This document shows positions 1-64,000 of a DNA stretch of 64,000 nt, one piece after another; the stretch's first letter is position 1; each line of letters begins with the position of its first letter. Location of the stretch: positions 3,268,664 to 3,332,663 of the forward strand of contig CP030158.1 of the NCBI GenBank assembly GCA_003285105.1, written 5' to 3'. This DNA is from Roseithermus sacchariphilus. Lineage in GTDB: Bacteria > Bacteroidota > Rhodothermia > Rhodothermales > MEBIC09517. The position numbers were made by a program, and so were the translations under genes. The notes under the pieces were generated by a model. The model had not been told where the DNA came from, did no database searches, and was given only the letters and a program-made list of their open reading frames with translations.

Positions 1-91
1 CGACTGGATCGCCCGGAACCGGTACGCGTGGTTCGGCCGGCGGGAGAGCTGCCGCATCCCCACGCCGGACGTGATGGACCGCTTCCTCTAG
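1..91 (+). CDS. C-terminal end of a DCC-family (DUF393) thiol-disulfide oxidoreductase, partial
   Basis: Only the last 29 codons are in the window, ending at TAG 89-91. The readable tail contains WIARNRYAWFGRRESCRIP, which matches the conserved C-terminal pattern of DCC/DUF393 proteins (…W.ARNRYRWFGRR..C..P). Family members are small proteins with a DxLCxxC motif near the N-terminus, which lies outside this window, so the catalytic part cannot be checked. The gene converges on the DUF4175 gene, with 45 bp between the stop codons. Confidence 0.6.
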   Translation, partial: DWIARNRYAWFGRRESCRIPTPDVMDRFL

Positions 92-136
92 CCCGAGGCG
101 CGAGGCCCTGCCCGCGAAGGTCGCCGCCTGCCGGCG

Positions 137-3100
137 CTACGGGTCGGTCGACTGCAGGAGTTCGAAGTAGCGTTTGATGAGCTCTTCGTAGTCGGGGGCA
201 TAGCCGCTTTCCAGCGCCCGGATGAGGGCCCGGCGGAGCTGGTCGGCCTGTTCGGCCGGCGTCTGGCCCGGCGGGCTGTCACGGTCGAACAGGTCCTGCT
301 CGGGCCGCTGGCCCTCGCGGCGGTTTTCGCGGCCGCGTTCGCGGATGGAACGTTGCGCGTCGAGCAGGCGCGTCAGGATCTGCTGCTGGCGCTGGACGGT
401 CTGCCGGTTGACGCGGTTGCGTTGCAACTCCTGGATCGTCTCTTCCATCTGCTCCGCGATCTTGTTGAGATCCCCCAGCAGCTTGCCGCGGGCTTCCGGG
501 TTGCGGCTCATCTCCCGGAGTTGCCGGCGCAGGGCGTCCTGCTGGGCCGCCATCTGCTGGAGGCGCTGTTGCATGTCCGACGTGAGGCGGTCGCCCTGCA
601 TGTCGTTGAGGAGTTGCTGGAGCTGCTGGTTGAGCTGCTGCTGCTGCCCGGCCATCTGCTGGAGCTGCTGGATCATCTGCTGCAACGACATCGAGCCGCT
701 GCCGCCGCTCTGCTGCATGTTCATGAGCTGATCGAGCAATTCCGAGAGCAGCAGGGCCAGCTCGTTGAGGTGCATCATGGAGCCTTTCTGATGCCCGGCG
801 GCGCGGACGGCCGTGCGTTCGGCGAGGGCCTCCGTGGCCGAGGCCATCTCGCGCAGGGCCTCGCCGGCCTGCTGCTGGACCTGGCGGCTCATCTGCGGGA
901 TCTCCCGTGCCAGCCGCTGCAGCGAGTCGCTGACGACCGCGAGGCCTTCGCTGAGCTCGACCTGGCGCTGGGCGTAGGTCCGCAGCTGGGGGCTGTCCGA
1001 GGCGAGGCGGCTCACGTCCCCGCGCAGGCTTTCCTGCTGCTGGGAGAGGCGGAGGATGTCGTCCAGGGCCCGGCGCAGACCGGCCCGATTGATCTGGATC
1101 ATCTGCCCCTGCATGCCCTGCTGCATCTGCTGGAGCTGTTGCTGCATCTGCTGGAGCTGCTGCTGCATCTGCTGCTGGCCCTGCTGCGCCTGATCGAGCC
1201 GGTTCTGGCGCAACTGCTCGGCATTCTGCTCCATCTGCCGGGGCAATCGCCGGGCGTCTTCGTGGAGTTGCTCCATCTCGTCGGCCGGCGTGTTGCGCAT
1301 CTGCTCCATCTGTTCCAGCAGGTCCCGTAGCTGCTCGGCCAGCTCCTCCATCTCCTCCCGGGAACGTTCCTGCTCCCGGGCCAGCCGCTCGGCGTCCTGC
1401 GGCTGCTCGCCCTGCGGCTGCTCGTCCTGCGGCTGCTCGCCCTGCGGCTGCTCGCCCTGCGGCTGCTCGCCCTGCGGCTGCTCGCCCTGCGGCTGCTCGC
1501 CCTGCGGCTGCTCGCCCTGCGGCTGTTCGCCCTGCGGCTGTTCGCCCTGCGGCTGTTCGCCCTGCGGCTGTTCGCCCTGCGGCTGTTCGCCCTGCGGCTG
1601 TTCGCCCTGCGGCTGCTCGTCCTGCGGCTGCTCGTCCTGCGGCTGCTCGTCCTGCGGCTGTTCCTCTTTGAGCCGGCGGGTCTGTTCGGCGAGGCGTTCC
1701 TGGCGGCGGGCCAGCTCCTCGGCGCGGCGGGCGGCTTCCTCCAGGTTCTGTTGCAGACGGATGCGCTTGAACAACTCCAGCGCCCGCTCCAGCCGCTGCT
1801 GGTACTGCTCCTCGTTGAACTCGAAGTCCTGCAGCGACTGTTGCATCTGCGGCAGGTCGAGGTTCTGCATGGCTTCCTGGAGCCGCTGGAGGGCTTCCCG
1901 TAGCTCCGGCGAGTTGATCTCCTCGACGGTCTTCTGCAGCTCCCGGTACAGTTCGAGCGTCTCCGGGCTGACCAGGTCGTTCTCCTCCATCTGCTCGGAG
2001 AGCCGCTGCATCTCCCGGCTCAGCTCTTCGACGCGCTGTTCGATCTGTTGCTGGCGTTGCTGTACCTGCTCCAGCTGGCGTTCATCCTCCCAGTCGGATT
2101 GCTGCTTCCGGCGCAGTTCGTCGCGCAGTTCCTGAAACTGGTCGCGGAGCTGGTCGGTCTCCTGCAGCAGTTCTTCCATCGTCTGCTGCGCCTCGTCCTG
2201 CGCGGCGTCCAGTTCGCGGTACTGCTCGGCCAGCGAGGGCAGGCGCAGGCGATGCGTGGCGCTCTGGGCCGCCTTGTAGCCGGCCACGGCGTCGTTGTCC
2301 CACACCTTCACGTAGTACTCGACCACGTCGCCCGGCACGAGGTCGAGCCCGGTGGACTCGTTGAGCAGCCAGGTATGGAGCAGTTCCTGGTCCAGCAGCG
2401 TGCGGTCCTTCAGCGGGAGGGGCACCTCCGAGAAGGTGTCCTGTGGGGTGCCGAAGCGGCTTTCGGCGAGGCGGTAGTAGAGGCGGAGGCGGGAGAAGCC
2501 GAAGTCGTCGTGGATGCGCAGGCGCAGATCGGCGCGGAGTGCGTCGCTGAGCTCGGTCTGCGGGGCGGGGGAGAGGAGGACGACGGACGGATAGGCATCC
2601 GTGAGCAGGGTGAGGGTGTAGGTGATGGGGTCGCGGTTTTCGAGGCCTTCGGCGTTGCGGAGCAGGATCTGGTAGGATCCGGCCCGGCGGAGCGTGAAGC
2701 GCCCCGAGGCCGTCGTCCCGTCGAGGGCGAGCGTGTCCAGGCGGCCGTCGTCGAAGCGAAGGAAGGCCTCGGTCACGTCCGGCCCGCCGACCCCGACCTC
2801 GACGGCCACCTCGGTGCCGGGCAGGGCGGTGACGTCTCCGGCATTCGGGGCGAGGCGTTGCGAGGGGATGCGGGTGTAGGCCGGGAAGGTCAGCGCCACA
2901 CGCAGGCTGCGCACGAGCGGCCGCTCGACCACGCGCGCCTCATACCAGGGCGTCGTCACCGGGCCTGCATCGAGGCGATAGCGGAACGAGGCCCGCACGT
3001 TGACGACCGTGTGGCGGAAGGTGCCCGTCGAGTCGGCCGTCAGGCGGATGGGTTCGATCAGATCCTCGCCGAGCTGGTTGAGGGCCAGTTCGATCTCGGG

Positions 3101-3793
3101 CGGCACGTCGCGGCCGTCGGCGCGGGCGGTGATCTCCAGCGCCTCGCCCTTCACCAGCTCGACGGAGCCGGGTTCGACCAGGAGCCGGAACGGGGCCGGG
3201 CGTTCGAAGGCGGTGCCGGGGGAGAACAGCCGGCCTGCGGCGTCGAAGAACCGGCCCGGCGTGACGAGCATGAAGACGAGCAGCCCGACGACGGGCAGGC
3301 TGGCCAGCCTGCCGACGCGCCGGACCCGCTGGAAGTCTTCCACGCGCTCGAAGGGGACCGACTGCACCTGCTCGCCCAGCATCCGCACGGCGCGGTCGAC
3401 GAGCTCCGGGGGGGCTTCGCTGCGGCGGCCTTCGGCCAGGTCCAGCAGGTTCACCAGGCGGTCGGCCACCTCCGGGTAGCGCTGCCCGATGCGCCGGGCC
3501 ACGGCCTGCTCGCCCGGCCCCGGCAGCACCCTGAGCAGCCGCAGCAGGGGGATGACGCCGAAGTAGACGAGCAACCCGCCGGCGAGGCCCAGCACGGTGT
3601 AGTAGAGCACCGTGCGCGGCGTCGGGTCCAGCCAGAACCCCGCCTCCACGGCCACGGCGACGAACAGCACGCCGGCCAGGATGCCCAGCGTCAGCAGCAG
3701 CCCGCAGGCCAGCTCGGCCAGGGTGATGCGGCGGATGGTGGCCCGGAGGCGGTCGCGGATGGCGGCCAGCAGGCTCAGCGTGTGCTCGCTCAT
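137..3793 (-). CDS. DUF4175 family membrane protein with a long Gln/Glu coiled coil and EQPQ repeats
   Basis: 1218 aa. Two hydrophobic segments sit near residues 24-50 and 58-82 and a third near 166-180. An Ig-like region of about 200-500 follows, then a very long Q/E/R/L-rich coiled-coil region from about 520 to the end. This layout and the N-terminal sequence (AVARRIGQRYPEVADRLVN) match the DUF4175 proteins of Bacteroidota, whose function is unknown. They are often near VWA/Bat-type genes; none is seen here. Residues about 711-800 are 18 copies of a five-residue unit EQPQ(G/D), which is long even for this family. ATG at 3791-3793 is the natural start, just before the first membrane segment. 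The protein is probably anchored in the inner membrane with a large helical domain. Confidence 0.8.
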   Translation of the reverse strand: MSEHTLSLLAAIRDRLRATIRRITLAELACGLLLTLGILAGVLFVAVAVEAGFWLDPTPRTVLYYTVLGLAGGLLVYFGVIPLLRLLRVLPGPGEQAVARRIGQRYPEVADRLVNLLDLAEGRRSEAPPELVDRAVRMLGEQVQSVPFERVEDFQRVRRVGRLASLPVVGLLVFMLVTPGRFFDAAGRLFSPGTAFERPAPFRLLVEPGSVELVKGEALEITARADGRDVPPEIELALNQLGEDLIEPIRLTADSTGTFRHTVVNVRASFRYRLDAGPVTTPWYEARVVERPLVRSLRVALTFPAYTRIPSQRLAPNAGDVTALPGTEVAVEVGVGGPDVTEAFLRFDDGRLDTLALDGTTASGRFTLRRAGSYQILLRNAEGLENRDPITYTLTLLTDAYPSVVLLSPAPQTELSDALRADLRLRIHDDFGFSRLRLYYRLAESRFGTPQDTFSEVPLPLKDRTLLDQELLHTWLLNESTGLDLVPGDVVEYYVKVWDNDAVAGYKAAQSATHRLRLPSLAEQYRELDAAQDEAQQTMEELLQETDQLRDQFQELRDELRRKQQSDWEDERQLEQVQQRQQQIEQRVEELSREMQRLSEQMEENDLVSPETLELYRELQKTVEEINSPELREALQRLQEAMQNLDLPQMQQSLQDFEFNEEQYQQRLERALELFKRIRLQQNLEEAARRAEELARRQERLAEQTRRLKEEQPQDEQPQDEQPQDEQPQGEQPQGEQPQGEQPQGEQPQGEQPQGEQPQGEQPQGEQPQGEQPQGEQPQGEQPQGEQPQDEQPQGEQPQDAERLAREQERSREEMEELAEQLRDLLEQMEQMRNTPADEMEQLHEDARRLPRQMEQNAEQLRQNRLDQAQQGQQQMQQQLQQMQQQLQQMQQGMQGQMIQINRAGLRRALDDILRLSQQQESLRGDVSRLASDSPQLRTYAQRQVELSEGLAVVSDSLQRLAREIPQMSRQVQQQAGEALREMASATEALAERTAVRAAGHQKGSMMHLNELALLLSELLDQLMNMQQSGGSGSMSLQQMIQQLQQMAGQQQQLNQQLQQLLNDMQGDRLTSDMQQRLQQMAAQQDALRRQLREMSRNPEARGKLLGDLNKIAEQMEETIQELQRNRVNRQTVQRQQQILTRLLDAQRSIRERGRENRREGQRPEQDLFDRDSPPGQTPAEQADQLRRALIRALESGYAPDYEELIKRYFELLQSTDP
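1395..1664 (-). repeat. 18 tandem 15-bp repeats inside the DUF4175 gene
   Basis: Eighteen contiguous 15-bp units, each encoding EQPQG or EQPQD. The glutamate codon is GAG at both ends of the array but GAA in a central block (about 1525-1604). The D variants cluster at the two edges. This block structure suggests growth by duplication of sub-blocks. Because the unit is 15 bp, changes in copy number keep the reading frame. Confidence 0.97.
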
Positions 3794-3871
3794 GGACGAA
3801 AGACGGCGTTGTCGGAGGGACCGAGATCGGGGCCTGAAGGTGTACCCCGGGGCCGGGGGCGGGTTTCGGTA

Positions 3872-3899
3872 GGGCGGGTTCGGGAGCAGGGGGTGTGCG
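3872..3899 (+). repeat. 28-bp direct repeat, copy 1, upstream of the phosphodiester glycosidase gene
   Basis: Identical over 28 bp to positions 5783-5810. It starts GGGCGGGTTCGGGAGCAGG and ends GGGTGTGCG. The copy lies in the spacer between the divergent DUF4175 and phosphodiester glycosidase genes, about 123 bp before the ATG at 4023. No promoter-like hexamers with good spacing were found beside it. Confidence 0.95.
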
Positions 3900-4022
3900 A
3901 TGCCGTGGATCTCGGTGCCCAGAGTTACATCGTGAAATCTTCGCCGAATGGCCTATCTTCCAGGCGTTTCGGACAGGCGTTTCGGTGCCGGTCAAATCAG
4001 GACCTCGACTCAGGTTGTTCGG

Positions 4023-5711
4023 ATGTCTCGACGATTCTCCCGGCTCAAGACCTTCCGTGTTTTACTGATCTGTGTGCTGGGATGGCCAGGCATCACCATC
4101 CCGGCGCGCGCGCAGCTCACGCTGGACTGGCAGCCGGTGGAAGCTCTCAACGCCACGCTGCCGCCCAGCATCCGGGTCTTCCAGGCCAATGATCCCACGC
4201 TTCCGCTGAAAGCGTGGTACGTCCGCGCCGATCCGTCGGACACCACGTGGATCCTCACAGGTGTTCTCTCGGACGATGCCGATGGCCTGGAGCCCGTCTC
4301 CTCCTTCGTGGCCGATGCCGATGCGCTCGTGGGCATCAACGCCGGCTACTTCGGCGGTGGCACCTCGTACAGCCTCGTCGTACACCGAGGTCAGAAGCGA
4401 GCGACGAACCTCGGAGCGCTGAACCGAAACGGGCTGACGTTCTATCCGACGCGCTCGGCCTTCGGGATGCGAGCGGACGGCTCGCCGGACGTGGCCTGGG
4501 TGTATGAGGTCGACGGGACGACGTACGCCTACCCGAATCCGAGCCCCAACGAGGAGGGGGCGCCCCAGCCGGTGCCCACGGCCGAGTTTCCGGAAGGCGG
4601 GGCCCCCTGGGCCGTCACGGATGCCGTCGGTGGCGGGCCGGTGCTGGTCGAGGGAAGCCGGCAGCGCATCACCTGGGAGGAGGAAGTGTTCTTCGGCTCC
4701 GGCATCGGAACGCCGGAGATGCGGAACCCACGCACGGCCGTGGGCTACACCGCCGACGGTGAGGTGCTCCTGCTCGTCGTCGACGGTCGACAGGCCGCCA
4801 GCCGTGGCGCCTCGCTGATCGAACTGGCCGAGATCCTGCTCGACCTCGGGGCTGTCGAGGCCGTCAACCTCGACGGCGGTGGCTCGTCGACGATGGTCGT
4901 CGGGGAGACGCTGGTCAACCGGCCGTCGGACGGCAGCGAGCGGGCCGTTGCTTCGGCGCTGCTGTTGATGCCGGCGCCCGACGACGAGGGCGGCGGCACC
5001 AATTCGCCGATCGTGTTCGACACCGGAGATGCCTGCTGCTACCGCGAGGTAGGCGAGTGGTTCGAGAGTGCCAACACCCCGTATTATGGGGGCACACCGG
5101 CGCGGCTCTTTGCGGCCGGTGACGGCAGCGGCACGGCGACCTTCCTGCTGGAGGGCATCGCACCCGGTCGCTACGTCGTAGAGGCGTGGTGGGTGCCCTC
5201 GTTCAACCGGGCGACCGACACGCCGTACACCGTGTACCACCAGGGGGCAGGCACCACCGTCCGCGTCGATCAGAGCAATGCCGCCACGCTGGGGCAGTGG
5301 AACGAACTGGGCCTGTTCGATCTGGCTCCGGGGGATTCCGTGGTGGTCAGCAACGACGCGTCGGGGACGACCTCCCCGGCCTATGTGTGCGTCGATGCGC
5401 TGCGGCTGACGCCCGTGACGGCCACGGCGGTGGAGCGTCCGGCACGACGGCCCGCCACGCCGACGCTGGATCTGTACCCGAACCCGACCCGCGGGGCGGT
5501 GACGCTGCGGTATATTCTGAACCACCCCGGCCGTGTGTCGGGATCGGTGGTCGACGTGCTTGGGCGGGTGGTCTATCGCTTCGATGACGAGGGCAGCCCG
5601 GGTGAGCGGCAGCTGCATCTGGACTGGACGGCGCCGGCGCCGGGGCTGTACCTTGTGCGCCTGGTCACGCCCGACGGTGTGCGGCAGCAGCCGCTGATCA
5701 TCCTGCCGTGA
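4023..5711 (+). CDS. Secreted phosphodiester glycosidase (NAGPA/DUF2233) with golvesin-like domain and T9SS sorting tail
   Basis: 562 aa from ATG 4023, chosen because it begins a signal peptide (basic start, LLICVLGW core, cut near ARAQ); longer in-frame starts add a non-signal tail. Residues about 60-330 form the phosphodiester glycosidase domain: GINAGYFGG, LLVVDGRQ and LGAVEAVNLDGGGSSTM are the family hallmarks (the human relative removes GlcNAc from phosphodiesters). Residues about 345-480 resemble a golvesin C-terminal-like beta domain (VFDTGDACCYREVGEW … CVDALRLTP). The last 75 residues (LYPNPTRG … APGLYLVRLV) form a type A T9SS sorting domain, so the protein is probably released or anchored outside the outer membrane. 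The exact glycan target is unknown. Confidence 0.85.
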   Translation: MSRRFSRLKTFRVLLICVLGWPGITIPARAQLTLDWQPVEALNATLPPSIRVFQANDPTLPLKAWYVRADPSDTTWILTGVLSDDADGLEPVSSFVADADALVGINAGYFGGGTSYSLVVHRGQKRATNLGALNRNGLTFYPTRSAFGMRADGSPDVAWVYEVDGTTYAYPNPSPNEEGAPQPVPTAEFPEGGAPWAVTDAVGGGPVLVEGSRQRITWEEEVFFGSGIGTPEMRNPRTAVGYTADGEVLLLVVDGRQAASRGASLIELAEILLDLGAVEAVNLDGGGSSTMVVGETLVNRPSDGSERAVASALLLMPAPDDEGGGTNSPIVFDTGDACCYREVGEWFESANTPYYGGTPARLFAAGDGSGTATFLLEGIAPGRYVVEAWWVPSFNRATDTPYTVYHQGAGTTVRVDQSNAATLGQWNELGLFDLAPGDSVVVSNDASGTTSPAYVCVDALRLTPVTATAVERPARRPATPTLDLYPNPTRGAVTLRYILNHPGRVSGSVVDVLGRVVYRFDDEGSPGERQLHLDWTAPAPGLYLVRLVTPDGVRQQPLIILP

Positions 5712-5782
5712 CGTGGGCCTGGTGCTCTCTTCCAGGCAGCCGGGAGCGTCGCCCCCGGCACGCCGTCATGCGGAGCGGAACC

Positions 5783-5810
5783 GGGCGGGTTCGGGAGCAG
5801 GGGGTGTGCG
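5783..5810 (+). repeat. 28-bp direct repeat, copy 2, upstream of the sialidase gene
   Basis: Perfect second copy of 3872-3899, about 78 bp before the sialidase ATG at 5889. A TATTAT that could serve as a -10 lies 18 bp downstream (5829-5834), but no good -35 is at the right distance. The sequences around the two copies differ, so the match is not part of a longer duplication. Confidence 0.95.
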
Positions 5811-5888
5811 GGATTCGTGCGAAGATGGTATTATCCCCGTGCGATCCCGCGGCTCCGCACCGCCTCTTCTCCGAACGCCCCGCTTCCC

Positions 5889-6974
5889 ATGCTTCGACGC
5901 CTCCAACACCTTCATCTCCTCGCCTTGCTGAGTGGTCTGCCCTGGCTGCTGGCTCCGGTCGTTCGGGGGCAGGCTCCGCCGCTGCCGGAGTACGTGCTGG
6001 AACGCTCGTTTATATTCGAGGAAGCCCCCTTTCCGAGCAGCCATGCCTCTACCATCGTGGAAGTCCCCGGAGGGGATCTGCTGGCGGCCTGGTTCGGGGG
6101 AACGGACGAAGGGGCGGATGACGTGGAGATCTGGCTGGCGCGCCGATCGCCGGGCGGCGGGTGGTCGGCCCCGGTGCCCATGACGGATTTCCCGGAGATC
6201 CCGCTGTGGAACCCCGTCCTCTTCCAGGATGCGAGGAAGACCTGGCTTTTCTTCAAGATCGGCCCGAGCCCGCGGGAATGGCTGGGCGCCTATCGCACCT
6301 CGACCGACGGCGGCCGGACCTGGAGCCCCATCACCTACCTGTCTGCCGGCCAGCTGGGGCCGATCCGGGCCAAGCCGATCCTGCTCGCCGACGGCACGCT
6401 GCTGGCCGGCACGTCCGTCGAGGCCGGCTACCGCGGGGATACGCCGCCCGAGGCGCCCTACCGGGGCTGGGCCTCGTGGGTCGAGCGCAGCCGCGACGGA
6501 GGGATCACCTGGACCCGGCACGGCCCGATCGTGGTGCCGGGGGAGCCGTACGGCGTCATCCAGCCGGCCCTCTGGCAGGCCGACGACGGGTCGGTGCACA
6601 TGCTGCTGCGGAGCACCCGGCGGATCGGCGCCGTCTGTGAAGCCGTCTCGACCGACGGCGGGCTGACGTGGAGCCCGGCCCGCCCGACGTCGCTGCCCAA
6701 CCCCAATGCCGGCGTGGACGTGGTCAAGCTGCGCGATGGCCGGCTCGTGCTGGCCTACAACCACACCGAGCACGGCCGTACGCCCATCCACATCGCCGTC
6801 TCGACCGATGACGGCCGTAGCTGGCAGGATCCGTTGGTTGTGGAAGACGGACCGGGCGAGTTTTCGTATCCGGCCCTCATCCAGGCCGCCGACGGCCTCC
6901 TCCATCTGACCTATACCTGGAAGCGTGAACGCATCCGGCACGTCGTGATCGACCCGGAGCGGTTGCCGCGCTGA
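5889..6974 (+). CDS. Secreted sialidase/BNR-repeat family exo-glycosidase
   Basis: 361 aa from ATG 5889, at the start of a signal peptide (MLRRLQHLHLLALLSG, cut after VRGQ). Four Asp-box type BNR repeats are visible: STDGGRTW, SRDGGITW, STDGGLTW and STDDGRSW, spaced as in a six-bladed propeller. The early HASTIVEVPGGDLLAAWFGG segment is typical of the BNR_2 'exo-alpha-sialidase' group. Members act on sialic acid or on other sugars, so the substrate is not fixed by sequence. The gene is followed after 56 bp by an aldolase of the N-acetylneuraminate lyase superfamily, which supports a sialic-acid-like use. Confidence 0.8.
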   Translation: MLRRLQHLHLLALLSGLPWLLAPVVRGQAPPLPEYVLERSFIFEEAPFPSSHASTIVEVPGGDLLAAWFGGTDEGADDVEIWLARRSPGGGWSAPVPMTDFPEIPLWNPVLFQDARKTWLFFKIGPSPREWLGAYRTSTDGGRTWSPITYLSAGQLGPIRAKPILLADGTLLAGTSVEAGYRGDTPPEAPYRGWASWVERSRDGGITWTRHGPIVVPGEPYGVIQPALWQADDGSVHMLLRSTRRIGAVCEAVSTDGGLTWSPARPTSLPNPNAGVDVVKLRDGRLVLAYNHTEHGRTPIHIAVSTDDGRSWQDPLVVEDGPGEFSYPALIQAADGLLHLTYTWKRERIRHVVIDPERLPR

Positions 6975-7030
6975 GCGGTACATCTCGTCTTCCCCGTTCG
7001 GGGGTGCCCCTGCCCGAGTCCCTGTTTCCG

Positions 7031-7948
7031 ATGAGCCGAGCCCTGAACGGTGTCATTGCCGCCTTGCTCACCCCGGTCGATGCCGGGGGCCGGGCGCATC
7101 CGCCGTCGTTGCCGGCTCTGATCGATTTCGTGCTGGAGCGAGGCGTCCGGGGGGTCTGCGTGGGAGGCGGGACGTCCGAGTACCCGCATTTCTCCGTCGA
7201 CGAACGCAAGCGACTCCTGACGGCGGCCGCGGAGCATCTGAACGGGAGGGGGCCCCTCGTCGCAGCCATCGGCGCCTCGACGTTACGCGATGTGCTCACG
7301 CTGGGGCGTCATGCGCTCGCGCTGGGCTGCGATGCGCTGCTGCTGCCTCCACCGCATTTCTACCGGTACGCGCAGGAGGATCTGGAGGCGTTCTTCCGGG
7401 CTGCCGCCGAGGCCCTGCCCGGGCCCATCCTCCTCTACGACCTGGCGGGATTCACCGGCAATCCCATCGAGCCCGACACCCGCCTCCGGCTGATGACGGA
7501 GGTGGACAACATCGTGGGGGTGAAGGATAGCAGCGGACGGCGAGCGTACCTGCGTCCGCTGGCCGAAGCCCGGGGGGCGTTGCCGTCTCCGATCACGCTG
7601 CTGGCGGGCAGCGATGGGCTCTTCCGCGAGGCCCTGGAACACGGGTGGGACGGCTGCATCTCGGGCATTGCCACCTGTTTCCCGGAGCTGCTCGTTGCCG
7701 TCGACGGTGCGTACCGCGCCGGCGACGAGGCGGCGCTGGGGCGGGCGCAGGCCGCGCTGGAGCGCCTGATCGAGCGGATCGAAGCGCTGCCGTTTCCGTG
7801 GCTGCTTCGCGTGGCCGCGGCGCTGCGCGGGTTGCCCACCGGGCCGCTCGGGTGGCCGCTGAGCCCCGGCCGGCTCCAGCAGATCGAGGCCCTGCGCACC
7901 GAACTGCCCGCCTGGTTCGCCGGCTCGTTCCCGGACATCGTGTGGTAG
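7031..7948 (+). CDS. Dihydrodipicolinate synthase / N-acetylneuraminate lyase family aldolase
   Basis: 305 aa TIM-barrel class I aldolase. Lys165 in NIVGVKDSSG is the expected Schiff-base lysine, and Tyr136 in ILLYDLAGF is the catalytic tyrosine position. The early GGGTSEYPHFSVDER segment corresponds to the GTTGE…L..EER motif, altered in a way common in sugar-acid aldolases. ATG 7031 (MSRALNGVIAALLTP) gives the usual family N-terminus; a GTG at 7004 would add nine residues without support. It lies downstream of the sialidase in the same direction, so cleavage of a 2-keto-3-deoxy sugar acid such as sialic acid is a reasonable guess. True lysine-synthesis DapA is less likely in this context. 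Confidence 0.8.
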   Translation: MSRALNGVIAALLTPVDAGGRAHPPSLPALIDFVLERGVRGVCVGGGTSEYPHFSVDERKRLLTAAAEHLNGRGPLVAAIGASTLRDVLTLGRHALALGCDALLLPPPHFYRYAQEDLEAFFRAAAEALPGPILLYDLAGFTGNPIEPDTRLRLMTEVDNIVGVKDSSGRRAYLRPLAEARGALPSPITLLAGSDGLFREALEHGWDGCISGIATCFPELLVAVDGAYRAGDEAALGRAQAALERLIERIEALPFPWLLRVAAALRGLPTGPLGWPLSPGRLQQIEALRTELPAWFAGSFPDIVW

Positions 7949-8067
7949 GCCATGGGGCTGGATCCTGGTTGCCGATCGGGCGTGTGATGGGAGTTCGCAT
8001 CTGGAGGAAGGCGCCGGAGGAGCCGGCGTGCCTCCGGTGTCGTTGCGAAGAACAGAATGAGCCGGAG

Positions 8068-8688
8068 ATGATGCGTCGTTGGGCATCCATGCAACGGAAT
8101 GCGTGGCGGCTGGGGTTGCTGGTCATGCTCCTGGGGGCCGGTACCGCGCACGCACAGGTCGTCTTTCACGCGGGTGGGGGTGTCAACCTCGCCCGCAGCC
8201 CCGAGGTGATGGACGGCGCCTCGCCGGGCCTCGATGTAGGCGCGGGCGTCGGGGCGTTCATCGGGCCGTTCCTTACCGTGCGGACGGGGCTGGACTATGC
8301 CCGTTTCCATGCCGACCCCGCGGCGGTACGGGAGGCGCTGAGCCTGACGTCCGGAGCGGTGCAGGGGGGAGGTGGCTATGCGCTGGCGTTTCTGGTGGAC
8401 CTCAAGCTCAACGCGCCGCTCTGGGGGGCCCTCTCCCCGTATGGAGCCGTCGGACTGGGCGGGCTTCACTTCGTCGAACGCGATGCCACCGTCGTGTCGG
8501 ACGCCGGGGGAGAGGCCGTGCTGAACGGGCGGTCGGAGACGGGGCCGGCGGTGTCGCTGGCGGCCGGCTTGAACATGGTGGTTTCTTCCCGGATCGCGCT
8601 GTTCGTGGAGGCCCGCCACATCGCCGGACGGCAGGCGGCGGACGCTCTGGTCTATCGCCCGCTACGGGTGGGCGTCGCGGTGCGATGA
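8068..8688 (+). CDS. Small outer-membrane beta-barrel protein
   Basis: 206 aa from ATG 8068 (8071 and 8089 are in-frame alternatives; all retain the signal peptide ending THAQ). The mature part alternates polar and hydrophobic residues with many glycines (HAGGGVNLARS, VGAGVGAFIGPF, LSPYGAVGLGGLHF, VSLAAGLNMVVS) and ends in VGVAVR. This is typical of eight-stranded OmpA/OmpW-like or PF13505-type barrels. The exact function is not recognisable. It follows the aldolase by 119 bp and may be a separate transcription unit. Confidence 0.7.
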   Translation: MMRRWASMQRNAWRLGLLVMLLGAGTAHAQVVFHAGGGVNLARSPEVMDGASPGLDVGAGVGAFIGPFLTVRTGLDYARFHADPAAVREALSLTSGAVQGGGGYALAFLVDLKLNAPLWGALSPYGAVGLGGLHFVERDATVVSDAGGEAVLNGRSETGPAVSLAAGLNMVVSSRIALFVEARHIAGRQAADALVYRPLRVGVAVR

Positions 8689-8784
8689 GGGCGGAATGAG
8701 CGGGCGCCAGGTTATATGCACGGCGCCGGCGGGTCTGGAGCGTCGTGTCCGTGACGAAGGCAAACCAGACGGGTGTGACCGACC

Positions 8785-9003
8785 ATGACCGAGGCGTTGG
8801 AAACGCAGTTGCAGAAGATCGAGGCCGAGATCGACCGGTTGCGGCGGATCCGGCTGCAGGAGGGGGGAGATCCGCTGGCGGCCCTCAAGGCCAGCCGGGA
8901 TCTGGAGCGGGCGGCCGCCGCCCTGCATGCAGGCATCAAAGACCACGTGCTGCATCGGGGCATGCGAAGCCGCACCAGCCTGCATCACGTCGATTCCCCG
9001 TGA
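8785..9003 (+). CDS. Small coiled-coil hypothetical protein
   Basis: 72 aa. Residues 4-30 (EALETQLQKIEAEIDRLRR) show clear heptad spacing, followed by an Ala-rich helix (LERAAAALHAGI). No family recognised. The ATG at 8785 follows a spacer with a TATA-like stretch at 8712-8717. The codon pattern fits the neighbours, but short length keeps the call uncertain. Confidence 0.45.
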   Translation: MTEALETQLQKIEAEIDRLRRIRLQEGGDPLAALKASRDLERAAAALHAGIKDHVLHRGMRSRTSLHHVDSP

Positions 9004-9046
9004 CGAGGCGCGAGGACGCCTCTGTCGTGGTCTGGGGCGGCCCCCT

Positions 9047-9463
9047 TCAGGGCAGGACCGGTTGCTGTGCCGGTTCCGCGTGATCGTTCCGGCGGCGCTT
9101 GAGGGCGCGCTGGTACTGCGCTTCCAGGCGTTTCAGCGTATGCAGCGCGTCGTCGATCTGCCGGGCGGTGGACTCGACGCGCGCGCGGAGGTGGTGGGCG
9201 TCGCGGTACACGTCGAGATCCTGCTGGATCCACTCGTCGGCCAGCAGCGCCGAAGCGTGCAGCGCCGCATTGGAGGCGATCGACGCCAGCAGGTCGAGTT
9301 CACCGCGCACGGTACGCAGCATGCGCATCGACCGGAGCGCCGGTAGATCGGGGCGAGGAGGCAGCGCGGTGGCGTGCGCCTCACAGTCGGGCACGATCGT
9401 TCGAGACGGCGCCGGGAGCGATGGGCGTAGCGTTTGAACGGGCAATGCGGTGGGCTGGCTCAT
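9047..9463 (-). CDS. Hypothetical helical protein
   Basis: 138 aa, read from ATG at 9461-9463; the frame stays open much further upstream but that part looks non-coding (low complexity and frame-shadow composition). Residues about 50-130 are predicted helical (GELDLLASIASNAALHAS, IDDALHTLKRLEAQYQRAL). No membrane segment, signal peptide or known motif is seen. A LacI-type half-palindrome lies about 60 bp upstream of this start. It converges with the small gene at 8785-9003. Confidence 0.45.
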   Translation of the reverse strand: MSQPTALPVQTLRPSLPAPSRTIVPDCEAHATALPPRPDLPALRSMRMLRTVRGELDLLASIASNAALHASALLADEWIQQDLDVYRDAHHLRARVESTARQIDDALHTLKRLEAQYQRALKRRRNDHAEPAQQPVLP

Positions 9464-9524
9464 CTTGAAGCGTCGTCCGTTGCGAGCGAAGGTTCGACTG
9501 CGATGTCGCATGGAAGGATGTTGT

Positions 9525-9538
9525 AAAAAGCGCTTCCA
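9525..9538. promoter_or_regulatory. LacI-family operator-like site
   Basis: Core AAGCGCTT at 9528-9535 with a matching right arm (CTTCCA); the left arm is AAA in place of TGN. Compare TGNAAGCGCTTNCA at 39897-39910. The right half matches the strong site, the left does not, so this could be a weak site or chance. Confidence 0.35.
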
Positions 9539-9879
9539 GTACGGGGGGATACCTTGACGAGCATGGGAATGTTTCGGGCCCGAGACGGCGTCTGCGTCGA
9601 GGTCCCCCCGAGGTGGTAGCGAGGGAAGGAGCCCGTCCCGATGCATGCAGGGCGTCCTCATCATACGGAGGAAGGCGCTTCGTTGCGCTCGGGGAAAGCA
9701 GGGAGCCGGTGTCGGGAGAATCCCGATAGGGACGGCACAGCGGGGCCATCTTTCGTCGTGGACGGAACGTTGCTTGGGAGCGCCGGGGGGTGAGGGGTGT
9801 AACGAAGGTGTTCGAAGGCCGGGGGGCCGGCATCTCGTAGGCGACCGGCGAGTAAGCAAGAAGGCGTTTGATGGAGCCG

Positions 9880-9914
9880 TGCGTTTCGTGACACGAGGGT
9901 GCGCTTCGTGACAC
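9880..9914 (+). repeat. Two 15-bp direct repeats, 20-bp period, before the efflux adaptor gene
   Basis: TGCGTTTCGTGACAC (9880-9894) and TGCGCTTCGTGACAC (9900-9914) differ at one base. The first copy extends into an 11-bp palindrome, TCGTGACACGA. Period 20 bp is close to two helical turns and the pair is 84-118 bp before ATG 9998, a plausible place for a regulator of the pump. Inference only. Confidence 0.5.
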
Positions 9915-9997
9915 CGGGCTGATCTCCCTCTCTGGCGAGCCGTTGGCATCCAGACGCATCTTCTTGCTCATCTCCCCGCACGATTTCTCCCGGACAC

Positions 9998-11392
9998 ATG
10001 CGAACACCGACATCATGGATCCTGATCGGGATGCTGGCGCTGATGCCGGCGGCTTGCACCACGGCAGAGGGGCCACCGGAGGGGGCGCCGGGCGGGCCGC
10101 AGGGAGAGGCTGTGATCCCGGCGGTCGAGGTCGTGCGGGCGCAGTATGGCTCGTTGCCGCTGGAAGAGCGGCTGAGCGGGACCGTCGAGGCCGAGAACCA
10201 GGTCATCATCTATCCGGAGATCTCGGCTCCGATCGTCCGCGTGGTCGCGCAGAACGGAGACTACGTCGAAGCCGGTGCACCGCTGGTCTATCTGCGCGAC
10301 ACCCAGTTCCGCGAGCAGGTGCGGCAGGCCGAGGCGGCGCTGCGCATCGCCGAGGCACAGGCCCGCGAGGCCGAAGCCGCCCTGCGCGAGCTGGAGGCCC
10401 GGCTCGACCGCACCCGACAGCTCGCCGAGCGGCAGTTCCAGAGCACGCAGACCCTGGAGTCGCTCCAGGCGCAGGTTGATGCCGCCGGGGCTTCCTACGA
10501 TCAGGCCCTCGGGCGTGTGGCCCAGGCCGAGGCCACCCTCGAAGAAGCCCGCGAAGCCCTGCGGCGTACGGTGGTGCGAGCCCCCATCAGCGGGCTGGTC
10601 GGGCAGCGCAATGCCGAGGTCGGGATGCGGGTGGATCCCGGCACCCGGCTGTTCACGCAGGGCAATTTCGATCGGGTGCGCGTGCGCGTCGCCATCACCG
10701 ATGCCATGATCGGGCGCATCGAGGTCGGGCAGACGGCCCTGATCTCCGCCGAGTCGTTCCCCGACGGGCATGTGGTCCAGGCGGCCGTCTCGCGCATCTC
10801 GCCGTTCCTCGAAGCCGGTAGCTTCAGCGCCGAGGCAGAGATCGACGTGCCCAACGAGGAAGGCCTCCTGCGTCCGGGTATGTTCGTGCAGGTCGATGTG
10901 CTCTACGGCGAGAGCCAGCAGGCCACGCTCGTGCCGATGAGTGCCCTGTACGAAGACCCCAACTCCGGCGCGCTGGGCGTCTTCGTCGCCACGTCGATCG
11001 GGTTGGAAATCGACATCGAGGAGCCGGAAACCTACGACGCCGACAACCCCCCGCCGCTGACCGAGCCTACCCCCATGACCTTCCGCGAGGTGCAGGTGCT
11101 GGCGCGGGGTCGGGACATGGCCGGCATCGCCGGGGTCGAGCCGGGCGCGTGGGTCGTGACGGTCGGGCAGAACCTGCTCGGCAACCGCACCGGAGGCCGG
11201 GTGGAAGCCCGGGTGCGCGCCACGCCCTGGAGCCGGGTGCTGGCCCTGCAACGGTTCCAGGATCAGGACCTGCTGCGCCAGTTCATGGAAAAACAGCAGC
11301 GCCTGAGCCGGGGGCTGACGGAAGACTCCGCCACCGCCGCGGCGCCCGCCGCCGGTGTGCCCGCAGCGCCCGCCACCCGCACGGCCCTCTGA
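9998..11392 (+). CDS. RND efflux periplasmic adaptor (membrane fusion protein)
   Basis: 464 aa. The N-terminus (ILIGMLALMPAAC) is a lipoprotein-type signal with Cys near residue 20, although the residue at -3 is Pro rather than the usual small residue. A split lipoyl/barrel-sandwich region (IIYPEISAPIVRVVAQNGDYVEAGAPLVYL … TVVRAPISGLVGQ in pieces) encloses a long Ala/Glu/Arg coiled-coil hairpin at about residues 100-185. A beta-barrel and membrane-proximal domain follow. The pump gene starts 42 bp downstream, so the pair forms an operon. No TolC-type outer-membrane gene is adjacent. Confidence 0.88.
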   Translation: MRTPTSWILIGMLALMPAACTTAEGPPEGAPGGPQGEAVIPAVEVVRAQYGSLPLEERLSGTVEAENQVIIYPEISAPIVRVVAQNGDYVEAGAPLVYLRDTQFREQVRQAEAALRIAEAQAREAEAALRELEARLDRTRQLAERQFQSTQTLESLQAQVDAAGASYDQALGRVAQAEATLEEAREALRRTVVRAPISGLVGQRNAEVGMRVDPGTRLFTQGNFDRVRVRVAITDAMIGRIEVGQTALISAESFPDGHVVQAAVSRISPFLEAGSFSAEAEIDVPNEEGLLRPGMFVQVDVLYGESQQATLVPMSALYEDPNSGALGVFVATSIGLEIDIEEPETYDADNPPPLTEPTPMTFREVQVLARGRDMAGIAGVEPGAWVVTVGQNLLGNRTGGRVEARVRATPWSRVLALQRFQDQDLLRQFMEKQQRLSRGLTEDSATAAAPAAGVPAAPATRTAL

Positions 11393-11434
11393 CGGCCCCC
11401 CGCCGCTCCTCCCGCAGACGACTCCCCCGCGCCC

Positions 11435-14400
11435 ATGGCTTCCCTGACCGATCTCTCCATCCGCCGCCCGGTGGCGACCGCGATGTTCTACCTCGTGGTC
11501 ATCACCATCGGCATCGTCGGTTTCCGCTATCTGCCCGTCGATCTGCTGCCTCCGATCGAGTTTCCGCGGCTGACGGTTTACGTCAACTACCCGAACGTGG
11601 GCCCCGAGGAGATCGAGCAGATCATCACCGATCCCGTCGAGAACGCCGTCTCGGGTGTGCCGAACGTCGAGCGCGTCACGTCGCGTTCGGAAGAGGGCCG
11701 CAGCCTCGTCAGCCTGGAGTTTGCCCAGGGAACCTCGCTGGATGAGGCGGCGAACGACCTCCGGGCTGCCCTGGATCGCATCCGCGACGATCTGCCCGTG
11801 GAAGCCGAGCCGCCGGGCATCTGGAAGTTCGATCCGAACAACATCTCGATCGTCTACCTCTCGGTCGAGTCGACGCGCAACCTGGAGGAGACCACCCGCA
11901 TCCTGGAGCGCGAGATCGCGCAGCGCTTCGAGCAGATCCCGGGGGTCGGGACGATCGAGGTGCGGGGGGGCGTCTACCGTGAGGTGCGCGTGAACCTGAA
12001 GCGCGATCGCCTCAAGGCGAGCGGGTTGACGCCGGCGCAGGTCAGCCAGGCCCTCCGGCGGGAGAATGCCACCCTGCCGGGCGGCAACGTCAAGGAAGGC
12101 CTCAAAGACCTCTACGTGCGGACGCTGGGCGAGTACGACTCGGTAGAGCAGATCGCCAACACGGTCATCGCCTACGCGGGAGACAAACCCATCCGGGTGC
12201 GGGACGTGGCCGAGGTCGAAAACGGCTATGAGGACGTCCAGCGGCTGGCCGAGCTCAACGGCGTCCCGGTCGTTCGCATGTCGATCCAGAAGCAGAGCGG
12301 GGCGAACACGGTGGAGGTGGCCGAGCGCATCCGCGAGGAGGTGGACCGCGTCAACCGGGAGCGTACGGACCTCCGGCTGATCATCACCAGCGATCAGAGC
12401 ACCTTCATCCAGCAGTCGATCGACAACGTGCAGAGCTCCGCGATCTGGGGCGGGCTGCTCGCCATCCTGGTGCTGTACCTCTTCCTTCGCAACGGCTCCT
12501 CGACCTTCATCATCGCCCTGGCCATCCCGATCTCGGTCATCGCCACCTTTGGCGTTCTGTACTTCGGCGGGTTGACGCTGAACCAGATGACCTTCGGCGG
12601 GCTCGCGCTGGGCATCGGCCTGATCGTGGACAATGCCATCGTGGTGCTGGAGAACATCGTGCGGCACCGCGAGGAGAAGAAGCGATCCCTGCCCGAGGCC
12701 GCCCGCATCGGGACGCGCGAGGTGGCCGGGGCCATCGTGGCGTCTACGCTGACGACCTCCGTCATCTTTCTGCCGCTGGTCTTCGCGCAGACCACGTCCG
12801 GGGCGCTGTTTCAGGCGCTGGCGCTCGTGGTGGTCTTCGCGCTGGGGTGTTCGCTCCTCGTGGCGCTGACGCTCGTGCCGGTGCTGGCCAGCAAGTTCCT
12901 GTCCGTCCGGCCCGAGGGCGAAGGCCCCGTGCGCACCTCGCGCTTCCAGCGGTTCTTCCGGCGGCTGGAGACCGGCTACGCCGAGCGTCTGCGCACGGCC
13001 ATGGACCGGCGGTACGTCGTCTTCGGGACCACGGCGGTGCTGCTGGTCGGGTCGGTGCTGCTGCTGCCGATGATTCCCGTCGAGCTGGCGCCGCAGACCG
13101 ATGCGGACGAGATCGACGTGGAGATGGAGATGGCGCAGGGGACCAACATCGCCGTGGTGAAGGCGTATCTGGACGAACTCGTGCAGGCGGTGCGTCCGCT
13201 CCTGCCCGAGCAGGACGTGGCGAGTTTCAGCACCGAGGTGCGGGGGGGCGATGCCGAGGTGGAGATCCGGCTCGTCCCGGCGGGCGAGCGATCGATCAAC
13301 AGCACCGAGCTGGCCGACCGGATCCGCGAGCACGTGGCCGGGCTGATCCCGGGTGCCGAGATCCGGGTCCAGGCACAGTCCGGCCTCTGGATCCTGCGGC
13401 GCATCTTCAGCTCCGGCAGCGGCACGGAGGCCGTGCAGATCGAGCTGCGTGGCTATGACCTGGAGCAGGCACAGGACCTGGCGCAGGAGGTGCGCCGGCG
13501 CATCGAGATGGTGCCGGGCGTCACCGGCGCCCGCACCAGCCAGCGAGAAGGCCGCCCGGAGGAAAACATCCTGTTCGACCGCGAGAAGATTGCCAGCCTC
13601 GGGCTTTCGGTGCAGCAGGTGGCCGAAGCCGTGCAGACCAGCATCGGTGGCAGCCGGGCAGGGCAGTTCCGCGTGGGCGGGGAGCAGTACCCCATCATCG
13701 TGCGCCTGCGCCCGGAGGATCGGCTCAGCACACAGGACCTCGACAACATCGCCGTCCGGACCCCCGACGGGCAGACGGTTCCCGTCGCCACGCTCGTCGA
13801 CACGCAGCGCAAGCGGGGGCCGCTGGGCATCCAGCGGGTGAACGGGCAGCGGGTGACCTACGTCACCGCCAACCTGGAGAGCGGCGTGCCGCTCGGTGAG
13901 GCGGTGGAACGCATCCGCACCGAGCTCAACCAGATGTCCTTCCCCGAAGGCTTCTCATACACCTTCGGCGGCGAGTATGAGGAGCAACAAAAGGCCCAGC
14001 GCGACTTCGCCATCGCCATCATCATGGCCCTCGTGCTGATCTACATGGTCATGGCCGGCCAGTTCGAACGCTTCCTCGACCCCCTCATCGTCATGTTCTC
14101 CGTGCCCGTCGCCATCGTCGGCGTCGTCCCGACGTTGCTGCTGACGGGGACGACGCTCAACATGCAGAGCATCATGGGCGTGGTGATGCTGATCGGCATC
14201 GTGGTGAACAACGCCATCGTGCTGGTGGACTACATCAACCTGATGCGCCGGGAGCAGGGGATGCCGGTGCTGGAGGCCGTCGTGGAAGCCGGTCGGCTGC
14301 GGCTGCGGCCGATCCTGATGACGACGCTGACGACCATCCTGGGGCTGCTGCCGCTGGCGCTGGGGATCGGGGCCGGGGCCGAGATCCAGGCCGCGCTGGC

Positions 14401-14557
14401 CCGCGTGGTCATCGGGGGGCTGACGGCCTCGACGCTCATCACGCTGTTGCTGATCCCCGTCGTCTACGTCAGCGCCGACCGGGTCAAGGAGCGCCTCCGG
14501 GCGGTCGACTGGGGCTTCGGCCGGCGCGGCGGGACGGCCGTGCAGCCGGCTTCATGA
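11435..14557 (+). CDS. RND family efflux permease (AcrB/HAE-like)
   Basis: 1040 aa, the usual size for a 12-TM RND transporter. TM1 is at about 14-33, followed by a large periplasmic loop ([20 protein letters not shown]), then the TM2-6 block and a second loop/TM block. In TM4 the proton-relay motif reads [14 protein letters not shown], with Asp399 kept but Asn400 where AcrB has a second Asp. In TM10, [13 protein letters not shown] has Asn925 at about the AcrB Lys940 position. These variants occur in a recognised sub-group of RND pumps, so activity is likely but with changed relay residues. Substrate unknown; drugs, lipids or metals cannot be separated by sequence alone. Confidence 0.9.
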
Positions 14558-14606
14558 AGCGGTCAGCGGTCCGCCGTGGTCTTCTGCCGGCTGACGGCTG
14601 ACCGCT
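14558..14606. repeat. 10-bp inverted repeat just after the RND permease gene
   Basis: AGCGGTCAGC (14558-14567) and GCTGACCGCT (14597-14606) form a perfect 10-bp stem with a 29-nt loop, starting at the base after the permease stop. No T-run follows, so it is not a standard terminator. The loop and right arm carry short CTGAC(G/C)GCTGAC-type repeats often seen in intergenic DNA. Confidence 0.6.
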
Positions 14607-14817
14607 GACGCCTGGAAGCGGACCATCCGGGGCGCCAGTAGACGAAGTAGAGCGGCTCGGGGGCCACGGCCGGCTCGGCGATCAGCAGGACGGCGTCATG
14701 CCCGTCACGGCGCAACTGGTCGCGTTCTTGCTCGGCAACCAGGAGGCGGGTGGGGACGGTCTCGTACAGTCGGTATCCGCTGCGTATCAGCGCGGGGAGC
14801 GCCCGGTTCGTCAGCAT
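14563..14817 (-). CDS. Small hypothetical protein, doubtful
   Basis: 84 aa from ATG at 14815-14817. The middle (YETVPTRLLVAEQERDQLRRD, then PEPLYFVYWRPGW) reads like real protein. The C-terminal end runs into the inverted-repeat sequence, giving a Ser/Arg/Gln tail that looks non-coding. No family recognised. It could be a degraded gene; the frame is also open upstream to 14952. Confidence 0.3.
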   Translation of the reverse strand: MLTNRALPALIRSGYRLYETVPTRLLVAEQERDQLRRDGHDAVLLIAEPAVAPEPLYFVYWRPGWSASRRQRSAVSRQKTTADR

Positions 14818-14950
14818 CGAGGTGGCACACGGCGGTGCGGACGGTGGGGAAGTCCAGGATGCGGCCTGAAATTCGGACGATTTCTCCGAACGGCGGTAGG
14901 ATCTCCCGGCGCGCTGATGACCCGGAAGGTGCGCCAGGCACCTGAAATCC

Positions 14951-14984
14951 ATTTCAGCTACGGCGGTATTTCAGCTACGGCGGT
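14951..14984 (+). repeat. 17-bp perfect tandem duplication
   Basis: ATTTCAGCTACGGCGGT occurs twice back to back (14951-14967, 14968-14984). The first copy also pairs with the preceding CTGAAAT to give a 7-bp inverted repeat with a 2-nt gap. It sits between the doubtful small ORF and the mdh terminator. Confidence 0.9.
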
Positions 14985-14989
14985 GATGC

Positions 14990-15024
14990 AAAAGAGCCGC
15001 CGCCCGATGTGGACAGCGGCTCTT
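14990..15024 (-). terminator. Intrinsic terminator of mdh
   Basis: Read on the minus strand: a 9-bp GC-rich stem (AAGAGCCGC/GCGGCTCTT arms at 15016-15024 and 14992-15000) followed by TTTT. It lies 33 bp after the mdh stop. Confidence 0.8.
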
Positions 15025-15056
15025 CGAGGGCCAGGGTGTGGCGTTCGATCGTGGGC

Positions 15057-15992
15057 TCAGCCGGCGGCCAGGACGCGCTCCAGCGCTTCCAGGTTCGACT
15101 GCACGTGCCGGGCGGATTCCTTCATGAGCGCCATCTCGTCCTCGTTCAGATCCACCTCGATGATCTCCTCGATGCCGTTGCGACCCAGCCGCGTCGGGAC
15201 GCCGATGAACAGGTCGCTGAGGCCGTATTGCCCCGAGAGCCGGGCGGCCGAAGGGAGCACCCGCCCGGAGTCTTTGACGATGGCTTCGACCATCTCCGCC
15301 GCGGCCGCGCCCGGCGCGTACCAGGCCGAGGTGCCCATGAGCTTGACGATCTCCCCGCCGCCCGTCTTGGTGCGCTCCACGATGCGGTTGATCGTGGCCT
15401 CGTCCATCAGCTCCGTCAGCGGGATGCCGCCGACGGTGGTGTAGCGGGGCAGGGGCACCATGGTGTCCCCGTGGCCGCCCAGCAGCAGCGCCTGGATGTC
15501 CCGCACGGAGACGCCCAGTTCCATGGCGATGAAGGCGCGATAGCGGGCCGTGTCCAGCACCCCGGCCATGCCCATGACCCGCTGGTCGGGGAAGCGGCTC
15601 GTCGTGTGCGCGACGTAGGTCATCACGTCGAGCGGGTTCGAGACGACGATGAGGATGGCCTCCGGGCTCCGGGCGACGAACTGCTCGGTCACGGAGCTGA
15701 CGATCTTGGCATTGATCGAAAGCAGGTCGTCGCGGCTCATGCCGGGCTTGCGGGGCGAGCCGGCCGTGATGACGCAGATGTCCGAGCCGGCCGTGTCCGC
15801 GTAGTCGTTCGTGCCGGTGACGCGGGTATCGAAGAGGTGGATGGGGGCGGCTTCCTGGATGTCGAGCGCCTTGCCCTGCGGCAGGCCCTCGACGATGTCC
15901 ACCAGCACCACCTCGTTGACCATGTCTTTCTGTGCGATGCAGTCGGCCACCGTAGCGCCTACGTTGCCGGCACCGATAACCGTAACTTTCAT
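15057..15992 (-). CDS. mdh: Malate dehydrogenase (NAD-dependent, LDH-like type)
   Basis: 311 aa cytosolic enzyme that interconverts malate and oxaloacetate in the TCA cycle. The Rossmann motif GAGNVGATVA starts at residue 7. The adenosine-binding Asp is in VVLVDIVEG, the substrate arginines are in GSPRKPGMSRDDLL, VVSNPLDVMT follows the fold, and the catalytic His is in GGHGDTMVP. The single Arg-for-oxaloacetate pattern (PRKPGMSR) marks it as malate rather than lactate dehydrogenase. ATG 15990-15992 has an AGGAGG ribosome site 5-11 bases upstream, clear for this window. It is a single-gene unit with its own promoter and terminator, divergent from the SixA-like gene. Confidence 0.95.
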   Translation of the reverse strand: MKVTVIGAGNVGATVADCIAQKDMVNEVVLVDIVEGLPQGKALDIQEAAPIHLFDTRVTGTNDYADTAGSDICVITAGSPRKPGMSRDDLLSINAKIVSSVTEQFVARSPEAILIVVSNPLDVMTYVAHTTSRFPDQRVMGMAGVLDTARYRAFIAMELGVSVRDIQALLLGGHGDTMVPLPRYTTVGGIPLTELMDEATINRIVERTKTGGGEIVKLMGTSAWYAPGAAAAEMVEAIVKDSGRVLPSAARLSGQYGLSDLFIGVPTRLGRNGIEEIIEVDLNEDEMALMKESARHVQSNLEALERVLAAG

Positions 15993-16050
15993 AGATTGCC
16001 TCCTGACGTGTTGGTGTGCTGATACCGTACCGGAGAGTACCGTACCGCAG

Positions 16051-16080
16051 AAAATAGCGGGAGGGTGCGCGCAGCGCCAA
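16051..16080 (-). promoter_or_regulatory. Candidate mdh promoter
   Basis: On the minus strand TTGGCG (16075-16080), 18-bp spacer, TATTTT (16051-16056). A 9-bp direct repeat TACCGTACC (16023-16031 and 16038-16046, 15-bp period) lies just downstream, in the leader of mdh. Confidence 0.45.
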
Positions 16081-16145
16081 CCGCCCGGTGGGCGATTCTG
16101 CCAATATCTGTCGAAATCCGAATGCGAACACGGAGGCAAGGCATC

Positions 16146-16637
16146 ATGCGCATCCATCTGGTACGTCATGGGCCGGCCGAGCCTGTACGGGCCGGCCAGT
16201 CCGATCGGGAGCGGCCGTTGTCGTCCCGGGGGCTGGGCCTCGTGCGGGATCAGGCGGCCGCGTTGCGCTGCCTCGCGCCGGCGGCCGATCTGTTGCTGAG
16301 CAGCCCCTACCGCCGGGCGATGCAGACGGCGGACGGGCTGGCGGCGGCGCTGGGCTGTGTGGTGGAGCCGGAGGCTGCGCTGCAGCCGGACGCGGATCCG
16401 CGGGACCTGACGGCCGCCATGATGGCGCGGGAAGACGTGGCGCACGTGTGGGCGGTCGGGCACCAGCCGCTGCTGGGTGCCTGGACGTATCAGGCCACGG
16501 GTGCGCAGGTGGTGATCGAGCCCGGCACGATCGTGGTGCTGGAGGCGTCGCCCTGGCGGCCGGGACAGGCGTTGCTGGTGGGCGTCTACGCCCTCGACTG
16601 GCTGGCGGCGCTGGGCCGGAACCTGGCGGCCTCGTAG
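16146..16637 (+). CDS. SixA-like histidine phosphatase
   Basis: 163 aa. LVRHGPAEP carries the RHG motif with the phospho-accepting His8. SSPYRRAMQTA (52-62) supplies the second arginine, and AVGHQP (His106) the second catalytic histidine. The short length and lack of extra domains fit the SixA subgroup, which removes phosphate from protein histidines, rather than a phosphoglycerate mutase. ATG 16146 has a GGAGG 8 bases upstream. It is divergent from mdh. The protein target is unknown. Confidence 0.85.
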   Translation: MRIHLVRHGPAEPVRAGQSDRERPLSSRGLGLVRDQAAALRCLAPAADLLLSSPYRRAMQTADGLAAALGCVVEPEAALQPDADPRDLTAAMMAREDVAHVWAVGHQPLLGAWTYQATGAQVVIEPGTIVVLEASPWRPGQALLVGVYALDWLAALGRNLAAS

Positions 16638-16747
16638 CCGCTACCTGAAATCAGCGGTGGCGGTTTAACCCCCTCTGTGGACGCGCCGATACGAACCAGC
16701 ACCAAGCCCCTACGTGACCTCCGCAGGTGGTTTGGGTGACGCTCGGA

Positions 16748-16780
16748 AAGCCCGGCCCTCGTGGCCGGGCTTCTTTTTTT
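16748..16780 (+). terminator. Intrinsic terminator
   Basis: AAGCCCGGCC (16748-16757), loop CTCGT, GGCCGGGCTT (16763-16772), then C and seven Ts. It is 110 bp after the phosphatase stop, so it ends either that transcript or a small RNA made from the spacer. Confidence 0.9.
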
Positions 16781-16986
16781 GTCGTCAATATGGGATGTGG
16801 GATGGAATACGGCTACAACGCACCCGTTTCGCCCTCATGCGGTCATCCCGGACGGGATCCGGGATTCCTGCCATCCCGGTCTGAAGCGTGGAAGCCTTTT
16901 TCTGGATGCCCGCAACCTGAAGACCTGCCCCGAACTCCCGTTATGTACGCGGTGACGCCATCGGCCTCTGGTTTCCTCCGGGCCCA

Positions 16987-17015
16987 TTCCCAATGACTCC
17001 CGGCGGGGTTATATT
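16987..17015 (+). promoter_or_regulatory. Candidate promoter for the FGE-like gene
   Basis: TTCCCA (16987-16992), 17-bp spacer, TATATT (17010-17015), 40 bp before ATG 17055. Confidence 0.4.
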
Positions 17016-17054
17016 GGCGAGCATCCCACCTCGCTCGTATTTCCCCACGGTGTC

Positions 17055-18047
17055 ATGCCTCTGAGACGTCTGACGCGGCTCACCCGGCTCACCCGGCTCA
17101 CCCTTGTCCTGCTTCTGCTCGGGGTGTGCGGCTGCCGTTCCGAGCCGGCGGCGGACCGGCCCGCTGCGCCCGCTGTGCCTGCTGTGCCGCCGACGGTGCC
17201 GGTGGTGGAGGGGCCGTTGCCGGCGCCGCCGGACGACGTGGCGATTCCGGACGGCATGGCCTTCATCCCGGGCGGGACGACGCTGATCGGGGCGCTGGAC
17301 GGCACGCCGCTGGAGCGTCCGCCGTTCGTGGCCGAGGTGGAGCCCTTCCTGCTGGATCGCCACCCCGTCACCGTGGCCGAGTTCCGGCGCTTCGTGGAGG
17401 CGACCGGCTACGTGACCGAAGCCGAACGCTTCGGGGATGCCGGTGTCTTCGACCTGGAGACGCGCACCTGGCGGCTGGTGCCGGGTGCTACCTGGGCGTA
17501 TCCGCTCGGCCCCGACGCTCCCCCCGCGCCGGACGATCATCCCGTGACGCAGGTTTCCTGGAACGATGCAAAGGCGTACCTGGACTGGGCCGGCAAGCGC
17601 TTCCCGACGGAGGTGGAATGGGAGCACGCCGCCCGGGGCGCGCGCAACCTGCGCCGGCCCTATGCCTGGGGTGCGGAGCTCGGCACCGGCGCCGCGGCGC
17701 GTGCCAACACCTGGACCGGCGTCTTCCCCCATACCAACACCGCCGAGGACGGATACCTCTACACGTCTCCGGTCGGGGTCTTCGGGGAGACCGAACTGGG
17801 CCTGACCGACATGGGGGGCAACGTCTGGGAATGGTGTGCGGACTGGTTCCGTCCCTACGACCAGCGGGACCGCCCCTTCCGCCCCGACGCCTCCAGCGAG
17901 AAGGTGCAGCGCGGCGGCTCGTTCATGTGCCATGCCTCGTATTGTCACGGCTACCGCGTCTCCGGGCGCAGCCATTCCACGCCGGAAACGTCCCTGTTCC
18001 ACGTCGGCTTCCGGGGGGCGCGGGACCTGTACGTCGAGGGTTCCTGA
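17055..18047 (+). CDS. Lipoprotein formylglycine-generating enzyme (SUMF1/FGE family) with both active-site cysteines
   Basis: 330 aa. The signal peptide ends in a lipobox-like GVCGC near residues 25-29, so the protein is probably lipid-anchored outside the inner membrane. Residues about 65-325 are an FGE-sulfatase domain: FLLDRHPVTVAEFRRF, RFPTEVEWEHAARG and LTDMGGNVWEWCADW. Near the end, GGSFMCHASYCHGYR contains Cys292 and Cys297 in the CxxxxC pattern used by true FGE to bind copper and oxidise a sulfatase cysteine. Many bacterial SUMF1-domain proteins lack this pair. No sulfatase gene is in the window. The signal peptide contains four 9-bp repeats (17070-17105) that code for LTR/LTL. The cupin gene follows 59 bp later. 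Confidence 0.82.
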   Translation: MPLRRLTRLTRLTRLTLVLLLLGVCGCRSEPAADRPAAPAVPAVPPTVPVVEGPLPAPPDDVAIPDGMAFIPGGTTLIGALDGTPLERPPFVAEVEPFLLDRHPVTVAEFRRFVEATGYVTEAERFGDAGVFDLETRTWRLVPGATWAYPLGPDAPPAPDDHPVTQVSWNDAKAYLDWAGKRFPTEVEWEHAARGARNLRRPYAWGAELGTGAAARANTWTGVFPHTNTAEDGYLYTSPVGVFGETELGLTDMGGNVWEWCADWFRPYDQRDRPFRPDASSEKVQRGGSFMCHASYCHGYRVSGRSHSTPETSLFHVGFRGARDLYVEGS

Positions 18048-18106
18048 TTCACTCCTTCCCGCTGCTTCTTCTTCCGTTCGTTCTGGCATCATCCTCCCTC
18101 GAACGC

Positions 18107-18559
18107 ATGCTCATCGCCGACCTGGCTCACATCGAAGGACGCACGTATCCGGCTCGCCGGCGGACGCAGAACCTGGCGGGCGGAGCTTCGCCGATCCAGG
18201 CCACGAACTTCTGCCTGGGCTACGTCACGCTCGAACCCGACGGCGGGCAGGTGCCCTGGCACAACCATCCCGAGGAGGAGGTCTACTTCATCCTCGACGG
18301 CGAAGGGGAGATGTGTCTGGGCGAGGAGCGGCAGACGCTTCGGGCCGGGCAGGCCGTTTACATCCCCTCCAACGTCTTTCACCAGCTCACCAACCGCAGC
18401 GACAAACCGCTGACGATGATCTACTGCTACGGCCCGGCCGGGGACGTGGCCCACTGGCGGCAGGAGCTGGCCGGCACGCTGCCAAGGGCCGGCGTCGACG
18501 TGCCGCCGTTGCCTCCCGGCGCCTATCCGCAATGCACCGACCCGCCGGACGAAGCCTGA
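18107..18559 (+). CDS. Cupin-domain protein
   Basis: 150 aa single-domain cupin. Motif 1 is WHNHPEEEVYFILDGEGEM (His52, His54, Glu58) and motif 2 includes YIPSNVFHQLTNRS (His92), giving a full 3-His/1-Glu metal site. Members range from sugar-phosphate isomerases to dioxygenases and sensors; the sequence does not decide. It runs in the same direction as the FGE-like gene and may share its transcript. ATG 18107 gives the expected start 45 residues before motif 1. Confidence 0.8.
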   Translation: MLIADLAHIEGRTYPARRRTQNLAGGASPIQATNFCLGYVTLEPDGGQVPWHNHPEEEVYFILDGEGEMCLGEERQTLRAGQAVYIPSNVFHQLTNRSDKPLTMIYCYGPAGDVAHWRQELAGTLPRAGVDVPPLPPGAYPQCTDPPDEA

Positions 18560-18609
18560 CGCCCTGCCGCCGTCGGGGTGGAAAGCGCGCCGGCCGTACG
18601 GGCTCCCCG

Positions 18610-19323
18610 CTACGATGCCGGGCCCGTTCGGTCGAAATGGGCTGTCAGGTCGTGCTGTATCGTTGTGAGGTCGGACACATCGCGCACGATGCGTCCTTCG
18701 TCCATGATCAGGACGCGGTGTATGAAGTCTGCGATCTCGGGCACGTTGTGACTGGTAAGCAGGATCGTGGTATCGAGATGTCGATGAAGCCTGAGTAGCA
18801 GGTGTTTCAGGTGTTCCCGGGTCGGTGGGTCCAGGTGGTCGAACGGTTCATCGAGAACGAGCAGGCGGGGGTGTACCAGGAGCGCGGCCGACAGCCCTAC
18901 GCGCTGCTTGTTTCCGGTCGAGAGCGTGCGAATGTACGATGGTGTGGTGAGAAGCGAATCGGGTATGAGGGGGGATAGCCCTGCGATACGCTCGTGGATC
19001 TCCGACCTGTCGAGGCCATAGGCCGTGCCTACGAAGAACAGATACTCGGTTGGCGTGAGGAAAGGAATCAGGAAGCCCTCTTCCAGGTAGGCTGCGGCGT
19101 GCATCTTCCAGGCGGTAGACCGGCGAACGTCGTGTCCGTCGATGAGGACCTGTCCTTCGGTGGGGACGACCAGATCCAGGATGAGACGCAGCAGCGTCGT
19201 CTTGCCCGCGCCGTTACGCCCAATCAGTCCGACGATCTCTCCGGCGGAGAGGGTTAGCGAAGGAACGTCGACCGCTGTGGTGGAAGGGTAGCGTTTTATG
19301 AGATGGTGCAGCCGGACGTGCAT
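18610..19323 (-). CDS. ABC transporter ATP-binding protein
   Basis: 237 aa. Walker A is GRNGAGKT (35-42), the Q-loop region is AAYLEEGFLIPFLT, the signature is TLSTGNKQRV, Walker B is LLVLDEPFDHLD, and the H-loop is LLTSHNVPE. The signature LSTGN differs from the common LSGGQ but is normal in exporters of the CcmA/NatA class. It starts 4 bp after the membrane subunit gene ends, so the two are co-transcribed. Substrate unknown. Confidence 0.9.
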   Translation of the reverse strand: MHVRLHHLIKRYPSTTAVDVPSLTLSAGEIVGLIGRNGAGKTTLLRLILDLVVPTEGQVLIDGHDVRRSTAWKMHAAAYLEEGFLIPFLTPTEYLFFVGTAYGLDRSEIHERIAGLSPLIPDSLLTTPSYIRTLSTGNKQRVGLSAALLVHPRLLVLDEPFDHLDPPTREHLKHLLLRLHRHLDTTILLTSHNVPEIADFIHRVLIMDEGRIVRDVSDLTTIQHDLTAHFDRTGPAS

Positions 19324-19327
19324 GGGT

Positions 19328-20815
19328 TCAGGCTGTTCGGAGATGAGCGAGAAGATGGTATTTGTGGTGGGTCAGGTGGGTTTCGCACAGCCTCAACCAG
19401 TGTGGGTACAGCAACAAGCCGGCTATTCCAACGAGGGCCAGGAGAAGCAGCCCGTAGCCTCCCACCCACAGCCCAAGAGCTGCCGGTCCGATCAGGATCA
19501 GCACCAGGCTGATGAGCCTCAACGGCCGCCGGTAGGTGTTGCCGGCACCGCTAGTCAACGCATGAGGATGCAGTTCAATCCGTACGGTGTGGACCGGGGC
19601 CTGCCAGATCAACACCGGATGGACGAACCCCGTGAGATACACATACGACACCCCGAGCCATGTGAGTACCTCTGCATCGAGCCGCGCCAGCAACACCCAC
19701 GTTCCGACTGCCGACAGAAACGTCAGAGAAGCCAGCACAAAGGCGAGCCAGAGCAGGCTCCCTGCCAGCGCGCGGCCCGGGAGCGGCCAGGTAAACAAGC
19801 CGTCGGCGTGGGTATACTGCCAGCCGAACACGCTGAGCAGGAACTGAGCCGAGCCCAGTATCAAAAAAGGAACGCCGAGAAATAGCGGAAGCAAGGCGTC
19901 CTGCCTGGACGCGTTGATCAACTGTACGCTCCCCATGAACCCGAACAGTACGGTGAGGTACAGGAGAAGTCGCGTGACGCGGTGCCGCCAGAGTAGTCGC
20001 CACTGGAGCCATACCATGAACCGTGTTGGTGTGCGGCTCCAGCGAGAGTGTACGGTGGACGTCGTCGGTGCGCGGCTCATGAAAAGGTGATCGACGTAGA
20101 GGTAACGCCGGGTGAGCAGGAAAGCCGGTACGTAGAAGAGGCCGTTCAATGCGATGAGGCCCGTCAGGCCTGTGAAGCGGCCGGTCAGTATCGCATCGAA
20201 GGTGTGCCGGGCCAGCCAGGTCAGCCCGCCGTACATCCCCGCCAGGCCGAGGCCCACGAGGCCGCTCAACCAGATCAGCACGTACGCTTCGGGCCGAGTA
20301 AAGCGAAGTGCCCGCAGGAGGTTGGCCGTCCACTGGGCAGCGGTCAACAACGACAGGGCCATGAGCAGCCAGCCCATGGCCGGTAGCCACGCGTGGGATA
20401 AAACGAGGCTACGTAGCCAGTAACCCAGCATGAAGCCTGCTAGCAGGGCATTGCCTCCATGCAACGGACTGAGCACCTGGAGGACGTGGGCCAGCCACGT
20501 GTGAGATACCGGGAGCAGCAACCAGGGCCGTACGGGTAACGCCGGCCTCCGTTGCCAGAGGGAGAGCAGGAAGGGCCAGAGGAGGATCCATGCCAGCAAC
20601 AACCGGTGTACCAGGCTCAGAGGATCCATGCCGGGCAGGACCCGACTCAGGGCGGGTTCCAACAGCCCCCCGAGAAGCATCGTGAAGGCCACACCCACGA
20701 CGTGGAGCAACCGGAGCCCCCATCGCTCCAGGGAGTGCCCGGAAGATCCGCGGAACCCGCCGATAAACCACAGCAACAGGAGCGCCCGGTACCGGCGCAG
20801 GTCATGCAGGGACAT
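19328..20815 (-). CDS. DUF5687-like ABC transporter membrane protein
   Basis: 495 aa from ATG 20813-20815 (MSLHDLRRYRALLLLW). About ten to twelve hydrophobic segments run the length of the protein, with a cytoplasmic Arg-rich stretch in the middle (SRWSRTPTRFMVWLQW). Size, layout and pairing with a downstream ATPase fit DUF5687, the ABC-2-like permease of Bacteroidota. The family call rests on recollection of that layout rather than a definite motif. The frame is open upstream to 20992, but the extra part looks non-coding. Confidence 0.7.
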   Translation of the reverse strand: MSLHDLRRYRALLLLWFIGGFRGSSGHSLERWGLRLLHVVGVAFTMLLGGLLEPALSRVLPGMDPLSLVHRLLLAWILLWPFLLSLWQRRPALPVRPWLLLPVSHTWLAHVLQVLSPLHGGNALLAGFMLGYWLRSLVLSHAWLPAMGWLLMALSLLTAAQWTANLLRALRFTRPEAYVLIWLSGLVGLGLAGMYGGLTWLARHTFDAILTGRFTGLTGLIALNGLFYVPAFLLTRRYLYVDHLFMSRAPTTSTVHSRWSRTPTRFMVWLQWRLLWRHRVTRLLLYLTVLFGFMGSVQLINASRQDALLPLFLGVPFLILGSAQFLLSVFGWQYTHADGLFTWPLPGRALAGSLLWLAFVLASLTFLSAVGTWVLLARLDAEVLTWLGVSYVYLTGFVHPVLIWQAPVHTVRIELHPHALTSGAGNTYRRPLRLISLVLILIGPAALGLWVGGYGLLLLALVGIAGLLLYPHWLRLCETHLTHHKYHLLAHLRTA

Positions 20816-20874
20816 CGAGACCTCGACTTCTGCACGTGTCAAGATAGGGGCGGTGCACGTTGATCTTTCCTGCT

Positions 20875-20903
20875 TTGCAACGCGAGGATCTGCAAAATAC
20901 ATT
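20875..20903 (+). promoter_or_regulatory. Candidate promoter of the rhamnose isomerase gene
   Basis: TTGCAA (20875-20880), 17-bp spacer, TACATT (20898-20903), about 107 bp before ATG 21010. Confidence 0.5.
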
Positions 20904-21009
20904 ATCGCCGGAGCCGTAGCTTCCCCATCGTGCACCGTCGGCTCCACGTTCGGGCTCGCACGAAGAGAGCCATTTCCGACCACCGAAACCATACAACCTG
21001 CGTGGCATC

Positions 21010-22293
21010 ATGCTCGATCTCTCCTTCGTTTCCGATCAGAACCGGTCGCTCCAGGCCCCTCATCAGCGTGACTTCGAGGTCCTGGCGGAGCGGCTCTCGC
21101 GGCGCGGGGTGAATGCGGAGGCCGTCGTGGCACAGATCGGTCGTTTCGAGGTGGCCGTGCCGTCCTGGGCGCTCGGCACGGGGGGGACGCGCTTCGGGCG
21201 GTTTCCGGGGCCGGGGGAGCCCCGCGACGTGTTCGAGAAGATGGAGGACATCGGCGTCATCCAGCAACTCACGAGGGCCACGCCGCGCGTATCGCTCCAC
21301 ATCCCCTGGGACGAACCGGACGACCCGCAGGCGCTGAAGGACCATGCCGCGACGCTCGGGCTCGGCTTCGACGCGGTCAACTCGAACACCTTCCAGGACC
21401 AGCCCGGGCAGGCGTTGAGCTACAAGTTCGGATCGCTCTGCCACACGGACCCGGCCGTCCGCAACCAGGCCATCGAGCACAACCTGCACGTCATCCAGGT
21501 CGGGCGGCAGCTCGGCTCCACGTCCATCACCATCTGGCTGGCCGACGGCAGCAACTACCCCGGGCAGATGCACCTGCGCAAGAGCTTCGAGCGCACGCTG
21601 GACGGGCTCCGCAGGATCTATGCGGCGTTGCCGCCGGACTGGCGGCTCTTCACCGAGCACAAACCCTTCGAACCGGCCTTCTACGCCACGGTGGTGCAGG
21701 ACTGGGGGACGTCGTTTCTGCTGGCGAGCCAGCTGGGCAAGCAGGCCGCCTGCCTGGTGGACCTGGGCCATCATCTGCCCAACACGAACGTCGAGCTGGT
21801 CGTCGCCCGCCTGATCTCCGCCGGCAAGCTGGGGGGCTTCCACTTCAATGACAACGCCTACGGCGACGACGACCTGACCGCGGGCTCGATCCGGCCGTAC
21901 CGGCTCTTCCTCATCTTCAACGAGCTGGTCGATGCGGAAGAGGATCGGGTGTTGCCGTCCCCGCCGGCCTACATGATCGACCAGAGTCACAACCTGAAGG
22001 ACCCCATCGAGGCGCTCTTGCAGACGGTCGACGCGTTGCAGCGGGCCTATGCGCAGGCGCTCATCGTGGACCGCCGTGCCCTGGCCGGTTTTCAGCAGGC
22101 CAACGACGTGCTGATGGCCGAGCAGACCCTGCAACAGGCCTTCCGCACCGACGTGACGCCGCTGGTGGCGGAGGCCCGCCGCCGGGCCGGGGGGGCGCTG
22201 GACCCGATCCGCGCGTTTCGGGCATCCGGGTACCGCGCGCAAAAGGCGGAGCAGCGGGCCAGCGGCGCCTACGTCCCCCCGCAGAGTCTGTAG
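21010..22293 (+). CDS. rhaI: L-rhamnose isomerase (Pseudomonas stutzeri-type)
   Basis: 427 aa TIM-barrel sugar isomerase converting L-rhamnose to L-rhamnulose. Metal and substrate residues are visible in order: HIPWDEPDD, LADGSNYPGQ, RLFTEHKPFEP (Glu), CLVDLGHHLPNTN (Asp/His) and GGFHFNDNAYGDDD (His, Asp pair). The length and motif set fit the rhizobial/Pseudomonas catabolic isomerase group rather than the E. coli RhaA type. Start ATG 21010 follows a sigma70-like promoter. Downstream lie the transporter genes, and a rhamnosidase is 5 kb away, so uptake and isomerisation of rhamnose is the likely role. No rhamnulokinase or aldolase is recognised in the window. Confidence 0.85.
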   Translation: MLDLSFVSDQNRSLQAPHQRDFEVLAERLSRRGVNAEAVVAQIGRFEVAVPSWALGTGGTRFGRFPGPGEPRDVFEKMEDIGVIQQLTRATPRVSLHIPWDEPDDPQALKDHAATLGLGFDAVNSNTFQDQPGQALSYKFGSLCHTDPAVRNQAIEHNLHVIQVGRQLGSTSITIWLADGSNYPGQMHLRKSFERTLDGLRRIYAALPPDWRLFTEHKPFEPAFYATVVQDWGTSFLLASQLGKQAACLVDLGHHLPNTNVELVVARLISAGKLGGFHFNDNAYGDDDLTAGSIRPYRLFLIFNELVDAEEDRVLPSPPAYMIDQSHNLKDPIEALLQTVDALQRAYAQALIVDRRALAGFQQANDVLMAEQTLQQAFRTDVTPLVAEARRRAGGALDPIRAFRASGYRAQKAEQRASGAYVPPQSL

Positions 22294-22406
22294 CCGGACC
22301 GGCGAGGGCCGGGGGTGCCGGGTGCATGCTGCGATGAATCTTCATAGATTCGGGGGTCGGCTGCAAGGCCCTGCGATGCCCGTTCCACCGTCTACCCCCT
22401 CACGAC

Positions 22407-22637
22407 GTGAACCGAACGCCCCACCGGCTCTGGCGGCTGTGCTGTGCCGGAGCGATCCTGCTCTCCGTGATCACCTTTACGCCCCTCGTCATTCGTCCCG
22501 GACAGATCGAGCCGAGGCTTTTCGGCCTGCCGCATACGCTCTGGGCCGGTATGCTGGTGGCCTTCGGGCTGGTGCTGCTCACGCTCGTCGGTAGCCTCGT
22601 GCATCCGGCGCGGCACGAGGAGGAGGGCCGGCCATGA
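22407..22637 (+). CDS. Small two-TM protein (DUF3311-like) paired with a symporter
   Basis: 76 aa from a GTG start. Two membrane helices (LCCAGAILLSVITFTPLVI; LWAGMLVAFGLVLLTLVGSL) flank EPRLFGLPHT. DUF3311 proteins have this size and EPRLFG-type loop and are encoded beside sodium/solute symporters. The stop overlaps the symporter start by 4 bp (ATGA), a sign of translational coupling. Confidence 0.75.
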   Translation: MNRTPHRLWRLCCAGAILLSVITFTPLVIRPGQIEPRLFGLPHTLWAGMLVAFGLVLLTLVGSLVHPARHEEEGRP

Positions 22638-24058
22638 GCTTCTGGCTATGGGTGCTCGGGAGTGCCTACCTCGTGCTGCTGGGCGTGGCCGCCTGGCGCT
22701 CCTACCGGCGAAACCAGAGCGCCGACGACTATGCGCTGGCCGGCTCGAACGTGGGGGTCTTCCTCGGCTTTCTGACCTTCTCGGCCACGCTCTTCAGCAC
22801 GTTCACGCTGATGGGCATGCCCGACTTCTTCCGCACCCACGGCGTCGGGGCCTGGATCTTCCTCGCCGTCTCCGACGGGGCGATGGTCTTCCTCGTCGTC
22901 TGGTTCGGGTTTCACCTGCGCCGCAAAGTGGCCGAAAAGGGCTTCCAGGGGATGTCGGGGTTGATGACGGCCTGCTACGGTAGCCGGTGGGCCGGCTACG
23001 TGTTCTACGCGGGGGTCTTCCTGTTTCTGGTGCCCTATGTGGCCATTCAGGTGCGCGGCATCGCCGTGTTCCTGAACTCGGCCTATCCGGCGGCGCTGCC
23101 GGCCTGGGCCTGGGCCTCGATCATCGTGATCGTCATGCTGATCTACAGCGAGATCGGCGGGCTCAAAGCCATCATGTACAGCGACGTCATGCAGGGGCTG
23201 TTGCTGCTGACGATGACCTGGGTGATCGCGGTGCAGTGCATCGACCACTTCGGCGGCATCCGGCCGATGTTCGACGAGGTGGAGCGGGTCAATGAGGCGC
23301 TGCTTTCGGTGCCGGGGCCGAACGGGCTCTTCGGCATTCCCTTTCTGATCGCCTCCTTCTTCGCCATCCTGATGATTCCCGTCACCCAGCCGCAGCTGAC
23401 GATCCGGGTGGTGGTGATGCGCAATCTGCGGGCGACGCATCGGATGGCGGTGGCGGTGGGGTTCTTCGCCATGATCGTGATCCTCCCGACCATCGCCATC
23501 GGGATGTACGGGGCGGTGCGGTATCCAGAGGCTCCGGCGGCGGCGTTCTGGGCGCAGGTGCTGCTGTTCGAGCAGCCCGGCCTCGTGGCGGCCGCCGTCA
23601 TCGTGGGCCTGGTGGCCGCCGCCATGTCCACGGCGGACTCGCAGATCTTTGCGCTGGGCACGGAGTTGCGCTCGTTGCTCACCGGGGAGGAGCGGGCCGT
23701 GATGCGGCGGACGCGCATCGCCATCGTGGTGTTTGCCGCGGCGGCGCTGGTCTTTTCGATCCTCAGCAGCGATCAACTGGTGGCGCTCGCGCTGAAGAGC
23801 TTCCAGGGCACGTCCATGCTGGCGCCGATGGTGTTTGCGGCGGTGTTCTCGGCACGGACGCCGGGCCGGGAGGTCATCGCCCTGACGGCGCTGGCGCTGC
23901 TGGCCTACATCGCCTCCCTGCTCGGCTGGCTGCCGGCGGCCGTCGCCACGGTGCCGGTCGAGCTGGTGATCCTGCTGGCGGCGGCGTTGCTGACGCTGGT
24001 GTCGGTGGTGGTGCGTCAGCGACAGCCGGTGGCGGCCGGCCCGGCCCCCCGCTCCTAG
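22634..24058 (+). CDS. Sodium/solute symporter (SSS family)
   Basis: 474 aa with about 13 membrane helices. SSS features: YRRNQSADDYALAGSNVG near the start, LTFSATLFSTFTLMGMPDFF in TM2, IYSEIGGLKAIMYSDVMQG in the core, and AAAMSTADSQIFALGTELR in TM8, which holds the sodium-site serines. It is likely to import the sugar used by the neighbouring isomerase (rhamnose or xylose); this is inferred from position. The stop codon TAG is part of the CTAG duplicated at the edge of the adjacent 167-bp element. Confidence 0.88.
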   Translation: MSFWLWVLGSAYLVLLGVAAWRSYRRNQSADDYALAGSNVGVFLGFLTFSATLFSTFTLMGMPDFFRTHGVGAWIFLAVSDGAMVFLVVWFGFHLRRKVAEKGFQGMSGLMTACYGSRWAGYVFYAGVFLFLVPYVAIQVRGIAVFLNSAYPAALPAWAWASIIVIVMLIYSEIGGLKAIMYSDVMQGLLLLTMTWVIAVQCIDHFGGIRPMFDEVERVNEALLSVPGPNGLFGIPFLIASFFAILMIPVTQPQLTIRVVVMRNLRATHRMAVAVGFFAMIVILPTIAIGMYGAVRYPEAPAAAFWAQVLLFEQPGLVAAAVIVGLVAAAMSTADSQIFALGTELRSLLTGEERAVMRRTRIAIVVFAAAALVFSILSSDQLVALALKSFQGTSMLAPMVFAAVFSARTPGREVIALTALALLAYIASLLGWLPAAVATVPVELVILLAAALLTLVSVVVRQRQPVAAGPAPRS

Positions 24059-24221
24059 TGCTCCGTCAAGCCTGTTCTGACAGGTTCTGCGCGGTCCGTT
24101 CGCCCGCCGGCGGCGTTCCCGAATCTTGCCGGAGCTCTGGCTACGCCGCGATTCGGCGCCTTGCCGGCGACCAAACAGCCGCGCGCATAAACACGTCATT
24201 TCATACCTGACGCAGCACTAG
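24055..24221. mobile_element. 167-bp MITE-like element with 14-bp terminal inverted repeats, flanked by CTAG
   Basis: The left end CTAGTGCTCCGTCA (24055-24068) and right end TGACGCAGCACTAG (24208-24221) are inverted repeats with one mismatch. The outermost CTAG on each side is probably a 4-bp target duplication, as made by IS5-type elements (YTAR targets). The inside has no gene and contains GC-rich internal repeats. The left CTAG gives the stop codon of the symporter and the right CTAG gives the stop codon of xylB on the other strand. Before insertion one CTAG would have served both genes. An alternative is a conserved bidirectional terminator, but there are no T-runs. Confidence 0.65.
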
Positions 24222-25714
24222 CGCGTGCCGAGCCGGTCGAAGGCCGGTTTGAGGGCCGGGTAGAGGGCGCGGTAGGTTTCGTAGAACGGCGCGTAGGCGG
24301 CCGCCACGTCGGGCTGGACGGCCGTGCTGCCGGTGATCCGCACGGTGGCGTCACAGGCTGCGTCGACGTTCGGCCAGACGCCGCCGCCGACGCCGGCCAG
24401 CAGCGCCGCGCCGTAGGCGGCGCCCTCGGTGGTGTTGACGGTCACCAGCTCGGCATCGAGGACGTTGGCCAGGATCTGCCGCCACAGCGGGCTGCGGGCG
24501 CCTCCCCCTGATACACGAACCTGCTCGGGGCGGGGCAGGCCGGCCTCCTGCATCAGCCGGAAGCTGTCGTTGAGGCCGAAGGCGACGCCCTCCAGCACGG
24601 CCCGCGTCAGGTGCGGCTGCGTGTGGCGCACGGTCAGCCCGACGAAGGCGCCCCGGGCGAGTGGATCGGGGTGGGGGGTGCGCTCGCCGGTCAGGTAGGG
24701 CAGGAAGAGCAAGCCCTCGCTGCCGGCCGGGAGGTTGGCGGCCGGCGCCAGCAGGTCGTCGAAGCCGATGCCGGGGGCCAGGGTGTCGCGGTACCAGCGC
24801 AGGCTCCCGGCGGCCGAGAGCATCACGCCCATCAGGTGCCACCGGCCGGGGACGGCATGGCAGAAGGCGTGCAGCCGTCCCTGGGGTTCGATGAACGGCT
24901 CCCGGGCGCTGGCAAAGACGACGCCCGAGGTGCCGAGCGTCAGCGCCACCACGCCTTCCTGCACCGCGCCGACGCCGACGGCCTGCGCGGCCTGGTCGCC
25001 CCCGCCGGCTACCACGGGAATGCCCGGCGCCAGCCCGGTGGCCCGGGCCGCCTCGTCGCTGATGGTGCCCGTGATCTCCGGGCCTTCATGCGTGGGCGGC
25101 AGCCAGGCGCGCGGGATCTCCAGCGCGTCCAGCACCTCGTCGGACCAGTCGCGTGTGCGGATGTCCAGGAGCAGCGTCCCGGCGGCACCGGCGCGGTCGG
25201 TGGCCAGCGAGCCCGTGAGCCGGTAGCGCACGTAATCCTTCGGGAGCAGGATGTGGCGGATCCGGGCGTAGACCTCGGGCTCTTCTTCCCGGACCCACAG
25301 GATCTTGGGAGCTGTGAAGCCGGTGAGGGCATCGTTGCCCGTGATCTGGATGAGGTGTTCGCGCGTGAGGCGGCGGCGGATCTCATCGCATTGCCTGCCG
25401 GTGCGCTGGTCGTTCCAGAGCAGCGCCGGGCGCAGCACCGCCCCGTGTTCGTCGAGGAGGACCAGGCCATGCATCTGCCCGGTCAGCCCGATGCCGGCGA
25501 TGGCCTTCGGGTCGATGGCGGCCTGGTCCAGGACGGCGCGGATGCTGCGGACGGCCCCGTTCCACCAGAGGGCGGGGTCCTGCTCGCTCCAGAGCGGGCG
25601 GGGCGTGTCGAAGTCGTAAGCCGTGGCTGCGACGGCCACCACCTCGCCGGTGTCGTCGATCAGGAGGGCCTTGGTGGCCGTGGTGGACACGTCGATGCCG
25701 AGCAGATACGTCAT
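24218..25714 (-). CDS. xylB: Xylulokinase
   Basis: 498 aa FGGY kinase that phosphorylates D-xylulose. GIDVSTTATKALLID is the phosphate-1 motif. TGQMHGLVLLD is the xylulokinase signature (TGQMHG), with LWNDQRT nearby. GGGDQAAQAVG and TLGTSGVV are the FGGY C-terminal ATPase motifs, and YLTGERTPHPDPLARG and VSGGGARSPLWRQ are also typical. It works with xylose isomerase, encoded 8 kb away (33770-34939). It lies 42 bp downstream of the LacI regulator in the same direction. The leader has an unusual 14-bp direct repeat and no Shine-Dalgarno. Confidence 0.92.
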   Translation of the reverse strand: MTYLLGIDVSTTATKALLIDDTGEVVAVAATAYDFDTPRPLWSEQDPALWWNGAVRSIRAVLDQAAIDPKAIAGIGLTGQMHGLVLLDEHGAVLRPALLWNDQRTGRQCDEIRRRLTREHLIQITGNDALTGFTAPKILWVREEEPEVYARIRHILLPKDYVRYRLTGSLATDRAGAAGTLLLDIRTRDWSDEVLDALEIPRAWLPPTHEGPEITGTISDEAARATGLAPGIPVVAGGGDQAAQAVGVGAVQEGVVALTLGTSGVVFASAREPFIEPQGRLHAFCHAVPGRWHLMGVMLSAAGSLRWYRDTLAPGIGFDDLLAPAANLPAGSEGLLFLPYLTGERTPHPDPLARGAFVGLTVRHTQPHLTRAVLEGVAFGLNDSFRLMQEAGLPRPEQVRVSGGGARSPLWRQILANVLDAELVTVNTTEGAAYGAALLAGVGGGVWPNVDAACDATVRITGSTAVQPDVAAAYAPFYETYRALYPALKPAFDRLGTR

Positions 25715-25717
25715 AGG

Positions 25718-25756
25718 AGGTCACACGAAAGAAGAGGTCACACGAAAGCGCTCAGG
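25718..25756 (-). promoter_or_regulatory. Repeat pair and weak operator in the xylB leader
   Basis: AGGTCACACGAAAG occurs at 25718-25731 and 25735-25748 (17-bp period). The second copy runs into GAAAGCGCTC, a degenerate LacI-type half-site. The whole lacI-xylB spacer consists of these repeats. Confidence 0.45.
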
Positions 25757-26809
25757 TTACGAGCGGGGAGGGGGTGGGCCGGTGGAGGCCCGTTCGATGA
25801 GGGTGGCTTCGAGCACCAGGTGTTGCGGCTCGAAGCGGCTGCCGGCCTCGATGCGGCGGATGAGGAGTTCGGCAGCGCGGTAGCCCAGCTGGCGGTTCGG
25901 GCTGTGCACCGTCGTGAAGGGCACCGGCAGGTACGCCATCAGGTCGATGTCGTCGTAGCCGACGATCGAGACGTCGTCGGGCACCCGCAGGCCCAGCTCC
26001 AGCAGGGCCCGGTGCAGCCCCACCGCGATGAGGTCGTTGAAGCACGTCACCCCCGTCGGGCGCGTGGCGGGTGGGTAGCGCCGGAAGTAGCGGCGACCGC
26101 GCTCGTAGCCGTCCCGCAGGTGGGCGCCGATGGGCACGATCAGGTCGTCCGAAAAGGGGCGGCCGGCTTCCTCGAGCGCCCGGCGAAACCCCCGGATGCG
26201 CTGCTGGCTGTGCGTGGTGTAGACCGGCCCGGCAAAGTGCACGATGCGTTCGTGTCCGAGCTCGATCAGATGCCGCGTAGCCGCGGCTGACGCCTCCTCC
26301 TGGTTGATGCGGATCAGGTTGGTCGTAACGCCCGGCACGGCTTCGAGCAGCACCACCGGGTAGCCGTCCTCGATGAGTTCCTGCAGGTGCCGGTGCTCCT
26401 CGGCGTCCGCAACGATCGGGGCGAGGATCAGCCCGTCGACGTCGTGGGTGCGGTAGGTGCTGACGATCTTCTGCTCCGCGTGGGGATGGCCTTCGGAGCT
26501 GGACACCAGCAGCGTGTAGCCGTGATCGGTGGCGTACGACTGCACCCCCTGCATGACCTCCGCAAAGAAGGGGTTGTCCATCTTGCGGATCACCAGCCCG
26601 ATGGCGTTCATCCGCCGCGGGTTGCGCAGGTGCCGCAATCGCAGCTCACGGGCCGTCTGGTCAAAGGGGAAGTTGAGCGCTTCCATCGCCTCCAGCACCC
26701 GCTCCCGGACCTCGTGCCGGACCGTCGCGTGGCCGTGGATGACGGCCGAGACGGTGGCTTTGGAAACGCCGGCGCGTGCCGCAACGTCGCCGATCGTAAC
26801 CTGATCCAT
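25757..26809 (-). CDS. LacI-family transcriptional regulator
   Basis: 350 aa. The N-terminal helix-turn-helix (VTIGDVAARAGVSKATVSAV, residues 4-23) is followed by the hinge and a periplasmic-binding-like sensor domain (IGLVIRKMDNPFFAEVMQG, DGLILAPIVADAEE, VTCFNDLIAVGLHRALLE, VSIVGYDDIDLMAY). HTH position TVSAVIHG replaces the usual TVSRVLNG. It is the first gene of a lacI-xylB unit and is divergent from the rhamnosidase, so it probably controls the xylose/rhamnose genes. Possible operator sites with AAGCGCTT cores are at 39798, 39897 and 9525; whether this protein binds them is not shown. Confidence 0.92.
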   Translation of the reverse strand: MDQVTIGDVAARAGVSKATVSAVIHGHATVRHEVRERVLEAMEALNFPFDQTARELRLRHLRNPRRMNAIGLVIRKMDNPFFAEVMQGVQSYATDHGYTLLVSSSEGHPHAEQKIVSTYRTHDVDGLILAPIVADAEEHRHLQELIEDGYPVVLLEAVPGVTTNLIRINQEEASAAATRHLIELGHERIVHFAGPVYTTHSQQRIRGFRRALEEAGRPFSDDLIVPIGAHLRDGYERGRRYFRRYPPATRPTGVTCFNDLIAVGLHRALLELGLRVPDDVSIVGYDDIDLMAYLPVPFTTVHSPNRQLGYRAAELLIRRIEAGSRFEPQHLVLEATLIERASTGPPPPRS

Positions 26810-26856
26810 AGGGGGGCAGAGACGGCTGGTGGGAGGGGGGGGACGCGGAGGCCTCC

Positions 26857-26885
26857 AATCTAGCCGGGGGCGCTGCCGCTGTCAA
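26857..26885 (-). promoter_or_regulatory. Promoter of the lacI-xylB unit
   Basis: On the minus strand TTGACA (26880-26885), 17-bp spacer, TAGATT (26857-26862), 47 bp before the lacI ATG. It is back to back with the rhamnosidase promoter, 38 bp between the two -35 boxes. Confidence 0.65.
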
Positions 26886-26923
26886 GCCGGAACGGGTGCC
26901 TGCCCGGAGGGGCCTGGCCCGGA

Positions 26924-26952
26924 TTGACACCCCCCCGGGCGGCCCCTACTTT
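26924..26952 (+). promoter_or_regulatory. Promoter of the rhamnosidase/STING unit
   Basis: TTGACA (26924-26929), 17-bp spacer, TACTTT (26947-26952), followed by G so that it also ends in TTTG as in Bacteroidota -7 boxes. The predicted transcript starts near 26959, only about 12 bases before ATG 26971. Confidence 0.7.
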
Positions 26953-26970
26953 GAGGCGTGTCCCGGTCCG

Positions 26971-29418
26971 ATGACGAACTCGCCTGCTTCCATGATCGCT
27001 ACGCCACGGGCGCGGGTGCGCCCCCGGTGGCAGCCCGCCGCCGGCCTCCTCGCCCTGCTTTTCCTGACGGCCTCCGGCAGCCTCGCCCAGCCGTCCCCCC
27101 TCATCGACCGGGCCCTGCTCGAACGGCCCTGGACGGCCCGCTGGATCTCCCACCCCACGGCGGACCGCACGGCGTACGGCGTGTTCTTTTTCCGGCATAC
27201 GATCGATCTGGACACGGTCCCGGCGCAGTTCGTGGTGCATGTCTCGGCCGACAACCGGTACCGGCTGTACGTCAACGGCACGTCCGTCAGCCACGGCCCG
27301 GCCCGGGGCGACATCGAGAACTGGCGGTACGAGACGGTGGACCTGGCGCCCTATCTCCAGCCCGGGACGAACGTGCTGGCGGCGGTGGTCTGGAACTACG
27401 CCGAGCATCGCCCCGTGGCGCAGTGGACCCGCGAGACGGCCTTCCTCCTGCAGGGCAACACCGAGCAGGAGTCGGCCGTGAACACCGATGCGCGGTGGCA
27501 GGTCTTGCAGAGCCGCGCCCATGCGCCCATCCCCGTCGACCGCAGCCGGCTCGGGTTTCCCTGGCGCCCTTACATCGTCGTGGGCCCCGGTGAGGCGTTC
27601 GACGCGCGGGCCTATCCCTGGGGCTGGACCACCGGTGAGGACGCGGAAGAAGGCTGGCAGCCTGCGCTGGAACTGCGTGGGGCCGTGCCCAAGTGGGGGC
27701 ACCATCACGACATCTACCTGGCCTGGAAGCTGATCCCCCGCGAGATTCCGCCGATGGAGGAGCACCCGCAGCGCATCCCGGCCATCCGGCGCAGCGAGGG
27801 GATGGCGGTGCACGAGGGCTTCCTGTCCGGCACGAGCCCGCTGGAGATCCCCGCCGGCGCCCGCGTCTCCCTGCTGCTCGACCAGACGTACCTGACGACC
27901 GGCTATCCCGTGCTGCGGACGAGCGGCGGGCGCGATGCCACCGTCACGCTGACCTATGCCGAGGCGCTCTTCGACGAGCGCGGACGCAAGGGGAACCGCA
28001 ACGACATCGAGGGCAAGGCGATCTATGGCTATCAGGACCGCTTCGTGCTGGACGGAGGCGCCGAGCGGACGATGAGCACGCTGTGGTGGCGAACCTGGCG
28101 CTACCTGCGCGTCGAGATCGAGACGGCCGCGGAGCCGCTTATCCTGCATGACCTGCACGGCCTCTTCACGGCCTACCCGTTCGAGCAGCGGGCCTCGTTC
28201 GCCGGCAGCGACGACAGCCTGCGCGACATCTGGGACGTCTCCTGGCGTACGGCTCGCCTCTGCGCCGGGGAGACGTATTTCGACTGCCCCTACTACGAGC
28301 AGCTCCAGTACGCCGGGGACACACGCATCCAGGCCTTGATTTCCCTCTACGTGGCCGGAGACGACCGGCTCATGCGCAAGGCCATCGAGCACTTCCACGA
28401 CTCCCGCATGCCCGACGGGCTCACCGAGAGCCGTGCCCCGGCGTGGGAGGAGCAGTACATCCCACCCTACTCCCTCCTGTGGATCGCCATGATCCACGAC
28501 TACTGGATGCATCGACCCGATTCCGCCTTCGTCGCGCGGTACCTGACGGGCATCCGGGGAGTGCTGGAATGGTACGAACGCTACATCGACGATACCGGGA
28601 TGCTCGGCCCCATGCCCTGGTGGAACTTCGTCGACTGGGCCTACCCGCGCGGGGTGCCCCCCGGTGCCGACGACGGCCACTCGACCGTGGTCACCCTGCA
28701 GTACATCTACGTGCTTCGCATGGCTGCCGACCTGGCCGAGGCCTTCGGGCGGAGCGAGGAGGCGGCGTACTACCGCCAGCGGGCGGCCTCCCTCGGCGAG
28801 GCGACGTACCGGCTCGCCTGGAACGAGGCGCGGGGGCTGCTGGCCGATACCCCCGAGCAGACGGTCTTCAGCCAGCACGCCAACGCCATGGCGATCCTGA
28901 CGGACCTCATCCCGCTGGCCCGGCAACCGGAGGTGATGCAGCGCGTGCTCTCCGACACGTCGCTCGTACAGACCACCTACTACTATCGGTTTTACGTCAC
29001 GCGGGCCATGAAGAAGGCGGGGCAGGCCGCCGAGTACCTGCGCCACCTCGGCCCCTGGCGGGAGATGCTGGACCTGGGGCTGACCACCTTCGCCGAGGAG
29101 CCGGACCCCACGCGGTCCGACTGCCACGCCTGGAGCGCCAGCCCCAACTACGACTTCCTGGCCACCGTGCTGGGGATCGAACCGGCATCGCCCGGCTTTG
29201 CGACGGTGCAGGTGGCCCCCGCGCTGGGCTCGCTGACCTGGGCCGAGGGGCGTATGCCGCACCCGTCCGGCACCATCGAGGTGCGCCTCCGAAGGGCCGG
29301 TGCCCGGGGCCTGGAAGGGGACGTAGTGCTCCCGGACGGCGTCACCGGCACGTTCGTCTGGAACGGACGGTCGTATCCGTTGCAGGGCGGCCCGCAGACG
29401 ATCGCGCTCACGGAATAG
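26971..29418 (+). CDS. Secreted alpha-L-rhamnosidase (GH78-like)
   Basis: 815 aa from ATG 26971; ATG 26992 is an equally good start, since the signal peptide (LLALLFLTASGSLAQ) follows both. N-terminal beta domains (FVVHVSADNRYRLYVNG) precede an (alpha/alpha)6 barrel. GETYFDCPYYEQLQYAGDTR (around residues 425-445) is the GH78 general-acid region, and EEQYIPPYSLLW and SDCHAWSASPNYDFL follow in order, then a C-terminal beta-sandwich. It releases L-rhamnose from plant or algal glycans or flavonoids, fitting the rhamnose isomerase 5 kb away. The STING-like gene starts 8 bp after its stop. Confidence 0.85.
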   Translation: MTNSPASMIATPRARVRPRWQPAAGLLALLFLTASGSLAQPSPLIDRALLERPWTARWISHPTADRTAYGVFFFRHTIDLDTVPAQFVVHVSADNRYRLYVNGTSVSHGPARGDIENWRYETVDLAPYLQPGTNVLAAVVWNYAEHRPVAQWTRETAFLLQGNTEQESAVNTDARWQVLQSRAHAPIPVDRSRLGFPWRPYIVVGPGEAFDARAYPWGWTTGEDAEEGWQPALELRGAVPKWGHHHDIYLAWKLIPREIPPMEEHPQRIPAIRRSEGMAVHEGFLSGTSPLEIPAGARVSLLLDQTYLTTGYPVLRTSGGRDATVTLTYAEALFDERGRKGNRNDIEGKAIYGYQDRFVLDGGAERTMSTLWWRTWRYLRVEIETAAEPLILHDLHGLFTAYPFEQRASFAGSDDSLRDIWDVSWRTARLCAGETYFDCPYYEQLQYAGDTRIQALISLYVAGDDRLMRKAIEHFHDSRMPDGLTESRAPAWEEQYIPPYSLLWIAMIHDYWMHRPDSAFVARYLTGIRGVLEWYERYIDDTGMLGPMPWWNFVDWAYPRGVPPGADDGHSTVVTLQYIYVLRMAADLAEAFGRSEEAAYYRQRAASLGEATYRLAWNEARGLLADTPEQTVFSQHANAMAILTDLIPLARQPEVMQRVLSDTSLVQTTYYYRFYVTRAMKKAGQAAEYLRHLGPWREMLDLGLTTFAEEPDPTRSDCHAWSASPNYDFLATVLGIEPASPGFATVQVAPALGSLTWAEGRMPHPSGTIEVRLRRAGARGLEGDVVLPDGVTGTFVWNGRSYPLQGGPQTIALTE

Positions 29419-29426
29419 GCCCCCTC

Positions 29427-30203
29427 ATGGCTCCACCCTCTACCCGCCTCATCGAACGCCTCTTCCAGGGGCTCGGGATGCTGCTCTTTGCCGCCAGCGT
29501 CGCCCTGGCCGCGCTCTGGCTGCGCTATGCCGATCGGTTCAACTTCGAGCCGTATCTGGCGCTCCTGGGGCTGCTCTATCCGGCGCTGCCGGTCATCGGG
29601 CAGTGGGTCGTCGGACGGCTCAACCGGGAAGTCGAGCAGGAGCGCGTCTCGATGGCCTATGCCCTCGCGTACGGATACCTGGACAACTACCTGGCGCCCG
29701 TCATCCGGCAACTCAGGCGGACGCTGCCGGAGCCGGAGCGGCTGCGTTTCTACGTGTACATCCCGGAGCGGCTCGATGAACTGCGCGGAGAGGCGATTCA
29801 GGATCTGCTGGACGAACTCGCGCGCCGGTCCTACACGGTTGAAGCCCTGGAACTGGACTTCCCCGGCCAGAAACGCCGCCGGGATCTACGCACCGCCCGC
29901 CGTCTGGACCCCGACGGGCAGGCGGAAACCGTCAAGTACTTCGACTTTCCGACGACGCTGCTCACGCTCGAACCGGCCATCCTCTACCGGCTCAACTCTC
30001 CCAGCGGCCACCTGCCCTACCGGGAGATGCGGCGGCTGGGACGGGTCTACATTCAGGAGTTTCGCCGGCAACTCGAAAGCCTGCTGCGCGAAGGCCCGTA
30101 CCGCCTCATCTGCAAGCACGTGGTGATCGTCGACGGAGGAGCCGATTTCCTCGAGCGACCGCCGGAGCCGGACGAGGCACGCTGTGGCGGGGAACCCGGT
30201 TGA
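29427..30203 (+). CDS. Two-TM protein with a prokaryotic STING domain (TM-STING), no cyclase beside it
   Basis: 258 aa from ATG 29427. TM1 is about residues 12-33 and TM2 about 43-62, with a short cytoplasmic linker, then a domain of about 170 residues. AYALAYGYLDNYLAPVI (77-93) fits the dimer/ligand helix of bacterial STING, RFYVYIP (107-113) the central strand, and YFDFPTTL (171-178) the nucleotide-contacting DxPTT segment. Asp173, Thr177 and Arg155 have the same spacing as Asp169, Thr173 and Arg151, which I recall as c-di-GMP contacts in characterised bacterial STING. Two-TM forms are known CBASS effectors. No CD-NTase or other CBASS gene is within this window; the neighbours are a rhamnosidase (8 bp upstream) and a cold-shock gene. 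STING assignment is by motif memory, not a search. Confidence 0.7.
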   Translation: MAPPSTRLIERLFQGLGMLLFAASVALAALWLRYADRFNFEPYLALLGLLYPALPVIGQWVVGRLNREVEQERVSMAYALAYGYLDNYLAPVIRQLRRTLPEPERLRFYVYIPERLDELRGEAIQDLLDELARRSYTVEALELDFPGQKRRRDLRTARRLDPDGQAETVKYFDFPTTLLTLEPAILYRLNSPSGHLPYREMRRLGRVYIQEFRRQLESLLREGPYRLICKHVVIVDGGADFLERPPEPDEARCGGEPG

Positions 30204-30380
30204 TCATCGGATGACTTTCGGAGAGCGGCCGTGAACCTTTTCCGCACGGTCACGTACCACCTCCCATCACAACACCCTTCAACACGCTACCGGCAAAGCA
30301 ATTCTTGTCTGGAAGACCCCTTGCAGTACCCTCTTCCACGGGATTTTTTTGTGCGGAGCAGCAACACACGTTACAACACT

Positions 30381-30605
30381 ATGGCACGTGGAAGAGTCAA
30401 ATGGTTCAGTGTAGAAAAAGGCTACGGCTTCATTGAACCAAAGGATGGAAGCAAAGATGTTTTCGTCCACCGGAACAACGTTGCCGGCCTCGGCTGGGAC
30501 GAAGGGCTCCGGGATGGAGAAGAAGTCGAGTACGAAGTCGAGCGGACGCCCAAAGGTCTGAGCGCGCAGAACGTCGAGCGCGTCGAAGGCGACGGGATGT
30601 TCTAG
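30381..30605 (+). CDS. Cold-shock domain protein (CspA family)
   Basis: 74 aa. MARGRVKWFSVEKGYGFIEP holds RNP1 (KGYGFIEP) and DVFVHRNN holds RNP2, the nucleic-acid-binding motifs of the single cold-shock domain. The preceding 177 bp is lower in GC than its surroundings and lacks a gene, consistent with the long structured leader of csp mRNAs. The frame is open further upstream but only ATG 30381 gives the family N-terminus. It ends at a strong terminator. Confidence 0.93.
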   Translation: MARGRVKWFSVEKGYGFIEPKDGSKDVFVHRNNVAGLGWDEGLRDGEEVEYEVERTPKGLSAQNVERVEGDGMF

Positions 30606-30630
30606 GCGGCTCGTAACCGAATAGACGAAG

Positions 30631-30663
30631 AAAAGCCCGGTCGGAAACGGCCGGGCTTTTTTT
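30631..30663. terminator. Bidirectional terminator between csp and the Ldh_2 gene
   Basis: AAAAGCCCGG (30631-30640) and CCGGGCTTTT (30651-30660) form a 10-bp stem with T-runs on both strands (seven Ts on plus, four on minus). It serves the two convergent genes. Confidence 0.9.
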
Positions 30664-30693
30664 CTTTGGGGACGAGCTATGGGCCGTCCCGCG

Positions 30694-31800
30694 TCAGTCG
30701 AACGGAACGCCGGTATCGCGCGAGATGCGGCGCAGGTCTTCGACGACCGGCATCGGCAGGGGGACGCCGTGCCGGCGGCGGACGGCTTCGGCCTCGCGTT
30801 CGGGGTCGCCGGGGATGAGGGGTCCGTCGGTGCCCGGGGCCGGCCGGGTGGCCCGGAAGCGGCGAATCCAGGCGTCGATCTGGCGTTTGAACGTTTCCGG
30901 GTCGATGAAGCCGGCGATCTGGAGCGCTCCGAAGAAGTGCCCGATGCCTTTGCCCACCTGCGCTTCGGGCACGCTCAGCCCCGCAGCGAAGGCCGGGGCG
31001 AACGGCGGGGCGAACGGGCCCCAGTTGGCGCCGCTGAGCACACAGCACAGGATGTCCACCATGGCCGAGAGGCAGTAGCCCTTGTGGCCGCCGTGGTCGC
31101 GGTCCATGCCCAGCGGCAGCAGCGCGCCGCCCTGGATGACGGCTTCCGGGTCGGTGGACATCCGCCCCTCGGCGTCGATGGCCCAGCCTTCGGGGATGGA
31201 CCGGCGCAGGCGACGGGCGATCTCGATCTTGCCGAAGGGCACCGCGCTCGTGGCCATGTCGATCACGATGGGTGGCTCCTCCAGGCCGGGGAAGGCGATG
31301 GCGATGGGGTTGGTGCCCAGCATCCGCTCCGCGCCCCACAGCGGCGTCACCAGCGCCGATGTGTTCGTCATCGACCAGCCGATGAGGTCGCGCTCGAGCG
31401 CCTGGAGCGGGTAGTATCCGGCAATGCCGTAGTGGTTGGTGTTGCTCACGCTCACCCACCCCGAGCCGACCGCCTCTGCCTTGTCCATGGCAATGGCATT
31501 GGCGCGGGGGCCGACGACCAGGCCCAGCCCGTTGTCCCCGTCCACCATGGCCGTGCTGGGCGTCTCCCGCACGATGCGGATGGTGGGCTTCGGATTGATG
31601 CGTCCGAGCTTGAGCATGCCGTGGTAGGCGTACATCCGTGCCACGCCGTGCGAGTCGATCCCGCGCGCGTCGCTGGCCTGCAACACGTCGGCCGCCGTCA
31701 CCGCGTCGTCCTCGGGCACGCCGAAGGACATGAAGACGCGCTTGCAGAACTCGTGCAGATGCTCCAGGGGATAGGTCTTGTGTTCGACGGTTTCAGCCAT
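30694..31800 (-). CDS. Ldh_2 family malate/L-lactate-type dehydrogenase
   Basis: 368 aa NAD(P)-dependent oxidoreductase of the Ldh_2 (YlbC/YiaK/ComC) family, which does not use a Rossmann fold. SDARGIDSHGVARM contains the conserved SHG with the catalytic His, SNTNHYGIAGYY the second His region, LGTNPIAIAFP the dinucleotide contact, and DHGGHKGYCLSAMVDILC the late motif. Substrates are 2-oxo acids. It is last in the xylA-DUF1080-lhgO-ldh unit, 45 bp after the LhgO-like gene, so it may act on a sugar-derived 2-hydroxy acid. A distant paralogue is at 48048-49049. Confidence 0.85.
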   Translation of the reverse strand: MAETVEHKTYPLEHLHEFCKRVFMSFGVPEDDAVTAADVLQASDARGIDSHGVARMYAYHGMLKLGRINPKPTIRIVRETPSTAMVDGDNGLGLVVGPRANAIAMDKAEAVGSGWVSVSNTNHYGIAGYYPLQALERDLIGWSMTNTSALVTPLWGAERMLGTNPIAIAFPGLEEPPIVIDMATSAVPFGKIEIARRLRRSIPEGWAIDAEGRMSTDPEAVIQGGALLPLGMDRDHGGHKGYCLSAMVDILCCVLSGANWGPFAPPFAPAFAAGLSVPEAQVGKGIGHFFGALQIAGFIDPETFKRQIDAWIRRFRATRPAPGTDGPLIPGDPEREAEAVRRRHGVPLPMPVVEDLRRISRDTGVPFD

Positions 31801-31845
31801 GGCGACGACGTATGATGGGGGCCCGGGCGGGGTCGGGGGCGGCGG

Positions 31846-33048
31846 TCAGTCGAACCGCTCGGCCAGTTTGTGGGTGATGAGCTTGCCGATGTTGAGGGAG
31901 GCGGTGGCGGCCGGGGAGGGGGCATTGCAGACGTTCACGACCCGGTCGGATTCCTGGATCATGAAGTCGTCGAGCATGACGCCGTCCGGGGCAACGGCCT
32001 GGGCGCGGACGCCGGCCGGGGCCTCGTGCAGGTGCTCGGCCTGGATCTCGGGCACGAGGTGCTGAAGCGCCCGGACGAACGCCGCCTTGCTGATGGAGCG
32101 CCACATCTCCCCGAGACCCGTGCGCCAGTACTTCGCGGCCAGCTTCAGGAACCCGGGGTAGGTCAGCGTTTCGATCAGGTCGCGGAGGTTGATGTCGGTC
32201 CGGCGGTACCCTTCCCGGGCGAAGGCCAGCACCGCATTCGGCCCGCACTCGACGCCGCCCTGGATCATCCGCGTGAAGTGCACGCCCAGGAAGGGAAAGC
32301 TGGGGTCCGGGACGGGGTAGATCAGCCCCCGGCAGAGGTGCTCGGCTTCGGGCTTGAGTTCGTAGTACTCGCCGCGGAACGGGACGATCTGCACCGTGGG
32401 ACGCTGGCCGCTCAGCGCCGTCACCCGGTCCGAATGCAGCCCGGCGCAGTTGACGACGTACCGGGCGGCGACATCCCCCGCGCGGGTCTGCACGATGATC
32501 CGATCCGCACGCCGCTGCATACCGATCACGCAGGCGTTCGTCCAGATGGCATGCCCGTGGGCCTCGATGCACTCGCCCAGGCGCCGGCATACCTGCTTGT
32601 AGTCGACGATGCCGGTTTCGGGGACGTGGATGGCCCGCAGCCCGGCCGCGTGGGGTTCGATCTCGTGCAATCGCTCCCGGCCGATCACTTCGCACGCGAC
32701 GCCGTTGGCCTGCCCGCGCTCGTAGATGCGCTGAAGGATGGGCAGCTCCGCTTCGGACGTGGCGACGATGACCTTGCCGCACCGGTCGAAGGGGATGCCT
32801 TCCTCCTCACAGAACGCCTCCATCAACTGCTTGCCTGCGCGGCAGTTGAGCGCCTTCAGCGAGCCGGGGCGGTAGTAGATGCCGGAGTGCAACACCCCGG
32901 AGTTGTGCCCGGTCTGGTGATGGGCCAGGCCGGCTTCTTTCTCCAGAACCACCAGCGAGCGCTCCGGGTGGTGGCGGGTGAGCTGATAAGCCGTCGCCAG
33001 GCCGACGATGCCGCCGCCGACGATGGCAATGTCCACCGTGTGGGTCAT
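31846..33048 (-). CDS. lhgO: L-2-hydroxyglutarate oxidase (LhgO-like FAD enzyme)
   Basis: 400 aa DAO-type flavoenzyme. The FAD motif [15 protein letters not shown] is at residue 9 onward, followed by [20 protein letters not shown] and [11 protein letters not shown], which are characteristic of Lhg[13 protein letters not shown] and [17 protein letters not shown] come later. The known role is oxidation of L-2-hydroxyglutarate to 2-oxoglutarate, feeding electrons to the respiratory chain. Its place inside a xylose-isomerase unit is unusual and leaves open that it oxidises another 2-hydroxy acid. Confidence 0.85.
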
Positions 33049-33093
33049 GAGAAGCGGATAGAGAAAGAGGGAGGGCGAGAGGTCCGCAGCGCC

Positions 33094-33735
33094 CTACCGG
33101 GGCAGCGGACGGATGCTCACCTCGCGGAAGTAGACGACGTCCTCCGGTCCGTGATTCTGCAGGCCGATGTACCCGTAGAGCGGTCGGCGGCCCCGGTCGG
33201 GCTCCCACCAGATGCGTTTTTCCGGGACCGGGTCGCCTTCGGTGAAGTCCGTCACCAGCACGTCGTTGACGTGCACCGTCGTCCGTGGGCCGTCCAGCGT
33301 GATGATCATGGTATTCCAGTCCCCCGAGCGGCCGGGGCGGGCCTGGACCTTCGTCATCGAGTAGATGGCGCCGGTGGCGTGGTAGTCGTCCTCGGCATCG
33401 TTGATCTGGATTTCGTAGCCGCGCATGACGGGCATCCACGGTTCGATGGGCCGTTCCGGGATGCGGACGAAGACGCCGGAGTTGGATTCCGGCCGCTCCG
33501 GGCGATAGACGACGCGGATCTGGACGTCGCCCAGCTTGTCGCGGGTGTACCAGAACAGGCCCATGCCGCCCCGGGTGCGGAGCGCATCGCCCTCGACGTC
33601 GAAGCCGCCCGGACCGACCTGTTGCCAGGCGTCTGTGTGGGCAGGGTCCAGAATGACCTGCCAGCCGTCGTCCGGAGTGCTGGCACAGCCGACGAGCAGC
33701 AGCAGGCACACCCCGGTCCAGCCATAACGAAGCAT
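33094..33735 (-). CDS. DUF1080 lipoprotein (3-keto-disaccharide hydrolase-like)
   Basis: 213 aa. The lipobox LLVGC places the acylated Cys near residue 17. The rest is one concanavalin-like beta-sandwich: ESNSGVFVRIPERP, MRGYEIQINDAEDD, WNTMIITLDG and YGYIGLQNHGPEDVVYFREV, all standard for DUF1080. Characterised relatives hydrolyse 3-keto-glycosides, a step that follows oxidation by Gfo/Idh/MocA enzymes. It is in the minus-strand unit with xylA 34 bp upstream. A second member is at 35405-36214. Confidence 0.85.
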   Translation of the reverse strand: MLRYGWTGVCLLLLVGCASTPDDGWQVILDPAHTDAWQQVGPGGFDVEGDALRTRGGMGLFWYTRDKLGDVQIRVVYRPERPESNSGVFVRIPERPIEPWMPVMRGYEIQINDAEDDYHATGAIYSMTKVQARPGRSGDWNTMIITLDGPRTTVHVNDVLVTDFTEGDPVPEKRIWWEPDRGRRPLYGYIGLQNHGPEDVVYFREVSIRPLPR

Positions 33736-33769
33736 CAGCGTACGGGTTTGAGCGTGGGGGGCGGAGCGA

Positions 33770-34939
33770 TCAGCGTACGCCCATCAGCAGATCGAAGACC
33801 AGTTGGTCGAGCCGTTCGTAGGCCAGTCCGCGCGCGGCGATGGCCCGGCGGTCGAAGGCGTGGGCTTTGAGCGCCTCGGCATGGGCCCGCGTGTAGGGGG
33901 CGCCGGGGTCCGGGATGCCCTGGACCGGCGGGTTGATCTCGGCCAGCAGCGCCTGGATCTCCGGGTCCTCGTTGAACTGCCGGGCCTTCTCCTTGAGGAT
34001 CAGGTAGCTGCGCATGCAGCCGCGGGCGAAGTCCTTCACGCCGTCGAGGTCTTCCGTGCGGTAGGCATGGGCGTCGTAATGACGCGGCCCTTCGTAGCCG
34101 ACGTCCTCCAGGAACTTGACCAGGAAGAAGGCCTGCTTCCACAGGTGCGAGGCGAAGCGGAAGTCCTGGTCGTAGCGGCCGGGGTTCTGGTCGTTGAGGT
34201 CGATGTGGAAGAGCTTCCCGGCATCCCAGGCCTGGGCCACGGCGTGGAGGAAGTTGAGCCCGGCCATCTGCTCGTGGGCCACCTCCGGGTTGACGCCCAC
34301 CATCTCGGGGTGGTCCAGCGTTTCGATGAAGCCCAGCATGGCCCCCGTCGTGGGCAGGTAGATGTCCCCGCGGGGCTCGTTCGGTTTGGCCTCCAGCGCA
34401 AACTTCAGCGCATAGCCCTGGTCGAGGGCATAGGCACAGAGGAAGTTCAGCGCCTCCCGCATGCGTTTGATGGCCTCCACGGGGTTCTTCGTCGCGTCCG
34501 ACTCCGTCCCCTCGCGGCCGCCCCAGAACACGTACGTCTCAGCCCCGAGCTCGACGCCCAGGTCCATGGCCTGCATGGTTTTTTGCAGGGCGTAGGCCCG
34601 CACGGCCGGATCGTTTGAGGTGAAGGCGCCGTCCTTGAACACGGGGTCGGTGAACAGGTTGGTGGTGGCCATGGGCACCTTCAGGCCCGTCTCCTCCAGC
34701 GCCCGCTTGAAGTCGCGCACGATCCGATCGCGCTCGGCCGGCGTCGCGTCGATGGGGACGAGGTCGTTGTCGTGCAGGTTCACGCCATAGGCGCCGACTT
34801 CGGCCAGCAGGTGGACGATTTCCACCGGGGAGATGGGAGGGCGCACCGGCTCGCCGAACGGGTCGCGTCCGACGTTGCCAACGGTCCAGAGGCCGAAGGT
34901 GAACTTGTGCTCGGGTCGAGGCTCGTAGGAGGTGGACAT
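33770..34939 (-). CDS. xylA: Xylose isomerase (class I)
   Basis: 389 aa enzyme converting D-xylose to D-xylulose, using two divalent metals. The shorter class I form (Thermus/Streptomyces-like) is indicated by [17 protein letters not shown] near the start. [11 protein letters not shown] is the signature, [16 protein letters not shown] carries the metal Glu/Lys, and [13 protein letters not shown] and [15 protein letters not shown] supply the remaining metal ligands. First gene of the minus-strand unit. The upstream spacer (34940-35404) is shared with the divergent DUF1080 operon. Works with xylB at 24218-25714. Confidence 0.95.
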
Positions 34940-35404
34940 AATGTCTGGGTCGTGGGTGGGAACGTCAGGCTGGGGGTGGGTCGCCGGGAGGCCGCCTCTG
35001 TGGCAGGGTCGCCTCTGGGGCCGACTCCGGGGGGGCAGGCCGTCCCGGTGTTCGGCGGCCTGCCATCGGCGCTAACTTAGGGTTCCCCGTCAAAAAATGC
35101 GCGGTGGCTACCGGCCAAAAATCCCGGCGCGGACGGTGGCGGGGCCGGGCGTGCCCGGGGCGCAGGCGCTCGTGCCGTGGGGGTGGCCCGCGGGCGGCTG
35201 GTTGACAATGCTGGGATGGGCAAATATTTTCACAAAGCAGGGGCATACAGGAAGGGCCCCACCGGCACGTTCCCCGTCGAATCCCCTGTGGCCGGCCGTA
35301 TGTGGAGCCGACGCCCGACGGAGCTCCCGTCCTCCGGCACGTTCCGCCTCCGGGCGCCCTCCGGTTGTTCTGTTTCCAGCCCTGTCATGAGCCCACGAAG
35401 CACC
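34940..35404. other. 465-bp divergent regulatory spacer between xylA and the DUF1080 operon
   Basis: No gene. It contains a clear plus-strand promoter at 35202-35230; a minus-strand TTGACG (35088-35093) has no acceptable -10 at the right distance. Purine/pyrimidine-rich GC blocks fill the rest. Confidence 0.6.
35202..35230 (+). promoter_or_regulatory. Promoter of the DUF1080/isomerase/Gfo/DUF6807 operon
   Basis: TTGACA (35202-35207), 17-bp spacer, TATTTT (35225-35230). The predicted leader is about 165 bases. Confidence 0.7.
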
Positions 35405-36214
35405 ATGCGATACGCGACCCTGTCCGTCCTGGCCTTTGGCCTGGGGATGACCCTTACGGCCTGCGCTCCCGAGAACCCCCGCGAGGCCGACACCATGGCG
35501 GAGGCATCGGAGGAGGCCATCAACACGCTCACCCCGGCCGAGGAAGCGGAAGGCTGGCGGCTGTTGTTCGATGGCGAGACGTTCGACGGCTGGCGCGGGC
35601 TGGGGCGGGACGAGGTGCCCACGCAACACTGGGTGATCCAGGACGGCACCATCCACAAGATCCCCGCCGACCAGGTCCCCGTTCAGGCCGACGGCCAGCC
35701 GCTCGAAGGGGGCGACCTCATGACGGTCGATACGTTCGAGAATTTCGAGCTGACCTTCGAGTGGAAGATCAGCGAAGCCGGCAACAGCGGGGTCAAGTAC
35801 AACGTCTCTGAGGAGATGTCGACGTCCTACGACCCGCCGTATGCGGCGCTCGGCTTCGAGTATCAGATCCTGGACGATCAGGGCCACCCCGATGCGCAGA
35901 ACGGCCCGACGCGCATGGCCGGCGCCCTCTACGATATCTTCCCGCCGTCCGAGGACAAGGTGCTCATGCCGGTCGGGGAATGGAACAAGAGCCGCATCGT
36001 CTTCCGTGGTCTGCACGGAGAGCACTGGCTCAACGGCGTCAAGGTCGTCGAGTTCGACCTCGATTCGCCCGAGTTCCGGGAGGCTTTCCAGGCCAGCAAG
36101 TACCGCGACATCCCCCACTTCGCCGAGAAGCGCGCCGGCCACATCGTCCTCCAGGATCACATCGACGCGGTGTGGTTCCGCAACCTGAAGATCCGCGAGC
36201 TTCCGGCGTCCTGA
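35405..36214 (+). CDS. DUF1080 lipoprotein (3-keto-disaccharide hydrolase-like)
   Basis: 269 aa from ATG 35405 (ATG 35387 also possible). The signal ends in LTACAP, a good lipobox. GWRLLFDGETFDGWRG, ENFELTFEWKISEAGNSGVKY, YEYQILDD-type segment (FEYQILDDQGHPD), GEWNKSRIVFRG and HIVLQDHIDAVWFRNLKI are the full DUF1080 pattern. Likely a periplasmic or surface hydrolase of 3-keto-glucosides. First gene of a four-gene unit with an isomerase (21 bp gap), an oxidoreductase and a DUF6807 protein. Confidence 0.9.
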   Translation: MRYATLSVLAFGLGMTLTACAPENPREADTMAEASEEAINTLTPAEEAEGWRLLFDGETFDGWRGLGRDEVPTQHWVIQDGTIHKIPADQVPVQADGQPLEGGDLMTVDTFENFELTFEWKISEAGNSGVKYNVSEEMSTSYDPPYAALGFEYQILDDQGHPDAQNGPTRMAGALYDIFPPSEDKVLMPVGEWNKSRIVFRGLHGEHWLNGVKVVEFDLDSPEFREAFQASKYRDIPHFAEKRAGHIVLQDHIDAVWFRNLKIRELPAS

Positions 36215-36235
36215 TCTCATCTCCGAGATTCGTCT

Positions 36236-37099
36236 ATGCCACCCACCTTTTCACGTCGACGGTTCATGGCAACCGCCGCCCTGGGGGCGGTCGGGCTGGC
36301 CGCGGCTCCCCGGCACGGTATCGGGGCGGGGGGAGGGCACGGGGCGATGGCCGGCGGCCTGCGGCTTGGAGTGGCCAGCTACTCCCTCCGAGCCTTCAGC
36401 CGGGCCGAGGCCCTTGCGATGGTCCGGGCGCTCGGGACGCCGTACATCAACCTGAAGTCGTTTCACCTCCCGTATGACGCGTCCCCGGCCGAGATAGCCG
36501 CCGCCCGTGAGGAGCTGGCCGCGGCGGGTCTGGAGGTCGTCGGCGGGGGGACGATCACGCTGCGCGAAGACGATGACGAGCACATCCGGCCGTACTTCGA
36601 GTATGCCCGGCAGGCGGGGATGCCGCTCATGGTGATTGCGCCGACGCCGGAGGTGATGCCCCGCGTCGAGCGGTTCGTGAAGGCCTATGACATCCGCGTC
36701 GCCATCCACAACCACGGGCCGGAGGACCCCTATTTCCCGGCTCCGAGCGATGGGTTGAAGGTCATCCGCGACATGGACCCCCGCGTCGGCCTCTGCGTGG
36801 ACGTCGGGCACACGGCCCGGACCGGTGTCGACGTGGTGCAGGCCATCGCCGATGCCGGGGATCGGGTGCTGGATCTGCACCTGAAGGACCTCCGTGATCT
36901 GTCTGACAAGGACAGCCAGTGCATCGTGGGCGAGGGGGCGATGCCGATCGTCGAGATCTTCCGGCAACTCATCGCCATGAACTTCCAGGGGGCGGCCAAC
37001 CTGGAGTACGAGATCGACCCGGACGATCCCCTGCCGGGCATGAAACAATCGTTCGCCTACATGCGCGGGGTGCTGGCCGGGCTGGGGCATCCGGGATAA
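36236..37099 (+). CDS. Tat-exported sugar isomerase/epimerase (xylose isomerase-like TIM barrel)
   Basis: 287 aa. The twin-arginine signal SRRRFMATAALG begins at residue 6, so the folded enzyme is exported. AP_endonuc_2/xylose-isomerase-like barrel motifs include LGVASYSLRAFS, AIHNHGPED (His metal ligand), LCVDVGHTARTG (Asp/His), DLHLKDLRD and ANLEYEID (final Glu). Substrate unknown. Its place between a DUF1080 hydrolase and a Gfo/Idh/MocA oxidoreductase suggests it acts on a 3-keto or related sugar in the periplasm. Confidence 0.85.
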   Translation: MPPTFSRRRFMATAALGAVGLAAAPRHGIGAGGGHGAMAGGLRLGVASYSLRAFSRAEALAMVRALGTPYINLKSFHLPYDASPAEIAAAREELAAAGLEVVGGGTITLREDDDEHIRPYFEYARQAGMPLMVIAPTPEVMPRVERFVKAYDIRVAIHNHGPEDPYFPAPSDGLKVIRDMDPRVGLCVDVGHTARTGVDVVQAIADAGDRVLDLHLKDLRDLSDKDSQCIVGEGAMPIVEIFRQLIAMNFQGAANLEYEIDPDDPLPGMKQSFAYMRGVLAGLGHPG

Positions 37100-37142
37100 T
37101 CCTTTTTTCCACGCGTTTTCCTGTCATCCAACGGTCAAGCCC

Positions 37143-38477
37143 ATGGCCCCTCACGACGCCGGCCGGCGTTCTTTCCTCAAAACGATGGCGGCCGGAGCGG
37201 CCGGGACGACCCTCTCCGGCGGCATGACGGCCCGCAGCTACGCACGCATCGCCGGGGCCAACGACCGCGTCTCGGTCGGGATCATCGGCATGGGGCGTAT
37301 GGCGCGCGGGCACCTGAACAACCTGCTGGGCTTCGAGGACGTGCAGGTCACGGCGATCTGTGACGTCTACGAGCCCAACCTGGCCTATGGGCTCCGCCGG
37401 GCCGACGGCGCCGACGGCTTCCGCGACTTCCGCGCGCTGCTAGACCGGGAGGACGTCGATGCCGTCGTCGTCGGCTCCCCGGATCACTGGCACGCCTTGC
37501 ACACCGTCCTGGCCTGTCAGGCCGGCAAGGACGTGTACGTCGAGAAGCCGATCAGCCTGACCGTGGCCGAGGGGCGCAAGATGGTCGAGGCGGCCCACCG
37601 GTACGACCGCGTGGTGCAGGTGGGCACGCAGCAGCGCTCCAACCCCATCTTCCGGCAGGCCGTCGAGATCATCCACCGCGGTGACCTCGGCGAGATCAGC
37701 TTCGTGCGGACCTGGAACGTCAGCAATGCCTACCCCGACGGCATCGGCTCCCCGCCCGACTCGGCGCCGCCGCCGGATCTCGACTGGGACCTCTGGCTTG
37801 GCCCCGCGCCCCGCGTGGCCTTCAACCCCAACCGCTTCGGGGTGCAGCTCAACGAGCAGGGCGATTATACCCGCTGGGCGACCTTCCGCTGGTTCTGGGA
37901 TTATGCGGGAGGCATGATGACCGACTGGGGCGTGCACCTGCTCGACATCGTCCACTGGGCCATGCAGGTCGACTATCCCGAGTCCGTCTCGGCCTCGGGC
38001 GGCAAGTTGCTCCTCCGGGACAACCGCGAGACGCCGGACACCCTCGTGGCGACGTTCCGTTATCCCTCGTTCGTGTGCACCTACGAGAACCGGGTCTGCA
38101 ACGGCTTCCCTCTCGAAGGGCGCGGGTACGGCATCCTCTTTCACGGCACCCGCGGCACGCTGTTCGTCAATCGGCAGGAACTCGAAGTGGTGCCCGAGGC
38201 CGGCAGTGACCTGCAGCCGCTGGCTTCCCGCGAGGGACGGGGCGGCCACGCCGCGCACATGCGCGATTTCATCGACGCCGTCAAGGCCCGCACCCAGCCC
38301 GTCTGTGACATTGAAACGGGGCATCGCTCCAGCAGCGTGGCCATGCTCGGTAACATCGCCTACCGGTCCGGCCGCCGCATCGACTGGGACGGGCAGCGGG
38401 AGCGCATCCTCGGAGACGACTACGCCGCCTCCCTGCTCTGGAAGCCCTACCGCGGTGCATGGTCGCTCGACGGCTGA
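37143..38477 (+). CDS. Tat-exported Gfo/Idh/MocA family oxidoreductase
   Basis: 444 aa. GRRSFLKTMAAG is the Tat signal. VGIIGMGRMARGH is the nucleotide-binding motif, VYVEKPISLT contains the catalytic Lys of the EKP motif, and WATFRWFWDYAGGMMTDWGVHLLDIVHW holds the family His/Asp in the later part. NAD(P) stays tightly bound in exported relatives. Likely oxidises a glycoside hydroxyl (for example to a 3-keto sugar), supplying the substrate for the DUF1080 hydrolase in the same operon. Confidence 0.9.
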   Translation: MAPHDAGRRSFLKTMAAGAAGTTLSGGMTARSYARIAGANDRVSVGIIGMGRMARGHLNNLLGFEDVQVTAICDVYEPNLAYGLRRADGADGFRDFRALLDREDVDAVVVGSPDHWHALHTVLACQAGKDVYVEKPISLTVAEGRKMVEAAHRYDRVVQVGTQQRSNPIFRQAVEIIHRGDLGEISFVRTWNVSNAYPDGIGSPPDSAPPPDLDWDLWLGPAPRVAFNPNRFGVQLNEQGDYTRWATFRWFWDYAGGMMTDWGVHLLDIVHWAMQVDYPESVSASGGKLLLRDNRETPDTLVATFRYPSFVCTYENRVCNGFPLEGRGYGILFHGTRGTLFVNRQELEVVPEAGSDLQPLASREGRGGHAAHMRDFIDAVKARTQPVCDIETGHRSSSVAMLGNIAYRSGRRIDWDGQRERILGDDYAASLLWKPYRGAWSLDG

Positions 38478-38598
38478 GCACCCCCGACGTTCTGCTTCTT
38501 GTTCTGCTCCTTCAAGAACCCATGGGCATCGACCCGCCTCCGTCGTCGGAACGGGGCGGTGCCGCCTGTATTCCCTCTCATGAACGCTGGTGATCGAG

Positions 38599-39702
38599 AT
38601 GCATGTACACCCATTTTTTCGCGGAGCCCTCTACGCGGCCGTGGCCGGTGCCTGCCTGCTGGGCACGGTCGGCTGTGGGCCGCAGGACTCGGGAGCGCAG
38701 GATACCGCGGCCCGTGAGATGAGCGTCGAGGTGGTGCACGACGAGGCGGCCCGGCAGGTCCGGGTCCTGGTGGGCGGGGAGCTGTTCACGGCGTACCGGT
38801 ATGATACCGACGTGACCGGGCTCAAGAAACCGGTGCTCTACCCCGTACGGACGGCGGATGGCACCGACATCACCCGTGGGTACCCCCTCGAGAAGCGCGC
38901 CGGGGAGCGAGCCGATCACCCGCATCACGTGGGGCTGTGGCTCAACTACGGCGACGTGAACGGGTTGGATTTCTGGAATAACTCCACGGCCATCCCGCCC
39001 GAACGGGCGCCTCAGATGGGCACCATCCGTCACGTGGCCGTCACGCAGACCGAAGGGGGGGACGGCAGCGGCAGCCTCACGGCCACCGCCGAGTGGGTGG
39101 ATCCCGAGGGGAACGTGCTGCTGCAGGAGGAGACCCGTTACGTGTTCCACGCCGAGCCGGGGGTGCGCATCATCGACCGGATCACCACGCTGACGGCCGT
39201 TCAGGACGTGCTGTTCAAGGACAACAAGGAAGGGATGCTGGGCCTGCGCGTGCGGCGCGAGCTGGAGATGCCTACGGATCGCCCCATCCTGTTGACCGAC
39301 GAGCAGGGGCAGCCCATGCCCGAGCGGGTGCTGGACAATACGGGCGTGTCGGGGCATTACCGCAACAGCGAAGGCGTCGAAGGCTACCCCGACGTCTGGG
39401 GTAAGCGAGCCCGGTGGATGACGCTGTCGGGGGTCGTCGAAGGCGATAGCGTGACGATCGCCATCTTCGATCACCCGAGCAACGTAGGCTTCCCGACCTA
39501 CTGGCACGCCCGTGACTATGGGCTGTTCGCCGCCAACCCGCTGGGGCAGGCCGTCTTCACCGACGGCGCCCAGGCGTTGAACTTCTCGTTGGATCAGGGT
39601 GCCTCCACGACGTTCCGGTACCGGATTGCGGTGATGGACGGGGCCATGCCGTCCGAGGCCGTCGAGCAGCGGTACCAGGCGTTTGCGACCACCACGCTGT
39701 GA
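38599..39702 (+). CDS. DUF6807 (PmoA-type) lipoprotein
   Basis: 367 aa from ATG 38599 (an in-frame GTG is at 38590). Lipobox LGTVGC. The conserved DHPHHVGLWLNYGDVNG and the later FDHPSNVGFPTYWHARDYG mark DUF6807, whose members are found in sugar-degradation loci of Bacteroidota, Planctomycetota and Verrucomicrobiota. Function is not established. Last in the operon; followed by a strong terminator. The paralogue at 50176-51393 has the same His-rich signature. Confidence 0.8.
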   Translation: MHVHPFFRGALYAAVAGACLLGTVGCGPQDSGAQDTAAREMSVEVVHDEAARQVRVLVGGELFTAYRYDTDVTGLKKPVLYPVRTADGTDITRGYPLEKRAGERADHPHHVGLWLNYGDVNGLDFWNNSTAIPPERAPQMGTIRHVAVTQTEGGDGSGSLTATAEWVDPEGNVLLQEETRYVFHAEPGVRIIDRITTLTAVQDVLFKDNKEGMLGLRVRRELEMPTDRPILLTDEQGQPMPERVLDNTGVSGHYRNSEGVEGYPDVWGKRARWMTLSGVVEGDSVTIAIFDHPSNVGFPTYWHARDYGLFAANPLGQAVFTDGAQALNFSLDQGASTTFRYRIAVMDGAMPSEAVEQRYQAFATTTL

Positions 39703-39797
39703 ACGAGAGCAGCGCGTGAAGAAGGGACGGTTCGCGTGACGTTCGAGCCCGTCTGCAGAACGGTGGGCTCCGGTTCGCTGTTTTCGTCATCCCGGCG

Positions 39798-39811
39798 TGG
39801 AAGCGCTAGCA
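39798..39811. promoter_or_regulatory. LacI-type operator, upstream copy
   Basis: TGGAAGCGCTAGCA, one mismatch from TGNAAGCGCTTNCA. It lies before the terminator at 39823-39865 and 99 bp (centre to centre) from the second site. Confidence 0.5.
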
Positions 39812-39822
39812 CGCCTCAGCAC

Positions 39823-39865
39823 CCCCGCCGCATCGTGTCTTCGAGCGATGCGGCGGGGTTTTTTT
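39823..39865 (+). terminator. Intrinsic terminator of the DUF1080-DUF6807 operon
   Basis: Perfect 13-bp stem (39823-39835 with 39846-39858), 10-nt loop, seven Ts. Confidence 0.95.
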
Positions 39866-39896
39866 CAGGGCCTTCGCTCGCCGGATGCAGGGAAAA

Positions 39897-39910
39897 TGGA
39901 AGCGCTTACA
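39897..39910. promoter_or_regulatory. LacI-type operator, perfect palindrome
   Basis: TGGAAGCGCTTACA matches TGNAAGCGCTTNCA, the symmetric LacI/GalR-family consensus, at every fixed position. It is 39 bp upstream of the -35 box of the TonB receptor promoter. Confidence 0.65.
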
Positions 39911-39949
39911 TTTTGGCGTAAATCGTTAAATAGCACTGCCGAAGTGCCC

Positions 39950-39978
39950 TTGACTTAGGGGTTCTTCTTTTGTAGGAT
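39950..39978 (+). promoter_or_regulatory. Promoter of the TonB receptor gene
   Basis: TTGACT (39950-39955), 17-bp spacer, TAGGAT (39973-39978). Confidence 0.6.
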
Positions 39979-40322
39979 ATTTCACACTCCACGCGCTTCA
40001 TGACGCAGGCGTGCCGTTGGGCAACCGCTCCGTGCAGATGGTTTCAGGCGGCCACCTGGGTCAACCAGCGATTCCCCATCCAGACGCCCATCCCTGGCCC
40101 GATGAATCCGGTATGCGACGCGTCGTTTCCCGGAAGCGGTTTCGGAGGTCGGCCCCGTCCGGCGCGAGTGCGGTGGGTTTCGCCCCGGAAGCGGAAGCCC
40201 TTCGCGCCAATGCGCGCACGAATACCGGTGGTCGGTGACGGCCCTGCGCAGGGACCCACCGCCATCCTTCTGTCAACCTCAGTATCCATCCCAGCATGAC
40301 CCACAGTTACGGAGGACCAGTC

Positions 40323-43300
40323 ATGAGATCATCGGTCTTGCTTGCCGGGAGGCCAACGGCATTCTTGCTAATGCTGGCCTTCCTGCTCCCGGTCACCGCG
40401 TACGCGCAATCCGGGCGCATTGCGGGCCGGGTGACGGATGCCCGGAGCGGGCAGCCCATCCCCGGCGTCAACGTCGTCATCGAGGGGACCACGGTGGGGA
40501 CGGCGACGGACGTCGACGGCTACTACTCGATCATCAACGTGGCTCCGGGCGTCTACAACCTGCGCGCCACGTTCATCGGGTACACCCCGCTCGTGGTGGA
40601 GGGGGTCGAGGTCAACATCGACCTGACGACGACGGTGGACTTCGAGCTGCAGGAGGAGGCGATCGGCCTGGAGGAGGTGGTCGTGACCTCTACGCCGCCG
40701 ATCATCCAGCGGGACATCGCCGGGTCGGAGCGCAACATCAGTGCGGAGGAAATTCAGAATGCGCCCTACCAGAACATCAACCAGGTGATCACTTCACAGG
40801 TGTCCATCAATTCCGTCGGGCGATTCAATGATCGCCCGGAGATTCGTGGCTCGTCGATCGAGGAGTCGAAGTTTATCGTAGATGGCATCGACCAGAGCGA
40901 TCCCCTGACGAACCGTCCCTACACGCGGATCAATCTGGACGCGGTGCAGGAAGTGAAGATGCAGACGGGTGGGTTCTCGGCCGAGTACGGTAACCTGCGG
41001 TCGGGTGTGGTCAACGTGGTCACGCGTGAGGGAGGCGATCGGTACTCCGGCTCCTTCAACATCCAGTACAGCCCGCCTGGCCTCAAACACTTTGGCCCGA
41101 TGCCTTACGGTCATGCTTCTGCAGTGACTAAACCATTTGTGGAGCCGTGGCAAGCTTTTTCGAGTACGAACGAGTTTGCCGAGGAAGGCTTCGCCGGGTG
41201 GCTGGCCGAGGCGGCCAGTCCCTCCCGCGACCCGCAGCACACGGGTAGCGCCGCGGAGCTCTACGCGCTGTGGCTGTGGCGGCACCGGTCGCAGGATTCC
41301 ATCGACATGCTCAAGGAATTGTCCCGTAATGGTGGCAACATCCGGGCCGCGTGGGAGGCCGTGCATGGTTCGCTCCCCGCAGGGGCCACGATTCCGGACG
41401 GCATCGGCACGGTGGACGTGGAGTTCGCGCCGGGCATCGACCCGGATGAGCAGACGTTCCATCAGACGGGAGACATGCCGGATTACAATATCAGTGCCAC
41501 CTTCGGCGGGCCGGTTCCTTTTCTGAACCCGGTGAAGTTTTTCCTCGCCTACGATCGGCAACAGATTGAGTATGCGGCTGAGTTTCCGCAGCCGGCCTAC
41601 GTGGACAACAGCCTGCGGGGGAAGGTGACCACCCGGATCGGGAACACGAAGATCAACCTGAACGGCTTCTGGTCGCGCCAGAAAGGCGGTGACGGCGGCC
41701 AGGGCCCCGGGATTGATGGCTGGATTTCGACCAACCCATATCGTCAGCTCGGTGGATCGAACAAATTCTGGTATTCGCACTGCGCTGTGCCCGGCCAGCA
41801 GACGCGGCAGATCTATGCCGCGCAGTTGACGCACACGTTCAATGCCAACACGTTTGCGCAACTGGACGTGTCGCATCACCGGACGGACTACAAGATGCTC
41901 AACGACGTCCGTGAAACGAAGCCGCTGGCTGCCGTGCCGGGGCAGACCTCGGCGCTGCAGGGGCTCTTGAACCCGGACGGTGAGTCCTTCGACGAGATCA
42001 AGGACTGGGCGCGCATTCGTATCGGCGATTACTGGTACGACGAGGCGCCGGTGGGTTACAGCCCGGTCTGGTGGGTGGACGTGACGGGTTATTACCGTAT
42101 GTCCTCCTGCAACGTGCGTTACAACAACACGTACTCGCGCAAGTGGGAGGCAAAGGGGTCCGTGACGAGCCAGGTCAACCGTAACAACCAGGTCAAGGCC
42201 GGCTTCACGGTGCAGAACGTGACCCTGCATCAGTACTACTATGCGCTGGACCCCTCGGTCAACGGCGGTAGCCTCGATCAGGCCGATGCGCGGCCCTGGA
42301 TGGTCGGCCTCTACGCGCAGGACAAGATCGAGTACCAGGGCTTCGTGGCCAACATCGGGTTGCGGCTCGACGGCATCCTGCACGATGCCTTCCCGCTGCT
42401 CGACGGCACCGGGGATGCCGGTCCGTACTCGACCTACCTGCTTCAGGGCAACACGATCCGTACGGATTACGACCCGAACAGCCCCGACTACGACCCGGAG
42501 AAGCCGACGGAGATCCGGCTGAGCGATCAACTGGCGCGGGAGAAGACGAGCCAGTGGCGGCTCAGCCCGCGCATCGGGATCTCGCATCCGATCTCGACCG
42601 TGGCCAAACTCTTCTTCAACTACGGCCACATGTACCAGTGGGCAGACCTGTTCTCCTACTACCGCATCAACTACAACACCCGGCAGGGTAACCGGGTCAG
42701 TTCAATGGGTAACCCCTTGCTGGGACCTGCTCGGACGATCGCCTACGAGGTGGGCTACGAGCAGAACCTGTTCGACCGGATGAACCTGCGGCTGACGGGG
42801 TACTACAAGGACATCAACGACGAAGCGGACTGGGCCTCGTATGTGCCCCTCGGTGAGAGCAGCTACTCGCGGCGCACGAACCAGCGGTTCCGCGACGTGC
42901 GCGGCGTGGAAGCGTTCCTCGAGCTGCGCCGGGGTGTGGTGACATTGCCTTACGGTATGGACCTGAGTGGCTGGGGCAGCGTGAACTACCTGGTCGAGAG
43001 CGGCGGTGAGTTCGGGTATGATCAGTTCTTCGAAGACCCGACGCGCCAGCCGCGCCAGGTGTCCACGGAGGTGTCCGACCCGGACGTGCGCCCGCTGGTG
43101 AAGCTGAACGTGAGCCTCTCGACGCCGGAGGAACTGGGGCCGGGCGGCAACGGCTTCTCCCTGCTGGGGGGACTAGACGTAAGTCTGATGTATGAATGGC
43201 AGCGCGGCTTCCAGTTCACCTGGAACCCCGAAAACTACCCGCTGGTGGAGAACAACGTCCGCTGGGCCCCCTACAAACGGTGGGACCTGCGCCTCACGAA

Positions 43301-43625
43301 GAGCCTCTTCACGCAGGGCCGCTTCGACGCGATGTTCTACCTGGACATCACCAACCTCTTTAACCAGAAGTATCTGCATCCCCCGGCAAATACCGACATC
43401 AGCAATACAGCGGACAGCTTTGCGTGGGACGGACAGAAATGGTTCAATAACCAGTTCGTCAACTACATGGAGTCGCTGGATCTGAAGGTGAATGAGGATG
43501 GCTCGGTGGAAGGGAGCCAGCGGCCAGGAGATTACAAAGGGGACAACATCGACCTGCCCGACTGGGATAGTTGGAGCTTCCTGGACAAGCGGGACATCTA
43601 CTTCGGCATCCGGCTGTACTTCTAA
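40323..43625 (+). CDS. TonB-dependent outer-membrane receptor with carboxypeptidase-like regulatory domain
   Basis: 1100 aa. ATG 40323 is chosen over 40296 because GGAGG lies 8 bases before it and the signal peptide (LLMLAFLLPVTAYAQ) then has normal length. Residues about 30-115 are a CarboxypepD_reg-like domain (GRVTDARSGQPIPGVNVVIE, GYYSIINVAPGVYNLRATFI). LEEVVVTSTPP is TonB-box-like, followed by the plug (RGSSIEESKFIVDGID, LRSGVVNVVTREGGD) and a barrel ending FGIRLYF. It probably imports an oligosaccharide; regulation by sugar is suggested by the two LacI-type sites upstream. First gene of the outer-membrane module. Confidence 0.93.
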   Translation: MRSSVLLAGRPTAFLLMLAFLLPVTAYAQSGRIAGRVTDARSGQPIPGVNVVIEGTTVGTATDVDGYYSIINVAPGVYNLRATFIGYTPLVVEGVEVNIDLTTTVDFELQEEAIGLEEVVVTSTPPIIQRDIAGSERNISAEEIQNAPYQNINQVITSQVSINSVGRFNDRPEIRGSSIEESKFIVDGIDQSDPLTNRPYTRINLDAVQEVKMQTGGFSAEYGNLRSGVVNVVTREGGDRYSGSFNIQYSPPGLKHFGPMPYGHASAVTKPFVEPWQAFSSTNEFAEEGFAGWLAEAASPSRDPQHTGSAAELYALWLWRHRSQDSIDMLKELSRNGGNIRAAWEAVHGSLPAGATIPDGIGTVDVEFAPGIDPDEQTFHQTGDMPDYNISATFGGPVPFLNPVKFFLAYDRQQIEYAAEFPQPAYVDNSLRGKVTTRIGNTKINLNGFWSRQKGGDGGQGPGIDGWISTNPYRQLGGSNKFWYSHCAVPGQQTRQIYAAQLTHTFNANTFAQLDVSHHRTDYKMLNDVRETKPLAAVPGQTSALQGLLNPDGESFDEIKDWARIRIGDYWYDEAPVGYSPVWWVDVTGYYRMSSCNVRYNNTYSRKWEAKGSVTSQVNRNNQVKAGFTVQNVTLHQYYYALDPSVNGGSLDQADARPWMVGLYAQDKIEYQGFVANIGLRLDGILHDAFPLLDGTGDAGPYSTYLLQGNTIRTDYDPNSPDYDPEKPTEIRLSDQLAREKTSQWRLSPRIGISHPISTVAKLFFNYGHMYQWADLFSYYRINYNTRQGNRVSSMGNPLLGPARTIAYEVGYEQNLFDRMNLRLTGYYKDINDEADWASYVPLGESSYSRRTNQRFRDVRGVEAFLELRRGVVTLPYGMDLSGWGSVNYLVESGGEFGYDQFFEDPTRQPRQVSTEVSDPDVRPLVKLNVSLSTPEELGPGGNGFSLLGGLDVSLMYEWQRGFQFTWNPENYPLVENNVRWAPYKRWDLRLTKSLFTQGRFDAMFYLDITNLFNQKYLHPPANTDISNTADSFAWDGQKWFNNQFVNYMESLDLKVNEDGSVEGSQRPGDYKGDNIDLPDWDSWSFLDKRDIYFGIRLYF

Positions 43626-43645
43626 TGTCTGACCCCATGCCTGCA

Positions 43646-43677
43646 GCCGGCGGATGAGTCTGCGCTCATCCGCCGGC
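43646..43677 (+). other. Strong RNA hairpin after the TonB receptor gene
   Basis: GCCGGCGGATGAG (43646-43658) pairs perfectly with 43665-43677, loop of 6. No T-run, so it is more like an mRNA 3'-end stabiliser or processing site than a terminator. Confidence 0.7.
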
Positions 43678-43691
43678 GGGTCGGCTCCCTT

Positions 43692-43733
43692 CATGGAACA
43701 GGGGAGGCACTCCACTACCTCCCCTGTTTCATG
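43692..43733 (+). other. Second strong RNA hairpin in the same spacer
   Basis: CATGGAACAGGGGAGG (43692-43707) pairs over 16 bp with 43718-43733 with a single G-T wobble; loop of 10. Again without a T-run. Confidence 0.7.
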
Positions 43734-43919
43734 AAGGACAGGGGAGATCTGGCCTCGGCCCGGCGCTCGGAACCTCGCACGTGTTGCCGGAACGCGTCAG
43801 CCTTCCTCTGACGGCCCCTGACGATATGCCGGTCCGGGCATACCATGCGCGAAGGGGCGCCCCCCGCGGCATGGCTCGGGCCATCCGACATCCCACACGA
43901 ACCAAGGAGACCACCGATC

Positions 43920-46223
43920 ATGTGGAAAATCGCTACCACCGGGATGCTGCGTTTCTGTGGCATCCTGGCACTCTTCCTCCTCGTAGCTCCCATGACGGCC
44001 CTGGGGCAACAGGGCCGAACGTTGAACATCGGCGCGCTCGAGTATTTCACCAACGAGATCATGAGCGCCGATGACATGAACTGGCCGCGAGGCGTCCGGC
44101 ACATGGCCCCCGAGATGCTGGACACCTACGGCATCACCGTCGGCCTGCGCAGGACCTGGACGGCTCCGGACGGGCAGACTTATAATGTCCAGGTGGCTCA
44201 GGTGATGCAGAACAAGTTCTCGGACATCGAGAACGTCACCGTTCCGGTCAGCGGTGCCTTCAAACGCGTTCACCGCAACCCCTATCCCACGAAGCAACTC
44301 GACGGGGTCAACTGGACGCAAACCTTCGATCAGAACGATCCGGTCGATCCGACCATCCCCTCGGATGCGATGATCTACACGGCCATCGACCTGTGGCCGA
44401 ACGCCAACCCGCGCATGGATATCCGGGTGGAGCGCTGGGCTTACGTCTTTGCCAACGACGACTATGATGACATGGTCATCATGGAGTACCGGATCTCCAA
44501 CACCGGTTCGCAGACGGCGGAAGACGTCGTGATCGGCCTCAACGCGGCCGTCCACTCGGAGGCGCACTACCCGGGTGACCTCTGGGGCGACTACTACGGT
44601 GCCACGTATCCGCGGTACGTGGGCGGCGATGCCAGCGCCGACTCCCTGCGGATGTGGTATGCCTGGCGCGCGGACATGTCCTCGAGTGGAAATCAGGACG
44701 ACACCGGCGATCCGCACTCGCAATGGGGCTACTTCCAGGAGCCGCAGTTCATGGGCCACATCGTCCTGCATGCCGATGCCAGCGCTTCGGACGAAAGTGA
44801 CGACCCCAACCAGCCGTTCAAAGCCGGCTGGTCGCAGCGGGACAAGGTGAAGAACCTCAACGAGGCCAGTCAGACGGAGGTCTATAACTTCCTGGCCAAC
44901 TCCTGGGACGTGCCGGACTACCCGTACGATACGTTTTACGACAGCGACCGCAATCCCAGCACGCGGGAGAACGGCTACTTCCGTGTGCTGGAGAAAGAGC
45001 CCGGCAAAGTGGCTCCCTACGGGATCGACCTGTATAGCTTCGATTCGGAGCAGGAGCAGGAGAAGAACGGGTTCTTCGGCTTCGGTCCCTACACGCTCGC
45101 GCCGGGTGAGGACGTGCGTATCGTGACGGCGTTCGTAGGAGGGGTGATTCCCTCGCGGCTGGCGATCGATGCCGGCCGGGCGTGGAACGGCGGCTTCGAA
45201 GGCCGCCCGGTCTTCGGGGTCTGTGACCTCTACGTGGCCAACCAGGCCGTCCCGTGCAACAACATGCCCGGTCCGCTTTCCTACAGCGACATGCACGGCC
45301 ATCCCATCGTGCAGTCCGGGGATGTCTACGGGCTGGAATTCGATCCGGTGAACGGCGGCCTGAAGGTGACCGATGCGCCCCTCGTGCCCGGTGGAAATAC
45401 GTTGACCAAGACGCAGAAGGACGACATCATCTACCTGGGCCAGAAGCTGATGTTCGAGACGGCCTCGATCGCCAAGCGCGTCTGGGACAGCGGCAACGTG
45501 AAGTACGGCCAGGGCACCTTCAACATCCCCTATGCGCCGGCGGCCCCCAGCCTCGTGGGCCTCTCGGAGAACGACCAGATCCGCCTGCAATGGTCGGACA
45601 ACACCCTGGACAACAGCCGGGGGGGGACGATCACCGGCTGGCGCGTGTATCGGGAATACAAGCGGCCTCCGGCGTTGACGTCGCCCTATGACACCACGTT
45701 CATCCGGATCGCGGACCTGCCGGTCAGCCAGACCGAGTATGTCGATACCGACGTGGTTCGCGGTGAGGATTACTACTACTACATCGTGGCCGTCAACGAC
45801 CAGGGCATCGAGAGCAGCCCCTTCCAGAACCGCACCGGTACGTCGGCCAACAAGGAGGACGAGGCGCTGGCTCCCACCCGGGCGCCTGCGGAGACGTGGC
45901 GGAGCGAGGATCCACTGGAGGGGGTGGTGGTCGTGCCCAACCCCTACCATGTGCAGGCCGCTCAGAAGTATCCCGGCAAGCGCCTGAACTTCCTCAACCT
46001 GCCCGCCTATGCGAACGTCCACATCTACACGATGACGGGGGATCGCATTCAGACCCTGGAGCATGACGCCAACACGGGCGACATCGACTGGGAGCGTCAG
46101 GATACCTTCAGCACGATGGAGATCGTCAGCGGTGTGTATCTCTACGTCGTCGAGGAGTTGGACGGCCCGCGGGGTAACCCGACCGGCCGCACGGCCATCG
46201 GCAAGTTCGTGGTCATCAAATGA
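43920..46223 (+). CDS. Secreted fibronectin-type protein with T9SS-like C-terminal domain
   Basis: 767 aa from ATG 43920, with AGGAG about 10 bases upstream and a signal peptide ending ALGQ. The large middle part is unassigned; it has many Trp, Tyr and Asp residues and repeated beta-type segments (MEYRISNTGSQTAEDVVIGL). Residues about 535-640 are a fibronectin type III-like domain (IRLQWSDNTLD, WRVYREYKR, YYYYIVAVNDQG). The end (VVPNPYHVQAA … NVHIYTMTGDRIQTL … GVYLYVVEE) is a T9SS/FlgD-like sorting tail. It follows the receptor and precedes a PorV-like protein, a triad common in Rhodothermota and related phyla. Confidence 0.75.
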   Translation: MWKIATTGMLRFCGILALFLLVAPMTALGQQGRTLNIGALEYFTNEIMSADDMNWPRGVRHMAPEMLDTYGITVGLRRTWTAPDGQTYNVQVAQVMQNKFSDIENVTVPVSGAFKRVHRNPYPTKQLDGVNWTQTFDQNDPVDPTIPSDAMIYTAIDLWPNANPRMDIRVERWAYVFANDDYDDMVIMEYRISNTGSQTAEDVVIGLNAAVHSEAHYPGDLWGDYYGATYPRYVGGDASADSLRMWYAWRADMSSSGNQDDTGDPHSQWGYFQEPQFMGHIVLHADASASDESDDPNQPFKAGWSQRDKVKNLNEASQTEVYNFLANSWDVPDYPYDTFYDSDRNPSTRENGYFRVLEKEPGKVAPYGIDLYSFDSEQEQEKNGFFGFGPYTLAPGEDVRIVTAFVGGVIPSRLAIDAGRAWNGGFEGRPVFGVCDLYVANQAVPCNNMPGPLSYSDMHGHPIVQSGDVYGLEFDPVNGGLKVTDAPLVPGGNTLTKTQKDDIIYLGQKLMFETASIAKRVWDSGNVKYGQGTFNIPYAPAAPSLVGLSENDQIRLQWSDNTLDNSRGGTITGWRVYREYKRPPALTSPYDTTFIRIADLPVSQTEYVDTDVVRGEDYYYYIVAVNDQGIESSPFQNRTGTSANKEDEALAPTRAPAETWRSEDPLEGVVVVPNPYHVQAAQKYPGKRLNFLNLPAYANVHIYTMTGDRIQTLEHDANTGDIDWERQDTFSTMEIVSGVYLYVVEELDGPRGNPTGRTAIGKFVVIK

Positions 46224-46268
46224 GCCCGGACCCCCGCATCGCAGGCTTTCTCTCACTTTGACACGGAT

Positions 46269-47318
46269 ATGGTCATGAAAAAGCTTACCTATACCGGGCT
46301 GATCCTGGCGCTCCTCGTGGCTCTCGGGTCCGCAGGGACGGCCCTGGCGCAACCGACCAAGTACGCCCAGGCCGGGATGCCCTTCCTCAAGATCGACGTT
46401 GGCAGCCGCATCGCGGCCATGGGCGGTGCGCACGCCAGCGTGCAGGGCTCGGCCAACGACATGTTCTCGAACCCGGCCGGCCTCGCCTTCCTGGAGGGCG
46501 TCGACGCCTCGTTCACGACGACGAGCTGGATCGCCGACATCAGCCATTACGGCCTCGGAGTGGCGTTCCGCGCCGGCAACATCGGGACGTTCGGTCTCAG
46601 CTACATCTTCATGGACTACGGCGACTTCGTCCGCACGGTGCCCTACACGGGGACCGACCCCGCGCTCCGGAACCAGGGCTACCTCACCAACGGCACCTTC
46701 TCGGTGAACGAGTACGCCATCGGGCTATCCTACGCCCGGCAGATCACCGGCCAGTTCTACGTCGGCGGGCATTTCCGCTACGCCAGCCAGGATCTGGGCA
46801 ACATCGTGATCTTCGACCAGGTGCGCGGTACCGAGGTGGACCAGGAGAACCAGGTGAACAACCTGGTCTTCGACTTCGGGACGATGTACTACACCGGCTT
46901 CCGGGATCTGCGCTTCGGCATGTCGATCCGCAACTTCTCGAACCAGTCGGACTACTACGACCAGCGCTTCGAGCTGCCGCTGACGTTCGACTTCGGGGTG
47001 GCGATGGATCTGCTCTCGCTGGCGGCCAACCCGCCGGGCGGTGAGAACAGCGCGCTGACGGTGGCGCTGGACTGGCAACACCCGCGTGACTATGAGGAGC
47101 GCCTCCACCTGGGCCTGGAATACGGGTTCATGGACATGGTCTTCCTGCGCGGCGGTTACAAGTTCAACTACGATGAAGAAGGGCTCACGGCGGGCATCGG
47201 GGTGAAGCTGGGCCTGGCCGGCTACGGCATCAAGGCCGAGTATGCGTACTCGGACTTCGGAGACTTCTTCGGCAACGTCAACCGGATCACGCTGGGCGTC
47301 TTCGGGTTGCAGGAGTAA
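46269..47318 (+). CDS. PorV/PorQ family outer-membrane protein
   Basis: 349 aa; ATG 46269 or 46275 (MKKLTY) both fit. Signal peptide ends TALAQ. The mature start, AGMPFLKIDVGSRIAAMGGA, followed by NDMFSNPAGLAF, is the hallmark of PorV/PorQ. A 14-strand barrel-like alternation follows. PorV shuttles T9SS cargo at the outer membrane; here the partner cargo is likely the sorting-tail protein encoded 45 bp upstream. Confidence 0.88.
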   Translation: MVMKKLTYTGLILALLVALGSAGTALAQPTKYAQAGMPFLKIDVGSRIAAMGGAHASVQGSANDMFSNPAGLAFLEGVDASFTTTSWIADISHYGLGVAFRAGNIGTFGLSYIFMDYGDFVRTVPYTGTDPALRNQGYLTNGTFSVNEYAIGLSYARQITGQFYVGGHFRYASQDLGNIVIFDQVRGTEVDQENQVNNLVFDFGTMYYTGFRDLRFGMSIRNFSNQSDYYDQRFELPLTFDFGVAMDLLSLAANPPGGENSALTVALDWQHPRDYEERLHLGLEYGFMDMVFLRGGYKFNYDEEGLTAGIGVKLGLAGYGIKAEYAYSDFGDFFGNVNRITLGVFGLQE

Positions 47319-47428
47319 CCTGTTTCATACACCCGGCCTGTCATCGGGAGCGGCGGCTCCGGCAGGGTGCCCCGGCAGCCTGTCCGGGTCCGCCGCCCCT
47401 GTCATGATGTGCCCGACCTGTCCATGGG

Positions 47429-47935
47429 ATGATGGCCCCGTTGCTTTGCCGCGCCGCCCTGGCGCTCTCGATCCTGGTGGTGCTGGCCGGTTGTTCCGGG
47501 AAATCCCAGCCCACCGAGCCGCAGAACCAGACGCCGGATTTCATTCTCGAGGATCACCTCGGCAATGTCTTCCAGCTATCGGAGCACCAGGGCACCCCGG
47601 TGATGCTCCACTTCTTCGCCACCTGGTGCGAGATCTGCCAGTCGGAGACGCCGATCCTGAACGAGCTGTACGCCGAGTACTCGCGCAACCAGCTCATCCT
47701 GGTCGGGGTGGCGGTGGACGGCGCGCACAAGGACGCCGTGGAGGCGTTCGCGGAAACGTATCAGGTGCAGTATCCGCTGTTGCTGGATGCGACGGGACAG
47801 GTCTCGCGCGCATACGGGGTGACCCAGACCGTGCCGGTGACTTATTTCATCGGAAAGGATGGGGTCATCATCGGCGCGGCCAGCGGCTATCGCAGTAAGG
47901 AGGAGTTCCAGCGGGCCATCCAGCAGATGTTGTGA
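47429..47935 (+). CDS. TlpA-like thioredoxin-fold lipoprotein
   Basis: 168 aa. Lipobox VLAGC (Cys22). Thioredoxin-like fold with redox motif ATWCEIC (Cys67, Cys70), cis-Pro in TVPVTYFIGKDG. AhpC/TSA-Redoxin subgroup as in TlpA/ResA, which reduce periplasmic disulfides. It follows the PorV-like gene by 110 bp and may help fold the cysteine-containing secreted protein upstream (inference). Confidence 0.88.
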   Translation: MMAPLLCRAALALSILVVLAGCSGKSQPTEPQNQTPDFILEDHLGNVFQLSEHQGTPVMLHFFATWCEICQSETPILNELYAEYSRNQLILVGVAVDGAHKDAVEAFAETYQVQYPLLLDATGQVSRAYGVTQTVPVTYFIGKDGVIIGAASGYRSKEEFQRAIQQML

Positions 47936-48047
47936 GGCAGGGCGCGGTTTGCGGGGCGTGACGTTTCCGTAGTGTTCCGGGGCAATGAACCCGGATGGTC
48001 TGTATCGTCCTTTCTTTTCTTCACCCTGATCGTCCGCCTGTCTGCTC

Positions 48048-49049
48048 GTGCGTATTTCGTTTGATGTGATAAGGGATGAACTCCGTCGCATCCTGCTCCA
48101 GGAAGGCTTCACCCCGGCCCGCGCCGAGCGCTGTGCCACCCTGTTTGCCGAAACCAGCCTGGACGGCGTCTATTCCCATGGCCTGAATCGATTCCCCCGG
48201 TTCGTCACGATGATCCGGCAGGGCACGATCGACGTGGCCGCCGAGCCGGTGTGCGTAGAGGCGTTCGGGGTGCTGGAACGATGGGATGGACGGCGCGGCC
48301 CCGGCAACCTGAATGCCGAGATTGCCATGGCGCGCACCATCGAGCTGGCCCGGACACACGGCATGGGATGCGTGGCGCTGCGCAATACCAACCACTGGAT
48401 GCGTGGCGGTACGTATGGCTGGCAGGCCGCGCGGGCCGGGATGATCGGGATCTGCTGGACCAACACCAACCAGAACCTGCCTCCCTGGGGAAGCCGCGAG
48501 CCGCGCATCGGCAACAACCCGCTCATCATGGCCGTGCCGCGCGCCGCGGGTGCCGTCGTGCTGGACATGGCCCTGTCGCAGTTCTCCTACGGGGCGCTGG
48601 CCTCCTACCGGCGGCAGGGGCGCCGGCTGTCCGTTCCCGGCGGCTACGACGCCGAAGGCCGCCTGACGGATGACCCCGGCGCCATCGAGGAGGCCGGCCG
48701 GCCGCTGCCGATCGGCTACTGGAAGGGGTCGGGCCTGTCGATCTTGCTCGACATGATCGGGGCGCTGCTGGCCGCCGGGCAACCGACGCACCGCATCCCG
48801 AACGACCCCCTGCAGGAAGCCGGCCTGACGCAGGTCTTCCTGGCCTTCGACGTGTCCCGGCTCTTCCCCGACGGAGGTGTCGATGCCCTGCTCGACGAGA
48901 TCGTGGCGCATCTCCATGCTTCGGCCCCCGCCGAGGGGGTGGACCGGGTCTATTATCCGGGCGAGCGGACACTCCTCACGCGCCGGGAGAACCGGGAGCG
49001 AGGCATCCCGGTCGACCCGGACATCTGGGCGGCGGTACAGGCCCTCTGA
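48048..49049 (+). CDS. YiaK-like 2-oxo-sugar-acid reductase (Ldh_2 family)
   Basis: 333 aa from a GTG start. LDGVYSHGLNRFPRFV holds the catalytic SHG. ALRNTNHWMRGGTYGWQAA and IGNNPLIMAVPR match 3-dehydro-L-gulonate 2-dehydrogenase (YiaK) more than malate dehydrogenase, and SQFSYGALASYRRQGR is also YiaK-like. It reduces 2,3-diketo-L-gulonate in its best-known form. It lies upstream of a Gfo/Idh/MocA and a DUF6807 gene, so a role with an oxidised sugar acid is likely. Confidence 0.8.
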   Translation: MRISFDVIRDELRRILLQEGFTPARAERCATLFAETSLDGVYSHGLNRFPRFVTMIRQGTIDVAAEPVCVEAFGVLERWDGRRGPGNLNAEIAMARTIELARTHGMGCVALRNTNHWMRGGTYGWQAARAGMIGICWTNTNQNLPPWGSREPRIGNNPLIMAVPRAAGAVVLDMALSQFSYGALASYRRQGRRLSVPGGYDAEGRLTDDPGAIEEAGRPLPIGYWKGSGLSILLDMIGALLAAGQPTHRIPNDPLQEAGLTQVFLAFDVSRLFPDGGVDALLDEIVAHLHASAPAEGVDRVYYPGERTLLTRRENRERGIPVDPDIWAAVQAL

Positions 49050-49108
49050 CCGGCACCGCCGTGGGGGTTGCCCGGGGTGTTGCCCCGTGTTTTTATGAGC
49101 CGAGGATC

Positions 49109-50113
49109 ATGACCGAACCTGTCGATACCGTCCGCTGGGGCCTCATCGGAGCCGGCGACGTCGCCGAGCACAAAGGCGGCCCGGCCCTCTACCATGTCCC
49201 CCACTCCCGCCTCGTCGCCGTGATGAGCCGCCGCCCCGAACGGGCACGGAGCTTCGCCGAGCGGCACGGCGCCGACCGCTTCTACACCGACGTGGACGAC
49301 CTCCTGGCCGATGAGGCGGTGAACGCCGTGTACATCGCCACGCCGCCCCACGTCCATTGCGAGCTGACCGAGCGGGCCGCGGCGGCGGGCAAGCACGTGC
49401 TCTGCGAAAAGCCGATGGCGATGACCGTGGCCGAGTGCCGCCGCATGATCGAGGCCTGCAAGGCTGCCGGCGTGCAACTCATGATCGCGTATTACCGCCG
49501 GTTCTTCCCGGCCTACGTCCGCATCAAGGCGCTGCTGGACGACGGCGCCATCGGGACCCCGTTGCAGGTCCGCGCCCATGTAGCCAGCCCCTACCAGCCC
49601 CGCCCCGATGGCGAGCGCCGATGGCTCGTCCAGCCCGGGGTGGCCGGCGGCGGCTTCCTGACCGACGTGGCCACGCATCGCCTCGATCTCATGACCTATT
49701 ACATGGGCCGGCCTACGCACGTGGCTGCCTTCACCGATACCCTTCGGTACGACTTCGACGTCGACGATGCGGATGTGGTGATCCTGCGCTTCGACGGTGG
49801 GGGACAGGGATCGGGGCTGTTCAGCTGGAGCACCGGGGTGGAGGTCAACGAGTTCGAGATCTGCGGGACGGCCGGAAGGATCCTGGGGCGGGACATCGGG
49901 CAGGGGCGATTCGAGGTGACGGCCGGCGGTGCTACGGAAACGTTTCATCTGCCGCCGCCTTCGATCACGCATCAGCCGCTCGTCGAGCACTTCGTGTCGT
50001 GCCTGCGTGCGGGGCAGCCCAACCGGCTCCCGGGCGAGGAGGGGATGCAGGCCACCCGCATCACGGAAGCCGCCTACCGATCCTCCCGGGATGCCGTCGT
50101 CGTGCGCCTGTGA
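49109..50113 (+). CDS. Gfo/Idh/MocA family oxidoreductase (cytoplasmic)
   Basis: 334 aa from ATG 49109. WGLIGAGDVAEHKGGPAL is the NAD(P) motif, and LCEKPMAMTVAECRRM contains the catalytic EKP Lys. GGFLTDVATHRLDLMTYY supplies the Asp/His active-site pair. No signal peptide, in contrast to the Tat-exported relative at 37143-38477. Likely dehydrogenates a sugar or inositol. Precedes a DUF6807 gene by 62 bp. Confidence 0.9.
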   Translation: MTEPVDTVRWGLIGAGDVAEHKGGPALYHVPHSRLVAVMSRRPERARSFAERHGADRFYTDVDDLLADEAVNAVYIATPPHVHCELTERAAAAGKHVLCEKPMAMTVAECRRMIEACKAAGVQLMIAYYRRFFPAYVRIKALLDDGAIGTPLQVRAHVASPYQPRPDGERRWLVQPGVAGGGFLTDVATHRLDLMTYYMGRPTHVAAFTDTLRYDFDVDDADVVILRFDGGGQGSGLFSWSTGVEVNEFEICGTAGRILGRDIGQGRFEVTAGGATETFHLPPPSITHQPLVEHFVSCLRAGQPNRLPGEEGMQATRITEAAYRSSRDAVVVRL

Positions 50114-50175
50114 ATCCGGCTCCGGTCCGGGACGGCTTCGACGGATACCATGCCAGAACGAAACGCAGAAAGCCG

Positions 50176-51393
50176 ATGAGTCTTCGTACGCTGTTGATGG
50201 GATGCCGCCTCTTGGTGGCATGCAGCCTGGGATGGTGGCTGGCCGCCTGTGGACAGGCCCCGGCATACACGGTGACCATCGAGGGCGGAGAGCACGACGT
50301 GCGCGGAGCCCTGGTGACGCTGGAACTGCCTCCCGACGTGCCCGACGGCCCGTTGCACCTCCGCGAAGCCTCCGGCGCGCGCCGGCCCGTGCAACGAACC
50401 GGTGCGTCCGGCGCCGTGGTGTGGATCGACCATCTGGCACCCGGCGAAACCCGGACGTTCACCCTGCATCGCGGCGAGGTAGAGGCGGGGCGCGTGCAGC
50501 CGGAGGCCCGGGACGGCACGGTGCGCTTCGTCGTCGATGGCCGGCCCGTGTTGCAGTACCAGGCCGTTCCGCGAACCCCGCCGCCCGGCGTCGACTCGAT
50601 CTACACGCGGGGCGGGTACATCCATCCCGTCTTTACCCCCTCCGGCGTCGTCGTCACCGACGACTTCCCGCACAACCACCTGCACCATCACGGCATCTGG
50701 GCCGCCTGGACGCGCACGCGGTACGACGGCCGGGAGCCCGACTTCTGGAACATGGGCGACGGTACCGGGACGGTCGTCCCCGTGAACGCCCGGGCCTTTC
50801 CGGCGGGACCGGTCTTCAGCGGCTTCGAGGCCGCACACCGCTACCTGGACCTGACCACCGGCCGGCCGGTGCCCGTGCTCGACGAAACCTGGGAGGTGCG
50901 GGTCTACAACGTGCGTGCCGCCGACCGCCCGGCCTGGCTCTTCGACCTGACCGTGACCCAGACGATGATCGGGGAGCTGCCGCTGGAGTTGCCGGAGTAC
51001 CGCTACGGCGGGGTGGGATTCCGGGGGCACGGGCAATGGGACGGGCCGGACGGTGCCGTTTTCCTGACCTCGGAGGGGCGGGACCGCAGCAACGGCCACG
51101 CCACGCGGGCCCGATGGTGTCACATCGGCGGGCTCGTCGATGGGGCACCGGCCGGCGTTTCGATCATGGATCATCCCGGCAATGTTCGCGCGCCTCAGCC
51201 CATGCGCATCCACCCCACCGAGCCGTTCTTCAACTACGCTCCGTCTCAGCTCGGGGACTGGGCCATCGAACCGGGGACGCCGCTCGTCTTGCGGTATCGG
51301 TATCTGGTCTACGACGGCGAACCGGACCCGGCGTGGATCGACGCCTACTGGCATGGATTCGCCGACCCGCCGGTCGCTCGTCTGCAGCGCTGA
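50176..51393 (+). CDS. DUF6807 (PmoA-type) lipoprotein
   Basis: 405 aa from ATG 50176. Lipobox WWLAAC. NHLHHHGIWAAWTRTRYDG and IMDHPGNVRAPQPMRIHP are the DUF6807 signatures also seen in the 38599-39702 protein, with the same order and spacing. Longer N-terminal beta domain than its paralogue. Function not established; location with oxidoreductases again points to sugar catabolism. It ends 3 bp before the convergent GNAT-like gene. Confidence 0.8.
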   Translation: MSLRTLLMGCRLLVACSLGWWLAACGQAPAYTVTIEGGEHDVRGALVTLELPPDVPDGPLHLREASGARRPVQRTGASGAVVWIDHLAPGETRTFTLHRGEVEAGRVQPEARDGTVRFVVDGRPVLQYQAVPRTPPPGVDSIYTRGGYIHPVFTPSGVVVTDDFPHNHLHHHGIWAAWTRTRYDGREPDFWNMGDGTGTVVPVNARAFPAGPVFSGFEAAHRYLDLTTGRPVPVLDETWEVRVYNVRAADRPAWLFDLTVTQTMIGELPLELPEYRYGGVGFRGHGQWDGPDGAVFLTSEGRDRSNGHATRARWCHIGGLVDGAPAGVSIMDHPGNVRAPQPMRIHPTEPFFNYAPSQLGDWAIEPGTPLVLRYRYLVYDGEPDPAWIDAYWHGFADPPVARLQR

Positions 51394-51396
51394 TCG

Positions 51397-52407
51397 TCAG
51401 GAGGGCCTCCGGTGGGGGAGGGTGCGTGCGCGATGGAGCAGCCGGAGCCACCGGCTGGGCCGGATCTCGGCCTGGTAGTACGGTGTGAGCACGGCCCCGA
51501 AGCGCCGCTTGAACTCTGCGATGGACGGCGTGTTGGCCCCGACGAAGTCGAACGCCAGAAGGCCCTCGTCCCGGAGCGCCGGGAGGAGGTGGCCGAGCAG
51601 CACCGTCATGGCCCCGCCCGGCCGGCTGCCGGCGATCCAGTAGGCCGCCGTCCGCCCGTCGTGGAGCACGCAGACGCCGGCCTCGACGGTGCGGGTGGCC
51701 GGGCGGCGGGCGATGAAGGTGCGCGCCATCCCGGCCTGGTGGAGCCGCCGGGCCAGGTGGATCACCCGTTCGCGGTCCGGCCGCAGCACCCGGCCGTGCC
51801 GGGCGTAGGCCGCCGCACAGAGCTCCACGACGTCCCCGATCGCTTCCGGGGCTTCTTCCACCGCAAAGCGGCCCGCCTCCCGGCGATACAGCCGCCGGGT
51901 GCCGGCCGACCAGCCCTGCCGGAGGTCCCCGTCGCCCTGCAGGTCGAGGAAGTACGTGTAGAGGGGGCGCACCGACCAGCGCTGCCAGGAAAACGCACGG
52001 ACGTCCGAGACGGCCGGCGGTAGCAGCAGCGAGACGTCGTCGTAGCGACGGGCGAGCGTGGCGCTCAGCGTCTGCCAGGGGGACGTGCCGTGGTGGACGG
52101 CGGCTTCGTCGGGCGGGGCGGTGCCCAGCAGCGCGGAGAAGGGGGTGAAGGGGAGCGGGCGGATGGTCTGGAACGGCCCCATCCGGCGGACGGGAAGCAG
52201 CGCCGCCGCCTGCCAGCCGGACCGGTCGTGGACGGCCACGAGGTGCAGGTCCAGGCCGAAGACGTCCGCCTGGGCCCGGAGGTATGCCAGGGCCGAAAAC
52301 GGCGAGCGCTGCGGGCTACGTTCCCACAGCGCTCGCCAGGCCTGATCGGCGGCGTCCGCCTCGATGGCCCGCCCCGGGTACGTGCTGACAGCGTAGGCGT
52401 CCGGCAT
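51397..52407 (-). CDS. FemAB/BioF2-like GNAT acyltransferase
   Basis: 336 aa with two GNAT-type halves: an N-terminal domain (AWRALWERSPQRSPFSALAYLRAQ) and a C-terminal domain with LYRREAGRFAVEEAP, GVCVLHDGRTAAYWIAGSRP and LLAFDFVGANTPSIAEFKRRFGA. The last segment matches the FemAB-like/BioF2-like acetyltransferase group involved in cell-wall or polysaccharide modification. Substrate unknown. It is 18 bp from the hslU stop side, same strand. Confidence 0.75.
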   Translation of the reverse strand: MPDAYAVSTYPGRAIEADAADQAWRALWERSPQRSPFSALAYLRAQADVFGLDLHLVAVHDRSGWQAAALLPVRRMGPFQTIRPLPFTPFSALLGTAPPDEAAVHHGTSPWQTLSATLARRYDDVSLLLPPAVSDVRAFSWQRWSVRPLYTYFLDLQGDGDLRQGWSAGTRRLYRREAGRFAVEEAPEAIGDVVELCAAAYARHGRVLRPDRERVIHLARRLHQAGMARTFIARRPATRTVEAGVCVLHDGRTAAYWIAGSRPGGAMTVLLGHLLPALRDEGLLAFDFVGANTPSIAEFKRRFGAVLTPYYQAEIRPSRWLRLLHRARTLPHRRPS

Positions 52408-52425
52408 GCCGAGGGCGGGCAGGGC

Positions 52426-53841
52426 TCAGAGGATGTACTGACTCAGGTCACGGTTCTCCACGACACGCTGCAGGCGATCCCGCACGCGATCCGCGTCGAT
52501 GACCAGGCGCGGCGCGTCGATCTCGTCCGGTACGTCGAAGAGCACGTCCTCCAGCAGCGTCGTCAGGATCGTGTGGAGGCGGCGTGCCCCGATGTTCTCC
52601 ACCGTCGAGTTCACCTCGGCCGCGATGCGAGCGATCTCGCGCACCGCCTCGTCGGTGAACTCGATCTCGACGCCTTCGGAGCGCATCAGCGCCGCGTACT
52701 GCTTCAGCAGGGCATTCTTCGGCTGCGTCAGGATCTTGTAGAAGTCCTCCTCGTCCAGGCTCGTCAGTTCCACCCGGATGGGGAAGCGGCCCTGCATCTC
52801 CGGGATCAGATCGCTGGGCTTGGAGACGTGGAAGGCCCCGCTGGCGATGAACAGGATGTGGTCCGTCTTGACCATGCCGTACTTCGTCATCACGTTCGAG
52901 CCTTCCACGATGGGCAGGAGGTCCCGCTGCACGCCCTCGCGGGAGACGTCCGGCCCGCCGCGTCCCTCCCCGGAGCGCGCCGCCACCTTGTCGATCTCGT
53001 CGATGAACACGATGCCGGACTGCTGCACGCGCTCCAGCGCCTCCTTCGTCACCTTGTCCATGTCGATGAGCTTCTGCGCTTCCTCCTGCGTCAGCAGCTC
53101 GCGGGCCTCGCGGATCGGGACGCGCCGCTTCTTGCGCCGCTTGCCGCCCAGGTTGCCGAAGAGATCCTGGAGGTTCATGCCCATCTCCTCCATGCCCATC
53201 GGCCCGAAGACCTGCAACATCGGCGTCTGGTCGGCGGTGACTTCCACCTCCACCTCCCGATCTTCCAGGTCACCGCGCTTGAGCTTCTCGCGGAACTTCT
53301 GCCGCGTGCGCTCGCGCAGCTCGTCCTCGTCGGTCGGCTCGCCGTTGGCATCGGCCTCGCTGCGGCCGGACATGAGGAAGCCGGGGCCGGGGATGACCTC
53401 CGCCGCAGGGCGCGGTTTGGCCGGCGGGATCAGCAGGTCCAGGATCCGCTCGTCGGCAATCTCGCGGGCACGCTCCTGGACGGAGGCCGTGTGTTCTTCC
53501 CGCACCATGTTCACCGCGATGTCCGTCAGGTCGCGGATCATGCTGTCGACGTCGCGGCCCACGTAGCCCACCTCGGTGAACTTCGTCGCCTCGACCTTGA
53601 TGAAGGGGGCGCCGGCCAGGCGGGCCAGCCGCCGCGCGATCTCCGTCTTGCCGACGCCGGTGGGACCGATCATGATGATGTTGTTGGGCATGATCTCGTC
53701 CCGCATGTCCTCGGGGGCGTTGCGCCGTCGCCAGCGGTTCCGCAGGGCGATGGCGACGCTCTTCTTGGCGTTCTGCTGCCCGACGATGTATTTGTCCAGT
53801 TCTGCAACGATCTGCCGGGGGGTCAATTCCTGTTCCATCAT
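52426..53841 (-). CDS. hslU: HslU, ATPase of the HslUV protease
   Basis: 471 aa AAA+ unfoldase. [17 protein letters not shown] starts the protein, [15 protein letters not shown] is Walker [18 protein letters not shown] is the pore loop region (GYVG), VFIDEIDK is Walker B, and the C-terminus ends in LSQYIL, which inserts into HslV. ATG 53839-53841 or 53836-53838. Unlike in most genomes, an NYN-domain gene separates it from hslV. Confidence 0.97.
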
Positions 53842-53897
53842 CTCAAGCTCCGTCGTCTGGTGGGAAGCAGGGCACCGCAGGCCGGGGGGCCGTGCGG

Positions 53898-55172
53898 TCA
53901 GCCTCGCTCGTCGTTGCGCTCGTCCTCGGGAGCGTCCGTGTCCGTCTCGATGGTAAACGCATCCGCCTCCGCGCCGTTCGGATCGTAGACGTCCTCGTCC
54001 ACGAGGTCTTCGTCGTCGCCTTCGAGGTCGTCGTCCTCTGCGAGGTCGTCGTCCTCTGCGAGGTCGTCTTCGTCGAGGTCTTCCTCCTCGAAGTCTTCCC
54101 CGTCGAAATCCTCCTCGTCCAGATCCTCCTCATAGTCGTCTTCGTCGAAGTCGTCCTCGTAGTCGTCCTCGAGGTCCCCGTCCTCGTAGTCGTCGTCCTC
54201 GAAGTCGTCGTAGGCGTCGTCGTAGGCGTCCTCCTCGTACTCCAGGTCATCGGCATCCGCGTCGTCGGGGGCGTAGCCGGAGGCCTGCTCGATGGCCTCG
54301 TAGACCCGTTCGCGGGTGAGCTGGACGTCGGGGTGGTCCGGCTCCATGATCAGCACGGTGTAGTCGTAGGGGGTGCCGTGGCGTTTTTCGAGGCGAACGG
54401 CGTGGGCTTCCTCCAGCCGGCCGATGATCTCCTTGGGGTCGTAGGCGGGGTCATCGAAGACCTCCGAGAGCTTGCGGAGCAGCGGCGTGAGGTAGATTTC
54501 GTCGTACTGTCCGAAGTGCTCCTCGATGACTTCGAGGGTGACGAGGGTGGTGGGGTCCTCGATGCGGGTGAAGGAGAGCGGCCGCCGGGGGGCCGGCGCA
54601 TCGGGGCGGACGGTATAGAGGTGGCGGCGCAACGGTTCGTCGAGGAGGTTGCCCAGGTCGAGGGGGAGGGCCTCCTCGGTCCAGGCGACGTCCTCGGGGA
54701 GCTTCGGGGCGCGCAGCGTCGCCAGCACGGCCTGCCGCCCCCGCTCGCGGATCTGGCGCAGCAGCGGCAGGTAGGCCTGGTCCCCGGAAACCAGCACGAT
54801 GGTCTGCGTCTCCGGCTGGGTGAGCAGGGCCTCCATCACGTCGATGCAGAGCCTCAGGGCCGTATCGTGCGGGGCGGTGGCGGCCACGAAGCGCGGTTCG
54901 GCGCCGCCGGCGTAGACGGTGTGGAGCACGGAGGGCGCGGGTTGGCGGTCCGTGCTGAAGTCTCCGTAGACGCGGAAGGTGGTCGTCTGCAGGTGATGGC
55001 GCCGCTGGAGCGACGTGCGCAGGCGGGTCAGGAGGGGGAGCAGGTACGCGTCCGGTTCGACGTCGGACGGCAGGGCGCGGTCGAGCAGCCCGATCAGGTT
55101 GGAACCATCGACGAAGACGGCCGCCTGGCGTGCGGATTTGCGCCGGCGGGAGGGAGCAGCGGAATGAGACAT
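53898..55172 (-). CDS. NYN-domain (PIN-like) putative RNase with a long acidic tail, between hslV and hslU
   Basis: 424 aa. [14 protein letters not shown] (about 17-30) and [17 protein letters not shown] (about 125-141) give the Asp residues of a NYN/LabA-type nuclease site, and [12 protein letters not shown] supplies a further Asp. Residues about 200-290 form a second domain, probably the OST-HTH/LOTUS-like tail common in LabA proteins ([24 protein letters not shown]). Residues about 300-424 are almost entirely Asp/Glu, with [11 protein letters not shown]-type repeats. Similar genes are thought to cut RNA. Placement between hslV and hslU is unusual. Confidence 0.75.
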
Positions 55173-55343
55173 AGGAGATTCATGATGAATGGTTCATGTA
55201 CTGATTCAGCGGGCCGTCCGGGGGCGCCGGGCGGCGGAAGGGCAGGGGCCCTGGATCATGTCATCCGTCCATGTGGCATCGGGGGCCCGTCCTGCCCGGT
55301 GGGCCGGCTCCGAGCGTGGGGAGATCGGGGCACGGCCGGTCGG

Positions 55344-55360
55344 TGCGTCAGGATGCTGCG

Positions 55361-55369
<9 letters not shown>
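55344..55369 (-). repeat. 13-bp tandem duplication across the hslV stop codon
   Basis: TGCGTCAGGATGC twice (55344-55356, 55357-55369). The hslV stop (complement of 55361-55363) lies in the second copy; the first copy is downstream of it, so the protein is not changed. Confidence 0.9.
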
Positions 55370-55921
<552 letters not shown>

Positions 55922-56010
55922 ACGTCTATCGGTAGGATGGCTCTCAAAGGGGGCCACCTTAGACGACCAAGGCGAGGTTGGGTTCACGCGGCGAAGTGGG
56001 CGCGGGAAGG

Positions 56011-57558
56011 TTACCGGCGGTAGCGCGCGAAGAGATCGACGAGGGCGTCCTGCACGGCGCGGGCGTCGGCGGAGCGGACCGTGTGGCTGGTGCACATCAC
56101 GACGAAGGCGAGCGGGGTGCCACGGGCCGAGGGGACGTAGCCGCTGAGGGTGCTCACGCCCGTGAGGGTGCCCGTCTTGGCACGGACGCTGCCGTGCGTG
56201 GGGCCGTTCGGGAAGCGATGCTCCAGGGTGCCGTCGACGCCGCCCACGGGCAGGGAGGCCAGAAACGCCGCGCGGGTGGGGGGATCGGGATGGTGCCACA
56301 TGTAGCGCAGCAGAGCCAGGGTCATCTCGGGCGTGACGAGGTTCATCCGCGACAGCCCGGAGCCGTCGGCCAGGCGCAGGCGGCTGGTGTCCACGCCGGC
56401 CCGCGCAAAGGTGCGCATGGCCGCCGCCAGGCCCCGCTCCGTCGAGCCGGGCGGACCGGCCTCGTCCTCCGGGAGGTCCACGGGCACGTGCACGCCCAGG
56501 GTCCGCAGCAGCTGATCGGCGTACAGGTTCTGACTGGGCTTGTTGACGATCCGCACCAGGTCGGACAGGGGCGGGGAGAGGTAGGTGGCCACCGGCACCA
56601 CCGTCGGCGCCGCGTAGTCGGGCCGAATCGAGAGGTCGTCGACGTCCCGGGCCGTGCCGAGCACCGGGATGCCCTCGTCCATCAGCACCTGGCGCAGGAC
56701 GTGGGCGGCGTAGCGCGTCGGGTTGGAGATCGTCAGCGCCGTCTCACGGGATCGTCCCTGTGGGGCCTCGCCGGAGACGTAGAGGATGTTCTGCGCCCGC
56801 GCCCGGTCGTAGTCGAGGTCGAAGCTGGAGTCGGCCGGGACGGAGCGCGTGCGGTTGACGACCTCGACGTAGTCGGTCTGGAGGGGGCGCCAGGTCAGGC
56901 GGGCCGGTGCGCCGGGCTGCCGGCCCTCGGTACGGAGCCGGATGACGTTGTCGCTGAAGACGAGGCCGCCCAGCTCGGCGGCGTAGCTGTACGGCTCGTC
57001 ATCCCAGCTCCACCCGATGCCCAGCGGCTGGTCGTCCATGACGTCGTCGTCCCCGATCACGTCCCCTTCGATGGCCGCGATGCCGGCGGCCCGCAGGGAG
57101 TCCGCCCAGGCCCGGAAGACGGCGGTGACGTCGAGCGAATCGACCGGCTCGCCCGTGAGGGGGTCGTAGTAGCTACCCAGGGAGGGGTCGCCGGCGCCGC
57201 GTAGCAGGAGGGCCCCGTGCAGGACGCTGTCGCGGACGGTGCCGGCGGCGTAGAGCGTCGTCCGGTAGCGGAAGTCCGGCCCGAGCAGGTCCAGCGCGGC
57301 GGCGGTCGTGTAGAGCTTGGTGTTGGAGGCCGGCAGGAAGCTCTTGCCGGCGTGGCGGGCCACGAGCGTGCGGTCGTGGGCCAGGTCATAGACGAGCACA
57401 CCCCAGAAGGCATTGCGAAACAGCGTGTCGGCGAGGACCTGGTCGACGGCGCGCTCGAGTTGCCGGGGAGAACGCGGGGCGGGCTGGCCGGCGGCGACCG
57501 TCGGCCCGGCCAGCAGCAGGATCAGCAGCCCGCACAGCGCGATGCCCGCCGGGGGCAT
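56011..57558 (-). CDS. dacB: D-alanyl-D-alanine carboxypeptidase/endopeptidase (PBP4, peptidase S13)
   Basis: 515 aa from ATG 57556-57558, at the start of a signal peptide ([18 protein letters not shown]). [16 protein letters not shown] carries SxxK (Ser-Asn-Thr-Lys), [11 protein letters not shown] the SxN, and [16 protein letters not shown] the KTG. The insert between SxxK and SxN is typical of S13. It trims peptidoglycan side chains in the periplasm. It follows mreC by 22 bp and may be co-transcribed with mreBC. Confidence 0.92.
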
Positions 57559-57580
57559 GGGCCGCGGGCGCGCGGGGCCG

Positions 57581-58402
57581 TCAGCGGATCGGGCGGCGCT
57601 CCAGGTCCAGCCGTTCCGGGTCGGGGAGGTAGAGGGTGACGAAGACATAGTCGATGGTGTGCAGGGGGGCGCTGGGGGTCAGGTAGATCAGCAATTCGTT
57701 GCGGCCGGTGCGGGCCAGGACCGTATCCACCACGCCGATGGGGTAGCCGGGCGGGAAGACGCCGCTGAACGGGCTGGTGACGACCGGCTGCCCGCGCTCC
57801 ACCGGCTCGGTCTTGACGATGTGTTCCAGCAGCAGGCGATCCGTGCGGAGGCCCTCCCAGCGAACGACGCCGTCGGCCCCGATGGGCTGCACCGTGCCCG
57901 GCGTGCGAAAGTCGGTGTGGAGGTAGGGCATCACGCGAGCGTACCGGGGGCTGACCAGGACGACCTTCCCGACGATCCCGCGGGTGTCGATCACGCCCAT
58001 CCCTTCCTGCACCCCGTCACGCGCACCGACGTCCAGGGTGAGGAAGTTCTGCTGTCCGGTGACGTCTTTCGCCACGATGCGCGCCGGGAGCAGGGGCACG
58101 TCGCTCGAATCCCGGAAGGCGAGCATGGCCCGGAGGCGGTCGTTTTCCAGCGCGGCGCTGCGGGTGCGGGCCACTTCGCCGGCCAGCCGGATGTTCTCCG
58201 TGCGAAGCTGGTCGTTTTCTTCGAGGGCCCGCACGAAGTGCCCCACCCAGGCCAGCCGTTCCTCCACCTGCCCCGTGATCGAGAGCGCACCGGCTCGCAG
58301 GGCCCGCACCAGGGGATCGTTGACGAGCAGCATGATCAGGACGGACAGGCTGAGCAGGGTCAGCAGGAGTACCCAGTCCCGAATGCGATCCCACAATTGC
58401 AC
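57581..58402 (-). CDS. mreC: MreC, rod-shape determining protein
   Basis: 273 aa from a GTG start. One TM at about 10-28 (VLLLTLLSLSVLIMLLV), a coiled coil at about 50-90 (LEENDQLRTENIRLAGEVAR), then two beta barrels (RIVAKDVTGQQNFLTLDVG, RGIVGKVVLVSPRYARVMPYLH, GIVD-type end). Links MreB to the peptidoglycan synthases. It starts 16 bp after mreB. No mreD is seen after it. Confidence 0.94.
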   Translation of the reverse strand: MQLWDRIRDWVLLLTLLSLSVLIMLLVNDPLVRALRAGALSITGQVEERLAWVGHFVRALEENDQLRTENIRLAGEVARTRSAALENDRLRAMLAFRDSSDVPLLPARIVAKDVTGQQNFLTLDVGARDGVQEGMGVIDTRGIVGKVVLVSPRYARVMPYLHTDFRTPGTVQPIGADGVVRWEGLRTDRLLLEHIVKTEPVERGQPVVTSPFSGVFPPGYPIGVVDTVLARTGRNELLIYLTPSAPLHTIDYVFVTLYLPDPERLDLERRPIR

Positions 58403-58418
58403 GGCGGCCTACGGTCGG

Positions 58419-59429
58419 TCAGCTCAGGACTTTCTTGAAGTGTTCCAGGTCTTCCAGCACCTTGCCGGTGCCCCGCACCACGGCCGTCAGTGGGTCCTCG
58501 GCCACATAGACCGGCAGTTCGACGCGGTTGCGGATGAGCACGTCCAGCCCTTTGAGGCTGCCGCCGCCGCCGGTGAGCATGATGCCGCGCTCCAGGATGT
58601 CCGCGCCCAGCTCGGGCGGGGTGCGTTCCAGGCATCGCACCACGGCGGCGACGATCTGGCTGACGGTGTCACGCAGGGCATCGCGCACGTCCTCCGAGGT
58701 GATCTTGCGCACCTTCGGAATCCCGCTGACGAGGTCCCGGCCTTTGACCGAGATCTCCAGCTCCGGGTCGAGTTCGACGGCGCTGCCGACCTCGCACTTG
58801 ATGCGCTCGGCCGTTCGATGGCCGATCAGGAGGTTGTGGTTGCGCTTGAAGTACTGCACGATGGCGTTGTCCAGCTCGTCCCCGCCCACCCGGATGGATT
58901 CGTCGATGACGATGCCCGAGAGGGCGATGACGGCGATCTCCGTGGTTCCGCCGCCGATGTCGACGATCATGTTGCCGACGGGCTCTTCGACGTTCAGGCC
59001 GATGCCGATGGCGGCGGCCATGGGTTCGTCGATCAGGTAGACCTGCTTGGCGCCGGCCCGCTCGGCGGAGTCGCGGACGGCCCGTTTCTCGACCTCGGTG
59101 ATCCCGCTCGGCACGCAGACGACCATGCGCCGGATCGAGGTGATCCAGCTCGAACGCACCTTCTTGATGAGGCCGCGGATGAGCTCCTCGGCCACCTCGA
59201 AGTCGGCGATGACGCCGTCCTTGAGGGGGCGGATGGTTTCGATCTCGCGGTGGGTGCGCTCGTGCATCTGCTGCGCCTCGTAGCCGATGGCGATCGGCTT
59301 GCGGGTGCTGCGATGCACCGCGACGATGCTCGGCTCGTTCAGCACGATACCCTGCCCTTCGATGTAGATCAGGGTGTTGGCGGTGCCGAGGTCGATGGCA
59401 ACGTCGGTCGAAAAATTAAACAGACCCAT
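58419..59429 (-). CDS. mreB: MreB, actin-like cell-shape protein
   Basis: 336 aa actin-fold ATPase. AIDLGTANTLIYIEGQGIV is phosphate-1, MIVDIGGGTTEIAVIALSG is phosphate-2, ILERGIMLTGGGGSLKGLD the adenosine site, and the N-terminus MGLFNFSTDVA is normal for the family. Guides rod-shaped wall growth. mreB, mreC and dacB run in one direction as a likely unit. Confidence 0.97.
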   Translation of the reverse strand: MGLFNFSTDVAIDLGTANTLIYIEGQGIVLNEPSIVAVHRSTRKPIAIGYEAQQMHERTHREIETIRPLKDGVIADFEVAEELIRGLIKKVRSSWITSIRRMVVCVPSGITEVEKRAVRDSAERAGAKQVYLIDEPMAAAIGIGLNVEEPVGNMIVDIGGGTTEIAVIALSGIVIDESIRVGGDELDNAIVQYFKRNHNLLIGHRTAERIKCEVGSAVELDPELEISVKGRDLVSGIPKVRKITSEDVRDALRDTVSQIVAAVVRCLERTPPELGADILERGIMLTGGGGSLKGLDVLIRNRVELPVYVAEDPLTAVVRGTGKVLEDLEHFKKVLS

Positions 59430-59569
59430 CTGGGCGGTGGTGGAATGGCGTTTCGGGGCAGGTCATACCAGGGGCCGGGCGGGCGGCCCGGGCCGTCGGG
59501 AGGAGCGATCCGGGTGGGGAGGTCGGGGCGTCCGTCCCGCTGCAAGGTATGAAATCCCTGATCGCAAAG

Positions 59570-61189
59570 TTAGTGCCTGAAGTGGCGTTTCCCGGTAAAA
59601 ATCATCGCCATCCCATGTTCGTCGGCCGCAGCGATCACCTCGTCGTCACGGATCGAGCCGCCGGGCTGGATGGCGGCGCGGGCGCCGGTCCGGGCGGCGG
59701 CCACGAGGCCGTCGGCGAAGGGAAAAAAGGCGTCCGAGGCGATGACGCAGCCGGCGAAGTCGAGCCCGGATTTCTGGCCCTTCATCACGGCCAGCTCGGA
59801 GGCGTCCACGCGGCTCATCTGCCCCGCGCCGATGCCGAGCGTCGCCGCGTCGCGCGCGTAGATGATGGCGTTGCTCTTGACGTGCTTGACGACGCGCCAG
59901 GCAAAGTCGAGGTCCCGCCACTCGGCCTCGGTCGGGGCGCGCTTCGTGACCACGCGATAGGTGGAGCGGAGTTCCGGGCCGGGCGCCAGCACGGGGTCGC
60001 GGTCCTGCACGAGCACCCCACCGAGCACCGATCGCACGTCCGGCGCCTCGTCCTCCCGGGCCGGGGCCAGGCTGCGGATCAGCCGGCGGTTCTTCTTCTG
60101 CATGAGCACGTCGAGCACCCCCTCGTCATAGTCCGGGGCGATGATCAGCTCGGTGAAGATCTGGTCGATGGCCTCGGCGGTGTCGCGGTCCAGCGGGCGG
60201 TTCACGACGACGATGCCGCCGAAGGGGGATTGCCGGTCGGTGGCGAAGGCCTTGCGATAGGCTTCGGGCAGGGTGGCGGCGGATGCGACGCCGCAGGGGT
60301 TGGTGTGCTTCAGGATGGCACAGGTCGGCTCGGCGTCGCGGAACTCGTCGATCAGGAAGAGGGCGGCGCTGAGGTCGATGAGGTTGTTGAAGGAGAGCTC
60401 CTTGCCGTGCAGCTTCTCGAAGAAGCGGGAGGGGTCGCCGTAGAGGGCCGCCCGCTGGTGGGGGTTTTCGCCGTAGCGAAGCGATTGATGCCGGGGCAGG
60501 CGGAGCTGCAACGTGGCCGGCAGGTCGTCCTGTGCGGCGTCGGCCTGCGGGTCCGCCGGAGCGGCCGTGCGCGCGAAGTAGTCGCTGATGGCCCGGTCGT
60601 AGGCGGCCGTGTGCTCGAAGGCCCGGTGGGCCAGGCGGCGGCGCGTCGCCAGCGAGAGCCCGGTGTCGTGGGCCTCCAGTTCGTCAGCCACCGCGTCGTA
60701 GTCCGCCGGATTCGTCACCACGCCGACGAAGAAGAAGTTCTTCGCGGCGGCGCGGATCATGGTCGGCCCCCCGATGTCGATGTTCTCGATGGCGGTGGCG
60801 TCGGTGACGTCGGGGGCGGCGGTGGCCTGTGAGAAGGGGTAGAGGTTGACCACGACGAGGTCGATGGGGGCGATGCCGAGGTCGGTGAGCTGGGCCAGGT
60901 CTTCCGGGTCGTTCCGCCGGGCGAGGAGGCCGCCGTGGATGGCCGGATGGAGGGTCTTGACCCGTCCGTCGAGGATCTCCGGGTAAGAGGTCAACGCGGC
61001 CACTTCGGTGACGGGGAGGCCGGCTTCCTGCAGGGCGCGGGCCGTGCCTCCGGTGGAGATGAGGTCGACGCCGAGGGCGACCAGGCGCCGGGCGAACGGG
61101 ACGAGGCCGGTCTTGTCGAAGACGGAGAGGAGGGCGCGGCGGATCGGGTAGCGATCCTCGGGCGGGGGGAGATCCTTGATCTTGATCAT
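59570..61189 (-). CDS. purH: Bifunctional AICAR transformylase/IMP cyclohydrolase
   Basis: 539 aa, the last two steps of IMP synthesis. The N-terminal MGS-like cyclohydrolase domain has [31 protein letters not shown] and [16 protein letters not shown]. The transformylase domain has [28 protein letters not shown] and [14 protein letters not shown] 61187-61189; purN follows upstream in the same direction, 62 bp apart. Confidence 0.97.
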
Positions 61190-61251
61190 GAAACCGTGGG
61201 ATGGGTCGGGATGGAAGGGGAGGCGGCCGGCGGGTGGGGCCGACGAGCCCC

Positions 61252-61911
61252 TCAGGGGTCGGGCGGGGCCGGCGCCGAGAGGGACGGGTGCGGCAGCCCG
61301 TCGATGCGCACCCGTCGCCCGTCGACGGTGACGCGGTGCTCGGCGAAGAGCTGCACGGCGAGCGGGTAGATTCGGTGCTCCACACGCAGCACGCGGGCGG
61401 CCAGACGCTCGGGGGTGTCGTCCGGGTAGACCGGGACGGGCTCCTGCAGGACGATGGGGCCGGTGTCGTACGCCTCATCGACCAGATGCACCGTCACGCC
61501 CGTCCATCGCACGCCGTAGGCCAGCACCGCCTCGTGTACGCGCGCGCCGTACATGCCGTGGCCACCGAAGGCGGGCAGCAGAGAGGGGTGGATGTTCAGC
61601 ATCCTCCCGTGGTAGGCCCGTACGATGGCCGAAGGGATCTTGCGGAGGTAGCCCGCCAGAGCGATGAAGGTGACGCCGTGGGCCTCCAGCGTGGCCGCCA
61701 GGTCGGCGGTGTAGGTGGCCTCATCGGGGTAGGAGCGCGGGTCCAGGACCGCGGTGGGGATACCGTGGATGCGGGCGCGCTCCAGCGCCGGCGCCGAGGC
61801 GTTGTTGCTGACGCAGAGGGCGAAGTCCACCGACAGGGAGCCCTCGGCGCGTGCTTGCAGCAGGGCCTGGAAGTTGGTGCCGCTGCCGGAAGCGAAGACC
61901 GCGAGGCGCAT
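61252..61911 (-). CDS. purN: Phosphoribosylglycinamide formyltransferase (GART)
   Basis: 219 aa, third step of purine synthesis. FASGSGTNFQALL near the start, LNIHPSLLPAFGGHGMYG holds the catalytic Asn/His, and VTVHLVDEAYDTGPIVLQ holds the catalytic Asp. Slightly longer C-terminus than usual (Pro/Ala-rich). Operon with purH. Confidence 0.96.
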   Translation of the reverse strand: MRLAVFASGSGTNFQALLQARAEGSLSVDFALCVSNNASAPALERARIHGIPTAVLDPRSYPDEATYTADLAATLEAHGVTFIALAGYLRKIPSAIVRAYHGRMLNIHPSLLPAFGGHGMYGARVHEAVLAYGVRWTGVTVHLVDEAYDTGPIVLQEPVPVYPDDTPERLAARVLRVEHRIYPLAVQLFAEHRVTVDGRRVRIDGLPHPSLSAPAPPDP

Positions 61912-62019
61912 GAGGGAGGCGTTCGGTGAGTCGGGCCGGGGCGAGGATGGCGGGCATCTTACTACAATTCCGCTCCGGGATCCGGGAAACTCGCATGAAA
62001 AACCCCGGCACGGTGGCCG

Positions 62020-62973
62020 TTAGTCGACCTCGGCGGGGTCGACGACGGGTTCGAGGAGCGTGAGTTCGGCGGCCTCGGAGGTGACCGTGAGCCGGGCGTG
62101 GACGCCCACGGGCAGCGCGCTCTTCACCGGGAAGTGGCCGTAGACCAGGCCGCGGGCCACCGGACAGGGCAGGTCCGCCACATAGTCGGCCAGCACCTCG
62201 TCCAGCGTCAGCGAGGGCGAGTCCGGCGGCGGATCGGCCTCGGTGAAGCTGCCCAGGATGAGGCCGCCGAGGCGGTCGAGCAGGCCGGCGAGCCGGAGAT
62301 GGGCCAGGAGCCCGTCGATGCGGTAGGGCACTTCCCCGACGTCTTCCAGGAACAGCAGCGCGCCCGTCAGGTCGGGCAGGTACGGTGTACCGATCAGGCG
62401 GGTGAGGACGGCCAGGTTGCCGCCGAGCAGGACGCCCTCGGCCTGGCCGGGGCGGACCGGGACGAGGGCCTCCCCGCGTGGGCCGAGCAGCGGGGCGGGG
62501 CGTGCGCCCTGCAGCAGCGCCCAGAGCTGCGCCTCCGTGGCGGCGTCGATGTCCGGCCATTCCACGGCGACCATCGGCCCGGAGACGCCGGGTAGCCCGC
62601 TGCGGGCATAGAGGGCCAGGTGGAGGGCGGTGACGTCGCTGTAGCCCACGATGGGTTTGGGGTGCCGGCGCGCCGCTTCGTAGTCCAGCCCGGGCAGCAG
62701 GCGCAGGGCACCGTAGCCGCCGCGTGCGCAGAAGATGGCCGCCACGTCGGGGCGGCGTAGCAGATGGTTCAGCGCGTCGCGTCGCTCCCGGTCCGGGCCG
62801 GCCAGGTAGCCTCTCGGCGCCGGCGATTCCGGCACGAGTTCCACCCGGTACCCGCGTTGCCGGAGGGCCTCGATGCCGGCACGGAGCCGCGCCGGGTCCG
62901 CCGGTGCGCTGGACGGCAACGTCACCCCGATCAGGTCGCCCGGCAGGACGGGCCGGCATCGTACGAGCGCCAT
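62020..62973 (-). CDS. LD-carboxypeptidase (peptidase S66)
   Basis: 317 aa. Catalytic Ser112 in IVGYSDVTALHLAL; CARGGYGALRLLP is the upstream conserved loop. FLEDVGEVPYRID and VYGHFPVKSALPVG supply the Glu and His of the Ser-His-Glu triad. It cleaves the L,D bond of recycled murein tetrapeptide, acting in the cytoplasm. The ATG (62971-62973) overlaps the stop of the preceding short frame as TGATG, a coupling arrangement. Confidence 0.92.
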   Translation of the reverse strand: MALVRCRPVLPGDLIGVTLPSSAPADPARLRAGIEALRQRGYRVELVPESPAPRGYLAGPDRERRDALNHLLRRPDVAAIFCARGGYGALRLLPGLDYEAARRHPKPIVGYSDVTALHLALYARSGLPGVSGPMVAVEWPDIDAATEAQLWALLQGARPAPLLGPRGEALVPVRPGQAEGVLLGGNLAVLTRLIGTPYLPDLTGALLFLEDVGEVPYRIDGLLAHLRLAGLLDRLGGLILGSFTEADPPPDSPSLTLDEVLADYVADLPCPVARGLVYGHFPVKSALPVGVHARLTVTSEAAELTLLEPVVDPAEVD

Positions 62974-63047
62974 CAGAACCACCCGCGTCGTTTGAAGAAC
63001 ACCAGGAGCGACATGCCGATGCCCATGATTACCTCTGATTGTCCGCC
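62973..63047 (-). pseudogene. CorA-like C-terminal fragment fused in frame after the LapA stop
   Basis: In the same frame as, and directly after, the TGA of the LapA-like gene, about 24 codons read SEVIMGIGMSLLVFFKRRGWF followed by a stop. A final TM helix ending in F(K/R)(K/R)RGW(F/L) is typical of the CorA magnesium-transporter C-terminus. No other part of corA is present. The stop overlaps the ATG of the LD-carboxypeptidase gene (TGATG). An internal ATG (63025-63027) could give a 17-residue peptide. Confidence 0.45.
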
Positions 63048-63347
63048 TCAGCGCGTCGTGTCGATGGGCGTGAACCCGGAGGTGGTGCCCGGGGAGGAGG
63101 CGCTCTCCTGACGTTCGGCCAGCTGGCGTTTCAGGGTTTTGACCTGCATCCGGGCTTTGATGCGGCCGGGCAGCGTGGCCAGCACGCCCACCAGCACCCC
63201 CACGCCGAAGGTGATGATGAGCACCAGCGCCGTCGACCCCTGCGTTTCGAACGGCCCCAGCCTGATGGTGACGACGTAGGGGTTCTGCAGGGCGAAGATC
63301 ACCGCGAAGATGGCGATGACGATGGAGAGGATCAGAGAGAATCGCAT
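63048..63347 (-). CDS. LapA-like (DUF1049) two-TM membrane protein
   Basis: 99 aa from ATG 63345-63347. TM1 LILSIVIAIFAVIFALQN with the LapA-typical ALQNPYVVTIRLGPFE, TM2 ALVLIITFGVGVLVGVLATLPG, then a basic coiled-coil tail (RIKARMQVKTLKRQLAE). Family members help organise lipopolysaccharide assembly proteins. The CorA-like tail follows directly. Confidence 0.88.
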   Translation of the reverse strand: MRFSLILSIVIAIFAVIFALQNPYVVTIRLGPFETQGSTALVLIITFGVGVLVGVLATLPGRIKARMQVKTLKRQLAERQESASSPGTTSGFTPIDTTR

Positions 63348-63416
63348 GGTGGGACGCGGAGCGGGCAAGGGGGAGGGTAAGGTACGCCCCGGCGAGGCTC
63401 GCAGCCACCCCGCCGA

Positions 63417-64000
63417 TCACGACGCGACGCGCCGGCCTTTCCAGGCGACGCGGCCCGTCCAGTGGCTCACGGCGGAATCGACCTGCAGGAGCGCACCCAG
63501 TACATAAGACAGCGGCGCCAGCAAAGGGATCCACGCCGGAAAGCGGGCATACAGGTCGGTCGTGGCCTTGAGCGCGTAGGTGGACAGCAGCAGCCAGGGG
63601 GACACCCAGGGGGCGATGAGGAAGGCGAGCGCGAAGTAGGCGAAGAGCCCGGCGAAGGCGATCGGCGAGCCGCCCATGAGCAGGTAGGCGTTCTTTCGGA
63701 ACCCTCGCCAGGCCTCCCGGAAGCCCGGATACATGTAGACCGACACGTCCCCCTGCACGTCGCGGAGGCAGGGCGTGAGGCCCTTCGTCTTGAGGTAACG
63801 CCCGATCTCGACGTCTTCCAGCACCTCGTCGGGCAGGGCATGGTGGGGTTCGTGGGCGTGGTAGTCGGCGGCGCGGATCAGCCAGCATTGCCCGTTGAGT
63901 GCAGCGAGGGTCTTCAGGCGGAGGCGTCGCACCAGGGGCCAGGGCAGCCCCACGAGGATGGCACACGGGACGAGGCTGACGAGCAGCTTCCCGCCGCCCC
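63417..64000 (-). CDS. Family 2 glycosyltransferase, partial (N-terminus outside window)
   Basis: The reading frame is open to the window edge. Visible part: LNGQCWLIRAADYH, then LPDEVLEDVEIGRYLKTKG (the ED catalytic-base region), FREAWRGFRKN in the place of the QxxRW motif, and two to four C-terminal TM helices (GLFAYFALAFLIAPW, LLAPLSYVLGALL). This fits membrane GT2 proteins of the HpnB/CrtQ/cellulose-synthase-like group. The nucleotide-sugar domain is outside the window. Confidence 0.8.
   Translation of the reverse strand, partial: GGGKLLVSLVPCAILVGLPWPLVRRLRLKTLAALNGQCWLIRAADYHAHEPHHALPDEVLEDVEIGRYLKTKGLTPCLRDVQGDVSVYMYPGFREAWRGFRKNAYLLMGGSPIAFAGLFAYFALAFLIAPWVSPWLLLSTYALKATTDLYARFPAWIPLLAPLSYVLGALLQVDSAVSHWTGRVAWKGRRVAS

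Follow-up and report, generated by a model that had tools for sequence, protein, structure and literature searches.

A predicted lipoprotein formylglycine-generating enzyme of Roseithermus sacchariphilus, the unlinked sulfatases of its genome, and export signals across the enzyme family

Formylglycine-generating enzymes (FGEs) depend on copper and oxygen and act on unfolded substrates, and formylglycine in sulfatases is also made by anSME (TIGR03942), a member of the unrelated radical-SAM family. The closest described FGEs are those of Streptomyces coelicolor and Thermomonospora curvata (2q17, 6muj, 6s07, 5nyy), in which Cu(I) is coordinated by two active-site Cys (available text of PMC7279497), and prokaryotic FGE is stated to reside in the cytosol (accessible portion of PMC4505483). 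The human enzyme (SUMF1) is soluble in the ER and bears an N-terminal extension with C50/C52 (available text of PMC7279497). The FGE fold also occurs in lipoproteins of the GldK/PorK type.

The FGE studied here is encoded at 17055..18047 (+) of the window, i.e., the 64-kb stretch of R. sacchariphilus DNA that was analyzed, in a frame with an ATG start and 330 amino acids plus stop, and its FGE/SUMF1 catalytic domain covers residues 66-323 (17250..18023, +; PF03781, 215 bits). It has the same domain, Cys pair, and neighboring Ser and Tyr as the S. coelicolor and T. curvata copper enzymes (about 43-45% identity in the fold alignment), from which it differs by a lipoprotein signal, as against the cytosolic location given for prokaryotic FGE (same portion of PMC4505483), and by a loop before the VPGATW stretch that is about 14 residues shorter. 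Domain and Cys pair are likewise shared with human FGE at about 42% identity and, by analogy with that ER enzyme, the window FGE is predicted to take the Sec route and to meet its substrates outside the cytosol, whereas its stretch from Cys27 to Cys261 is free of any further Cys. It shares fold and lipoprotein nature with the GldK/PorK proteins but falls far under the GldK cut-off and possesses the FGE Cys pair. To our knowledge, this pair is lacking in GldK/PorK.

The putative catalytic residues Cys292 (17928..17930, +) and Cys297 (17943..17945, +), copper ligands by homology, sit in GGSFMCHASYC, with the remaining Cys of the protein at positions 25, 27, and 261. A PDB sequence search returned FGEs as the top twelve matches (198-213 bits), followed by the human paralogue SUMF2 at 128 bits, and the alignments placed Cys292/Cys297 on the Cys pair of the solved FGEs and Ser289 and Tyr296 in register with their active-site stretch. 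The preliminary description had named a lipoprotein FGE with Cys292/Cys297 in FMCHASYC, and the ORF, the numbering, and these alignments agree with it. The structure model, built from 20 sequences, had a mean pLDDT of 84.0 and a pTM of 0.81, with the active-site loop modeled less surely (mean confidence 67 for residues 291-300). Its nearest PDB folds were the T. curvata, S. coelicolor, and human FGEs, the T. curvata enzyme being first (E 5.8e-28, 44% identity). Sequence, fold, and catalytic Cys pair thus support the window protein as a true FGE. Membership in four NCBIfam families was rejected, namely GldK (81.6 bits vs. a cut-off of 350), EgtB (92.7 vs. 360), SenA (103.3 vs. 420), and PvdO (57.9 vs. 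500). Elsewhere in the window, an ABC-transporter ATPase adjoins a DUF5687 membrane protein (18610-20992, -), the two probably forming a single exporter.

The lipoprotein signal peptide (residues 1-26) and lipobox Cys27 (17055..17135, +) were recognized from the sequence, the heuristic caller, and the aligned orthologue lipoboxes. Residues 1-27, MPLRRLTRLTRLTRLTLVLLLLGVCGC, comprise a basic n-region, a hydrophobic core, and a V-C-G-C lipobox at Cys27, in the same position as in the orthologues, some of which are of the LAGCR type. Signals were called throughout with a home-made heuristic and reading by eye, without SignalP; the heuristic erred at times and four loci (L172, L215, L152, L083) were re-read by eye. 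By signal and lipobox the window FGE is therefore a predicted bacterial lipoprotein, and since an export signal is present its natural reading is an enzyme acting outside the cytoplasm, in line with the earlier proposal that the signal peptide implies extracytoplasmic action. Within the n-region the 9-mer CGGCTCACC (Arg-Leu-Thr) occurs in three identical units (17076..17102, +), preceded by a synonymous RLT at 17067-17075, which gives Arg-Leu-Thr four times over 17067-17102. A repeat within the signal-coding part, together with a Shine-Dalgarno that is not obvious in the sequence, would suit a pseudogene or a miscalled start and hence no lipoprotein at all, a reading made most improbable by the intact 330-codon frame and by orthologues with a lipobox at the same place.

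The preliminary description had reported no sulfatase in the window, and the PF00884 profile search likewise found none within the 64 kb. The whole genome (one contig, 4.81 Mb) gave eight matches, of which seven were above the cut-off. All seven carried C-x-P-S-R and an export signal, with a lipobox in four and a plain signal in three; for one of them (L014) the signal was taken from inspection by eye, the start chosen by the heuristic being implausible. The sulfatase nearest to the window FGE lies 564 kb away. The genome-wide search for signal-bearing CxPxR sulfatases proposed earlier therefore yielded targets, and an orphan FGE without substrate was rejected given the seven CxPSR sulfatases. 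The puzzle of the missing partner is resolved because the genome encodes seven exported sulfatases that are unlinked to the FGE, and the oddity implied by the preliminary description falls away, the partners being merely unlinked and the orthologues in many relatives adjoining a sulfatase. The alternative maturase anSME (TIGR03942) was not detected in the genome, where three candidates were scored, and was rejected as the maturase of these sulfatases. The SUMF1 domain had eight matches in seven genes, one ORF having been hit in two pieces, and the window FGE was the only one of the seven with the Cys pair, so that one Cys-pair FGE faces seven exported Cys-type sulfatases. In two others, both without the Cys pair, the domain is fused to a caspase-like (L002) or a Ser/Thr kinase-like (L004) domain, as read by eye from the translations.

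Sixty genomes of the order, own included, were compared using thresholds of > 180 bits for a close FGE and E <= 1e-20 for PF00884. A close FGE was present in 23 of the 60, and at least one sulfatase occurred in 23/23 genomes with it vs. 24/37 without it, the other 13/37 having none (Fisher p 0.0009, kinship ignored). A sulfatase was located within about 3 kb of the FGE in 14 of the 22 orthologue neighborhoods read, and none was that close in eight, three of which were on contigs < 6 kb. The sole sulfatase (E <= 1e-20) of each of three genomes (G002, G010, and G046) adjoins the FGE. As evidence for FGE function, this linkage in relatives outweighs what the window could offer by itself. The sulfatase signature was recognized in 33 of 36 loci by a pattern that allowed Ser, and all 33 had Cys. 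FGE matches occurred in 36 order genomes, and the 30 places read (own included) comprised 27 with a lipobox, two with a signal or membrane anchor, and one cut frame. Conservation of the Cys residues, doubts about which had been raised as a possible objection, was found in close orthologues: both were invariant in the 14/14 aligned, and two Cys were present in 30/30 order places, although with CxxC rather than CxxxxC spacing in 5/30. One orthologue (L097; G002:C1 about 1659142-1659926) was split over two frames and adjoins the only sulfatase of that genome at E <= 1e-20. At another locus (G034:C1:1378668-1381336; L116, L315), an anSME gene adjoins a sulfatase with the Tat-like signal SRREFLK, pairing a cytosolic maturase with a sulfatase whose export probably takes place in the folded state.

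These comparisons bear on the suggestion that the window protein is a SUMF1-fold protein with another job, either a structural lipoprotein of the GldK/PorK kind or another oxidase, in which the Cys pair is merely retained. SUMF1-fold lipoproteins of such a kind exist, PorK being among the PDB sequence and fold matches, and the FGE of this genome is unlinked to a sulfatase. The GldK, EgtB, SenA, and PvdO scores far under their cut-offs, the conserved Cys pair, and the orthologues adjoining sulfatases nevertheless render it very unlikely.

The reading regarded as highly probable is a periplasm-facing Sec lipoprotein FGE, lipidated at Cys27, that oxidizes the CxPSR Cys of the seven exported sulfatases with Cu(I) and O2. 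In such a mechanism the enzyme would be exported by Sec, lipidated, and anchored facing the periplasm; copper, whatever its source, would be loaded there and held as Cu(I) by Cys292/Cys297; and the C-x-P-S-R Cys would be oxidized, using O2 and with a reductant taking part, as the sulfatases emerge unfolded from Sec. The substrates would be the seven Cys-type sulfatases with export signals whose genes lie elsewhere in the genome. Modification might instead take place in the cytosol, by the precursor FGE and before either protein is exported, with an incidental lipid anchor. Such a course would fit the cytosolic location of prokaryotic FGE (accessible portion of PMC4505483), the co-expression of the FGE Rv0712 with sulfatases in Escherichia coli, by which cytosolic maturation works (available text of PMC6923384), and the exported sulfatases that adjoin three signal-less FGEs. 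It is nonetheless improbable in view of the lipobox retained in 27/30 order orthologues read and of the brief stay of a Sec lipoprotein in the cytosol.

The location of FGEs was followed in a wider set comprising the best 80 of 563 confirmed relatives from a contig scan, which leans towards the clade of the window FGE, and a contrast set of 20 plasmid loci chosen for diversity from 40 listed of 96 records. Two Persicobacter plasmid loci (L201 and L214), in which no FGE with the Cys pattern was found, were dropped, and three cut or frame-split FGEs (L095, L097, and L183) were kept outside the class counts. The heuristic assigned 65 of 118 FGEs to lipoproteins, 33 to a signal or anchor, and 20 to no signal, counts that are not frequencies as the tree sample is not unbiased. 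For the tree, two labels were changed by eye (L215 to no signal and L152 to anchored). On the 118-row quick tree the location label changed four times compared to a mean of 18.8 for shuffled labels (0/500 as low). Exported FGEs prevailed in this tree, including 32 of the 33 rows in the clade of the window FGE. A well-supported signal-less clade of 15 rows contained Streptomyces, Nonomuraea, Bacillota, haloarchaea, and some Rhodobacterales and Rhizobiales, and five further signal-less rows (L172, L193, L198, L200, and L209) lay elsewhere. An exported FGE is thus not peculiar to this organism. A signal is present in most of the FGEs read, one cytosolic clade excepted, which suggests that the cytosolic placement of prokaryotic FGE (accessible portion of PMC4505483) applies to only part of the family. 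No description of an exported bacterial FGE was found in the literature searched, mostly titles and abstracts with thin coverage of subscription journals. N-terminal to the FGE domain, a CC or CxC motif was present in 14/20 signal-less vs. 11/98 signal-bearing FGEs (e.g., L140, L199, L202-L208, L210, L213, L216, L217, and some Bacteroidota loci) and absent from the window FGE; a Cys-bearing N-terminal extension has been called unique to higher eukaryotes (available text of PMC7279497).

The compartments of FGE and closest sulfatase were compared at 61 loci. By the heuristic calls both were exported at 45 loci and neither at ten, only the sulfatase at four, and only the FGE at two, i.e., agreement at 55/61 loci (Fisher p 6e-7). 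The label changes for L215 and L152 gave 45, 11, four, and one (both, neither, sulfatase only, and FGE only), and re-reading also L083 and L172 gave 46, 12, three, and zero, raising the agreement to 58/61. The remaining exceptions (L198, L200, and L217) combine a signal-less FGE with an exported sulfatase, which points either to additional cases of maturation ahead of export or to misread starts. At L217 the sulfatase signal is Tat-like, a feature that would be compatible with such early maturation; Tat-like motifs were flagged also in the sulfatases of four loci with an exported FGE. Only three independent pairs on the tree could be contrasted across well-supported branches, a number insufficient for testing, and since the agreement follows clades it is a consistent description rather than statistical proof.

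The CxxC spacing occurred in FGEs reading GGSF-x-C-x-x-C from five order genomes (G006, G047, G081, G086, and G088; loci L084, L094, L218-L221, and L230). They are three residues shorter and have neither the Tyr before the second Cys nor the Arg four residues after it. In each of these genomes the CxxC FGE was the only Cys-pair SUMF1 protein among the loci read, with some weak SUMF1 loci unscored, and nearly all sulfatases with a recognized signature have Cys. The CxxC gene lies about 0.4 kb from a sulfatase in G086 and 0.8 kb in G081. Nine further order genomes (G013, G018, G024, G030, G045, G048, G052, G055, and G058) had 7-31 PF00884 matches each, and their sampled sulfatases (L306-L314 and L316-L319, at least one per genome) all had Cys, and most were exported. 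The 29 loci scored among the 38 matches in these nine genomes (eight not fetched and one unscored) contained no Cys-pair SUMF1 protein, nor was there a TIGR03942 match at E <= 1e-30; drafts may lack genes, but G024 is one contig. The four genomes of family f14 among them encode one SPASM protein each, which is also found in relatives that have an anSME. The nine sulfatase-rich genomes are candidates for another maturation route.

The window enzyme itself is an ordinary member of a known family, and the interest left is its predicted extracytoplasmic location, common to many bacteria. On balance it appears probable that in Bacteroidota, Rhodothermota-like orders, Balneolota, Planctomycetota, Verrucomicrobiota, and Acidobacteriota, groups that make up much of the bacterial FGE tree, membrane-anchored copper FGEs mature sulfatases outside the cytosol in an ER-like manner, that the actinobacterial cytosolic FGEs are one branch, and that FGE location tracks the sulfatase export route. 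If this is true, the statement of a cytosolic FGE in a reducing cytosol (accessible portion of PMC4505483) would be valid for part of the family only, and FGE and sulfatase could be co-exported for the production of active sulfatases from Bacteroidota and Planctomycetota. Activity in the CxxC variants would reveal how much alteration the copper site tolerates. A periplasmic workplace for many bacterial FGEs would also require a supply of copper and electrons to that compartment.

What the first reader, a model, noticed from the sequence alone, without database searches (positions are those of the whole stretch)
29427..30203. Orphan TM-STING in a sugar-utilisation region
The protein has two TM helices plus a STING-like domain: AYALAYGYLDNYLAPV, FYVYIP and YFDFPTTL, with Arg155, Asp173 and Thr177 at the spacing of the c-di-GMP contacts recalled for bacterial STING. 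Known bacterial STING proteins are CBASS effectors beside a CD-NTase. Here none is adjacent; the gene starts 8 bp after a rhamnosidase gene and shares its promoter. It may be a CBASS effector separated from its cyclase, or STING used as a c-di-GMP sensor outside defence.
Basis: partly seen in the sequence, partly recalled or inferred. Interest (0 to 1): 0.85.

Follow-up and report, generated by a model that had tools for sequence, protein, structure and literature searches.

The report
Stand-alone membrane STING without its cyclase
This bacterial gene makes a small membrane-anchored version of STING, the cyclic-dinucleotide immune receptor; unlike the textbook bacterial STINGs, it and its close relatives carry no partner signal-making enzyme of the usual kind beside them or elsewhere in their genomes, so what switches them on is an open, testable question.

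Summary
The ORF at 29427-30203 is an intact 258-aa protein with a two-helix membrane hairpin and a genuine STING domain (Pfam prok_STING E=6.8e-22; nearest solved structure FsSTING, by sequence and by fold). No CD-NTase lies in the 64-kb window.

The complete 4.8-Mb genome holds one STING, no STING-type CdnE and no GGDEF c-di-GMP synthase. Its one CD-NTase match lies 1.36 Mb away, inside a complete type IV CBASS operon with its own 2TM effector.

The gene is not a one-off. Five relatives (41-56% identical: two in the same order, three Bacteroidota MAGs) share the subfamily's features. None has a CD-NTase in its flanks, and none of their genomes has a STING-type CdnE; all seven CdnE-operon control genomes do. 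One orthologue pair has dN/dS of about 0.08. The rhamnosidase neighbour is not shared, so the sugar link is probably incidental.

Corrections: the lid arginines are R150/R152, not R155. The lid motif is R-x-[R/K] (class II-like, as FsSTING), so c-di-GMP specificity is not implied.

Best reading: a stand-alone, cyclic-dinucleotide-gated membrane receptor/effector. Ligand and physiological output are unproven.

The parts
29427..30203 (+). TM-STING gene, 258 aa
   Evidence: ORF; PF20300 E=6.8e-22; model and fold match; five homologues 41-56% identical
29427..29642 (+). N-terminal two-helix membrane hairpin, residues 1-72, with conserved N39-x-E41-P42 and LLGLxY motifs
   Evidence: alignment A5; helices 4-34 and 41-72 in the model; found only in this subfamily at E<=1e-5 in 395 genomes
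29655..30077 (+). STING cyclic-dinucleotide-binding domain, residues 77-217
   Evidence: PF20300; 6wt4 alignment
29676..29690 (+). Y84-x-x-N87-Y88, equivalent to FsSTING Y88-x-x-N91-F92 (base-stacking aromatic) at the dimer pocket
   Evidence: alignments; contact identities from PMC8748872 and PMC10739871
29874..29882 (+). beta-strand lid motif R150-R151-R152, class II RXR-like (R-x-[R/K] in the subfamily)
   Evidence: alignments; class definition from PMC8748872
29937..29960 (+). Y171-F-D173-F-P-T176-T177-L motif: D173 = FsSTING D169, T177 = FsSTING T173
   Evidence: alignments
26896..29418 (+). upstream alpha-L-rhamnosidase-like gene, 8 bp before the STING ATG; probably an incidental neighbour
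   Evidence: PF17389 E=4.4e-32; not seen beside any homologue
30381..30605 (+). downstream cold-shock protein gene, not part of the system
   Evidence: PF00313 E=1.2e-21

Best explanation
The gene encodes a stand-alone, inner-membrane STING: two N-terminal helices anchor it and a cytosolic STING domain forms the dimeric cyclic-dinucleotide pocket. It belongs to a Bacteroidota subfamily that has parted from (or never had) a cognate CD-NTase. Most likely mechanism: the domain dimerises around a cyclic dinucleotide made elsewhere in the cell (or during infection), the lid closes, dimers assemble side by side into filaments as in other bacterial STINGs, and the attached hairpins cluster in the membrane and change or breach it. 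Shown here: domain, hairpin, pocket residues, absence of a STING-type CdnE, conservation. Inferred: topology, ligand binding, oligomerisation, membrane effect. The ligand is unknown; the only housekeeping cyclic-dinucleotide synthase found in this genome is a CdaA-type c-di-AMP cyclase.
For: STING domain and fold. Single STING in a complete genome; no STING-type CdnE (best E=0.02, which is the type IV enzyme); no GGDEF; one CdaA-type DAC. The same architecture recurs in L039/G404, L019/G215, L047 and L048, with a partial copy in L049, with no CD-NTase in the flanks or, by the STING-type CdnE profile, in the genomes; PF18144 also finds none in them. Positive control: the same profile finds CdnE at E<1e-125 in all seven CdnE-operon STING genomes. 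Purifying selection: L047/L048 dN 0.007, dS 0.092. The five complete orphan TM-STINGs plus the FsSTING-type TM-STING form a clade (95/93), the orphans together 89/79. No match in plasmids, phages or viral contigs. Oligomerisation and lid closure on cyclic-dinucleotide binding are established for other bacterial STINGs (PMC8748872, PMC10739871).
Against: No biochemical evidence of binding or of any membrane effect. TM-STING function is stated to be unclear even for the operon-borne ones (PMC10732462). CD-NTases of clades far from SMODS and CdnE could be missed. The relatives are draft genomes (G404 is 83% complete), and L039, L048 and L049 have short flanks. The clade support is modest and the bootstrap had not settled.
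Confidence: 0.55

Rival explanations
1. A receptor for a housekeeping cyclic dinucleotide, most simply c-di-AMP, used for membrane, osmotic or infection-stress control. This is a more specific form of the best explanation.
For: A CdaA-type DAC is the only housekeeping cyclic-dinucleotide synthase found here. ElSTING binds c-di-AMP, and PMC10739871 reports from earlier work that STING genes are linked to DisA in some bacteria. Stable chromosomal loci and purifying selection fit a resident function.
Against: The guanine-reading aspartate and arginine are retained. c-di-AMP binding did not activate ElTIR-STING (PMC10739871). DAC is common in bacteria, so its presence says little. Patchy distribution (6 of 114 genomes in the order carry any STING) fits defence better than housekeeping.
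Confidence: 0.25
2. Split CBASS: the STING is a second effector driven in trans by the distant type IV CBASS CD-NTase.
For: The genome has one CD-NTase match, in a complete QueC-TGT-CD-NTase-2TM-OGG operon at about 1.94 Mb, and CBASS signals diffuse in the cell.
Against: That operon already has its own 2TM effector. None of the five relatives' genomes matches PF18144 or the STING-type CdnE profile. The type IV enzyme is distant from STING-partner CdnE (E=0.02).
Confidence: 0.12
3. A c-di-GMP sensor outside defence.
For: D173, T177 and R150 line up with residues used for guanine recognition in bacterial STING; one relative (G404) has a GGDEF protein.
Against: No GGDEF domain in this genome nor in G215, G814, G815 or G816. 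The lid is R-x-[R/K] as in class II FsSTING, not the c-di-GMP-specific R-x-[Y/F] (PMC8748872).
Confidence: 0.1
4. A decaying leftover of a former CBASS operon.
For: Patchy occurrence and lack of a cyclase.
Against: Intact reading frame, conserved pocket and hairpin across the subfamily, dN/dS about 0.08 in one orthologue pair.
Confidence: 0.05

Closest known systems
FsSTING-type TM-STING (Flavobacteriaceae; PDB 6WT4), here represented by L023/G021
   Same: N-terminal hydrophobic helices plus prok_STING domain; R-x-R lid; D and T pocket residues; joined in the tree (95/93); best sequence and fold match
   Different: The FsSTING-type gene in L023 lies 6 bp from a CdnE gene; the window subfamily has no CdnE in the genome, a distinct conserved NxEP hairpin, TT instead of NT after YFDFP, and R-x-[R/K] rather than strict R-x-R
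TIR-STING CBASS effectors (SfSTING, PcSTING, MySTING)
   Same: STING domain with a conserved D-x-P-T-T-like motif
   Different: N-terminal TIR NADase instead of a TM hairpin; class I R-x-[Y/F] lid in these characterised ones; usually a CdnE gene beside them
ElSTING (Epilithonimonas lactis), c-di-AMP-binding bacterial STING
   Same: Y, N, aromatic and TT pocket residues also present here; high-ranking fold match 8hwj, E=8.0e-7
   Different: TIR-fused; whether the window protein binds c-di-AMP is untested
Metazoan and bacteria-like eukaryotic STING
   Same: Membrane-anchored STING not genetically linked to its cyclase
   Different: Four TM helices rather than two; independent origin of the TM fusion (PMC10732462)

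Membership tests
Prokaryotic STING domain (PF20300) | Profile match above the curated cut-off | tested here: met
   78.4 bits against 27.1
Prokaryotic STING domain (PF20300) | STING fold | tested here: met
   6wt4 first by Foldseek, TM-score 0.75 on target, 50 of 50 listed hits are STING; model confidence is moderate
Prokaryotic STING domain (PF20300) | Pocket residues (stacking aromatic, lid arginines, Asp, Thr) | tested here: met
   Y88, R150/R152, D173, T177 by alignment to FsSTING
Prokaryotic STING domain (PF20300) | Cyclic-dinucleotide binding and oligomerisation | not testable with these tools
   needs purified protein
CBASS effector | CD-NTase in the same operon | tested here: not met
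   none in the 64-kb window; none found beside five relatives
CBASS effector | Cognate STING-type CdnE somewhere in the genome | tested here: not met
   for this genome; for relatives, with seven positive controls
CBASS effector | Anti-phage activity through cell death or growth arrest | not testable with these tools
   needs a phage challenge assay
Class I (c-di-GMP-specific) bacterial STING | R-x-[Y/F] lid motif | tested here: not met
   R150-R151-R152; R-x-[R/K] in relatives
Class II (RXR) bacterial STING | RXR lid motif | tested here: met
   R150-x-R152 in the window protein, R-x-R in L019; but R-x-K in L039, L047, L048 and L049

The most novel reading that the evidence does not exclude
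A lineage of bacterial STING that has left CBASS altogether: a single-gene, membrane-embedded receptor gated by a housekeeping or infection-altered cyclic dinucleotide (for example c-di-AMP), with the two-helix NxEP hairpin as the output module. This would be a bacterial parallel to the genetically unlinked, membrane-anchored STING of animals.
Probability: 0.3. Interest if true: 0.75.

Novelty: new variant of a known kind. Interest (0 to 1): 0.52.

Why it matters
Bacterial STING is usually described as the effector of a linked CD-NTase, mostly sensing c-di-GMP. A conserved membrane STING with neither the linked cyclase nor, in this organism, any GGDEF enzyme raises the question of what bacterial STING senses when uncoupled from CBASS, and gives a small set of proteins with which to test it. 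It also bears on how bacterial TM-STINGs work, which the literature calls unclear (PMC10732462).

Tried and rejected
A sugar-utilisation role: rejected as unsupported, because no homologue has a rhamnosidase neighbour. Chance similarity: rejected. Mobile or phage origin: no match in plasmids, phages or viral contigs, and the GC of the gene (about 0.65-0.69) resembles its surroundings. Shared hairpin module with other effectors: the hairpin profile found only this subfamily in 395 genomes; weak matches in L051/L052 resemble it in the NxxEP region but were not pursued. The first genome-contig search with the single protein gave nothing; the three-row alignment gave five loci. PF18144 is not a sufficient test for STING-type CdnE, since it misses most of them, so the CdnE profile A1 was used instead. 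Burroughs and Aravind 2020 (PMC7685563), which may already mention orphan STINGs, is not held.

Full report
Observation. The ORF at 29427-30203 (+) encodes 258 aa and starts 8 bp after the stop of a rhamnosidase-like gene. Pfam finds one domain, prok_STING, at E=6.8e-22 over residues 77-217. The best solved relative is FsSTING, 6wt4, E=3.1e-13. PADLOC matches a TIR effector model only over its STING half. An AlphaFold2 model from five aligned homologues (mean pLDDT 71.6, pTM 0.61) shows helices 4-34 and 41-72, then the mixed STING fold. Foldseek against PDB ranks 6wt4 first (E=2.1e-7, TM-score 0.75 on the target), and every one of the 50 rows listed is a STING.

Pocket. Using the 6wt4 alignment and the contacts given in PMC8748872, FsSTING F92, R151, R153, D169 and T173 correspond to Y88, R150, R152, D173 and T177. 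PMC8748872 divides bacterial STING into class I (R-x-[Y/F], c-di-GMP-specific) and class II (R-x-R, FsSTING, proposed to prefer 3'3'-cGAMP). The window protein is class II-like; relatives have R-x-R or R-x-K. The sequence therefore does not support a specific claim for c-di-GMP.

Genome context. The genome is a single 4.8-Mb contig, 99.98% complete, with one STING. A profile built from seven STING-partner CdnE proteins (A1) finds only a weak match (E=0.02) to a CD-NTase 1.36 Mb away, which PF18144 also finds (E=3.5e-13). That enzyme sits in an operon of QueC, TGT, cyclase, 2TM effector and OGG proteins by PADLOC (E=3e-53, 4e-104, 3e-122, 1e-33, 5e-78). This is the make-up of type IV CBASS (established knowledge; the titles and abstracts cover its QueC/TGT-family parts), so the enzyme has its own effector. 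There is no GGDEF domain. There is one DAC enzyme with a CdaA N-terminal domain. Limit: CD-NTase clades remote from both profiles could be missed.

Relatives. In 395 genomes of the phylum, 15 carry 16 STING places; in 114 genomes of the order, 6 carry STING. The same TM-STING subfamily was found in G404 (L039, 56% identity), G215 (L019, 43%), and MAG contigs L047 and L048 (about 42%) and L049 (partial). Their neighbours are unrelated to each other except in L047/L048, which share gene order: PhzF and a histidine kinase near L019; a PD40 beta-propeller protein next to L039; M13 peptidase, TPR and CBS proteins at L047; CheR near L049. No CD-NTase was found in these flanks or in the 64-kb window with the A1 model, the type IV enzyme or a DncV-like enzyme as query.

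Control for the absence. One search covered 16 genomes with the A1 profile. All seven whose STING lies beside CdnE gave E<1e-125. None of the nine with orphan STINGs matched: five of this subfamily (G215, G404, G814, G815, G816) and four with other orphan STINGs (G263, G231, G278, G172). The seven positives are the genomes from which A1 was built, so they show only that the search works; the informative part is the nine negatives. GGDEF is absent from G215, G814, G815 and G816 and present once in G404.

Evolution. A tree of 22 STING domains joins the five complete orphan TM-STINGs with the FsSTING-type operon-borne TM-STING (95/93), with the five orphans together at 89/79. The bootstrap had not settled and several other rows have long branches, so deeper order is unresolved. 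Between L047 and L048, dN is 0.007 and dS 0.092, which indicates purifying selection in that pair. The hairpin keeps N39-x-E41-P42 and LLGLxY nearly unchanged and, at E<=1e-5, occurs in 395 sampled genomes only in this subfamily. It is more conserved than a plain anchor would need to be, which suggests a working part (inference).

Interpretation. The domain, architecture, pocket and absence of a STING-type CdnE are shown. The sided topology (both ends cytosolic) is inferred from the arginines before the first and after the second helix. Ligand binding, oligomerisation and membrane action are inferred from other bacterial STINGs. The best reading is a stand-alone cyclic-dinucleotide-gated membrane protein. 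Whether it serves defence or homeostasis is undecided: patchy distribution argues for defence; stable chromosomal settings and lack of mobile copies argue for a resident role. A claim of CBASS membership fails on the tested feature (linked or cognate CD-NTase), but the protein may still work like a CBASS membrane effector.

Novelty. STING fused to TM helices is known; [quoted passage not shown] PMC10739871 reports, from earlier work, STING genes linked to DisA and STINGs lacking the standard motifs. The literature searches gave no description of a conserved cyclase-less TM-STING subfamily, but the survey most likely to hold one (PMC7685563) could not be read. I therefore rate it a new variant of a known kind.

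Noticed in passing
L018:7319-11221 (G000:C1 about 1939318-1943220): Complete type IV CBASS (QueC, TGT, CD-NTase, 2TM effector, OGG) in the window's own genome.
   Followed up: yes
L040:6945-9551: TIR-STING in an operon with a DncV-like CD-NTase (PF21654 E=2.5e-20) and an E2-like protein, instead of the usual CdnE.
   Followed up: partly
L024:7297-9763: TIR-STING directly after a cytidine-deaminase-like gene and a small protein matching PADLOC PDC-M50A; no CdnE found. Possibly an undescribed defence gene set.
   Followed up: partly
L021:8436-9596 and L022:9173-10389: Another orphan STING-domain protein with an N-terminal hydrophobic segment, next to a DUF4440/SnoaL-like gene in two genomes of one genus; no STING-type CdnE in either genome.
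   Followed up: partly
L038:9204-11380: TIR-STING overlapping a DUF7790 gene rather than a CD-NTase.
   Followed up: partly
L019 and L020: Genome G215 carries two dissimilar orphan STINGs, the second at a contig edge.
   Followed up: no
L051 and L052, around position 1500: Short ORF with a similar NxxEP two-helix hairpin followed in another frame by an ATPase-like reading frame, possibly a frameshifted gene.
   Followed up: no
L047:10001-11482 and L048:6200-7681: The STING gene and the adjacent TPR gene are much less diverged between these two MAGs (dS 0.05-0.09) than flanking genes (dS 0.25-1.6), as if that block had recombined recently.
   Followed up: partly
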